From a bacterium (GTDB taxonomy: Bacteria > Bacteroidota > Bacteroidia > B-17B0 > Aurantibacillaceae): DNA of 41,989 nt. The stretch covers positions 163,987 through 205,975 of the forward strand of contig JAQSCW010000023.1 of the NCBI GenBank assembly GCA_029945625.1. Reading direction: 5' to 3'. The position numbers and the translations under genes are program-made. The stretch's first letter is position 1; every line of letters starts with the position of its first letter. The notes below the pieces were generated by a model. That model worked only from the letters and a program-made list of their open reading frames with translations. It ran no database searches and was not told the origin of the DNA. Positions 1 through 41,989 of the stretch are shown here, piece by piece.

Positions 1-2
1 CA

Positions 3-707
3 CGCGTACATTATAAGTTGCGGGCAAGCCATATTACCCCGGCCGTTTTGGCCGACACTCTATGTACACGAACTCCGTTAACATTTACCAATACCTCTTC
101 CCGGCGGTACACAAACCGATTTTATAATTTAAATGAGTTTTACAAGAAATGGAACCTCTATTCACCCTTTGTTGTGCAACCGGTCACGGGGGGTGGGTTC
201 TCAGCCGACTCTTCCATTACTTGGTATGTGGAGTATAACGATGGACTTACACCTCCGCGCGATCCCCGAATATTTCTTCCATATATAAACAATGGCACTG
301 TAACGGCTTTTAGCGACCGCCCGGGATGTTTTACGTCCAATGCATTCAGGGCGTGTTTAAGACCAATGACTGCTTATGGCAGAGGTAAACAATTAAATTA
401 TTCTGAAGAATTCACAATTTGCATGAAATATTGTAACGATGCCTTGGGGTTAACTAAATTTCAAAAGCTGGTAGACCTGAATATTTATCCAAATCCCGGC
501 GTTCAGTGTTCTATAACAGTTCAGTCGACAAACGTGATTTCGAAATTACAGATGTACGATGCAGCGGCAAAATTAGTGCTAGAGCAATGCGTTAATCAAA
601 AAACGGTTCAGATAGATCCTAAAGTTTTTGTATCGGGAATTTACACGGTGATGGTATATGATGAATGGGGAAGGCTTAACTGTCGCAAATTGGTGATAAA
701 TCATTAA
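3..707 (+). CDS. T9SS type A cargo protein, C-terminal part (5' end outside window)
   Basis: The reading frame is open to the left window edge, so this is the C-terminal part of a longer secreted protein; the first TTG in the frame (position 18) is not a credible start. The last ~75 residues form a typical T9SS type A sorting domain: the LNIYPNPG entry motif, then alternating beta strands ending in a SGIYTVMVYDEWGR and KLVI pattern. Such domains carry the protein through the outer membrane by T9SS and are then cleaved or anchored. The part before it (Cys-containing, with ITWYVEYNDG) looks like an extracellular beta domain but I do not recognise the family. The function of the whole protein cannot be judged from this fragment. 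Confidence 0.8.
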   Translation, partial: RVHYKLRASHITPAVLADTLCTRTPLTFTNTSSRRYTNRFYNLNEFYKKWNLYSPFVVQPVTGGGFSADSSITWYVEYNDGLTPPRDPRIFLPYINNGTVTAFSDRPGCFTSNAFRACLRPMTAYGRGKQLNYSEEFTICMKYCNDALGLTKFQKLVDLNIYPNPGVQCSITVQSTNVISKLQMYDAAAKLVLEQCVNQKTVQIDPKVFVSGIYTVMVYDEWGRLNCRKLVINH

Positions 708-786
708 GGATGTCTGCCTGCCATTAATCAGGGAATCGTGCTGCATAAAACATTTCGTTAACCCTTCGGGAGATAAATATTATTCT

Positions 787-794
787 TATTTTTG
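787..794 (+). promoter_or_regulatory. Bacteroidota -7 promoter box before pdhB
   Basis: TATTTTTG matches the Bacteroidota consensus TAnnTTTG exactly and ends 16 nt before the pdhB ATG. No clear -33 TTG is present at the usual distance, so this rests on the -7 box and its position only. Confidence 0.5.
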
Positions 795-810
795 AGGCTT
801 AATTCAGGCT

Positions 811-1794
811 ATGAGACTTATTGAATTCAGGGAAGCATTACGCGAAGCAATGTCGGAAGAAATGCGCCGCGATGAAACCATCTTTTTAATGGGGGAGGAA
901 GTGGCAGAATACAACGGTGCCTATAAAGTGAGTAAAGGAATGCTTGCCGAGTTTGGAGAAAAACGGGTGATTGACACCCCTATTGCCGAGCTGGGATTTG
1001 CAGGAATTGCCGTTGGAGCAGCTTCAAATGGTTTGCGCCCTATTGTTGAATTTATGACCTTTAATTTTAGTCTCGTTGCCATCGATCAAATCATTAACAG
1101 TGCCGCAAAAATGTACAGCATGAGTGGGGGGCAATACAATGTTCCTATTGTATTCAGAGGTCCAACCGCCAGTGCAGGTATGCTCAGCTCACAACATTCG
1201 CAGGCCTTTGAAAATTGGTTTGCCAATTGCCCGGGTTTGAAAGTGATTGTTCCAAGCAACCCCTACGATGCCAAAGGACTCATGAAAAGCGCCATTCGTG
1301 ATAACGATCCCGTTATTTTTATGGAAAGTGAGCAGATGTACGGCGACAAGGGCGAAGTACCGGAAGAAGAATACCTGATTCCCATTGGTGTGGCTGATAT
1401 TAAGAAACAAGGTACCGACGTTACGGTGGTATCCTTTGGAAAGATTTTGAAAGTGGCAGCCGCTGCGGCAAAAGAATTGGAGTCGGAGGGCATCAGTGTT
1501 GAACTTATTGATCTTCGTACCGTTCGACCCATCGACTATGATACTGTTATTGCTTCGGTTAAAAAAACAAATCGCCTCGTGGTCGTTGAAGAAGCTTGGC
1601 CGCTTGCGAGTATTTCATCAGAAATAGCCTTTAAGGTGCAGAAAGACGCGTTTGATTATTTGGATGCTCCTGTATTAAGGGTGACCACTGCCGATACACC
1701 ACTTCCATATGCTCCCACACTCATTGAAGCGAGTTTGCCAAATGTTGCCAAAGTGGTAAAGGCAATCAAAGAGGTGATGTACGTTAAAAAATAG
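811..1794 (+). CDS. pdhB: Pyruvate dehydrogenase E1 component, beta subunit
   Basis: Beta subunit of the thiamine-diphosphate-dependent E1 enzyme that decarboxylates pyruvate and acetylates lipoyl-E2, feeding acetyl-CoA into the TCA cycle; cytoplasmic. At 327 residues it has the usual length. The N-terminal transketolase pyrimidine-binding domain (about 1-175) shows GEEVAEYNGAYKVSKG and the RVIDTPIAE segment with the conserved Glu that contacts the ThDP aminopyrimidine; the C-terminal transketolase domain (about 200-320) shows ELIDLRTVRPID and VVVEEAW. The alpha subunit is not adjacent, so E1 alpha and beta are encoded apart, as is common in Bacteroidota. A branched-chain 2-oxoacid E1-beta is the main alternative, but the overall sequence is closer to the pyruvate type. 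Confidence 0.9.
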   Translation: MRLIEFREALREAMSEEMRRDETIFLMGEEVAEYNGAYKVSKGMLAEFGEKRVIDTPIAELGFAGIAVGAASNGLRPIVEFMTFNFSLVAIDQIINSAAKMYSMSGGQYNVPIVFRGPTASAGMLSSQHSQAFENWFANCPGLKVIVPSNPYDAKGLMKSAIRDNDPVIFMESEQMYGDKGEVPEEEYLIPIGVADIKKQGTDVTVVSFGKILKVAAAAAKELESEGISVELIDLRTVRPIDYDTVIASVKKTNRLVVVEEAWPLASISSEIAFKVQKDAFDYLDAPVLRVTTADTPLPYAPTLIEASLPNVAKVVKAIKEVMYVKK

Positions 1795-1887
1795 ATTCCC
1801 GATACGGGATGCATAATTGTCAAATCGGTGCTTTAACCCTTACCATGCTGTAATTGTGATGCCGGAAAATTTTTACATTAACTAATT

Positions 1888-3036
1888 ATGCGCATTGCTC
1901 TCCTTACCGATGGAATATGGCCGTATGTGCTGGGAGGCATGCAAAAGCACTCCTATTACCTCTGCAAGTATCTGGCGCAGCAAGAGGTGTATGTTGACCT
2001 GTTTCACTATAACCGGAGTTCCTACGACATTTCTTCGTTGCACTATTTTTCAGACCAAGAACGAAAGTATATTTCGTCACACGTCATCGAAGCACCAACC
2101 AGTTTTCCTTTTCCGGGACATTATATCTACAATTCATACCGGCACTCTAAACTTATATATGAGGCCATAAAAGATAAATTGCACCTCTATGACTTTATTT
2201 ATACAAAAGGATTTACAGGCTGGTATCTGATTGATAAGAAGTACCGAAAGCAAATTACTTGCGCTCCCATTGGGGTAAAGTTTCATGGTTATGAAATGTT
2301 TCAGAAGCCACCCGATATTAAGACCCGTTTGCAGCATTTGTTTTTACTGCAATGGCCGGTACGCCTCATTTCATTAAGGGCCGATGTGGTATTTTCATAC
2401 GGTGGAAAAATAAGTGGCATCATTCGGTCGCTCGGTGTACCTGATTCTAAAATTTTTGAGCTTCCCTCAGGAGTTGAACAGTCGGTAATTTGTACGGAGA
2501 TAAAACCGACACAAGGAAAAATAAATTTTCTGTATCTGGGGCGTTACGAGCGAAGAAAGGGAATTGAGGAACTTAATGAAGTGATTAATGAGTTGGACAA
2601 GGTTGGGATCTTGAACAAGATGGTTATCAATTTTATTGGCCCTATTCCCGTTAATCGACAGATTAAAAATCCAAGTATAATTTACCACGGTGAGATTCGG
2701 GATAGGGACACCTTACAGACCTTGATTCGGCAAAACGATGTGCTGCTTTGTCCGAGTTGGAGTGAGGGGATGCCCAATGTGATTTTGGAAGCGATGGCAA
2801 ATGGATTGGCTGTATTGGCCACCGATGTGGGAGCTACAAACGTATTGGTGAATTCAGAAACAGGCTGGCTGATTGAGAGTCCCAAATTAGAAAACCTCCT
2901 TGCTGCCGTAAAATTGGTAATGGAATATGATCCCAAGGCTATTGATCAAAAAAAGAAAAACGCTCTTCATTTAATCGAAAACAATTTCACATGGGAAAAA
3001 CTTATTCTAAAATTTAAGAAGAGATTTATTAACTAG
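1888..3036 (+). CDS. Glycosyltransferase family 4 protein
   Basis: A GT-B fold retaining glycosyltransferase of 382 residues that would move a sugar from a nucleotide-sugar donor to a surface glycan or lipid-linked acceptor. The N-terminal domain begins LLTDGIWPYVLGGMQKHSYY, with the glycine-rich acceptor-side loop of GT4 enzymes. The C-terminal donor-binding domain has NFLYLGRYERRKGIEEL and the family hallmark EGMPNVILEAMANG with the E-x7-E pair, followed by ATDVGATNVLV. No signal peptide or membrane segment is visible. A gap of 14 nt separates it from the following cytochrome-like gene, so the two may be cotranscribed, though a functional link is not obvious. The exact sugar and acceptor cannot be told from sequence. 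Confidence 0.85.
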   Translation: MRIALLTDGIWPYVLGGMQKHSYYLCKYLAQQEVYVDLFHYNRSSYDISSLHYFSDQERKYISSHVIEAPTSFPFPGHYIYNSYRHSKLIYEAIKDKLHLYDFIYTKGFTGWYLIDKKYRKQITCAPIGVKFHGYEMFQKPPDIKTRLQHLFLLQWPVRLISLRADVVFSYGGKISGIIRSLGVPDSKIFELPSGVEQSVICTEIKPTQGKINFLYLGRYERRKGIEELNEVINELDKVGILNKMVINFIGPIPVNRQIKNPSIIYHGEIRDRDTLQTLIRQNDVLLCPSWSEGMPNVILEAMANGLAVLATDVGATNVLVNSETGWLIESPKLENLLAAVKLVMEYDPKAIDQKKKNALHLIENNFTWEKLILKFKKRFIN

Positions 3037-3050
3037 AAGGAAAAAGGACA

Positions 3051-3509
3051 ATGAAAACGATTTTCACAGTTGGAATGATTTTACTCTTGGGCTGTACCAA
3101 GAAGGTTGGAACCAATCCTGCTTTGAGATATAGCGATGATGCCATGCTTGACAGTTGTAAAAACGAAGCTCACCTTTATTATAATAATTCTAAAGTCTTG
3201 TTGCCCGGAAAAGGCCCTCATGGAGAGCACACTTTGCGATTTAACAGTATAGCATTTTCCGCACTCACTTCCAATGGGCAATTACCTGTGGGAGCACTCA
3301 TGCCCGAAGGTTCGCTGGTGATAAAAGACGTGTACACAAATGGTGAAATAACTCTTTATGCTTTTATGTATAAGAGATCGGGAAATTGGTTATGGGGGGA
3401 AATAAAACCAAACAGAGACGTACTTCACAGTGTAACCAAAGACCCTGGTGTGTGCACAAATTGTCATGCCGGTGCTGGTAACCGCGACAAGATTCTTAGC
3501 TTTCCATAA
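3051..3509 (+). CDS. Lipoprotein with P460-like c-type cytochrome domain
   Basis: 152 residues. An SPII signal ends in LLLGC (Cys15), so the mature protein is lipid-anchored on the periplasmic or outer membrane side. A single heme c attachment motif CTNCH lies at residues 135-139, only 13 residues from the C-terminus. The order LRFNSIAF, LPVGALMPEGSLVIKD, YAFMYKR, NWLWGEIKP, then a late CXXCH followed by RDKI is the layout I know from cytochrome P460 / cytochrome c'-beta-type proteins, which handle small N or NO-type ligands in some bacteria. Family assignment is from motif order, not from an alignment. A purine-rich stretch AAGGAC sits just before the ATG. Function here unknown; a simple electron-transfer role is possible. 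Confidence 0.65.
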   Translation: MKTIFTVGMILLLGCTKKVGTNPALRYSDDAMLDSCKNEAHLYYNNSKVLLPGKGPHGEHTLRFNSIAFSALTSNGQLPVGALMPEGSLVIKDVYTNGEITLYAFMYKRSGNWLWGEIKPNRDVLHSVTKDPGVCTNCHAGAGNRDKILSFP

Positions 3510-3542
3510 ATTTCGCGAAGTTACTCACTGATTTATGCGACT

Positions 3543-5438
3543 TTATTCTACAACAAGTTTACCCGATTGTGATTCCTTGCCATCTATCACTATTTTATAA
3601 ATGTAAATTCCCTTTTCTAATTTGAAATTCAAATTCATCTTTGCATCTGTCAGCTCCAGATCAATCATCTTGAGGCCAAATAGATCCTTCACCATTAACT
3701 GATTTTTTTCCCCGGGATTGTTCACTCTTACACTGAAATTTCCATTGTTTGGATTGGGAAAAATAGCAGATTTATTGTGGTCAAATGAATTTTCATAAAT
3801 ACCTATACAAGCTGACACAGTTTCAGTGAATGATGTGGAATACACACAACCGTTAGCATCGGAGGTATACACGGTGTAGGTGGTGGTGACATTAGGCTTT
3901 ATAACCAAAAAGCTGGTGGTAATTGAATTCTGACTCCAGAGATAGTTATTAGATCCGCTGGCAGTGAGGGAAGTGGTTTCACCTGCGCAAATAGTACTGT
4001 CTTTCGACACAATAGACATTGTAATAGGGCTGATAAAACAGTTGGTATATTTCCAAAGATCGTTGAGATCGCCGCTTCCTCCCGAAGTAGGGAAGCCACT
4101 GCCACCAAAGAGCCATAAATTGTTTGAGCCATCGATCCAGCTTACCGAACCGTGTCTGCTTCCGGGTCTATTGGTGTTTCCCGGAAAACCCTGTGTGCCA
4201 TATACACCCGGCTGGTCAATTACACTGCTGCTTTTGATCCAGGTCCATTGATTCGTACTGATATTATAACTCCAGAGATCGTTGAGTTCGCCCGTTAGTA
4301 CACCGGTTCCCGGAAATCCTTTGCCCCCAAAGAGCCACATGGTGCCGATGCCGTCTGTCCAGGTGATGCCTCCAAAACGAGAACCGGGCATATTGGCCGG
4401 CGATGCAGTTCCTTGTGTTCCATAAACTCCGTTTTGATTGATGTTATTTCCGCCTTTTACCCAGGTCCACTCATTGATTGAGATGGAATACCTCCAGAGG
4501 TCATTTAGATTCCCAAAGAAAGGTACGCCCGAATCAAAGCCTTCCCCGCCATGCATCCACAAATTGCCGGAGTTATCAACCCATGTTTCCGCCATTTGCC
4601 GACCGCCTGGTTTATTTGTGGGACTTGAGGTTCCCATAGTTCCGTAACTCCCGCTTTGATCAATTGCGTTGGTTCCCAACATCCAGGTCCATTGGTTATT
4701 TGAAATATCGTATTTCCACAAATCGTTCATTCGGCCTAGGGTATTGGTGCCCGGATAGCCTAGCCCCCCATATAACCAAAGGTTGCCGTTCATATCCGCC
4801 CACGCCGAGCTTCCTCTGCGTGCGCCGGGCACATTGGCTGCCGAGGGAACAGCTATCGTTCCATAATTGCCGGTTTGGTTGGCCAAATTACTTCCTTTGA
4901 TCCAAGTCCATTGATTGCTGGTAATATCATATTTCCACAAATCGCTTAAATAGCCCATGGTTACAGTAGCATCATATCCATATCCTCCATACATCCATAG
5001 GTTTCCGGAAGCATCTTTCCAGCTTACCGCAGATGTTCTGCTACCGGGCTTATTGAGAAGAGAAGGTACCCCCATGCTCCCATATACGCCTATTTGTGCA
5101 ATAATATTATCTCCTTTTACCCACGTCCATTCGTTGGTGCTCAGGTTGTATTTCCACAAATCATTTAAAAAGCCGTTGTTACCAATGAAGTCGCGGCCCT
5201 CACCACCGAAAAGCCAGAAATTTCCGCTGGCGTCCTTCCATGAGCACGCGCCTGAGCGGCCTCCGGGGTTATTGCCCGGTGCTGAAATTCCAATACTGCC
5301 GTACGTGCCGGTTTGATTGTTTACGTTGCTGCCTTTCTTCCACGTAAAATCCTGAGAAAACGTGAAAGCAGACATAAACAATAAGAAGAAGGTGGTGACA
5401 ACAACTTGTTTTGAATTCAATTTATTTTTCATGAACAT
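3543..5438 (-). CDS. Secreted kelch-repeat protein with T9SS type A signal
   Basis: 631 residues. A signal peptide (about 1-29, ending FTFSQ) is followed by six repeats of ~65-68 residues, each with the pattern WTW(I/V)KG, then YG, PG.R, W.D..GN.W.(F/Y)GG.G and LNDLWKY. Six such units fit a six-bladed kelch/galactose-oxidase-like beta propeller. A short Ig-like segment follows (DSTICAGETTSLTASGSNNY..W), then a type A sorting domain starting AIFPNPNNGNF. A catalytic function is not evident; the propeller probably binds ligands or partners on the cell surface. A second ATG six bases downstream (position 5432, reading MKNKLN) is an equally good start. Convergent with the preceding cytochrome gene, 33 nt apart. 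Confidence 0.85.
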   Translation of the reverse strand: MFMKNKLNSKQVVVTTFFLLFMSAFTFSQDFTWKKGSNVNNQTGTYGSIGISAPGNNPGGRSGACSWKDASGNFWLFGGEGRDFIGNNGFLNDLWKYNLSTNEWTWVKGDNIIAQIGVYGSMGVPSLLNKPGSRTSAVSWKDASGNLWMYGGYGYDATVTMGYLSDLWKYDITSNQWTWIKGSNLANQTGNYGTIAVPSAANVPGARRGSSAWADMNGNLWLYGGLGYPGTNTLGRMNDLWKYDISNNQWTWMLGTNAIDQSGSYGTMGTSSPTNKPGGRQMAETWVDNSGNLWMHGGEGFDSGVPFFGNLNDLWRYSISINEWTWVKGGNNINQNGVYGTQGTASPANMPGSRFGGITWTDGIGTMWLFGGKGFPGTGVLTGELNDLWSYNISTNQWTWIKSSSVIDQPGVYGTQGFPGNTNRPGSRHGSVSWIDGSNNLWLFGGSGFPTSGGSGDLNDLWKYTNCFISPITMSIVSKDSTICAGETTSLTASGSNNYLWSQNSITTSFLVIKPNVTTTYTVYTSDANGCVYSTSFTETVSACIGIYENSFDHNKSAIFPNPNNGNFSVRVNNPGEKNQLMVKDLFGLKMIDLELTDAKMNLNFKLEKGIYIYKIVIDGKESQSGKLVVE

Positions 5439-5622
5439 GTTAATTATTGGAATTAATATACGAATGTATAAATTTCAATTCTCATCCCCTTCCACAATCT
5501 GCATAAAAGTGAACACAAGAATGTTGATTCCTGTTGGGGGAATTATGGGGTTGGAGGCTACGGTTTGTTTTCTGAATCAAGAATCGCTCAGAAGGCGTAA
5601 TGAACAGAGACAAAAACTGAAT

Positions 5623-6660
5623 CTAATCTACCCAGTCGGCGATAAATAAATTAGTATCGCGCGTGCCGCCATTGTTGCGGTTTGAAGAAAAGATCAGTTT
5701 TTTTCCGTCGGGGCTGAACATAGGGAATGCGTTAAACACACTCTGATGGGTGATCTGTTCGAGACCGCTGCCATCTTCGTTGATCATAAATAATTGAAAA
5801 TCGTATCCTTTTGAACTGTGATGGTTGCTCGAAAAGATGATTTTTTTTCCGGAAGGATGGTAAAAAGGCGCCCAGTTTGCTTTTCCCAAATGTGTAACTT
5901 GTTTTAGATCGCTCCCGTCTACTTTGCAGGTATATATTTCCATGTCGCCGGGTGCAACTAAGCCGCGACTCAGGAGTTCTTTGTATTCTTTTACCTCTTC
6001 TTCTTTTGTGGGGCGTGAAGCACGAAAAACTATGCGGTTTCCATCGGGAGAAAAGAAAGCACCTCCGTCATAACCAAGTCCGAAGGTAATCTGCTTCTGG
6101 TTTTTTCCATCAATATCCATGGTCCAGAGTTCGAGGTCTCCGCTTCGGTCGCTGGTAAAAACAATTTTATCGCCATTTGGTGAAACGGTAGCTTCAGCAT
6201 CGTACCCGGCTGTGTTGGTTAGTTGTTTGGTGATTTTACCTTTTAGATCACTCACATAAATATCAAAGGTGCCGAACACAGCCCAAAGATATTTGCCCGG
6301 AATTTTAACTGTTTCGGGGCAGGCATCACCACCTTTATACGTGGAGGCATAGAGAATGTGTTTTCCGTCTTTTAAATAATAGCTGCAAGTGGTGCGACCT
6401 TTTCCACTACTGATCATTGGAGGACGGTAGGTCGAATCCTTAGCGGTTTTTTCCAGATCAAGGTTAAAGATCTGATCGCAGGCAAGGCCCCATTTTGCGT
6501 TGTTGCTTTGAAAAGAAGCGTGTTTTCCATCGAAACTGAAATACGCCTCTGCATTATCGCCCCCATGTGTGAGCATTTGCAACTTGGTGAGATGCGGTTC
6601 GGGTTGAGAAATAGCAATTAGAGAAAATCCAAAAAATAAGAAAAAAAATACACGGCGCAT
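5623..6660 (-). CDS. TolB-like PD40 beta-propeller protein
   Basis: 345 residues with a cleavable signal peptide (about 1-18, FFLFFGFSLIAIS). It contains repeated WD40-like PD40 units of the form SPDGKKLIFSSNR: YFSFDGKHASF, VSPNGDKIVFTSDRSG, FFSPDGNRIVFRASR, YHPSGKKIIFSSN and FSPDGKKLIFSSNRN. This is the fold of the TolB C-terminal propeller, but the TolB N-terminal domain and its Pal neighbour are missing, so it is a stand-alone periplasmic propeller probably involved in protein binding. A conserved stretch with CPETVKIPGKYLW precedes the third unit. Transcribed divergently from the MarR gene, each with its own TAnnTTTG box in the 117-nt gap. Confidence 0.8.
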   Translation of the reverse strand: MRRVFFFLFFGFSLIAISQPEPHLTKLQMLTHGGDNAEAYFSFDGKHASFQSNNAKWGLACDQIFNLDLEKTAKDSTYRPPMISSGKGRTTCSYYLKDGKHILYASTYKGGDACPETVKIPGKYLWAVFGTFDIYVSDLKGKITKQLTNTAGYDAEATVSPNGDKIVFTSDRSGDLELWTMDIDGKNQKQITFGLGYDGGAFFSPDGNRIVFRASRPTKEEEVKEYKELLSRGLVAPGDMEIYTCKVDGSDLKQVTHLGKANWAPFYHPSGKKIIFSSNHHSSKGYDFQLFMINEDGSGLEQITHQSVFNAFPMFSPDGKKLIFSSNRNNGGTRDTNLFIADWVD

Positions 6661-6679
6661 AAGGGGTTATTTTAGCGCG

Positions 6680-6687
6680 CAAATATA
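6680..6687 (-). promoter_or_regulatory. Bacteroidota -7 promoter box for the PD40 protein gene
   Basis: Read on the minus strand the bases are TATATTTG, an exact TAnnTTTG match, ending 19 nt before the ATG at 6660. No -33 TTG is visible at 17-21 nt. Confidence 0.55.
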
Positions 6688-6723
6688 TTGAAAATAAAGT
6701 TAAAAAGATGGAAAGGGGGATTT

Positions 6724-6770
6724 AAGGAGTCGGAATAGTTATATTTGCAAACTAATTTAATTTACTCCTT
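6724..6770 (+). promoter_or_regulatory. Nested inverted repeats, candidate MarR operator
   Basis: Outer arms AAGGAGT (6724-6730) and ACTCCTT (6764-6770) are a perfect inverted repeat. Inner arms AATAGTT (6734-6740) and AACTAAT (6750-6756) pair at 6 of 7 positions around a 9-nt spacer. Both pairs are centred within two bases of each other, on the -7 box of the efflux operon. A MarR dimer binding here would block RNA polymerase, and MarR proteins commonly repress their own operon; that this is the operator is inference. Confidence 0.45.
6740..6747 (+). promoter_or_regulatory. Bacteroidota -7 promoter box of the RND efflux operon
   Basis: TATATTTG is an exact TAnnTTTG match. Its last three bases form an in-frame TTG that could be mistaken for a start codon of the MarR gene; as part of a promoter it cannot be one. 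The box ends 30 nt before the ATG at 6778. Confidence 0.6.
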
Positions 6771-6777
6771 CGTCTAC

Positions 6778-7266
6778 ATGTCAGTCTCCAAGCATACCGA
6801 TGTTCCTATTGGAACCCGTGCTCTCATCCTCTCCAAATATTATTATGGGGTGTTGAGTCGCAGGCTGGAGGGGCTGGAGGTTGAACGTTACTATTCGGTA
6901 CTTTATTTTTTGCATGAGAATGATGGAAGCCGGCAGCAGTGCATTTGCGACCATCTTTCGATCGACAAAACAGCCATGGTGAAGGTGATTGCGTATTTGA
7001 TTAAAGCCGGATTTGTGCAGCGAAAAGTAAATCCCGTTGACCGAAGAGAGCACTTTATTTACCTTACAAAGAAGGGTGCGGTGAAAACCAACGAAGTGGT
7101 GAAGAATTTCAGGGCCATTGACGAGCAAATGTTTCTGGGGATCTCAACGAAGGAAAAAGAAGTGTTTTTAAAGGTGATGTTGGAACTATCCGACACCTTA
7201 AAAAAATTACCGGGAAATGACCTGTTCTTTAACTATAAAAAAACAAGTACACCGGCAAAACGGTAA
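6778..7266 (+). CDS. MarR family transcriptional regulator
   Basis: 162 residues from the ATG at 6778; the longer frame from a TTG at 6745 is rejected because that TTG lies in the -7 promoter box. The winged-helix core is visible: YYSVLYFLHENDGS, then CDHLSIDKTAMVKVIAYLIKAGFV (recognition helix region) and the wing VNPVDRREHFIYLTKKG, typical of MarR proteins where D-R-R bases the wing. N- and C-terminal helices would form the dimer interface. It is the first gene of an operon with a membrane fusion protein, RND pump and TolC-like channel (24-nt gap to the next gene), which fits a local repressor released by a pump substrate. A candidate operator overlaps its promoter. The effector is unknown. 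Confidence 0.88.
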   Translation: MSVSKHTDVPIGTRALILSKYYYGVLSRRLEGLEVERYYSVLYFLHENDGSRQQCICDHLSIDKTAMVKVIAYLIKAGFVQRKVNPVDRREHFIYLTKKGAVKTNEVVKNFRAIDEQMFLGISTKEKEVFLKVMLELSDTLKKLPGNDLFFNYKKTSTPAKR

Positions 7267-7289
7267 ATCCGGCAAAAAATAGTAAAAAA

Positions 7290-8360
7290 ATGAAACACAT
7301 ACCCGTTTGGATCAAAGTAATAGTGGTAATTGCAGTGCTGATCGCCTCAAAGTTTATTTTCTTTTCAAAGAAGGAAGCGAAAAGTGGTGCCGGTGCAAAA
7401 GATAAAAATAGCGTGCCGGTAGGCGTTAATTTTTATGTGGTGCGGGCCGGCACGCTCAACAATTCAGTGTATGCGTCCGGAAAAATTGGGGCACTCAACC
7501 AGGTTAATATCATGCCGGAAGTGAGCGGAAAGATCATGTCTATTTACTTCAAAGAAGGTGAAACTATAAAAAAGGGATCCTTGTTGCTGAAATTAAACGA
7601 TGCTGACCTTCAAGCTCAATTGTTAAAGGTGCGCACACAAATGAAGCTCTCTGAACAAAAACTGGAGCGGCTGAAGAAACTTTTGACAATTAACGGAATT
7701 AGTCAGGAAGAATACGACATGCAGGACCATGAGTTAATGGCGCAAAAAGCGGATGAAGCATTTTATTTGGCTGAAATCGCAAAAACAAATATTACAGCAC
7801 CATTCGACGGCGTGCTAGGTTTAAAAAATGTGAGTGAAGGTTCATTTGTAAGCCCTATCGCTTCTATCGTTTCGTTGGTTCAATTAAAGCCTTTGTTTGT
7901 TGAGTTTTCAATTCCCGAAAAATACAGTTCTATCTTTAAACGGGGTGGCACCGTTTTATTTTCTGCCGATGATGGCCAGGGTGCAAGTACTTTTTCTGCC
8001 AACATTTATGCCATTGAACCCCAAGTGGACGAAGCTACTAAGACCATAAAAGCACGGGCATTGTATCATGGTGATGCGGTATTTTATCCAGGTAGTTACG
8101 TGAAAGTATTCGTAAACCTTGGCACCATTCAAAACGCGTTGATGGTCCCTACACAAGCAGTGGTGGCTACTCTAAAAGGGCAAAAAGTATTTGTAAACAG
8201 AAACCATGTGGCCGTGGAAATTCCAATTCAGATTGGCGTGCGCACAGATCAGCAGATCCAGGTACTCGAAGGGTTGAGTGTGGGTGACACAATTATTACC
8301 TCCGGTTTATTATCCGTTAGAAAAGAATCAAAACTGAAATTAATAGCACCTAGAAACTAA
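7290..8360 (+). CDS. RND efflux pump periplasmic adaptor (membrane fusion protein)
   Basis: 356 residues. One N-terminal membrane segment (about 6-26) anchors it in the inner membrane; there is no lipobox, unlike AcrA. The half-lipoyl domain VNIMPEVSGKIMSIYFKEGE and its partner ITAPFDGVLGLKNVSEGSFV flank a short alpha-helical hairpin (about 110-160). The beta-barrel and membrane-proximal domains follow (VEFSIPEKY, YPGSYVKVFVNLG, ALMVPTQAVV). It links the inner membrane pump encoded next (only one base between the stop and the next ATG) to the outer membrane channel. The chemistry of the substrate is not visible, but the paired pump is of the multidrug (HAE1-like) rather than heavy-metal type. 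Confidence 0.9.
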   Translation: MKHIPVWIKVIVVIAVLIASKFIFFSKKEAKSGAGAKDKNSVPVGVNFYVVRAGTLNNSVYASGKIGALNQVNIMPEVSGKIMSIYFKEGETIKKGSLLLKLNDADLQAQLLKVRTQMKLSEQKLERLKKLLTINGISQEEYDMQDHELMAQKADEAFYLAEIAKTNITAPFDGVLGLKNVSEGSFVSPIASIVSLVQLKPLFVEFSIPEKYSSIFKRGGTVLFSADDGQGASTFSANIYAIEPQVDEATKTIKARALYHGDAVFYPGSYVKVFVNLGTIQNALMVPTQAVVATLKGQKVFVNRNHVAVEIPIQIGVRTDQQIQVLEGLSVGDTIITSGLLSVRKESKLKLIAPRN

Positions 8361-8361
8361 A

Positions 8362-11300
8362 ATGGATCTCGCTTCCTTAAGTGTTAAACGTCCTGTGTTG
8401 GCCATTGTTTTGTCCATCATCATTGTGCTGTTTGGGCTCATTGGTTTTAATTTTTTAGGTGTGAGAGAATTTCCTTCCATCGACCCACCCGTAATTACTG
8501 TTCGAACAAGCTATACAGGAGCGAATGCCGATGTGATTCAGTCGCAGATTACCGAACCCCTCGAAAAAGCCATTAATGGAATTGAAGGTATTCGCTCAAT
8601 TTCCGCCTCCTCCAACCAAGGTTCAAGTATTATTACCGTGGAGTTTAATTTAAGTTCAGATCTGGAGGCTGCAGCCAATGATGTTCGCGCCAAAGTATCA
8701 CAGGCACTGCGACAATTACCACAGGACGTGGATGCGCCGCCGGTAGTGTCGAAAGCCGATGCAAATTCTGACGCGATTATTTCCATGACTCTGAAAAGCG
8801 ATTCGCGTTCGCTGCTTGAAGTGAGCGATTATGCCGAAAACGTGATTGCACAAAATCTGCAAACCATTTCAGGAGTAAGTGCCGTTCAAATTTGGGGCCA
8901 GCGCCGTTTTTCAATGCGAATTCGTTTACTGCCCGATCGTTTGTCGGCTTTTTCACTCACCCCTTTAGATGTGAAACAAGCACTGGAGCGTGAAAATGTT
9001 GATCTTCCTTCGGGTAAAATTGCAGGTAACAGTACTGAACTTACCGTGAATACTGTGGGGCGCATTTCTACCGTGAGTGAATTTGAGAACATGATTGTGA
9101 AGGAAAGCGCCACCAACATTGTGCGTTTAAGAGATGTGGCCAATGTGGAATTGGGAGCAGAAAATGAGGAGACCATTTTAAAGGAATCGGGAACACCCAT
9201 GATTGGATTGGCCTTAGTGCCGCAGCCGGGAGCCAATTACATTGATATTTCAAAAGAATTTTACAAACGCTATAATCTCCTAAAAAAAGAATTGCCCGGT
9301 GATTATACCATCAATATTGCGTTAGACAATACGCGTTTTATTCAGAAGTCTATTGTAGAAGTAAAAGATACACTGCTCATCGCGTTGGTTCTGGTGATCC
9401 TCATCATCTTTTTGTTTTTCAGAGACTGGTTGGTTGCCTTCCGTCCTTTGATCGATATTCCTGTGTCGCTGATCGGCGCTTTCTTTATCATGTATGTGAT
9501 GGATTATTCGATTAATGTGCTGACGCTACTGGCCATTGTTCTGGCAACCGGTTTAGTGGTTGACGACGGAATTGTGGTGACAGAAAATATTTTTAAGAAG
9601 ATTGAAAAAGGGATGAAGCCCAAAGAGGCTGCCATAGAGGGGACCCGTGAGATTTACATGGCGGTGATCATTACCTCACTCACTCTGGTAGCCGTATTTA
9701 TGCCTGTTATTTTTCTGGAAGGATTTGTAGGAAGGTTGTTTCGTGAATTTGGCGTGGTGTTAGCCGGCGCGGTGCTCATTTCAGCTTTTGTGTCGCTTAC
9801 CCTTACGCCGATGCTGAATGCGAAACTCATAAAAAAGGATCCTACGAAACGAAGCAAATTCTATGTAATTACAGAGCCATTTTTTAAAGCGCTTGATGAA
9901 GGGTTCAACAGAAACATCCGTAATTTTATTGCGAAACGCTGGTGGGCATTAATAATACTCGTAATTTCCACGGCATCCATCTTTGTATTCGGCTCTCAAT
10001 TAAAATCCGAGCTTTCTCCTCTGGAAGATCGGAATTGGTTACGCCTTTCACTCACGGCACCTGAAGGCACTTCTTATGAGGCGATGGATGCGTTGGTTGA
10101 TAAGGTATCTGATTTTGTAACGGATTCAATACCCGAAAAAAAAGTGTGTCTAACAGTTACTGCGCCCGGTTTTGCAGGGTCAGGGGCTGTTAATACGGCA
10201 TTTGTAAGGCTGGCATTAACCGATGCCGAGAATAGGAAACGGTCGGCTTCCGATATTGCACTTTTCATCAATAAGCATTTGCCGCAGTTTCCGGAAGGCA
10301 AGATCTTTGTGATTCAGGAACAGTCAATTTCATCGGGCGGAGGGCCGCGTGGAGGATTACCGGTTCAATTTGTATTGCAGACCCAGAACTTTGAAAAGTT
10401 AAGAGAAAAGTTGCCGCAATTTCTTGAATTGGCAAATAAGAACCCCACTTTCCAGGGAGTAGACGTGAACCTCAAATTTAATAAACCCGAATTGATTATT
10501 GAGATCAATCGCGATAAAGCTAAAATAATGGGCGTGTCGATTGCCGATGTGGCGCAGACCATTCAACTTGCCTTGAGCGGACAACGATTTGGCTATTACA
10601 TTAGTGGAGATAAACAATACCAGGTGCTTGGCCAGGTGAGCCGAGAAAACAGAGATAATCCGGGAGACCTTAAAAATTTATTTGTGCGAAATAATAAAGG
10701 TGAAATGCTTCAATTGGACAATGTGATCACCATTCGCGAACGTAGCAGTCCGCCGCAATTGTATCATTACAATCGGTATCAGTCGGCCACCATTGCAGCC
10801 GGTTTAGCACCGGGCAAAACAATTGGCGATGGCATTGACGCCATGAACCAAATTGCGAGTCAGGTGCTGGATCACAGTTTTACCACTTCCTTAACAGGTG
10901 CTTCACGTGACTTTGCCGAAAGTTCTTCCAATATTTTATTTGCTTTTGTGCTGGCATTAGTACTCATTTATTTATTGTTAGCAGCTCAATTCGAAAGTTT
11001 TATTCAGCCCTTCATTATCATGCTTACTGTTCCAATGGCCTTGTCAGGTGCTTTATTCTCGTTATGGTACTTTAATCAGACGTTGAATATCTTCAGCGAA
11101 ATAGGGATGATTATGCTTATTGGCCTGGTAACAAAAAATGGTATCCTGATTATTGAATTTACAGATCAATTAAGGGAAAAGGGATTAAGTGTAAAGGAAG
11201 CAGTGATCGCAGCAGCCACAGCACGGATGCGCCCAATTTTGATGACCAGTTTGGCTACCATGTTAGGTGCATTGCCAATTGCTCTGGCTCTTGGAGCGGG

Positions 11301-11436
11301 GTCTGAAAGCCGCATGGCGATGGGGATTGTGATTATTGGAGGATTATTATTGTCGATGGTACTCACCTTATTTGTGATACCGGCTATTTATTCGTTCCTC
11401 GTTAAAGATAAAGGACATGTTAGGGAAAATGTATAA
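8362..11436 (+). CDS. RND multidrug efflux pump, AcrB-type inner membrane subunit
   Basis: 1024 residues, full length for the HAE1/AcrB class. Proton-driven trimeric pump moving hydrophobic or amphipathic compounds from periplasm to the TolC channel. Start of TM1 is SVKRPVLAIVLSIIIVLFG, then FPSIDPPVITVRTSYTGA as in AcrB. The proton relay is intact: Asp401-Asp402 in LATGLVVDDGIVVTENI (TM4) and the TM10 lysine in GLVTKNGILIIEF. Two large periplasmic loops with the docking domains lie between TM1-TM2 and TM7-TM8. The glycine-rich SSGGGPRGGLP segment in the second loop is common in this subclass. Its 3' end overlaps the TolC-type gene by 20 nt. Regulated with the operon by the MarR protein, by inference. 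Confidence 0.93.
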   Translation: MDLASLSVKRPVLAIVLSIIIVLFGLIGFNFLGVREFPSIDPPVITVRTSYTGANADVIQSQITEPLEKAINGIEGIRSISASSNQGSSIITVEFNLSSDLEAAANDVRAKVSQALRQLPQDVDAPPVVSKADANSDAIISMTLKSDSRSLLEVSDYAENVIAQNLQTISGVSAVQIWGQRRFSMRIRLLPDRLSAFSLTPLDVKQALERENVDLPSGKIAGNSTELTVNTVGRISTVSEFENMIVKESATNIVRLRDVANVELGAENEETILKESGTPMIGLALVPQPGANYIDISKEFYKRYNLLKKELPGDYTINIALDNTRFIQKSIVEVKDTLLIALVLVILIIFLFFRDWLVAFRPLIDIPVSLIGAFFIMYVMDYSINVLTLLAIVLATGLVVDDGIVVTENIFKKIEKGMKPKEAAIEGTREIYMAVIITSLTLVAVFMPVIFLEGFVGRLFREFGVVLAGAVLISAFVSLTLTPMLNAKLIKKDPTKRSKFYVITEPFFKALDEGFNRNIRNFIAKRWWALIILVISTASIFVFGSQLKSELSPLEDRNWLRLSLTAPEGTSYEAMDALVDKVSDFVTDSIPEKKVCLTVTAPGFAGSGAVNTAFVRLALTDAENRKRSASDIALFINKHLPQFPEGKIFVIQEQSISSGGGPRGGLPVQFVLQTQNFEKLREKLPQFLELANKNPTFQGVDVNLKFNKPELIIEINRDKAKIMGVSIADVAQTIQLALSGQRFGYYISGDKQYQVLGQVSRENRDNPGDLKNLFVRNNKGEMLQLDNVITIRERSSPPQLYHYNRYQSATIAAGLAPGKTIGDGIDAMNQIASQVLDHSFTTSLTGASRDFAESSSNILFAFVLALVLIYLLLAAQFESFIQPFIIMLTVPMALSGALFSLWYFNQTLNIFSEIGMIMLIGLVTKNGILIIEFTDQLREKGLSVKEAVIAAATARMRPILMTSLATMLGALPIALALGAGSESRMAMGIVIIGGLLLSMVLTLFVIPAIYSFLVKDKGHVRENV

Positions 11437-12724
11437 ATGTGTGTTTTTTTGTCTGCTTTTGGTTGGCAAAGCAATGGCACAGGATGCTTTGACGGTGCAG
11501 GAGGCAATTGCACTTGCTCTTCAAAAAAACTATTCAATTCTGGTTGCAAAAAATCAACAGGAGATCGCCCGCGTGCAAAATAATGCGGGCAATGCGGGTT
11601 TGTCGCCCACACTCAGTCTTAATGGCGGTCTTACTTCTGCAAATCTAAATTCGTATCAAGTATTTAGTACAGGTGCCGTGCAAGATAAAACCGGCGCAAA
11701 ATCAAACGGACTAGCAGGCACGGTGAATGCCGACTGGACTGTGTTTGACGGGCTTCGCATGTTTGCGATCAGAAAAAGATTGAGTATGAATGAAACCCTT
11801 TCTGCACTAGACCTAAAGAGGCAAATGGAAAACACGGTGTTTGACGTGATCTCACTGTATTTTAATGTAGTGCGCGTAAAACAATTGATCGCAGCTGCCA
11901 AACAAGACCTCCAAATCTATGAAGAACGTCGAAAAATTGCAGAACTTCGACAAGCTGTTGGTTCTGATTCGAAGGTAGAAGTGTTACTCTCAAAATCGGA
12001 TGAGAACAGAGCCCGAAGTGTGATCGTGCAATTAGAATTGGATCTCCTAACGTCGAAAACAAGTCTTAATACGTTATTGGGTCGCCGCATTGATATTGAT
12101 TTTAATGCGGTGGATTCAATTGCAGTAAACTACAATCCCACATTGGATGAATTAAAAAAAACAGTGTATACTTCCAACACGGCTTTGTTAATGTCAAAAC
12201 AAAGTGAGATGATCTTTGGAGAGAGTGTGAAAGAGGCCAGAGCGCTTACCCTGCCTTTTCTTACTGTTAACGGGTCGTATGTGTATGCGCGCACCGAGAG
12301 TCAGTCGGGGTTTCTTTTTTCAAATCGTCAAAATGGATTAAATCTGGGGCTTACGGGAAAATGGGTATTTTTTAGCGGAGGAAAAAACTTGAACCTGATC
12401 AAAGAGCGTAACATACTCGCACTTAATCAGAGGTTGATTACTGAGCAAACGCAGCTGCAGGTAGATGCGGTGGTGTATGTAAATTACCAATCGTACTTAC
12501 TCAATAAACAAATTGTGGTAATGGAATATCAGAATTTATTGGATTCGAAGGAAGTGCAAAACATTTCATTAGAACGTTATAAGATTGGAAAGGCAAATTT
12601 GTTGGAAACCATTGAAACTCAAAAAAATTTGGAAATTGCTCAGGTGAGATACATCAATGCGCTGTACGCCATTAAGCTGGCAGAGGCCAGTTTATTGAGA
12701 GTAAATGGAAACCTGGTGAAATAG
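11417..12724 (+). CDS. TolC-family outer membrane channel of the RND pump
   Basis: 435 residues; signal peptide ending KAMAQ at about residue 22. Two OEP repeats of long amphipathic helices plus short strands are visible: LTVQEAIALALQKNYSILVAKNQQEIARVQ begins the first, and LSKQSEMIFG with the second set ends in NLLETIETQKNLEIAQVRYINALYAIKLAEASLLRVNG, the classic OEP C-terminus (each cited here as separate pieces). It completes the tripartite pump. The start is ambiguous: ATG at 11417 overlaps the pump gene by 20 nt and has AAGGA right against it, while the ATG at 11429 gives MYKCVFF and has better spacing to that AAGGA. Translational coupling to the upstream gene is likely in both cases. Confidence 0.9.
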   Translation: MLGKMYKCVFFCLLLVGKAMAQDALTVQEAIALALQKNYSILVAKNQQEIARVQNNAGNAGLSPTLSLNGGLTSANLNSYQVFSTGAVQDKTGAKSNGLAGTVNADWTVFDGLRMFAIRKRLSMNETLSALDLKRQMENTVFDVISLYFNVVRVKQLIAAAKQDLQIYEERRKIAELRQAVGSDSKVEVLLSKSDENRARSVIVQLELDLLTSKTSLNTLLGRRIDIDFNAVDSIAVNYNPTLDELKKTVYTSNTALLMSKQSEMIFGESVKEARALTLPFLTVNGSYVYARTESQSGFLFSNRQNGLNLGLTGKWVFFSGGKNLNLIKERNILALNQRLITEQTQLQVDAVVYVNYQSYLLNKQIVVMEYQNLLDSKEVQNISLERYKIGKANLLETIETQKNLEIAQVRYINALYAIKLAEASLLRVNGNLVK

Positions 12725-12752
12725 TTGGGTAGGACCGTTTTAATTTTTCGTG

Positions 12753-13463
12753 TTATCTCGGAGAGAAACGCATTTGTACCACACCCACAAATGCTTCTTT
12801 AAAAATTTTGGTGCTCATTTTACTAACCCCTAAAATGCGGTCGGTGAACATTATTGGAACTTCAACGATCTTAAATCCTTTTTTAATGGCGCGGTATTTC
12901 ATTTCAATCTGAAATGCATAACCCATAAATTTAATATTATCGAGTTCGAGCGTTTCGAGTACTTTTCTGCGGTAACATTTAAATCCGGCAGTGGTGTCTT
13001 TCACGCCAATCCAAAGTACCATACGCACATACACAGAAGCAAAATAACTCATCATGATGCGACCAATTGGCCAATTCGTTACTTTTCCGCCCTTCGTATA
13101 ACGAGAGCCTACTGCCACATCAGCCCCTTTTTCGCAGGCTTCCAGAAGTCTCACCAAATCGGCGGGATTGTGGCTGAAATCACAATCCATTTCAAAGATA
13201 TAGTCGTAATGACGCGTCAGAGCCCATTTAAAGCCATGAATATAGGCAGTGCCCAGACCCATTTTTCCTTTACGTTCTTCCAGGTGCAGTTGGCCCGGAA
13301 ACTCTTTTTGAAGTTGAAGTACATGATTGGCGGTGCCGTCGGGCGAACCGTCATCCACAATAAGGAGGTCAAAATTTCGTGGTAAAGAGAAAACGGTGCG
13401 TACCATTTTATCAATATTTTCGATTTCGTTGTAGGTAGGAATTATGACTAAATTTTGGCCCAT
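12753..13463 (-). CDS. GT2 polyprenyl-phosphate mannosyltransferase-like (Dpm1-type)
   Basis: 236 residues from the ATG at 13463 (the in-frame TTG at 13472 is dismissed since it lies next to a TATATTCG promoter-like box). It matches the single-domain Dpm1 class: VIIPTYNEIENI, LLIVDDGSPDGTA, then EMDCDFSHNPADLVRLLEAC, VGSRYTKGGKVTNWP and DTTAGFKCYRR. These enzymes load a sugar from GDP-mannose or a similar donor onto a polyprenyl phosphate at the inner membrane, to feed protein or surface glycosylation. There is no C-terminal GtrA-like membrane domain, so membrane contact would be peripheral. Bacteroidota carry one near-universal copy. Divergent from the Omp85-like gene, convergent with the TolC gene. 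Confidence 0.87.
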   Translation of the reverse strand: MGQNLVIIPTYNEIENIDKMVRTVFSLPRNFDLLIVDDGSPDGTANHVLQLQKEFPGQLHLEERKGKMGLGTAYIHGFKWALTRHYDYIFEMDCDFSHNPADLVRLLEACEKGADVAVGSRYTKGGKVTNWPIGRIMMSYFASVYVRMVLWIGVKDTTAGFKCYRRKVLETLELDNIKFMGYAFQIEMKYRAIKKGFKIVEVPIMFTDRILGVSKMSTKIFKEAFVGVVQMRFSPR

Positions 13464-13505
13464 TACAGGCAACGAATATAACTGTTTTGATTTAGCTTAA
13501 GATAA

Positions 13506-14672
13506 TTGCGAAATAAGATTTTCTTAATAATTGCCAAAAACCGTACTTTGCCAAATAAATTGAAAAAATTGAGTTCATTCATCCTTCAAATACGTTTTTT
13601 TTTTCTCATTATTTTTCTCAGTTCTTTTGTTGCGTTGCGTGCTCAAGTTGCCGCTGATTCGGTAAAAACCAAAAAAAGGTATTTGATCACAGGATTACCG
13701 GTAGTATTTTATACTCCCGAAACACGATTTGGATTTGGAGCCACAGGCCTATGCGTTTTCAATTTTAAGAGTGACAGTATAGGTGCGCCACGGTCGAGTA
13801 CCAGTTTAAGTTTTATTTATACCCAAAATAAACAGGTGGTCATGTCCTTGCCTTTTAATTTATTTATTAAGAATCGCAGCTACCATCTTTATGGTGAATT
13901 GGGCTTCAACCATTTCTTCTACAATTTTTACGGAGTTGGTAACGAGGAGCCTTCCAATTACGTGGAGCGCTATGGCATCGAGTTTCCAAGAATCAGGTTG
14001 ACGGCTTTAAAAAAAATAAGAAAATACGTGTATGGAGGTTTACGGTATGCGTACGACAAAACAAGTTTGTTTGATCTTGACAGTACAGGAAAATTAATTA
14101 CGGGAACCATACCCGGCTCAAAGGGGGGGATTGTATCGGGTTTTGGCGCTGTATTATTGGTAGATAGCAGAGATAATATTTTTTATCCATCTCAAGGTGT
14201 ATGGTCGGAATTGGTTATTTATCACGATGATCCTAAAACGGGAAGTACATTTAACTATACCCGTATTGCGTTTGACTTTGTAAAGTACTTTCATTACAAG
14301 GAAAATATTCTCGCACTAAATGTGTATAGTATATATTCCGACAGTGATTTGCCTTTTTTTCAAATGGGAAATCTTGGCGGGATGAAAAAAATGAGAGGCT
14401 TTTATGAAGGCAGGTACCGCGATAATAATCTCCTTGTTTTTCAGGCTGAGTACCGACGGCATTTAGTTTGGTTACTCGGATTTACTGTTTTTGGAGATGT
14501 AGGACAGGTAGCAGCCCGTTACGATCAGTTTCAGGCCAATCATTGGAGGTACACCTACGGCATCGGTTTGCGCTTGATGTTGAACGAACAACAAAAAATA
14601 AATATGAGATTTGATATTGCCGTTGGAAACAATAAAATTCTGCCTTATTTTACCGTGGCCGAAGCTTTCTAA
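13506..14672 (+). CDS. Omp85/BamA-type outer membrane barrel without POTRA domains
   Basis: About 370-388 residues. After a hydrophobic signal (FFFLIIFLSSFVALRAQ) the rest is a series of amphipathic strands matching the surface-antigen (D15) barrel. MKKMRGFYEGRYRDNNL is the loop-6 type RGF/RGY motif of Omp85 proteins, and LLVDSRDNIFYPSQG is the typical strand that precedes it. No POTRA repeat is present, so it resembles the short Bacteroidota BamA-like barrels rather than BamA itself. There is no ATG before the signal: candidates are TTG at 13506 or at 13560. A near-match promoter box GTACTTTG just upstream of the second favours 13560. The substrate or role is unknown. Confidence 0.75.
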   Translation: MRNKIFLIIAKNRTLPNKLKKLSSFILQIRFFFLIIFLSSFVALRAQVAADSVKTKKRYLITGLPVVFYTPETRFGFGATGLCVFNFKSDSIGAPRSSTSLSFIYTQNKQVVMSLPFNLFIKNRSYHLYGELGFNHFFYNFYGVGNEEPSNYVERYGIEFPRIRLTALKKIRKYVYGGLRYAYDKTSLFDLDSTGKLITGTIPGSKGGIVSGFGAVLLVDSRDNIFYPSQGVWSELVIYHDDPKTGSTFNYTRIAFDFVKYFHYKENILALNVYSIYSDSDLPFFQMGNLGGMKKMRGFYEGRYRDNNLLVFQAEYRRHLVWLLGFTVFGDVGQVAARYDQFQANHWRYTYGIGLRLMLNEQQKINMRFDIAVGNNKILPYFTVAEAF

Positions 14673-14780
14673 TAAATCAGATCATTCCCGCGCTCATTAA
14701 AAGAAAAATCCCGTTAATTTCAATTTTAACACTATTTGGTCAGGTATTTGCTTATATTTCAATTGCCAAAATACGAAACT

Positions 14781-17700
14781 ATGAAAAAAGTCATCTTGTC
14801 CTTCATCACCTTGCTCCTAACCGTTGTGGCAGTGCAAGCTCAATTTATACATGGACCCGGCTTCCTGCAGGATAGAGACATCTTCGGAACCCGCACTTTT
14901 GTTGAAAATAGAGGGCAGTTTGACCGTCGTTTGAATTCGAAGGAAAAGATTTATTATGCACTCGACAATGGCTCTGAGCGCATTTATTTCACCGGAAAGG
15001 GGTTGGTTTACGAACTCACCAAGGTAACGCCACTAAAAGAGTGGCAGAAAGAACAATTGGAAAAAGGGGAGGCCACCGATTTTAAGACAGAGGAAAAAAA
15101 GTATGTGAACATGAACTGGATCAATGCGAACCCCGACCTTGTTATTGAGAATGCTGAGCCTCAGCACCATTATTTTACCTATGGAGGCCCTGAATTAAAT
15201 TCTTATGCTTTTAAAAAGATTATTTATAAGAATGTCTATAATCACATCGACATTGAATACACCATCCCATCTGATAAGACGCAGGGTGTCAAATACAGTG
15301 TGATCCTTCACCCCGGCGCCAATGCGGGAGATGTTAAAATTACATACTCAGGTGACGTGACGAAGATCAAATTAGACAAGGCAGGAAATATTATTATTAA
15401 AACGCCTTTTGAAGATCTGGCAGAGCATACCCCAAAAAGTTTTTATGCCGATAAGGAAGTAATAGCGTCTGAATTCACCTTGAAAGAGAATGTGATCGGT
15501 TTCAATTTCCCTAGCGGCACACAAAAGGGGAGAACTCTTATCATAGACCCCTGGGTGTCGGCAGTAACTACTCTAACCACCAATAATTATGGCTATGATG
15601 TGGATTATGACGCGCTGGGAAATTTGTACGCGTTTGGTGGCAGCTCACCTGCAAAGATGGCAAAATACAGTACAACAGGCGCATTGCTTTGGACTTTTTC
15701 AGGTGTACTCGCAACTCCCTCTTGGTCTACCAGCGGACAAGGCAGCTATATCTCTAATTTTGTGGTCATCAAAACGAATGGAAAGACATATTATGGCGAA
15801 GCCTTGAATGGCTCGGGCACACGCATCATTAGGTTGGATGCAGTAGGCAATTATGACAATTTGATTAGTACTCCTGTAGCCACCTGGAGAGAAGTGTGGG
15901 ACATGGCTTATCACTGTTCAACCGGAAACGTATACGGGATGGGAGGAAGTACCGGATCAAAACAATCAGCGGGAATCTTGAACCAAACTACCGGCAGCTT
16001 AACGCCAATTGCATTTTTGGCGCAGGGGACATCTGCTCATGACATCGTGTGTCATGCCATTGATGATTCGGGAGAGTTGTTTTGGCAATATGCATCGGCA
16101 GGTGGAGCCTCTGTATTAAACAATCAACTAGCCAGAATCAATTCGGCCTTTACTTCTTCGGTTTGGTTGGCACCAAGTACTTTTACGACCATGAACGAAG
16201 CCGCCAATAAGAATGCCTATGTGGGAGGCAATGTGTCATCCAATGGATTCAATAGTTTGGCAGTAAATGGCAATTTTCTTTATTATTGGGACGGATTTAA
16301 TATGGCCGCCTACAATAAAACGAATGGGAGCATCGTGGCATCCTCAAATGTTCCCGGTTATATCGTAAAGCGACAAGGTGGTATTGCGGTAGACGATTGC
16401 GATAATCTCTATTTAGGTGGCAATGGCTCAATACTCTGTTATAGATTTAACGGGACTAATTTTATTCCCTTAACACCAATTCCTTTAGGTGTCACCTCGT
16501 CTACCAATCAATATGTATGTGACATTCGGATGGATAAACTCAATAAGACCCTGTATGTATCGGGCAGCGGATTTGTAGGCACTTATGTCGCGGCAAGCAG
16601 CTCTACCTGCGGGGTGAGTTCAATCATCTGCACCAATTCACAACCCATTGATTACATCACTTGCGCAGGAATAAGCGTCAGCCTAACGCCTGCAAATTAT
16701 GCCAATTTAACCAATGTAAGTTATTCGATACAACCGGGTTCGCTTTCAAATACCACGGGTACATTCGTCATAACGCCAACCGTTACCACAACTTATACCA
16801 CCTATGTCACGGGTACAACCATCAGCAGTGCGGTCGTCACGCTCACCTCAGTTTCTACCGTCACCGTGAATCCGCAACCCCTCACGGCGCCAACGGCCAC
16901 TCAAACCACCTGCACAGGCACTATAAATGCCTTAAATCTCGGTCTTACGTTTAATCCGCCAAGCGCAAGTCCGGGATATACAATCACTTGGTCTACCATT
17001 CCCTTTGGCGTTTTTTCATTTACGCAAACCAATTCCACGGGAGGCATTATTCCCGGCGTATATACAGCCACAGTGAATACATCAGCAGGATGCACGAGTA
17101 TTAATAGTGTTACCATTGCCCCTCAACCCGAACCTGCGGTATTTATCATAGATCCTTCCACTGGCAATTACGAAATAAATTGCTATTTGCCTTCGGTCAA
17201 TCTCACATTCACGCCGGCTTCCTATAATTACACCAGCACCAATGGGGTGTCGCTCCCACTTACCGGACCGTACGTGGCGTTTACACCCACCAATTCTTTT
17301 GGCACCTGGACGGTTTATGCCGTAAATCCGGTGTCGGGCTGCACCAGCAACAAAACGTTTGTGATTGCCACCAATACTGCCATCCCGTCTTCTACGTTAA
17401 CGCCTTTGTTGCAGAATATTACGTGCTCTGTAACGTCGGTAATAAATGTAACAGCGGTTGCAAATCCTTCTATAAATATTAGCCATCAGTGGATGGCGCC
17501 GCAGGGTGGAACGCTCACCGCCTTTACCGCCACGTCAACGTTTTTACCTTTAAGTCCCGGCTTGTATGTGCACTGCTTGGTCAATACTACCAACGGGTGC
17601 TCCACGTGCAAAACATTTACGGTAAGTTCCACTTCGGGCTTTCCCACATTTTCTGTGAGCAGTCCCCAAAGTTTTACCTTGGGTTGTGGTACTAAAAGTG

Positions 17701-19262
17701 TAGCTACTATCAATATCAGCGGAGGAGCTACTGCACCAATAGCCGGTGGCCCTGTGTCGTATGCCCTTATTGGACCACCAACCTCTACAAATTATGTAAC
17801 GGGAGGCATTTCAACGTATACAGTGAATGTGCCGGGAACCTGGACCGTAATTACAAAAGACAACACTAATTTATGTGAGACAAAAGTACAAGTGTCGGTT
17901 CTTCAAAATACATTTGCTCCTGATATCAGCGCAATTGTGCCGTATCAGGTGCTTACCTGCGACCAACCCAGCGTGATCATACAAGGAATAAGTACCACCC
18001 CTAATGTGGATTTTAATTGGTCGTTTCCGGGTGTGCCGGGAAATTTTCCTTCAAGTACCGTTGCCATCAATGCCAATTTTGCAAATACAAGTAATACACT
18101 GGTGGCCAATTACACGTTAACCATCATGGACAATAGCAGCACCTGCAAAAGTACCACGGTGGTAACGATGTTGCAAAATATTATTCCTCCAAACGCGCTT
18201 ATATCCGGTGGCACGCAACTTACCTGCGCTACACCTTCCATTAATTTTACAAATAGCAGTTCTACGCGCATTCCTACGTTCTTTAGTCCCACCGCACCTG
18301 TGATAGGATATATGTGGACAGGCCCGAGTCCGCAAAGACCTTTACAAGTTAGTTCCACTTATATTGGTTGGGTACCCGGCACGTACACGATGGTGGCAAA
18401 GGACCTCAACAATGGTTGTACCGCGGTAGCGACAAGAAGTCTGGATGATTTTAGAGACTATCCGATTGTGAACAACCCCGATTTGCCCCCGGCTTCGGTG
18501 CTCGATTGTGGTGCCAAAACAGCGACCCTGATTCCGACTATTTCAACATCTACGGCAGGTTTGACATATACTTGGACCGGGCCGCCAACAGCTTCACTCA
18601 GCGATCAACATGCCATGATACAATATCCCAATGTTTTAGGTGAATACAAATTGGTGGTGTATAATCCTGCAAATGGATGTATGTCGGAGACCTATATGTA
18701 TGTGACGGGAGGAGCGCTGAATGCGAAAATTGAAACAGATATTGCAACAGGCTATGCCCCACTTTCGGTTACATTTAGTAATCAAACCACCTCTACCACA
18801 GGAAAAGCCGGAATCACCACATTTTGGAGTTTTGGAAATGGAACAAGTTCGGTTACTGCCTCAGCGAGTATTTCGCCGGTGGCAAAGTACACATCACCCG
18901 GTAAATACACCATCGTTATGTACAGTAGCAAAGGCGAGTGCATTGATTCAACACTTAGTTATGTGCAGGTGGAGATCCCCTCCGAATTAACTATTCCAAA
19001 TATCTTTTCGCCTAACAATGACAATGTAAATGATGTGTTTTTTGTGAAGGCTGCTAATTTGACTGAAATCTCGATCATTATTGTTGATCGCTGGGGACAA
19101 AAGGTATATGAGCTTACAAGTGCTTCCGGAAATATTTCTTGGGATGGCAAAACCCAATTGGGGAAAGACGCTGCAGAAGGAGTATACAGTTATGTGCTCA
19201 GTGCAAAAGGAAAAGATGGAACCGATTTTACTAAAAACGGCACAATTACATTAGTAAGGTAA
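14781..19262 (+). CDS. Giant T9SS type B surface protein, tandem copy 1
   Basis: 1493 residues from the ATG at 14781 (an upstream TTG at 14736 adds a tail with no signal-like character). Layout: signal peptide 1-21 ending VQAQ; a DUF7948-type N-terminal domain (about 30-262) with TFVENRGQFD and NHIDIEY; a propeller-like region (about 265-610) with repeated VDYDALGNLYAFGG and GGIAVDDCDNLYLGG; a long Thr/Ser-rich run of Ig-like modules (616-1310); a PKD domain (about 1312-1400, TGYAPLSVTFSN, WSFGNGTS); and the CHU_C/gliding-type T9SS type B signal (1402-1493, IPNIFSPNNDNVNDVF, DRWGQKVYE, WDGKTQLGK, GVYSYVL). Probably a cell-surface adhesin-like protein. The next gene is a full-length paralog 59 nt downstream. 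Confidence 0.9.
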   Translation: MKKVILSFITLLLTVVAVQAQFIHGPGFLQDRDIFGTRTFVENRGQFDRRLNSKEKIYYALDNGSERIYFTGKGLVYELTKVTPLKEWQKEQLEKGEATDFKTEEKKYVNMNWINANPDLVIENAEPQHHYFTYGGPELNSYAFKKIIYKNVYNHIDIEYTIPSDKTQGVKYSVILHPGANAGDVKITYSGDVTKIKLDKAGNIIIKTPFEDLAEHTPKSFYADKEVIASEFTLKENVIGFNFPSGTQKGRTLIIDPWVSAVTTLTTNNYGYDVDYDALGNLYAFGGSSPAKMAKYSTTGALLWTFSGVLATPSWSTSGQGSYISNFVVIKTNGKTYYGEALNGSGTRIIRLDAVGNYDNLISTPVATWREVWDMAYHCSTGNVYGMGGSTGSKQSAGILNQTTGSLTPIAFLAQGTSAHDIVCHAIDDSGELFWQYASAGGASVLNNQLARINSAFTSSVWLAPSTFTTMNEAANKNAYVGGNVSSNGFNSLAVNGNFLYYWDGFNMAAYNKTNGSIVASSNVPGYIVKRQGGIAVDDCDNLYLGGNGSILCYRFNGTNFIPLTPIPLGVTSSTNQYVCDIRMDKLNKTLYVSGSGFVGTYVAASSSTCGVSSIICTNSQPIDYITCAGISVSLTPANYANLTNVSYSIQPGSLSNTTGTFVITPTVTTTYTTYVTGTTISSAVVTLTSVSTVTVNPQPLTAPTATQTTCTGTINALNLGLTFNPPSASPGYTITWSTIPFGVFSFTQTNSTGGIIPGVYTATVNTSAGCTSINSVTIAPQPEPAVFIIDPSTGNYEINCYLPSVNLTFTPASYNYTSTNGVSLPLTGPYVAFTPTNSFGTWTVYAVNPVSGCTSNKTFVIATNTAIPSSTLTPLLQNITCSVTSVINVTAVANPSINISHQWMAPQGGTLTAFTATSTFLPLSPGLYVHCLVNTTNGCSTCKTFTVSSTSGFPTFSVSSPQSFTLGCGTKSVATINISGGATAPIAGGPVSYALIGPPTSTNYVTGGISTYTVNVPGTWTVITKDNTNLCETKVQVSVLQNTFAPDISAIVPYQVLTCDQPSVIIQGISTTPNVDFNWSFPGVPGNFPSSTVAINANFANTSNTLVANYTLTIMDNSSTCKSTTVVTMLQNIIPPNALISGGTQLTCATPSINFTNSSSTRIPTFFSPTAPVIGYMWTGPSPQRPLQVSSTYIGWVPGTYTMVAKDLNNGCTAVATRSLDDFRDYPIVNNPDLPPASVLDCGAKTATLIPTISTSTAGLTYTWTGPPTASLSDQHAMIQYPNVLGEYKLVVYNPANGCMSETYMYVTGGALNAKIETDIATGYAPLSVTFSNQTTSTTGKAGITTFWSFGNGTSSVTASASISPVAKYTSPGKYTIVMYSSKGECIDSTLSYVQVEIPSELTIPNIFSPNNDNVNDVFFVKAANLTEISIIIVDRWGQKVYELTSASGNISWDGKTQLGKDAAEGVYSYVLSAKGKDGTDFTKNGTITLVR

Positions 19263-19321
19263 ATCGTGAGCACACCAACAGATAAACGACTTAAAAAAAA
19301 CAACATTAAACAGCCATTCCC

Positions 19322-22300
19322 ATGAAGAAAACGATTAATTTGTTTTTAATAGGCACTATTTTTTTCGCCGGTGCTACTTTTGCCCAATTTGATCACCCAA
19401 ATTTTTTGAACAGTGGAGATGTTTTTGGAACTCGTGTCTTTATTGAGAATAGGGGTCAGTTCGACAAAGATGTGGTGTCGGATGAAAAGGTATATTACGC
19501 CTTAATCAGAGATCAGGAAAAAATATATTTTACCCCGAAAGGAGTGATTTATGTGATGGCAAAAACATTTCCTCTCACCGAAAGACAGCAGGAAGCGCGG
19601 GAAAAAGGCGAACATATATTTACGAGAGAGCCCGAAATTCATTATGTAAAAATGAACTGGTTAAATTCAAATGCAAACGTTCAACTGGTAAGCAGTGAAA
19701 AACAAAGTCATTATTTTACCTATTGGACGGCCGATCTCAAATCAAACACCTATAAAAAAATAACTTACAAAAATGTATATAATCATATTGACATTGAATA
19801 TGTGATTCCGGAAGATAAGGAGCAGGGGGTGAAGTATACGGTGATACTACATCCCGGTGCTAACATTAACGATGTGAGGATGGAATATTCGGGCGAGATC
19901 GAAAAGATCAAAGTTAACCGTGATGGTAATGTGATAATTAAGACACCTCTTGACGATTTAATTGAGCATAAACCCTATAGTTTTTACGATGACAAAAATG
20001 AAGTCGCCTCTCAGTTCAAAGTAGAAAATAACGTGCTTTCTTTTGAATGCCCCAAAGGGTATGAGCTCACCAGAACCTTACACATCGATCCCTGGGTAAC
20101 AGCAGTTACCACGTTATCAACAAATAATATGGCGTATGACGTCGACTATGATGATCAGGGAAACGTATTTGTGTATGGGGGAACTCAATCGTGCAAGATC
20201 GCGAAATTTTCACCGGCCGGAGTATTGCTTTGGACATGGGCAGGAACACTTACAACACCCTCATGGAACAGTGCAGGGATCAGTAATTTTGTAGTGATGC
20301 GAAGCAGCGGCAAGTCCTATGCCGGTCAGGGAGTGCAGTCAGGTGGTGCAAGAATCATACGACTTGATGCGAATGGTGTTTACGATAATTTGATTACACC
20401 GGCTGCCAATACCTGGAATGAGGTTTGGGATTTGGCCTACCATTGCTCCACTGGTAATGTTTATGGCATGGGGGGAAGCACTACCTCCAATCAATCTGCC
20501 GGTATATTAAACCAAATTACCGGTAACCTCGTGCCTATTCACTTTATCGGATTATATAATACTACTTATAAAGGAAATGATGTGGTAAACCATGCCATTG
20601 ATGATGCCGGAGATTTTTTCTGGATCTATGCTTCGAATTTTACTCCAACATTAAGTAATATGATGGCGAAAATAAATTCCGCCTTCACTTCCACTGTCTG
20701 GGTGATGCCGAGCGGCTACACCACCCTCACGGAGTATGGAAATAAGAGTGCTTACATTCCTAATCCGGGGGCCTCCAATGGATATAATTGTTTGGCGGTG
20801 AATGCGAGTTACCTCTTTTATTATGACGGCAAAAACATTGCTGCATATAACAAAACCACCGGAGTTCAAATTGCCAGCTCAGTGATTAGCGCTCACGTCT
20901 TAAAGCGGCAAGGAGGTATCGCTGTAGATGATTGCAATAACCTTTACCTCGGTGGGAATGATACAATCAAATCCTTTAATTTTAACGGCACTACCTTTGC
21001 ACCCTTGCCCAATATCTTAATTGGAGTTACGGGTACTACAAATGCGGCTGTTTATGATCTTAAGATGAACCGTTTTACCAAAACACTTTATGCTTCTGGC
21101 AAGGGTTTTGTTGGGGTGTACGGGGCTTCTAATTCTTCTACCTGTGCGCCACTTAATATTATATGTTATAATCCAAATCCGCAGGAGTTAATTATTTGCG
21201 CGGGTTCAAGCATTACCCTTACGCCCGTGAATTTCATGAGTCTGGTAAGTCCAACCTTTGCTGTTCAACCGGGGGCATTTTCCAATACCACGGGTACTTT
21301 TGTGTTAACACCGCTCACCAATGTAAATTATACCACCTATGTTACAGGAACTACTACCAACAATGTGGCTATGACCTTAACATCTGTTGTTAATGTCACC
21401 GTAAATCCACAGCCGGTAACCGCTCCAACTACCACACAAACAACTTGTACCGGCACCTTAAATGGGTTTAACCTTAATTTATCATTTAATCCACCGGGAC
21501 CCGTACCCGGCTATACCATTACCTGGTCAACGATTCCAAACGGTGTGTTTACATTTACACAAACCAATGCCTCAGGGGCTATTACTCCCGGTGTATATAC
21601 AGCTACTATTACTACTGCTACCGGATGTTCTACGGTTACCAGTTTTACTATCGACCCACAACCTGAACCCTCGATATTTACGAAGAGCCCTTCCGCTGGT
21701 TCTTATCAAATAGATTGTTATCAGCCTATTCTTACTCTCACCTATACTCCCGCTACCTACAATTACACAAGCACGAATGGGGTATCACTTCCTCTGGTAG
21801 GACCCATTGCTGTTTTTTCGTCAACAAATTCATTTGGTTCATGGACAGTTACCGGCGTAAACCCAACTTCGGGCTGTATCAGCAAACAAGTATTTGTGAT
21901 TGTCACCAACACGGCAATACCAACTTCCACACTTACGCCTTTATTACAAAACATTAATTGTTCAGTGACCACCGTTACCGGATTTACTGCAATTGCCAAC
22001 CCAACCGTTAACATCACTCACCAGTGGATGTCGCCTTTGGGAGGCACGGTTACTATGAACGTTAACCCCGCAGTGTTGATACCCGGCGGCCCGGGAAACT
22101 ATACACATTGTGTAGTAAATGACAACAATGGTTGTTCAACTTGTAAAACGATGACCGTATTTTCATCTTCCGGATACCCCACCTTTTCGGTAGTAAGTGC
22201 GCAGGACTTCACGTTGGGTTGCGGTACAAAAAGTGTAGCTACGCTAAATATTACAAATGGCGCCACATCACCGGTGCCGGGGGGACCCATTTCATACACC

Positions 22301-23797
22301 ATTATAGGCCCTGCCACGTCAACAAATTACGTTACCGGTTCTCAGTCAACCTACACCGTGAATACACCGGGAACGTGGACGGTAATTACGAAAGACAATA
22401 CCAGTTTTTGTGAAACCAAAGTTCAGGTGTCGGTTCTTCAAAACACGTTTGCTCCCGACATAAGTGCCATCGTACCTTATCAGGTGCTCACCTGCGATCA
22501 ACCAAGTGTAATTCTCCAGGGAGTTAGTACCACACCTAATATTGCCTACAATTGGTCATTCCCCGGAGTACCCGGAAATTTTCCATCGAGCACTGTGGCC
22601 ATCAATGCTAACTTCAGCAATACAACAAATACAGTGGTGGCTACTTATACTTTAATGATTACCGACAATAGCAGTACCTGCAAAAGCACTACGGTGGTGA
22701 CCATGTTACAAAATATTATACCGCCCACTGCGCTCATTAGCGGCGGCACACAACTTACCTGCAACACGCCTTCCATCAATTTCACAAATAGCAGTTCTAC
22801 GCGAATCCCTCCCTATTTCAGCCCTACTGCTCCTGTAATCGGGTATATGTGGTCGGGCCCCAGCCCTCAGATTCCTTTGCAAGTGAGTTCCACTTATATT
22901 GGTTGGGCGCCGGGCAATTACACCATGGTAGCAAAAGACCTCAATAATGGGTGTATGGCGGTTGCCACTAAAAGTCTGGATGATTTCAGAGACTACCCCA
23001 TTGTGAATAATCCCATAGTTCCTCCGCCGGCCGTATTAGATTGCGGTGCAAAAACCGCCACCTTGATCCCCATCATTACCACACCCACTGCGGGTTTAAC
23101 TTACACCTGGTCAGGACCGCCAACAGCATCGATGAGTGATCAATATGTTATGATCCAATATCCCAATGAAATAGGACAATATCAAATCACTGTTTATAAT
23201 CCTGCTAACGGTTGCTCAACTGATGCAGTTATGACGGTTGTAAATGGCACGCTAAAAGCAGATTTTGCTGTTGATCAGAGTGAAGGATATGCTCCGTTGG
23301 AAGTATTGTTTACAAACAAATCCAGTTCTACAAACGGCACAAATAACATTACTTCCATTTGGAGTTTTGGAAATGGAACCAGTCAAATTACTTATTCAAC
23401 GACTGCTTCCCCGCAATCTGTGTACCGGCAGCCAGGCACATATACGGTGACCATGAATGCCGTGAAGGGCTCTTGTATGGATACTGTTCAAAAGATCATT
23501 CAAGTGGGAATTGCTTCGACTTTGGAGATTCCTAATGTGTTTTCTCCTAATAATGACAATGTAAATGATGTGTTTTTTGTGAAAGCCACGAACCTTATCG
23601 AAATCACTATCATAATTATAGACCGTTGGGGGCACAAAGTATATGAACTCACCAGCACGAGCGGAAATATTGCTTGGGATGGGAAGAACCAAACCGGACA
23701 AGAAGTCGCAGAAGGAGTTTACAGTTATGTATTGACCGCAAAAGGCAAAGATGGTGTCGAGTTCAATAAGAACGGAACTATTACTTTGCTGAGATAA
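19322..23797 (+). CDS. Giant T9SS type B surface protein, tandem copy 2
   Basis: 1491 residues and the same domain order as the gene before it: signal peptide (FFAGATFAQ), DUF7948-type domain with VFIENRGQFD, propeller-like region, Ig-like modules, PKD domain (EGYAPLEVLFTN) and CHU_C type B sorting domain (IPNVFSPNNDNVNDVF). The two proteins align end to end. By eye the N-terminal third differs at roughly four in ten residues, while about residues 1020-1245 differ at only ~27 of ~225. The DNA of that conserved part is nevertheless strongly diverged at third codon positions, so this is an old duplication kept by selection. With a 59-nt gap the two genes are probably one transcript. Convergent with the following minus-strand locus, 10 nt apart. 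Confidence 0.9.
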   Translation: MKKTINLFLIGTIFFAGATFAQFDHPNFLNSGDVFGTRVFIENRGQFDKDVVSDEKVYYALIRDQEKIYFTPKGVIYVMAKTFPLTERQQEAREKGEHIFTREPEIHYVKMNWLNSNANVQLVSSEKQSHYFTYWTADLKSNTYKKITYKNVYNHIDIEYVIPEDKEQGVKYTVILHPGANINDVRMEYSGEIEKIKVNRDGNVIIKTPLDDLIEHKPYSFYDDKNEVASQFKVENNVLSFECPKGYELTRTLHIDPWVTAVTTLSTNNMAYDVDYDDQGNVFVYGGTQSCKIAKFSPAGVLLWTWAGTLTTPSWNSAGISNFVVMRSSGKSYAGQGVQSGGARIIRLDANGVYDNLITPAANTWNEVWDLAYHCSTGNVYGMGGSTTSNQSAGILNQITGNLVPIHFIGLYNTTYKGNDVVNHAIDDAGDFFWIYASNFTPTLSNMMAKINSAFTSTVWVMPSGYTTLTEYGNKSAYIPNPGASNGYNCLAVNASYLFYYDGKNIAAYNKTTGVQIASSVISAHVLKRQGGIAVDDCNNLYLGGNDTIKSFNFNGTTFAPLPNILIGVTGTTNAAVYDLKMNRFTKTLYASGKGFVGVYGASNSSTCAPLNIICYNPNPQELIICAGSSITLTPVNFMSLVSPTFAVQPGAFSNTTGTFVLTPLTNVNYTTYVTGTTTNNVAMTLTSVVNVTVNPQPVTAPTTTQTTCTGTLNGFNLNLSFNPPGPVPGYTITWSTIPNGVFTFTQTNASGAITPGVYTATITTATGCSTVTSFTIDPQPEPSIFTKSPSAGSYQIDCYQPILTLTYTPATYNYTSTNGVSLPLVGPIAVFSSTNSFGSWTVTGVNPTSGCISKQVFVIVTNTAIPTSTLTPLLQNINCSVTTVTGFTAIANPTVNITHQWMSPLGGTVTMNVNPAVLIPGGPGNYTHCVVNDNNGCSTCKTMTVFSSSGYPTFSVVSAQDFTLGCGTKSVATLNITNGATSPVPGGPISYTIIGPATSTNYVTGSQSTYTVNTPGTWTVITKDNTSFCETKVQVSVLQNTFAPDISAIVPYQVLTCDQPSVILQGVSTTPNIAYNWSFPGVPGNFPSSTVAINANFSNTTNTVVATYTLMITDNSSTCKSTTVVTMLQNIIPPTALISGGTQLTCNTPSINFTNSSSTRIPPYFSPTAPVIGYMWSGPSPQIPLQVSSTYIGWAPGNYTMVAKDLNNGCMAVATKSLDDFRDYPIVNNPIVPPPAVLDCGAKTATLIPIITTPTAGLTYTWSGPPTASMSDQYVMIQYPNEIGQYQITVYNPANGCSTDAVMTVVNGTLKADFAVDQSEGYAPLEVLFTNKSSSTNGTNNITSIWSFGNGTSQITYSTTASPQSVYRQPGTYTVTMNAVKGSCMDTVQKIIQVGIASTLEIPNVFSPNNDNVNDVFFVKATNLIEITIIIIDRWGHKVYELTSTSGNIAWDGKNQTGQEVAEGVYSYVLTAKGKDGVEFNKNGTITLLR

Positions 23798-23807
23798 AGT
23801 ACTGCCC

Positions 23808-24221
23808 TTAGTTGACCACTAAATTAATTGTCTTTTGCGTGATGTTGCCGTCTCGGTCAACTACTGAGAAGATCCATTTTTCATTGCCCGCACTGTTTCT
23901 GGCTACGATCTTTATGTCTTTGCTATACCCGTTGGCTTCATCGGCTGTGAGTAGATAATTGTAAAAGGTGGTGCTTGTTGACCCACCGTCGTAAATAAAG
24001 GAAACGTTGTAGCTTTTAAGATTGTCTTCCGTTTTCGTGGCTGTAATTCCAACTAACAGGGTGTCTGATTTAGCTACAGTTTTATCGCCCGTGGTATAAC
24101 CCGCACCGGTTTTAAATTCCATTATAGGAGGTGTGTGTGGGTCGGCTTTCTTCTTCTTGCAAGAGCTCAAAAGAATAACACTGACGAAGGTGAACAAACA
24201 AATATTGATGATTTTTTTCAT
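23808..24221 (-). CDS. Lipoprotein with Ig-like domain, partner of the TonB receptor
   Basis: 137 residues from the ATG at 24221; the frame extends 17 codons upstream into the receptor gene but the lipoprotein signal starts at this ATG. SPII signal ends ILLSSC followed by four lysines, then a His-Thr-Pro-Pro hinge and one beta-sandwich domain of ~100 residues (TLLVGITATKTEDNLKSYNV, WIFSVVDRDGNITQKTINLVV). It resembles small Bacteroidota lipoproteins such as DUF4625-type proteins that sit behind TonB receptors; that family name is a recollection, not a search result. Its start is only 7 nt past the receptor stop, so the two are surely cotranscribed. It may bind substrate or help the receptor at the cell surface. 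Confidence 0.75.
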   Translation of the reverse strand: MKKIINICLFTFVSVILLSSCKKKKADPHTPPIMEFKTGAGYTTGDKTVAKSDTLLVGITATKTEDNLKSYNVSFIYDGGSTSTTFYNYLLTADEANGYSKDIKIVARNSAGNEKWIFSVVDRDGNITQKTINLVVN

Positions 24222-24228
24222 GGTATGG

Positions 24229-26487
24229 TTAGTTAAATTGTAATTTAAAATTGAGATTGATGGTTCGACCAATGTTGTAGATACCGAAATATTTATAGCG
24301 GGAAAGATGATCGTAATATAATTCGTTGAGTAAATTATTCCCCGATACAGAAATCGTTAATACACGTTTTTCAGTTGAAATTTCGGCACCTAAGCTCGCA
24401 TTTAATAATTTGTATGCCGGAGTAGATGTTTCAAACTGATTAGGGGTGTTTTGGGCAAAAACGTAAGTAAATCCGGCAGCAACAAAACAATTCTTAAGTT
24501 TTTTAACGTTGGAAGTGACGTAGCGCAATTCGTTGTTTATTTTTTGTGCGGGCATAAAAGGTAAGTACTCATGATCGGAGGTTTTACCTTGAATTCCTGA
24601 ATAATTAGAGGAGACCTGAATTCCCTTTAACACCGGAGGATGGAACTTGATGCCCGCTTCGAATCCCTGAATGACGGCGTTTTTTTGAATGTAATTATAG
24701 ATTTTGAAGCCTAAATAGTCATCATTGCTGGGCTGCAAATAAATGTAATTAATAAAGTGATTTGAATAAGCATTCGCAAAAACGGTCATCCACGTCGAAT
24801 AGTAATCGGCATACAAATCGGCGCAGAGATTCTGTTCCACCTTTAGATTCGTATTTCCCACTTCATAACGTAAAGTGCCCTCGTGCAGTCCGTTTGAAGA
24901 AAGTTCCGCCAAATTTGGAGCCCGGTAGCCGGATGAAAGATTACACTTCAGGTTTAGGTGTTTCAAATCGAAGAAGCTAATCCCGCAGGAACCGTTTACG
25001 ATATTGTACAGGTTATTAACCGGCAGAATATTAGATCCCGGTTTGTACAGACTCCCATTGTTTAAGTTACCTGTTTCGTAGGTGTGTATGGCTTTTAGAT
25101 CATACCTCAAGCCTCCTTCAGCAACTGCGTATTTAAATTGTTTCTTTAAATAGGCAAAGAGTGAAGATTCTCCCAAACTCGCGTCGGGCACAATAATACG
25201 CGATCCCTGATTGAGATTTGTTTGATATTGATCTTGGGAGCCTACTGATAATTCAGTGTTTTCATTAAAATTCTTTACCCAGACAAACATGCCCGTATAT
25301 GTTTTTAGTAACATATCAAGACTAATACCGCCGGCGCCTTCCTGTTCTTGTCTATTGTTTATGTGTGTTCCGAGGTTGACCTTCAGTTTAGAAGATCTAA
25401 GGAAAAACGTGTTTTGAGAGGAAATCAAATTGAGTGTAACGGTATGATGGGGTCTTTCAAAACTTCTGGAAGTGCGGGCATCGGCTTCTCCATAAACCTG
25501 ATAAGCATCCATGATAAAACCAAAATTGTACCTTGAAAACAGATAGTTATTTTCGCTTACCCATCTTTTTATTTTAAAGCCATAAGTCGCCTTTGTCATA
25601 TTACCGCCAAACCTCGAATTGAGTATGCGGGTGCAGTTGCCATCACTGTAATCGGCATGTGATTCTGTTCCCAGTCGAACGCCCCAGTTTGTTTTTTGAG
25701 TACTTCTTTTAACCCCTGCATCTACTGCGTAGCCGTAGGTGTTCGAAAAAAGCCGGGTCGATACATCTGCTTGTGTTTTGTCGGCAGGCGCGTTTTTTTC
25801 GTTGATTATATTTAAAACGCCCCCCATGGCCTCACTTCCATAGAGCAAGGAAGCGGGCCCTTTAATAACTTCAATGCGATCTACCCCACTATCAGAGATC
25901 CCCAATCCATGTTCATCCTGCCATTGTTGATTATCGAAACGCATGCCCAGTAAAACAGTTTGAATTCGATTTCCGAACAAACCTCTAATTACCGGCTTAG
26001 AAATACCAATGCCTGTTGACAATTGACTGGCTCCCGGCAGTTTTGAAATACCGTCGCTCAAGTTAAAAGCTCCTAATTCCCGCATGGTTTTGCTATCCAT
26101 CACCTCAATGTTATTGGCTGTTTTTGTACGTGTGCTTTCTTCCTGGCCATATACTACTATTTCGTCAAGTTTATTCGAGCTTGGAAAAAGTACAAGAGAC
26201 AGAAACGAAATGGAATCTTTAATTAAAAAAGCCGAACTGTAATTCCCAAATCCCCCCGCCAGTACATGAATTTTAATGAAACCATGTGGAACATTTTTGA
26301 ATTCGAATTTGCCCCGTTGATCGGTCTGCGTTTGGATATTAAGGTCGGGTAGTACAATCATAGCTCCTCCTACTTCAGAAGTATCTACTCCTGAACTTAT
26401 CTTACCTACAAGTTTGCATTGACTTTTGGCCGAAAAAGCGCAACAAATAAATAGTGAGAGACAAATCGTTTTGGTGGAATAAAACAT
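24229..26487 (-). CDS. TonB-dependent receptor, ZnuD/iron-complex-like
   Basis: 752 residues. Signal peptide (ends FSAKSQ), a carboxypeptidase-regulatory-like domain (about 25-105), plug (about 110-235) with KPVIRGLFGNR, NQQWQDEHGLGI and VDRIEVIKGPASLLYGSEAMGGVLNII, then a 22-strand barrel. In the barrel YRAPNLAELSSNGLHEG is followed by YEVGNTNLKVE, the FRAP/NPNL-type pair with a His between, a pattern also found in ZnuD zinc receptors and in several iron-complex receptors. It imports a scarce ligand across the outer membrane using TonB energy; zinc is a guess from the motif. It lies in an operon between two lipoprotein genes. The C-terminus ends with the expected aromatic-rich strand NLNFKLQFN. 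Confidence 0.88.
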   Translation of the reverse strand: MFYSTKTICLSLFICCAFSAKSQCKLVGKISSGVDTSEVGGAMIVLPDLNIQTQTDQRGKFEFKNVPHGFIKIHVLAGGFGNYSSAFLIKDSISFLSLVLFPSSNKLDEIVVYGQEESTRTKTANNIEVMDSKTMRELGAFNLSDGISKLPGASQLSTGIGISKPVIRGLFGNRIQTVLLGMRFDNQQWQDEHGLGISDSGVDRIEVIKGPASLLYGSEAMGGVLNIINEKNAPADKTQADVSTRLFSNTYGYAVDAGVKRSTQKTNWGVRLGTESHADYSDGNCTRILNSRFGGNMTKATYGFKIKRWVSENNYLFSRYNFGFIMDAYQVYGEADARTSRSFERPHHTVTLNLISSQNTFFLRSSKLKVNLGTHINNRQEQEGAGGISLDMLLKTYTGMFVWVKNFNENTELSVGSQDQYQTNLNQGSRIIVPDASLGESSLFAYLKKQFKYAVAEGGLRYDLKAIHTYETGNLNNGSLYKPGSNILPVNNLYNIVNGSCGISFFDLKHLNLKCNLSSGYRAPNLAELSSNGLHEGTLRYEVGNTNLKVEQNLCADLYADYYSTWMTVFANAYSNHFINYIYLQPSNDDYLGFKIYNYIQKNAVIQGFEAGIKFHPPVLKGIQVSSNYSGIQGKTSDHEYLPFMPAQKINNELRYVTSNVKKLKNCFVAAGFTYVFAQNTPNQFETSTPAYKLLNASLGAEISTEKRVLTISVSGNNLLNELYYDHLSRYKYFGIYNIGRTINLNFKLQFN

Positions 26488-26542
26488 GTTGAAAAAAATG
26501 GCGAAGGCACTGTAGCTTAGCGACAGACCCCCGCCAATTTCA

Positions 26543-26968
26543 CTATTGTTTTAGTTTCCATTTTTTAACGTCACCATTCGCCTGCACCTGTTTGAGCCAT
26601 AATTCTTTATTAGCTAAACGCAGAATGCGATAAGCTTGTTCGCCTGCTCCTGTTTTGCTTGACTGGAAATACACATCATCTTTATCTTCTCCGAATTTCC
26701 AGGTACCGTCATCGGTATAGGTGCCTGTCATCTTGTATCCTCCGTCTTTTTCGATGTCCCAGGTAAAGTTACTACCATACTGGGTGGTGGCGGCCGCTGT
26801 TTGGTCCACCTCATTTATGGAAAAGGATTCCAATTGCCAATCGCCCTGCAAACGAGCTTTTTTTGTGCGAAGGCTTATGGCGGGTCCGTCTTCATATTTC
26901 TTGCAAGAAGTGAAGAAGCTCGCTGAAATAAATGCAAGAGCACAAAGAACTATTAGTAGTTTTTTCAT
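26543..26968 (-). CDS. Lipocalin-like lipoprotein
   Basis: 141 residues. SPII signal with FFTSC then KKYEDGP; the mature part is a small beta-barrel-type domain: LQGDWQLESFSINEVD, FTWDIEKDGGYKMTGTYTDDGTWKFGEDKDDVYF, LRLANKELWLKQ (pieces quoted separately below 40 residues apart). LxGxW at the start and the alternating strand pattern are typical of Bacteroidota lipocalin-like/DUF5004-type lipoproteins. It lies 55 nt upstream of the ZnuD-like receptor on the same strand and is probably the first gene of that operon, because an intrinsic terminator separates it from the gene before it. A role in ligand capture for the receptor is plausible but not shown. Confidence 0.75.
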   Translation of the reverse strand: MKKLLIVLCALAFISASFFTSCKKYEDGPAISLRTKKARLQGDWQLESFSINEVDQTAAATTQYGSNFTWDIEKDGGYKMTGTYTDDGTWKFGEDKDDVYFQSSKTGAGEQAYRILRLANKELWLKQVQANGDVKKWKLKQ

Positions 26969-26995
26969 TTGATTTTTTTAATAATTAGAAATAGT

Positions 26996-27022
26996 AAAAA
27001 TGCCCGTCTCAATACAGACAGG
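26996..27022 (-). terminator. Intrinsic terminator after the 27.0-27.6 kb gene
   Basis: On the minus strand CCTGTCT (27022-27016) pairs with AGACGGG (27009-27003) around a 6-nt loop, with one G-U pair that only works in the minus-strand RNA, followed by a TTTTT run at 27000-26996. It starts 11 nt after the stop codon at 27034. Confidence 0.6.
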
Positions 27023-27033
27023 TATGGGTATGC

Positions 27034-27564
27034 CTATGAAATGGCGGTACGTGGTGGCTTGAGCAACTTTATAATATAGGCATTCTGAAGGCACATGCGG
27101 TAAAAGGTTCTTTTTTCACCAATCGCTGGTTCTGAAGCGGGTTCAAATTTAAAATGAGGCTCCAGATACGTGAGGTTGAGCAAGAGTTTAATGATCTCAG
27201 TAAAATTTCCATGAACTGTTTTGTTCAATCCATAATATTTCTTAAACAATTCATTTTCGGCTTTATCTGCAATCACATAAACAAGCGCAATCCCCTTTAA
27301 CTTCGTGATTCTTATAACTTCGTGATACTGCCCATTTATTACCAGTTCTTTATTGTCCTTTTTCCATTCAAAGGAATTTTTATCAAGAAAGAGGTCTCGG
27401 TTGTCAAATCTTAATTCGATCACCTGCTTGCTCTTTGTCTCAAGCAGTTTGCGTCGAAATTCCGATTTTTCGAAGTGCACAAACGACATAAAAAACACAA
27501 AACGAAAAACAATGCTGATTAGGATAAAAATCAGAAGGAAGGGAAGATATCGACGGATCATCAT
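27034..27564 (-). CDS. Small single-TM protein, paralog A beside TonB receptor
   Basis: 176 residues from the ATG at 27564 (a TTG 36 nt upstream belongs to the promoter). One N-terminal membrane segment (about 6-25, YLPFLLIFILISIVFRFVFF), then a periplasmic domain with ELRFDNRDLF, FEWKKDNKELVINGQYHEVI, YVIADKAENELFKKYYGLNK and a helix. It is clearly a paralog of the gene at 30141-30674 (FVFF, KSEF, EWK..NELVI.G.YHEVI, VIADKAEN.LF..Y), and the two bracket a hemoglobin/heme-type TonB receptor. From memory, small proteins with this E.-G.(F/Y)Y(D/E)V pattern often lie next to TonB receptors in Bacteroidota, without known function. A terminator follows 11 nt downstream. Confidence 0.75.
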   Translation of the reverse strand: MMIRRYLPFLLIFILISIVFRFVFFMSFVHFEKSEFRRKLLETKSKQVIELRFDNRDLFLDKNSFEWKKDNKELVINGQYHEVIRITKLKGIALVYVIADKAENELFKKYYGLNKTVHGNFTEIIKLLLNLTYLEPHFKFEPASEPAIGEKRTFYRMCLQNAYIIKLLKPPRTAIS

Positions 27565-27573
27565 CAAACTACT

Positions 27574-27600
27574 CAAATTTAGACAATTTCTAAACAGCAA
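27574..27600 (-). promoter_or_regulatory. Full Bacteroidota promoter (-33 TTG and -7 TAnnTTTG) of paralog A
   Basis: On the minus strand TTG (27600-27598) and TAAATTTG (27581-27574) are separated by 16 nt. The -7 box ends 9 nt before the ATG at 27564, so the RNA would have a very short leader or none. Confidence 0.6.
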
Positions 27601-27651
27601 TAAAACCGTTCGTGTTAAAGTTTAAGGGCATAGCAGTACAAATATGTTAAT

Positions 27652-30069
27652 TTACATCTTGTACCTCAGGCTAAAAATAAAGTTCCTTCCGGGCGCATTC
27701 ACGCCGCTTGCAAAAACCCTGTAGCGGTTGTCAGTTATGTTTTCACAAGAAGCGTTGATTCTAAATTTTTTGGTGATGTTGTAACCCACTCTTAAATTGA
27801 GCGTGAACCAAGCAGGCATATAACCATTCACTTGGTCGGCACTATACTGTGCATTATCTTCCCCCGAAGGACTGTAATCTTTACTCGATTTTATGCCCTG
27901 ATAACGCACAAAAAACTCAGCGTCGGTATTTCGTTCTTTGAAAAGCAGACTTGTTTGGCCAAAAACAGGAGGAATGTGATCTAAAGGGATAACAGAATCT
28001 AGTGCTAAGTCATTATACCTCCCGTAGGTGTAATTAATTATGCTTTTGAAAGATATGTTGGAATTAAAATCAAATTGCACCCCGCCGGTGAATCCGTAAA
28101 TGTATGCCTTGTTTTTGTTTTGCATGGCTTGTACTTTGCGCTTCGACCCATTCACTGTCACCGAATCCTGACCGTTGTATTTAAAGTCACTTAGCACCAG
28201 AGCATTGTCCAACAGGGTGTAAAATGCCGTGAAATCGAATTTAAATTTAGAGTTGATCACTTTACTTAAACTTAGTTCAAAATTGGTGGCGTATTCGGGT
28301 TTTAGGTTTTTGTTTGGTACAATCATAATGTTTCCTCCGCTTTCAAATAGTTTACTCATATCGTCTATATTTGGAGTTCTAAAGCCCGTATTGGCAAATA
28401 AACTCACTTTGTAATTATTATCCTCCTTCCAGGTGAAACCCAGATTGCCTGTTAGTGCGCTGTTTTTCTGGCTGGCAACCGAGTAGGGGGCCTTGAAAAG
28501 CAAAGTGTCATTAAACTTCGATTCCAAAGAATTTGCCGTGAAGCGCAAGCCGTCAGTAATCACAAAATTCTTGCTGACTTCCCAAGCATGTGAAACATAG
28601 ATGCCAATGGTATTCATCTTATTTCCTCCATCGGCATACCTTGTGGCAGCCGGGCTCTCAGCGCCGGTCAACAGTTGCAGATTGTTTGCTGTTGAAACCA
28701 CATTGTTGGCCTGTAATTCGGCACCGTAGCGTAGCTCGTTTTTTTCTTTCAGCACTTTAACAGCATCTATGTTAATCGATCGTACTGTAACATCTTCCAT
28801 TTGTGTGGTTCGGTTATTGCTTCTAAAACGTCGTGAAATTCGATCCTGATCAATTTTTTGATAAGCTGCAATGAGTTTCACGTTATCACTCAGCATCGTC
28901 TTCTTAGAGTAATTGAGAGTGTATGCGGCAAACAAACGTTTTTGCGGACCGTAATTCCATTCGGCATATTTTAGATTCGTACCATTATACTCCGTTAAGC
29001 GGTCGTACCGAGGTATATTCGAAGATTGACTATACTGAAAATTAAGATTGTGAGTGACGTATTGACTGCTTCTAAAACTAAACCTTTGCATGAAGTCTAC
29101 CTGTGTATAGGCGGTGCCAACTTGCCGATTCGTGTTCGAGTTTTTCACCATACTGTCGCGGTTCCCAAAACGTTTCACATAATAATTCCTGTCCCAACTT
29201 TTTGCCGAGCCGGCCAGATTTGTAGTGCCACTCATCAGGTCCCCAAAGTCAGAATAGGTAATATTTGTGATCGCTGCAAAATTTTTCCAGCCCAAATTAA
29301 AATCTATATGACCTGTTTTTTCTTCATTGGCACTCGCGTAACGCACAAATGCATTAGTTTTAACCAACATCTTTTCAGAGCCACTGAACTCTGCGTTTTT
29401 GGTGTAAAAATGCATCACACCACCTAGGGCATCACTTCCGTAAATGGTCGAAGAAGGACCAAAAAGCACTTCCGTGCGCTCCAGCATGTTGGCATCCAAA
29501 CCAATTACATCCTGTAAATGTCCCGCTCTGTAAATGGCATTGTTCATGCGAACGCCATCCACCACCAGCAGTGTTTTATTGGCCTCAAAGCCCCTCAAAA
29601 CGGGACTTCCTCCGCCCATTTGACTTTTTTGAACAAAGACGGCGCCCGTGTTTTGCAGCACATCAGCGCTGGTTGCTTGATTTCCAAATTCAATTTCCTT
29701 TTGGTGGATCACATTAATTGTGTAGGGAACGTCGATCTTGTTTTCCTTCTGGCGGTTGGCCGACAAAACAATTTCATCCAGCACAACTGCTCGCGTGGTT
29801 AGTCTAAGTTCCTGTATTTTTCCTGCCTTTTCGTCTTCACTTAAACTGTAAGGAAGATAGGAGGAGTGATACACAAGGATGTCGCCCGACTTATCCAGCT
29901 CGGTAATATCAACCCTTCCCGTATTATCAGTACTTAGTGATTTTTCATTTTTGTCTCTAAGCAATACATTAGGCAATGTTTCACGTGAGGAGTTATCACG
30001 TATGGTGATCACCTGCGCCGCCAGCATATTGCAGAGCAGCCAGGCTACAAAAAAAATAATTTTTTTCAT
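27652..30069 (-). CDS. TonB-dependent receptor, hemoglobin/heme-type (HmuR-like)
   Basis: 805 residues. Signal peptide (ends NMLAAQ), carboxypeptidase-regulatory-like domain (about 20-95), plug (about 115-230) with NTGAVFVQKSQMGGGSPVLR, GFEANKTLLVVDGVRMNNAI and EVLFGPSSTIYGSDALGGVM, then the barrel. The plug closely follows the hemoglobin/transferrin/lactoferrin receptor class, which includes HmuR of Porphyromonas. In the barrel FRTPNIDDMSKLFES is followed by VPNKNLKPEYATNFE, the equivalents of the FRAP and NPNL boxes, but the His that lies between them in known heme receptors is missing here. Heme or hemoprotein uptake is therefore likely by family but ligand contacts must differ. Flanked on both sides by paralogous small TM proteins on the same strand. 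Confidence 0.87.
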   Translation of the reverse strand: MKKIIFFVAWLLCNMLAAQVITIRDNSSRETLPNVLLRDKNEKSLSTDNTGRVDITELDKSGDILVYHSSYLPYSLSEDEKAGKIQELRLTTRAVVLDEIVLSANRQKENKIDVPYTINVIHQKEIEFGNQATSADVLQNTGAVFVQKSQMGGGSPVLRGFEANKTLLVVDGVRMNNAIYRAGHLQDVIGLDANMLERTEVLFGPSSTIYGSDALGGVMHFYTKNAEFSGSEKMLVKTNAFVRYASANEEKTGHIDFNLGWKNFAAITNITYSDFGDLMSGTTNLAGSAKSWDRNYYVKRFGNRDSMVKNSNTNRQVGTAYTQVDFMQRFSFRSSQYVTHNLNFQYSQSSNIPRYDRLTEYNGTNLKYAEWNYGPQKRLFAAYTLNYSKKTMLSDNVKLIAAYQKIDQDRISRRFRSNNRTTQMEDVTVRSINIDAVKVLKEKNELRYGAELQANNVVSTANNLQLLTGAESPAATRYADGGNKMNTIGIYVSHAWEVSKNFVITDGLRFTANSLESKFNDTLLFKAPYSVASQKNSALTGNLGFTWKEDNNYKVSLFANTGFRTPNIDDMSKLFESGGNIMIVPNKNLKPEYATNFELSLSKVINSKFKFDFTAFYTLLDNALVLSDFKYNGQDSVTVNGSKRKVQAMQNKNKAYIYGFTGGVQFDFNSNISFKSIINYTYGRYNDLALDSVIPLDHIPPVFGQTSLLFKERNTDAEFFVRYQGIKSSKDYSPSGEDNAQYSADQVNGYMPAWFTLNLRVGYNITKKFRINASCENITDNRYRVFASGVNAPGRNFIFSLRYKM

Positions 30070-30113
30070 AATGAATGAGGTATAAATTGTTAAATAAATA
30101 ATAGACAGCTTCA

Positions 30114-30131
30114 GGAAGTCGATCGACTCCC
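30114..30131. promoter_or_regulatory. 18-nt inverted repeat before the heme-type receptor gene
   Basis: A perfect 12-base palindrome AGTCGATCGACT (30117-30128) extends by two more G-C pairs after one mismatch. It sits in the 71-nt gap between the stop of paralog B (30141) and the receptor ATG (30069). It has no T-run on either side, so it looks more like a protein-binding site than a terminator. The protein is unknown. Confidence 0.4.
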
Positions 30132-30140
30132 TTTAAACAC

Positions 30141-30674
30141 TCAGGAAAGTATAGAAAGAGGAGGTTTTATTTCCGTGTTTGGATGTCCATACAAAGTAGC
30201 TTTTCCGGCCTCGGGATTCCACATGATGGTGGATGTTTCGTTGAAGTAGGTAGCTACCATTCCGGAATTTTCAAATTGCAGACCCATAATCAGAGAAAGA
30301 AAGCAATGAAGTCCCTTGTCGGTTTTTTTATGAAGTTCAAAATAGGTAGCGAACAGATTATTTTCTGCTGTGTCTGCAATCACCCTAACAATAGCTACTT
30401 GGCCCGAGTAATGAATTGAAATAACTTCATAAAAGACACCCTGAATGACCAATTCATTCCCTTCTTCTTTCCATTCAAGTCCTGGTGTGTTGGCAAATAC
30501 TTCCGAACGGCCCATTCTCACCTCAAGCCCCAGCTCAGTGCGCTCCGCTAGAACCTTCTTGCTGAATTCGTTCTTTTGAACTGTGATGTAAGAAATAAAG
30601 AAAACGAATTGGAATACTATAACGAAAAGAAGTACCAGGCAAACCAAAAAGCCAATATGTTGTATACTTTTCAT
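30141..30674 (-). CDS. Small single-TM protein, paralog B beside TonB receptor
   Basis: 177 residues from the ATG at 30674; the TTG at 30683 is the end of a promoter box and cannot be the start. One membrane segment (about 7-27, GFLVCLVLLFVIVFQFVFFI) then a periplasmic domain with NEFSKKVLAE, LEWKEEGNELVIQGVFYEVI, VRVIADTAENNLFATYFELHK, matching paralog A (27034-27564) over most of its length; the C-terminal ~40 residues differ (STIMWNPEAGKATLYGHP here). It precedes the heme-type receptor by 71 nt on the same strand. The receptor-adjacent location of both copies suggests a shared accessory role in uptake or sensing. No function is known to me. Confidence 0.75.
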   Translation of the reverse strand: MKSIQHIGFLVCLVLLFVIVFQFVFFISYITVQKNEFSKKVLAERTELGLEVRMGRSEVFANTPGLEWKEEGNELVIQGVFYEVISIHYSGQVAIVRVIADTAENNLFATYFELHKKTDKGLHCFLSLIMGLQFENSGMVATYFNETSTIMWNPEAGKATLYGHPNTEIKPPLSILS

Positions 30675-30680
30675 GTATAA

Positions 30681-30688
30681 CAAATATA
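30681..30688 (-). promoter_or_regulatory. Bacteroidota -7 promoter box of paralog B
   Basis: TATATTTG on the minus strand, an exact TAnnTTTG match. Only 6 nt separate it from the ATG at 30674, which predicts a leaderless or nearly leaderless RNA. Confidence 0.55.
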
Positions 30689-30779
30689 ATCATTTTAGTT
30701 AATAGCATACATTAAAGGGAGTTTGTGTCATTTAAGAATCGGAATTTTTTTTATTGATCAGATTCAGTATTTTTATGCT

Positions 30780-31226
30780 GTGGCGAGAAATTTCAATGTA
30801 AGGGTGTATGGTGTTCTGATTCAAAATGGAGCTGTACTTGTATCTGATGAGTATATCAAAAAAAATAAAATCACCAAATTGCCGGGGGGTGGCCTCGAAA
30901 TAGGAGAGGGCACGCGTGATTGTTTGAAGAGAGAATTCAAAGAGGAATTAGAGGTAGAGGTGGAAGTTGGCGAGCACTTTTATACCACAGATTTTTACGT
31001 GGCTTCTTCTTTTGATTCAAATAGTCAGGTGATCAGCATTTACTATCTTGTAAGCGCAGCCGATGGAGTTCAATTTAAAACAAGTTTGCAGCCCCACGAT
31101 TATCAGCCGAAAGAAGGAGCCCAATCCATGCGGTGGATCCCTCTCGAACACCTGAGGGAGACTGACTTTACACTCATTATTGACCGACGTGTGGGCGAGT
31201 TAATCCTGAAACAATTCGTTGTTTAG
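30780..31226 (+). CDS. NUDIX hydrolase
   Basis: About 148 residues from a GTG at 30780; a longer frame runs up to a TTG at 30723, but the conserved fold starts at RNFNVRVYGVLIQNG. The NUDIX box is present: GGLEIGEG, then CLKREFKEEL with the catalytic REFKEE core; the usual Gly near the box end is replaced by Glu (ELEVEV). NUDIX enzymes split nucleoside diphosphates linked to another group; the substrate cannot be told. The DUF-like end WIPLEHLRETDF is usual for the family. It is divergent from paralog B, and convergent with the glycerophosphodiesterase gene. No ATG start is available, so initiation at GTG is an inference from homologous lengths. Confidence 0.8.
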   Translation: MARNFNVRVYGVLIQNGAVLVSDEYIKKNKITKLPGGGLEIGEGTRDCLKREFKEELEVEVEVGEHFYTTDFYVASSFDSNSQVISIYYLVSAADGVQFKTSLQPHDYQPKEGAQSMRWIPLEHLRETDFTLIIDRRVGELILKQFVV

Positions 31227-31294
31227 TTATTCCATTGCAAGAAACTATATCGATCAAATGTAGAGTCGTAATCGAAAATAATGTTTGTAATGCC

Positions 31295-32098
31295 TTAGTT
31301 AAGAACGCTATCAATCGTTTTACCGTTAACGCCATAAACAATTCTACGTGAAAGGAGATCATTTTCCTTTAACCAGGCCACATGTGCAGAATCGACAGTT
31401 GCGGCAAAACTCGACAGAAAATCAGGTTTCAGATCTTTAGGCATAAGATAGTAAGTCCATTCTTTACCCTTGTCAAATCCCTCCAGAGCAGTTGTAATTT
31501 CAGGATATTTCATTTCTACGTACCAAATAAGCGGAAAATGTGAATTTGCCAAAATACTGTATTTTTCAATGCCATATTTTTTTATCACTGCTACTAATTG
31601 ATCGGCCGATTCCAGATCTTTCACCTTCATGTCAAAATAGAAGATAAGTTTATGATGGTACTTCTTAACAAGTTCTTCGGGGGTGCGGGCATAGTCTTTG
31701 CTCTCCGTTCCATTAAAAACAAGAGGAAACGACTGAAGGTAGGAAAGCGTGAGTGAGTCAAGATTCCCTTCTTTTCCATGAAGTCGGAGGCAATCATGGT
31801 CGTGAAAAATGATGAGTTGTTTGTCGGACGTTTTTTCAACATCCACTTCAACTGCTCTAAATCCTATACGGTGTGCCGCGGCTAAGGAACCTTCACTGCT
31901 TTCGGGATAATATTCTCCTATACCTCTATGTGCTAGCAGAAAGACAGAGTCTGTGGTAAATTGTCTTTCAAGGATTAGCGGTTTTTTACCGTACCCCCCG
32001 AAACTAAACATAAATGTGAAATAGAACACAGTTAATGATAAGATAACCACACCTAGTTTCCTGAAGATTCTTCCCCCTTGGGTCCCGATAATATTCAT
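31295..32098 (-). CDS. Glycerophosphodiester phosphodiesterase (GDPD) family protein
   Basis: 267 residues from the ATG at 32098. An N-terminal membrane segment (about 16-33) anchors the catalytic domain outside the inner membrane. The TIM-barrel GDPD motifs are visible: LLAHRG (His57) and YYPESSEGS, then VEVDVEKTSDKQLIIFHDHDCLR with the metal-binding Glu/Asp pair and second catalytic His. The usual PENT of this family reads PESS here. It hydrolyses deacylated phospholipids to sn-glycerol-3-phosphate and an alcohol. The C-terminal part (AWLKENDLLSRRIVYGVNG) ends like other GDPD proteins with an ENDPEE-like strand replaced. Stand-alone gene with no obvious operon partner. Confidence 0.85.
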   Translation of the reverse strand: MNIIGTQGGRIFRKLGVVILSLTVFYFTFMFSFGGYGKKPLILERQFTTDSVFLLAHRGIGEYYPESSEGSLAAAHRIGFRAVEVDVEKTSDKQLIIFHDHDCLRLHGKEGNLDSLTLSYLQSFPLVFNGTESKDYARTPEELVKKYHHKLIFYFDMKVKDLESADQLVAVIKKYGIEKYSILANSHFPLIWYVEMKYPEITTALEGFDKGKEWTYYLMPKDLKPDFLSSFAATVDSAHVAWLKENDLLSRRIVYGVNGKTIDSVLN

Positions 32099-32293
32099 CA
32101 CCACATTGCTTTGAATGTAAAAATAGTATTTTTTGGGACTTGGAGAAGTTCCGTTTTTATTTTAGTAGAGTTCACGGGCTTGCTCATTTGCGGCCGAATC
32201 AGCTAAGCTGCAGTGACTCCCGGTTTTAACAGCAAACAATTCAGTAAAATAGTGCCAGAGGAGGCGAAAGGTGGGTGTATTTCGCATTTCCCG

Positions 32294-32301
32294 TATATTT
32301 G
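32294..32301 (+). promoter_or_regulatory. Bacteroidota -7 promoter box of yidD
   Basis: TATATTTG, exact TAnnTTTG match, ends 21 nt before the yidD ATG at 32323. The rest of the 220-nt gap from 32099 shows no gene or clear structure. Confidence 0.55.
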
Positions 32302-32322
32302 TGCAGTACTAATAATGTTACC

Positions 32323-32535
32323 ATGTTAAAAAAGATTGCCCTGCTTTTTGTTACGTTTTATCAGTTAGCTATTCGGCCACTTCTTCCAAACGCGTGCCGT
32401 TATACACCTTCCTGCAGCGAGTATGCAGCGCAGGCCATTACCAAATACGGCGCCTTTAAAGGGTTATGGCTCGGTTTTAGGAGGATCATCCGTTGTCACC
32501 CCTGGGGTGGACATGGTTATGATCCGGTACCTTAA
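32323..32535 (+). CDS. yidD: YidD membrane protein insertion efficiency factor
   Basis: 70 residues from the ATG at 32323, the normal size. All hallmarks are present: an amphipathic N-terminus, [16 protein letters not shown] with the conserved Cys pair, [15 protein letters not shown] and [14 protein letters not shown] at the end. YidD sits at the inner membrane near YidC and aids insertion of membrane proteins. In many bacteria it lies between rnpA and yidC; here it is apart from them and is followed, 22 nt later, by an MbnP-like lipoprotein gene. Confidence 0.93.
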
Positions 32536-32557
32536 TTTTTTTTTGTAAATTTAAACC

Positions 32558-33358
32558 ATGACTAAATTACAATTGGTGGCTTTGCTTTTAGCTGTTTCAT
32601 TGCTTTTTGTTTTCTGTAAGAAGGAAGATCAAATAACCAATCCAATAGTGGTAGGAAATCTGGTAGACACTTCCGGAGCGCCTCCATCACTGGAGGTATC
32701 CTTTAGTGCTTATGCAAATAATCTGCCCTTGGTGGCAGATTCCCAATGGTACAAGAATACCAGCAATGATTATTTTACAATTAGCAAATTCAATTACTAC
32801 ATTTCAAATGTGAAAATGAAACGAGAAGACGGGCTAGTATTCACTGAATCGAACAGCTATCACCTCGTTAAGCACATAGGTGGAAAAACGTCGTTTACCA
32901 TCACCAACCTGCCTCCCGGAAATTATTCATCCATTGAGTTTTTAATAGGCGTGGATAGCGCCATGGGAGTGAGCGGGGTGCACAATGGCGACTTGGATGT
33001 GGCGAATGATATGTTCTGGGATTGGTCAACCGGCTATCTCTTTTTCAAATTGGAAGGGGCTTACATGAGTACTGATATTCCTGATCCGGGATCTTTCTAT
33101 TCAATGCACATTGGGGGCTTTCAGTCGGGAAGCAGTTGCCTGCAAAAAGCCGCCTTTACCTTTAGTACTGCGGTGGTTGCTAAAAAAGGGAGACAGTCAA
33201 GCTTGCGTTATAAAGTGATGGTGGATGAGATTTTTATGAACCCTATGAAGATTGGTTTCGACTATTATTACAAAGAGGTGGTGAAGGGTCCAAAAATATT
33301 CTCCGATATTTCGGCGAATTATAAAGATATGTTTGTGGTAGACAAAATCGTGAACTAA
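32558..33358 (+). CDS. MbnP-family lipoprotein
   Basis: 266 residues. SPII signal ends LLFVFC followed by KKED. The mature protein shows the MbnP pattern: YFTISKFNYYISNVKM, LPPGNYSSIEFLIGVDSAMG, DLDVANDMFWDWSTGYLFFKLEG and FYSMHIGGF. MbnP proteins are extracytoplasmic copper-associated partners of the di-heme MbnH peroxidases, which oxidise a Trp of MbnP; the conserved FWDW block with two Trp is present. No MbnH gene is in this window, which is unusual. The stop codon TAA is directly followed by the TTG start of the next gene, a thioredoxin-fold protein. Whether it binds copper here is inference. Confidence 0.78.
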   Translation: MTKLQLVALLLAVSLLFVFCKKEDQITNPIVVGNLVDTSGAPPSLEVSFSAYANNLPLVADSQWYKNTSNDYFTISKFNYYISNVKMKREDGLVFTESNSYHLVKHIGGKTSFTITNLPPGNYSSIEFLIGVDSAMGVSGVHNGDLDVANDMFWDWSTGYLFFKLEGAYMSTDIPDPGSFYSMHIGGFQSGSSCLQKAAFTFSTAVVAKKGRQSSLRYKVMVDEIFMNPMKIGFDYYYKEVVKGPKIFSDISANYKDMFVVDKIVN

Positions 33359-34822
33359 TTGTATCTTAATCCAAAGTTGATATTATATAAGAGTATCCCG
33401 ACAGTTTTAAAATATCTGTGTTGTCTATTCCTATTCACGAAGTGTTATTCTCAAAATGTTCAAATAAACGGCAGAGCACATTCAACGTATGCCGGTAAAA
33501 TTATAGAGCTCTATACCAGCACCGATTATATTACCTCTACTAGGCAGAAAGAAAGTCAGGATACCATTAGCAAAGACGGCTCATTTGAATTGCACGCACA
33601 AATTGACATGGTGCAGCCGGTGTCGCTCAAAATCGGAAATGTAGTGGCCCGACTGTATATACAGCCCGATTACCGCTACAGCATTACCGTTCCGGAGTTG
33701 GATCAAGATAAAAATGTGAACAGCGATGTTGAGCTTTTTGTAAACATTGGGGTAATAGGGCGCGATAGCACCGAATTGAATGCTCTGATCTTCGATTACG
33801 AAGAACACTACAATCAGCTTTTTTCCGCCACCGATAGCAGATACATGTCACGCGCTCTGTTGTTTCGTCGCGTCGACTCTCTGCAAAAACTATGCGATCG
33901 GAGGTATGCAAAGATCAAAGATTCCTATTTCAAAAACTATGTCACGTATTCCATTGCGTCGGTGAATGCCAGTTTATCGCGGGGGGAAGAGTACCTCATG
34001 AGGACCTATCTGGTTGGAAAACCAATTCAGTATTTGCATTATGAATACATGCAGTTTTTTAATTCCGTAACGCGCGGATACCTAGAAAGGATCAGTTCGG
34101 GGCGGAAAGGCCAAACAGTATACAACATCATAAACACTAAGGCCAGCTATGAAGCTTTGAGAGATTTTGTGAATCTCGACAAAGAATTCGCGTCTGATAG
34201 TTTACGAGAACTTATCATCATAAGGGATCTATGGGATGACTATTTTAAAGCCGATTATTCGCCCGATGCGGTGTCGGCTATTGTATCGCAGATCAATCTC
34301 CAAACCACCATAAAAGAACATAAAAAAATCACCACCACAATGCTTTCTTATTTTCATAAGATGCAAGTGGGATCGAAAGCGCCCATTTTTACAGCTATTA
34401 GCCGTGATGGAAAATTAATAAGCTCATCGGTGTTTAAAGGTAAGTGGGTGTACCTTAATTTTTTCTCCACAAAAAATACAGAGAGTTTAAAAGAAATGCC
34501 GAAGATCGCTTCACTGAAAAAGAAGTTTGGCGATAAGTTGGTCTTTTTAAGTATTTGTCTTGATGACAGTATTTCTTCCTATCAACACTACCTTAAAACT
34601 AATTCAAAATTCGATTGGTCCATCTGGTATAATTACAATGAGAATTTTTTTATGACCGGAAAAGATTTTTATTTCGTGACGGGTACTGAAGGATATTTTC
34701 TCATTAATAATTTGGGTTACCTTGCTCAGTCTCCGGCAGCGGCGCCATCCAAAGGCATTGAATACAAGCTAAACGTGATATTCAAAGTGAAACCACGAAC
34801 CACAAGAACCGGCATCAGGTAA
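33359..34822 (+). CDS. Periplasmic TlpA-like protein without CXXC
   Basis: 487 residues from the TTG at 33359, which directly abuts the stop of the MbnP-like gene; a second TTG at 33380 is possible. Signal segment ends TKCYSQ. N-terminal DUF4369-like beta domain (about 35-130), a helical middle (130-330), then a thioredoxin/TlpA domain (about 345-475): VGSKAPIFTAISRDGKLISSSVFKGKWVYLNFFSTKNTESLKEMP. At the place where the family has W-C-x-x-C the sequence reads STKNTES, so both redox cysteines are gone. It cannot be a disulfide exchanger in the usual way and probably is a binding or scaffold protein. Coupled to the MbnP gene; a pseudouridine synthase gene follows after 6 nt. Confidence 0.78.
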   Translation: MYLNPKLILYKSIPTVLKYLCCLFLFTKCYSQNVQINGRAHSTYAGKIIELYTSTDYITSTRQKESQDTISKDGSFELHAQIDMVQPVSLKIGNVVARLYIQPDYRYSITVPELDQDKNVNSDVELFVNIGVIGRDSTELNALIFDYEEHYNQLFSATDSRYMSRALLFRRVDSLQKLCDRRYAKIKDSYFKNYVTYSIASVNASLSRGEEYLMRTYLVGKPIQYLHYEYMQFFNSVTRGYLERISSGRKGQTVYNIINTKASYEALRDFVNLDKEFASDSLRELIIIRDLWDDYFKADYSPDAVSAIVSQINLQTTIKEHKKITTTMLSYFHKMQVGSKAPIFTAISRDGKLISSSVFKGKWVYLNFFSTKNTESLKEMPKIASLKKKFGDKLVFLSICLDDSISSYQHYLKTNSKFDWSIWYNYNENFFMTGKDFYFVTGTEGYFLINNLGYLAQSPAAAPSKGIEYKLNVIFKVKPRTTRTGIR

Positions 34823-34828
34823 AACGTA

Positions 34829-35545
34829 ATGGCGGAAAAAATAAATAAGACGTCTATTTGGAAAGAGCAGATCGTGTATGAAGACAATCATATTTTGATT
34901 GTGAACAAATTGCCTTCTGAAATTGTGCAGGGAGACAAAACCGGCGATTTGCCCCTGAGTGAAAAAATAAAGAATTACCTTAAAGATCGTGATCACAAAC
35001 CCGGGAATGTATTTTGCGGCGTTATTCACCGGCTCGACCGACCCGTGAGTGGTTTGGTGATTTTTGCAAAAACGAGTAAGGCGCTTTCACGTTTTAATGA
35101 ATTATTCAGAGAAAAAACCATTCAGAAAAGTTATTTAGCGGTGGTAAAAAATAAACCACCAAAACAATCAGACCTCCTTAGTCATTATTTACTTAAGAAC
35201 GAAAAAACAAATATGTCGCGGGTGGTTAACAGCACCACCTCGGGAGCACTCAAAGCAGAATTAGAATACGAGCTGCTGGCTTCCTCCGATAACTATCATC
35301 TTCTCAAAATTAAATTATTGACCGGCAGGCACCATCAAATTCGCTGCCAGCTGGCTGCTATTGGCTGCCCGATTAAGGGCGATCTTAAATACGGTTTTAA
35401 TAGAAGTAATGAGGGCGGTTTCATCCATTTGCACAGCTTCGAATTACAGTTTAGGCATCCCATAAAATTGGAAGAGGTACAGGTACAAGCCTTACCTATA
35501 AGTGAAGATGCGGTTTGGAATTATTTCAGCAAGGAGCTAAAGTAA
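34829..35545 (+). CDS. RluA-family pseudouridine synthase
   Basis: 238 residues. The catalytic motif HRLDRPVSGL is at residues 67-76 with the nucleophilic Asp70; ILIVNKLPSEIVQGD before it and TGRHHQIRCQLAAIGCPIKGD after it are the standard RluA blocks. There is no N-terminal S4 domain, so it is the short single-domain form common in Bacteroidota, acting on rRNA or tRNA; the target site cannot be told. ATG chosen 6 nt after the previous stop, so it is likely on the same transcript as the TlpA-like gene. Convergent with the symporter gene. Confidence 0.9.
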   Translation: MAEKINKTSIWKEQIVYEDNHILIVNKLPSEIVQGDKTGDLPLSEKIKNYLKDRDHKPGNVFCGVIHRLDRPVSGLVIFAKTSKALSRFNELFREKTIQKSYLAVVKNKPPKQSDLLSHYLLKNEKTNMSRVVNSTTSGALKAELEYELLASSDNYHLLKIKLLTGRHHQIRCQLAAIGCPIKGDLKYGFNRSNEGGFIHLHSFELQFRHPIKLEEVQVQALPISEDAVWNYFSKELK

Positions 35546-35564
35546 TTTTCTTGTTGAGCTTAAG

Positions 35565-37262
35565 TTAAGAATGCTTTGTTCTCAATTTGCTGAATTTTTG
35601 AATAAGTAGCGAGAAACCCATCACCATCAAACACCCTATCACATTTAACCACAAAAACGCTGTTAGGTTTACGATCCATGCGTAGGCGATAAATGCTTGC
35701 GCCAGTAATGCTGCATAAAATACCGAGTTGCCACTTATCCGTTTCATGTAGAAGGCCACCAAAAAGATGCCCAGAATCGTTCCATAAAAAAGCGATCCTA
35801 AAATATTTACGGCTTCAATTAAGTTTCCAAGTTTATTTGCGTAAAATGCAACAATTATACAAAACAAACCCCAGCATACAGTCGCCATTCTCGATGCCTG
35901 AAGGTAGTGATGATCGGTGGCGTCCTTTCTTAAGAGGCGTTTATAGAAGTCCACCACAGTAGTTGAGGCGAGCGAATTGAGGCCGCTTGCTGTGGAACCC
36001 ATAGCAGCTAAAAAAATGATAGCGATTAATAATCCCACAATACCCATAGGCAAATATTGAGTTACAAAACTCAGGAAAATATAATTTGTATCGTTCGTAT
36101 CTGCTTTCGCGTCATTTTTCCTCATAAGGGCCGTCGCTTGCGCCCTTATTGAATCATTCTTTTTAGCTGCAGCTTGCAGCTTGATACGACTTGTGGCAAT
36201 CCTATTTTCATCATGTGCATGAATGGCCGTTACTAGTTTGTATACATCTTTTTGTTTTTCACCGTAAAGCACGTCGTATCGTTTTTCAAGTGCGCGAAAT
36301 TCTTCCCCATGCGGGCTGTTTTTGATCTTCGTTAGTTCTAACTTATTGAAAAAGATAGGTGCTCGGTGAAACTGGTAGAAACTGAATACCAAAACGCCTA
36401 TCAGCAAGATGAAAAACTGCATGGGGATTTTCACCAGGCCGTTCATTACTAAGCCCAGTCGGCTCTGACTAACAGAACTACCTGTGAGATAGCGACCCAC
36501 TTGCGACTGATCGGTTCCGAAATAGGAAAGTTGTAGAAAAAACCCGCCAATGATCCCCGACCAGATCGTGTATCGGCTGCTTAAATCGAAGGAAGTGTCT
36601 ATGGCATTTATTTTATTCATTTTTCCTGCGATGTGGAGGGCGTCAATAATTCCAATATCGGTGGGCAACAAATGTACCACGAGGTACGCGGCAAGAAACA
36701 ATCCTCCAAAGATCACAGTCATTTGAAATACCTGCGTGTAAGAAACCGCTTTTGTTCCTCCGTAAACGGTATAGCCAATTACAAGAGCTCCAGTGAGGAA
36801 GATCGTATAACGAATGTCGACATTAAGTATGGTGGACAAAATAATGGCAGGGGCATAAATGGTTATTCCGGTTGACAAGCCACGTTGAAGCAGGAACAGG
36901 AAAGCTGTGAGACTTCTGGTTTTGTTATCAAAACGTTTTTCGAGGTATTCGTAGGCTGTGTACACATTGAGTTTACGAAACATAGGAATGAAGGTGATAC
37001 AAAGCACTACCATGGCAAGCGGTAAACCAAAGTAGAATTGTACAAAGCGAAGTCCATCGCTGTAACCTTGCCCCGGTGCCGATAAAAAAGTGATGGCGCT
37101 AGCCTGAGTAGCCATTACCGAGAGTCCTACGTGGTACCAGGGAAGTTTCCTGTCTGCCAATAAATACCCTGAAATAGTCTTGGTGCCTCTACTTTTCCAA
37201 ATGCCATAGCCGGCAATGAATAGAAGAGTTGCGCACAATACGATCCAGTCAATTTGGCTCAT
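35565..37262 (-). CDS. Sodium:solute symporter (SSS family)
   Basis: 565 residues with about 13 membrane helices in the SSS/LeuT-like layout. The core signatures are visible: LSVMATQASAITFLSAPGQGY, GGTKAVSYTQVFQMTVIFGG, IGGFFLQLSYFGTDQSQVGRYLTG and LAAMGSTASGLNSLASTTVVDFYKR with the Na+-site Ser/Thr run. Between two helices (about 290-385) there is a ~95-residue charged insertion, common in Bacteroidota members. The substrate is unknown; such genes often serve sialic acid, sugars or amino acids. The start codon overlaps the stop of a 40-residue single-TM gene (ATGA), and a large PIG-L-type gene is upstream, so the symporter may take up a product of that enzyme. No terminator is seen after it. 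Confidence 0.9.
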   Translation of the reverse strand: MSQIDWIVLCATLLFIAGYGIWKSRGTKTISGYLLADRKLPWYHVGLSVMATQASAITFLSAPGQGYSDGLRFVQFYFGLPLAMVVLCITFIPMFRKLNVYTAYEYLEKRFDNKTRSLTAFLFLLQRGLSTGITIYAPAIILSTILNVDIRYTIFLTGALVIGYTVYGGTKAVSYTQVFQMTVIFGGLFLAAYLVVHLLPTDIGIIDALHIAGKMNKINAIDTSFDLSSRYTIWSGIIGGFFLQLSYFGTDQSQVGRYLTGSSVSQSRLGLVMNGLVKIPMQFFILLIGVLVFSFYQFHRAPIFFNKLELTKIKNSPHGEEFRALEKRYDVLYGEKQKDVYKLVTAIHAHDENRIATSRIKLQAAAKKNDSIRAQATALMRKNDAKADTNDTNYIFLSFVTQYLPMGIVGLLIAIIFLAAMGSTASGLNSLASTTVVDFYKRLLRKDATDHHYLQASRMATVCWGLFCIIVAFYANKLGNLIEAVNILGSLFYGTILGIFLVAFYMKRISGNSVFYAALLAQAFIAYAWIVNLTAFLWLNVIGCLMVMGFSLLIQKFSKLRTKHS

Positions 37263-37381
37263 TTAAAATACTGAGTGAAAAAATACAATGCTACTATCAC
37301 CACTACCAAAGTGCCGATAATGAAGCCGTAAACTGTTGACCATTTTTTGAGAAACGGAGGCTTCCCTTCCTGTTGCTTCAT
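37259..37381 (-). CDS. 40-residue single-TM microprotein coupled to the symporter
   Basis: An ORF of 40 codons plus stop that starts MKQQEGKPPFLKKW, has one membrane helix (GFIIGTLVVVIVALYFF) and ends QYFK. Its TGA overlaps the symporter ATG (ATGA), a classic translational coupling. It starts 22 nt after the stop of the PIG-L-type gene. A positively charged N-terminus before the helix predicts an N-in orientation. Other SSS transporters have small membrane partners (YhdT/PanF and YjcH/ActP), so an accessory role is plausible; those partners are larger and of a different family, so this would be a separate type. Supported by reading frame, overlap and helix; no homology evidence is available to me. 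Confidence 0.72.
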   Translation of the reverse strand: MKQQEGKPPFLKKWSTVYGFIIGTLVVVIVALYFFTQYFK

Positions 37382-37403
37382 ATTTGCCACAATTTGCTTA
37401 GGT

Positions 37404-39902
37404 TCATTTTTTGTTTTTCTTTAAACTAAGTAGGTTCACAAAAAGGGGATAGGCTCCCTGAACTCCGGCTGGAAGCTCCCGGAAGAAGGCGAGACCGGTG
37501 TACACAAAATTGCCCGAACCATATTTACAGAGAATTAGACTGCCTTCGAGTGATTTTTCGTTTGGATCACTCATAGCAAAAATAGTTTCATAATTTTTAT
37601 CAAGGTCGGTGGCAAAATAAATGCCACGTTCCTGCACCCAATCCTTAAATTCACTTTCAGAGATCTTGTTGGGGTAAAGCAGCAGGGGGTGTTTCTCATT
37701 TTTAAATTGCACCGGTGCATTTTCATTTGTTACCCGTTCTCTTGAAATTGTAAAAGGGTAGGGGCCTATCTTTGCCTGGAGAGGGCCTACACGACTGTTG
37801 GTGTTGTATTGCACGATAAGATTACCACCTCGCTTTACGTAATTCATAAGTAGTGCATGGTACACTTGCAAATGCTCGTTGGTATTATAAGCTCTTACGC
37901 CGGTAACAATAGCACTATATCTCGAAAGATCTTCGTGTTTGATCTGCTCGTCGCTGAGTACAGTCACCCCATATCCTATTTGTTTCAGACAATTAGCTAC
38001 TTCGTCGCCTGCACCCGGTATATAGGCGATGTGTGTATTGCCTTTTTTAAGATCGAGTTTCAATAATTTGGCCTCCGCCTCTTTCAAAACAAACTGAGAG
38101 GGTAGGTGGTCGTACTCAATGCGTTCGATGCTTTTGTTGTAACTTAACTGATCAATGATCAAACTTGCCTGTAGCACACCTGTTACCGTGCTTTTTTGGG
38201 GTGTAAGGGTGGCGGTCATTATAAATTCATCTCCTTTTGCCGGAAGATCAAATTCATTGTCTTCAAATTGGAGTTTCCAACCTTTGGGAACACTCATCTC
38301 CAGTGTTCCTTTCACCATAGATGTATTGGCACGAACGGTGCAGGAAATTTCTTTTGGGTTTAGATCAGCAAAAACAAAAAGTTTTTCACTTATATTGATG
38401 GTGGCGGGAGGCAAGATCTCGAAGGGACGGTACAATTCACCCTTAACAGGATCGGTATATTTGTATACCAAGGGCCGTTGTACTCGCAAAGGCAGATCTA
38501 AAATGGTGACCTCAAAAGTCACGTAAAGTGCAGGTTCGTTCTCTGGACGGCCACGGGCAGTCATCTCTGCAACTGTATAACGTCCTGCAACATGTTTCTG
38601 GCTTAACCAATAGGGGGCTGAGTAATTAATTGTGGTGGGCAATTGCCGTTTGCGTTTGAAGGAGTATAGTTCGTTTCCTTTCATATCCATACTAAACAGA
38701 GTGTCCTCTTCACCGTTAAAAGAAAATCCTCTCAGCTTCACAGATCCCGAATTCCGATTCACTGCTTGCACCGAATAGGTAATTGTTTGCCCCGGAACTG
38801 AGGAGTATTCGCTACTTAGTGCCTCAAGCCACAAACCCGAGAACGACACTAACAAGGATTCGACTTGTTTGAGTTTTAGTTCCTTCCATTGGGCATCTAC
38901 GTTGGTGGTAGGCGCTAATGTGTTAATCTGCTTGTAAATGCCCACAAGGGCAGGGATACTTTTTTGCGGATCATCAGCCTGAAAAGAAGCGATGCAGGAA
39001 GTGATTGCTTGGCGAATCACATCACCACCCTTCAGTTTGTCCCACTGTGTGGAAATGGATTCAAAAAGATCAGACGTCACCGAATCTCCTTTCAGCAACT
39101 TAAAATACTCCACCATACTACCTCTTTGTCGAGCCGAACCAAAGCCCTGACTTTTATGCATGGATCGACTTTCGGAAGCGATCTCCCCATAACTTTTTCC
39201 AAGGAGAGGATTAAAAGCACCCACATCAATTTTTAACTGATCGGGGGATGTAGTATTGGTTGTTCCAAAATTAAACGTATTCCAAAACAGGCGTTTGCTT
39301 TGCCACACATCTGTGAATTTAAGTTGTTCGGGAAAACGATTGGGGTCTGCGGCAGCATCAAATGCTTCGAGTGCCAGTATGGCCGAGGCCGTGTGATGTC
39401 CGTGCCCTCCTTCACCGGTAGTAGGAAAGCGGCAAATGATCACATCCGGTTTAAATTTTCTGATCGTTAAAACTGCGTCTGCCAGAATACTGTCTTTGTT
39501 CCAGATCTCGAATGTTTCTTCAGGGTTCTTCGAATAACCAAAGTCGTTGGCTCTCGTAAAAAACTGTTCTGCGCCGTCTTTTCTCCTTGCCGCAAGTAGT
39601 TCCTGTGTACGAATTAAGCCCAGTAATTCCCCTTGTTCTTTTCCAATCAAATTTTGGCCGCCGTCTCCTCGTGTAATCGATAAATAACCGGTTCTGTAAT
39701 TTTTTTCATTGGCCAGGTAAGCTAGTAGTCTAGTATTTTCATCGTCGGGATGAGCAGCAATGTACAAAACACTGCCAAGGGTATTTAGTTTTTTTAAAGA
39801 TAACAGAAGTTCTGACGAGCAGGGGGACGACCCGTTTACTTGAGGGAACAATTGTTGAACTAGTAGCAGAAGTAAATTCAAGATCAAAAAGTGCTTTTTC
39901 AT
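37404..39902 (-). CDS. Large PIG-L/LmbE-type deacetylase fused to NEW3- and ThuA-like parts
   Basis: 832 residues. Signal peptide (about 1-20, FPQ), then a PIG-L/LmbE domain (about 40-270) with AHPDDE at residues 50-55 and the second metal-binding motif GEGGHGHHTAS; these Zn-dependent enzymes remove N-acetyl groups from GlcNAc-type sugars. The middle (about 500-600) has SVPKGWKLQFEDNEFDLPA, like a NEW3 beta-sandwich linked with glycan enzymes. The C-terminal ~200 residues (YGVTVLSDEQIKHEDLSRYS, IVTGVRAYNTNE, NYVKRGGNLIVQYNTN) look like a ThuA/GATase-like alpha-beta domain without an obvious catalytic Cys. First gene of an operon with a microprotein and SSS symporter: a likely sugar-deacetylating and uptake unit. 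The start is the ATG next to the signal peptide. Confidence 0.85.
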   Translation of the reverse strand: MKKHFLILNLLLLLVQQLFPQVNGSSPCSSELLLSLKKLNTLGSVLYIAAHPDDENTRLLAYLANEKNYRTGYLSITRGDGGQNLIGKEQGELLGLIRTQELLAARRKDGAEQFFTRANDFGYSKNPEETFEIWNKDSILADAVLTIRKFKPDVIICRFPTTGEGGHGHHTASAILALEAFDAAADPNRFPEQLKFTDVWQSKRLFWNTFNFGTTNTTSPDQLKIDVGAFNPLLGKSYGEIASESRSMHKSQGFGSARQRGSMVEYFKLLKGDSVTSDLFESISTQWDKLKGGDVIRQAITSCIASFQADDPQKSIPALVGIYKQINTLAPTTNVDAQWKELKLKQVESLLVSFSGLWLEALSSEYSSVPGQTITYSVQAVNRNSGSVKLRGFSFNGEEDTLFSMDMKGNELYSFKRKRQLPTTINYSAPYWLSQKHVAGRYTVAEMTARGRPENEPALYVTFEVTILDLPLRVQRPLVYKYTDPVKGELYRPFEILPPATINISEKLFVFADLNPKEISCTVRANTSMVKGTLEMSVPKGWKLQFEDNEFDLPAKGDEFIMTATLTPQKSTVTGVLQASLIIDQLSYNKSIERIEYDHLPSQFVLKEAEAKLLKLDLKKGNTHIAYIPGAGDEVANCLKQIGYGVTVLSDEQIKHEDLSRYSAIVTGVRAYNTNEHLQVYHALLMNYVKRGGNLIVQYNTNSRVGPLQAKIGPYPFTISRERVTNENAPVQFKNEKHPLLLYPNKISESEFKDWVQERGIYFATDLDKNYETIFAMSDPNEKSLEGSLILCKYGSGNFVYTGLAFFRELPAGVQGAYPLFVNLLSLKKNKK

Positions 39903-39992
39903 AAATCTTAGTTAGAAGTTTTGAAGTTAATGAAATAAAATTTATGGATAATCAAGTTAGGCCCTGCCAAAATAGTACAACTGTAGCATCAT

Positions 39993-40023
39993 AAAAAAAA
40001 GGCCCTCATTTTTGAGGACCTTT
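39993..40023 (-). terminator. Intrinsic terminator of the Ig-repeat T9SS gene
   Basis: On the minus strand GGTCCTCA (40020-40013) pairs with TGAGGGCC (40008-40001) with one internal mismatch around a short A-loop, and is followed by an eight-base T run (40000-39993). It starts 21 nt after the stop of the gene at 40042 and lies before the start of the PIG-L-type gene on the same strand, so it separates the two units. Confidence 0.8.
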
Positions 40024-40041
40024 CATGACGTGCGCAGAGCC

Positions 40042-41988
40042 TTACTGCTTAATTATTTTCGATACCTGAATGGAGCGATCATATTGAATGAAATTAATGA
40101 GGTACACGCCGTTGGCTTCTTTTTCAAGATCAACCACCGTGTGCTCGGAAACCACTTCCTGCGTTTTAACAAGGTGACCCAGTGTATTAAAAATTCTGAT
40201 GCTCATATTTTTTGGCAGAGTTTTGAAATTAATGTTAAACTCGGCGCTGCTTGGATTAGGGAAAATCTGAAGTCCTAATAGCGCATCCAATTCTTCCATA
40301 CCGGTACAGGCGTTTACTTTTAGTGTAAGGGTGGACGTATTACTGCAACCATTGGCATTAGTGCCCGTCACCGTGTAATTATAGGAGATGATGGAGGTTC
40401 CTTTGAACGTAAAGGAAGGAACAGCCATAAGATTTGTCCATAAGTAGTTAGTTGCTCCTGTGGCCGATATGGTAACAGTTTCGTTGCGGCAAATAGAGGT
40501 TCGTGTGGCGGCCGCTATTACTGAAGGCAAAGGGTTCACGGTAACCGACACACTGCCATTGGACGTACAATACATGTTATTGGTAAATGTAGTTGCATTT
40601 ACCTGATATACGGTTGAAATGGTTGGTGAAACAGGATTAAAACTACTTTGTGTTCCATTAGACCAAGTATAAGAAGTTGCCCCGCTTGCGTTTAGAGTAA
40701 TGGTGTTTCCCAAACAAATCACTGTGGATGTCGACACGGAAATACTTCTGGTGTACACCGAAATACTAATGGCTTTTGATGCACTGCAGCCGGTAGCGGT
40801 ATTCGTTCCGGTAACGCTATAGCTAGCACTAGTTAACGGATTTACGGCAAGGCTGGCCCCTGTTGTTGGTACGCTCCAATTGTAACTGTTAGCGCCGCTA
40901 ACAAACAAGGTAGCAGAACCTCCTGTGCAAATTAATGTATTACTGGCCACCAAATTCAGAGTAGGGGCAGGTGTAACCAAAACCACTTGATTTGCTGTTG
41001 AGGTGCAACTGAAAGAATTAATACCCGTGACAACAAATAATGTTGAAACACCCGGACTGGCACTGATGGAGCTTCCTGTTTGACCACCCGGTTGCCATGT
41101 ATAGGAGAGGGCTCCGCTTGCCGATAAGCTCACCGAAGAACCGGCACATATACTTGAATTAGTAGAAACGGCAGATACTGTTGGAATTGGATTGACATTT
41201 AAAGCCACTGTTGTAATACCTGCACAAACACTTGTGGTGCCTGTTACAGTATATACCACACTGGCTGTAGGACTCACCACCACCGTTGCCCCCTGCAGTA
41301 TACCCGGCGACCACATATAATTAGTTGCGGCAGCGGCGGTTAATGTAGCAGCATTACCCGTACAAATGGTTGAAGGACTTGCTATGGCCACAACCGGCAA
41401 GGGCGTAACCGTTATGCCCTGAGTGGCCGAAACGGTACCACAACCATTGGCTGCAAACACTGTGTACATCGACGTTGTGAGAGGTGAAAAGGGGATACCA
41501 TTTAACACACCACCCGTCCAAGTATAGTTTATGGCACCGCTGGCCGTAAGCGTTATGGTATTTGTGGGACAAATTATGGTACTGCTACTACTTACCGAGA
41601 GAGCAGGCGGTAAGGTGTTTACGGTAACAGTGAGAACGGAAATTTGATAACAACCCAGTGGGGAAGTTGCGGCAACCGTATAGCTGCTTGTTGAAGAAGG
41701 AGACACAACGATGCTGCTTGCCCCTGACGAGCCGGGGCTCCAGGTATAACTTGTCATGCCACCGGCGCTCAAGGTAGAGGAACCACCCGAACAAATGAGT
41801 GAAGGACTCGCAATAGCGCTTGAAAGAGGACTAACAAATTCATAATTGAAAATAACAAGACCATTCCCTAATTGATAACTCGACGTGGTGGTGCCCGCTG
41901 ATAATCCTGAAATGTAGGATGACCCCCCACCGCCACCGCCGCCGCCCACGCCGCTGCCATTTGAAGCCGCTCCGCCGCCGCCGCCGCC
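40042..41988 (-). CDS. Glycine-rich, Ig-repeat T9SS type A protein (5' end outside window)
   Basis: The frame is open to the right window edge; a GTG at 41949 inside the Gly run is not a real start. What is seen (648 residues): a run of glycines interrupted by AASNGSG, ending in SSYISGL.. and LVIFNYEF, the C-terminal part of a Gly_rich-type domain; then seven Ig-like repeats of ~75-80 residues, each with an (S/T)xICxG..xTL.A.GA..Y.W.PG core (ICSGGSS, ICPTNTI, ICTGNAA, ICAGSSV, ICTGGSA, ICLGNTI, ICRNETV); then a type A sorting domain starting LQIFPNPSSAEF and ending SKIIKQ. A secreted surface protein, probably adhesive; no enzyme motif is seen. Followed by an intrinsic terminator. Confidence 0.88.
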   Translation of the reverse strand, partial: GGGGGGAASNGSGVGGGGGGGGSSYISGLSAGTTTSSYQLGNGLVIFNYEFVSPLSSAIASPSLICSGGSSTLSAGGMTSYTWSPGSSGASSIVVSPSSTSSYTVAATSPLGCYQISVLTVTVNTLPPALSVSSSSTIICPTNTITLTASGAINYTWTGGVLNGIPFSPLTTSMYTVFAANGCGTVSATQGITVTPLPVVAIASPSTICTGNAATLTAAAATNYMWSPGILQGATVVVSPTASVVYTVTGTTSVCAGITTVALNVNPIPTVSAVSTNSSICAGSSVSLSASGALSYTWQPGGQTGSSISASPGVSTLFVVTGINSFSCTSTANQVVLVTPAPTLNLVASNTLICTGGSATLFVSGANSYNWSVPTTGASLAVNPLTSASYSVTGTNTATGCSASKAISISVYTRSISVSTSTVICLGNTITLNASGATSYTWSNGTQSSFNPVSPTISTVYQVNATTFTNNMYCTSNGSVSVTVNPLPSVIAAATRTSICRNETVTISATGATNYLWTNLMAVPSFTFKGTSIISYNYTVTGTNANGCSNTSTLTLKVNACTGMEELDALLGLQIFPNPSSAEFNINFKTLPKNMSIRIFNTLGHLVKTQEVVSEHTVVDLEKEANGVYLINFIQYDRSIQVSKIIKQ

Positions 41989-41989
41989 G
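41971..41989. repeat. CCG trinucleotide run coding for poly-glycine
   Basis: The window ends in a run of CCG units (GGC on the coding minus strand), continued as a second run around 41929-41946. It codes for the poly-Gly stretch of the Gly_rich domain and is GC-richer than the surroundings. Confidence 0.6.

Follow-up and report, generated by a model that had tools for sequence, protein, structure and literature searches.

A conserved 40-residue single-helix microprotein encoded with one clade of SSS sodium symporters in Bacteroidota, and its probable role as an accessory subunit

On the reverse strand of the window, by which we mean the whole stretch of 41,989 nucleotides analysed here, a gene for a PIG-L-type deacetylase is followed closely by a 40-codon open reading frame (ORF) and then by the gene for a sodium:solute symporter of the SSS family. 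The features concerned are, in the direction of reading:

37404 to 39902, reverse strand: upstream gene for a PIG-L-type deacetylase of 832 residues (PF02585), a frequent but inconstant neighbour
37259 to 37381, reverse strand: microprotein gene, 40 residues from its ATG, with one predicted transmembrane (TM) helix and a Lys-rich N-terminus, predicted N-in/C-out
37259 to 37262, reverse strand: ATGA overlap of the microprotein's stop with the symporter's start, read from the sequence
35565 to 37262, reverse strand: gene for an SSS (SLC5-type) sodium:solute symporter of 565 residues, with 13 predicted TM helices (TM0 to TM12) and no C-terminal TM13 (PF00474 and TIGR00813, AF2 model, structural matches)
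36603 to 36611, reverse strand: I218-A220 of the symporter, located in its TM5-TM6 loop, a candidate contact with F35/T36 of the microprotein (coevolution, moderate)

The microprotein, translated from 37381 to 37259 on the reverse strand, reads MKQQEGKPPFLKKWSTVYGFIIGTLVVVIVALYFFTQYFK. Its TGA (37261 to 37259) overlaps the ATG of the symporter (37262 to 37260), and the stop of the PIG-L gene ends at 37404, which leaves 22 nt to the ATG of the microprotein; an alternative start, a GTG at 37390, would lengthen the product to 43 residues. The original prediction, which was made from the DNA alone, had placed the ORF, the ATGA overlap and the 22-nt distance from the PIG-L gene exactly so, and all of these coordinates are borne out by the sequence. 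It had also described a protein with a single TM segment, Lys-rich and then hydrophobic, and there is indeed one hydrophobic stretch, predicted to span the membrane (19-residue Kyte-Doolittle maximum of 2.5, from residue 17), behind lysines at positions 2, 7, 12 and 13. Across the 214 distinct microprotein-symporter pairs that we retained out of 289, the N-terminal flank of the microprotein carries a mean of 3.1 Lys/Arg. The N side is the more positive in net charge in 52% of these members and the two sides are equal in 18%; since this excess is weak, the charge bias makes the N-in orientation likely but not certain.

The symporter belongs to the SSS family by sequence and by fold. It matches PF00474 and TIGR00813 (234 bits against a cut-off of 184), and its AF2 structure prediction (57 sequences, pLDDT 83, pTM 0.81) has its nearest solved folds in SMCT1, NIS and SiaT (Z 38-39), with Foldseek agreeing on the fold. 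The predicted helices were read as 13 TM helices, the last of which (residues 538-564) was taken as TM12. Because the alignments of the model stop at SGLT2 549-552 and at vSGLT 505, before the last helix of either protein, the symporter, on this model, lacks TM13, the fourteenth helix at the C-terminus that characterises the SGLT/vSGLT subtype, and by this feature it does not belong to that subtype. The model also contains a helical insertion at about residues 301-390 (window 36093-36362), which lies between TM7 and TM8 and falls between two stretches matching Pfam SSF; the topology of SSS carriers would place it in the periplasm. As regards the substrate, the PIG-L neighbour together with the SMCT1-like fold leads us to guess at acetate or an amino sugar. 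In one of the relatives (L093, 4001-5848), about 60 extra residues seem, as judged by eye, to be inserted close to the C-terminal helices of the symporter.

A search with the single microprotein sequence in 87 genomes of the family gave a match in 54 of them at E ≤1 and in 38 at E ≤2e-4. A sample that is independent of the microprotein is provided by 80 loci fetched by symporter similarity alone, of which 78 keep the symporter N-terminus and 77 have at least 150 nt of upstream sequence. In 73 of these 77 the microprotein was found by an iterated profile, the four without it being L092, L098, L104 and L107. Among the bearers are Sediminibacterium, Hydrotalea, Foetidibacter, Pollutibacter, Pedobacter and one Saprospiraceae MAG. 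The arrangement of the two genes is also largely kept: 129 of the 214 distinct pairs have the -4 overlap and 204 have a spacing within -8 to +16 nt, with a gap of 21-88 nt in the other 10. The tryptophan that is W14 in the window occurs in 206 of the 214 microproteins and the tyrosine that is Y18 in 213, the remaining 8 and 1, respectively, being alignment gaps.

The mode of divergence was followed in 82 non-overlapping pairs of related microproteins. The pooled dN was 0.25 and the pooled dS 1.35, the differences were distributed as 677, 449 and 1093 over the three codon positions, and pN/pS, the comparison of synonymous with nonsynonymous change for which the original prediction had called, was 0.34 in frame as against 1.00 and 1.34 when the two alternative frames were read. 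Conservation along the microprotein peaks at a 100-degree helical period (permutation p 0.0002), with a conserved face made up of W14, Y18 and positions 21, 25, 29, 32, 36 and 39. By these comparative measures selection acts on the microprotein at the protein level. The presence of the ORF at 73 of the 77 symporter-selected loci, together with substitutions that keep its frame, argues against its being there by chance, and the 40-codon ORF is, on this evidence, the real protein-coding gene that it had been predicted to be, conserved in relatives and with substitutions that respect its frame; neither of the outcomes that the original prediction had named as refuting it, the absence of a conserved ORF at this place in relatives or a frame-blind pattern of substitution, was found.

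The association with the symporter was examined at two phylogenetic depths. The order sample consists of 70 genomes, all of one family and with a completeness of at least 85%. Microprotein profile matches occurred in 34 of them, including G027, which was set aside because its match is partial, covering profile positions 19-39 and falling within a frame of 208 residues. The symporter, at an identity of at least 56%, was likewise present in 34, including G037, which was set aside with a symporter that is a 240-residue fragment and whose genome gave no microprotein in a whole-genome profile search. After the removal of these two, the 33 genomes with a close symporter are the same 33 that have the ORF; in G020 they are on separate contigs, with the microprotein at a contig end, and the symporter of G017 contains an internal stop. 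SSS genes other than this symporter that were found in the order genomes (E 1e-20) are 23-27% identical to it. The window's own genome has a second SSS gene, which no microprotein profile match precedes, and 30 other SSS loci had no upstream match better than E 0.69, the wrong frame having been scanned in at least two of them (L347 and L353). In one SSS paralogue (L320, G213:C1) the C-terminal helix starts with W-x3-Y, like the microprotein.

In the phylum sample of 394 Bacteroidota genomes, profile matches at E 0.01 were found in at least 98, and the symporter at E ≤1e-60 in 144. When the short ORF was sought before SSS genes of other Bacteroidota, as had originally been proposed, the iterated profile located it directly upstream in 128 of the 144 symporter genomes (a hand tally, in which G376 is weak at E 0.016), and the 29 top phylum matches retrieved besides the window all lie before an SSS gene. 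An accessory subunit would be expected to be encoded with its partner and to co-occur with it, and the microprotein does both. The pairing with an SSS symporter thus extends well beyond the window for which it was first proposed, being exact in the order genomes once two are set aside (33 and the same 33) and predominant in the phylum (128 of 144). The genomic distribution indicates that the microprotein is linked to one clade of SSS symporters, with which it has been kept across much of the Bacteroidota.

The 16 symporter genomes of the phylum sample that have no profile match directly upstream are of two kinds. Seven have a divergent TM-like ORF in its place: in family f39 (G253, G293, G301, G344, G364 and G475) this ORF is of similar size and ends 6 nt or less from the symporter, and in G214 it has a W-x3-Y and ends about 50 nt before the symporter, both judged by eye. 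The other nine (G112, G124, G140, G186, G199, G222, G230, G248 and G361) have no such ORF there. A profile search through the whole genomes of those nine and of G214, G113 and G037 found a convincing copy only in G361 and G113. The copy in G361 shares a contig with the symporter but stands about 108 kb away and has no SSS gene as its neighbour, a displacement that suggests that the microprotein may act in trans; this copy (L156/L328, G361:C78:15016-15123) is downstream of a 172-residue ORF, after which comes a glycine-/serine-rich protein. In G113 (L160, G113:C19, 927-1325) the microprotein is followed by a short ORF whose similarity to the symporter is confined to the C-terminal end of the latter, and no full symporter was found in this genome at E 1e-60; the remnant is a case of decay or an assembly fault. 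Since 16 of the 144 phylum genomes have no profile match directly upstream and 4 of the 77 symporter-selected loci lack the microprotein, it is, on these counts, not strictly required by the symporter.

Several other small ORFs deserve mention. TM-like ORFs that are beyond the reach of the profile precede symporter relatives at L262, L264, L307, L308, L309 and L310, and also at L257; that of L264, for example, reads MTELDQKSSESYIRTLIRVFAAQGIIMLILWLLHAIYN. These are likely to be distant members of the family. At L088, L094, L096, L104 and L106 a second, similar small ORF of about 50 residues, glycine-rich and with two hydrophobic stretches, occurs before the position of the microprotein, and at L104, from which the microprotein is missing, this glycine-rich ORF lies 24 nt before the symporter. 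Natural fusions of microprotein and symporter were considered for the profile matches in long frames at L145-L149, L151 and L155; none of these frames matches the symporter, and the profile matches seem to be due to chance.

A possible site of contact was sought in the 214 pairs (effective number 126) by a mean-field coupling analysis, which covered 17329 inter-protein column pairs. The top two couplings were those of microprotein column 29 with symporter position 218 (9.35) and of column 30 with position 220 (8.36). Columns 29 and 30 correspond to F35 and T36 of the window, at the predicted periplasmic end of the microprotein, and symporter positions 218 and 220 are in the TM5-TM6 loop, which in SSS carriers is extracellular. 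The two couplings join positions that are adjacent on both proteins, consistent with a C-out helix. In eight within-cluster shuffles the best values ranged from 6.14 to 8.94, and the second-best reached up to 6.76. A tree-based count found ten co-changes for 29-218 where 2.63 were expected; this pair, which has four changes into I-M, is third of 19210, 30-220 is at rank 15, and 26-336 and 19-179 stand above 29-218. In a test by stratified mutual information, z was 12.0 for 29-218 (second place) and 6.0 for 30-220 (rank 69) when clusters were formed at 58%, and 1.6 (rank 1969) and 2.7 (rank 564) when they were formed at 70%; 26-253 stands above 29-218 in this test, in which several of the high values stem from nearly invariant microprotein columns. 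Couplings 15-203 and 17-85, which are within the shuffle range, were dropped, as were 26-336 and 19-179, which are outside the 40 strongest couplings and have a stratified z of only 3.5 and 2.0; this selection was made post hoc. Because the ranks drop in some tests and the shuffles reach 8.94 against the real 9.35, coevolution points with moderate strength, and not in every test, to a position of F35/T36 near the TM5-TM6 loop of the symporter.

We propose that the microprotein serves the neighbouring SSS symporter as a single-helix accessory subunit which aids the folding or stability of that carrier, and we would give this reading a probability of about 0.72. Such a subunit would cross the inner membrane once, with its N-terminus in the cytosol, and the face formed by W14, Y18, 21, 25, 29, 32, T36 and F39 would pack against the symporter, perhaps with the periplasmic end at F35/T36 close to the TM5-TM6 loop. 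The overlap of start and stop would let both proteins be made from one message by coupled translation and in matched amounts, and the microprotein would help the 13-helix carrier to insert, fold or stay stable. This role in folding or stability is proposed by analogy with MAP17 and SGLT2. Against the proposal, SMCT1, NIS and SiaT, the nearest solved folds, have, to our knowledge, no known need for such a small partner.

A structural or folding subunit fits the sequence data at least as well as does the regulatory one that the original prediction had suggested. Small proteins are known to tune transporters, AcrZ with AcrB being an example (PMC7267776), and the microprotein could by the same token inhibit or gate the symporter under some condition rather than be part of its structure. 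The overlap of the two genes, however, suggests a constant stoichiometry rather than separate control, and we consider such a regulator unlikely.

A little less probable again is a split transporter, in which the microprotein would be a detached last helix that fills the place of TM13 in the 14-helix SGLT-type carriers. The symporter model aligns to about SGLT2 552 and to vSGLT 505, before the last helix; TM13 of several 14-helix Bacteroidota paralogues starts with W-x3-D or WYxNY, which may be compared with the W-x3-Y of the microprotein; and when the microprotein profile was run forward over five paralogue groups, its top match was TM13 in two of them. In those two groups, however, the reversed control profile did at least as well, and in the remaining three the top match was TM2 or some other helix, so that no homology of the microprotein with TM13 is established. 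In addition, SMCT1, NIS and SiaT work without a TM13. A split transporter, if true, would give the MAP17/TM13 arrangement of human SGLT2 a bacterial counterpart that is widespread.

It is very improbable, in our view, that the short ORF is a cis-acting leader that mainly brings ribosomes to the symporter start and encodes a peptide of little function. The -4 overlap (129 of 214 pairs) and the spacing within -8 to +16 nt (204 of 214) are what a leader would show, but purifying selection at the protein level with a conserved helix face, the near-invariant Trp and Tyr, the persistence of the microprotein across gaps of 21-88 nt in 10 of the 214 pairs and the G361 copy 108 kb from its symporter all speak against it. 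There is hardly any chance that the microprotein functionally belongs to the PIG-L enzyme, as an anchor or subunit, with the symporter not its partner: it sits between both genes in the window, and of the loci having at least 1200 nt upstream, 48 of 73 and 16 of 29 have PIG-L as the gene directly before, but it is kept in 23 of the 25 and in all 13 loci without PIG-L directly upstream, and because it stays there the constant partner is, on locus content, the symporter and not PIG-L.

The proposed accessory subunit does not fall into a described family in the searches made here. For the window microprotein no model of Pfam or NCBIfam reached its cut-off, and 55 members gave no convincing family in NCBIfam or among the first 25 of 56 families listed for Pfam, the best E values being 0.0011 in Pfam, among the families listed, and 0.0026 in NCBIfam. 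Pfam (among the families listed), NCBIfam, PHROGs and solved-structure searches yielded only weak, scattered matches. With regard to the original suggestion that annotation pipelines may miss the gene in all relatives, an annotated plasmid collection contained no relative of the symporter at E 1e-40. In the literature, the microprotein is in no title or abstract opening among the matches listed, and the terms symporter, sodium, Bacteroid- and Flavobacter- are absent from the main text of the paper on the Pro-SMP finder (PMC10903887). Within the Pfam, NCBIfam, PHROGs, structure and literature searches, a partner of SSS carriers that is widespread, has a single helix and lacks a family model appears to be new. 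Small transporter subunits are easily missed, and a carrier expressed without one may seem inactive. The present family occurs in much of the Bacteroidota, is characteristic of one SSS clade and keeps a Trp-x3-Tyr that is nearly invariant, and it thereby offers a direct test of whether a carrier needs its 40-residue partner.

Single-helix subunits of membrane complexes are a known kind. KdpF, CydX and AcrZ are, like the microprotein, short single-helix partners of such complexes, but their partners are not SSS carriers, and the 55 members gave no match to their families in NCBIfam or among the first 25 of 56 Pfam families listed. MetS, the small single-helix subunit of the NSS carrier MetP of Corynebacterium, is encoded with a LeuT-fold sodium symporter; it shares the single helix with the microprotein, but its partner is an NSS and not an SSS protein. 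The gene position of the microprotein is shared by YjcH (DUF485) with ActP, YhdT (DUF997) with PanF, DUF4212 and DUF3311, small membrane proteins that are encoded directly before SSS genes, but these are proteins of about 70-100 residues with two helices instead of one, as is usual among the partners known for bacterial SSS carriers. None of the models for YjcH, YhdT, DUF4212, DUF3311 or MetS was listed for the window protein up to E 10, and none appeared for the 55 members in NCBIfam or among the first 25 of 56 Pfam families listed.

MAP17 (PDZK1IP1), the partner of human SGLT2, is like the microprotein in having a single TM helix and an SSS/SLC5 partner. It differs in being eukaryotic, longer and separately encoded, and in docking on TM13 of SGLT2, a helix that the present symporter lacks; no sequence relation between the two was seen among the first 25 of 56 Pfam families listed or in the solved-structure search. 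According to PMC10803289 and PMC10203128, MAP17 is a single-helix partner of SGLT2 that binds TM13, and what it affects is argued to be not the transport cycle but surface expression, localisation, folding or thermal stability; one of the two papers cites older work in which MAP17 is an activator that leaves SGLT2 expression unchanged. How one helix aids a sodium symporter is the question raised by MAP17 and SGLT2, and for this question the microprotein and its symporter could serve as a simple bacterial model.
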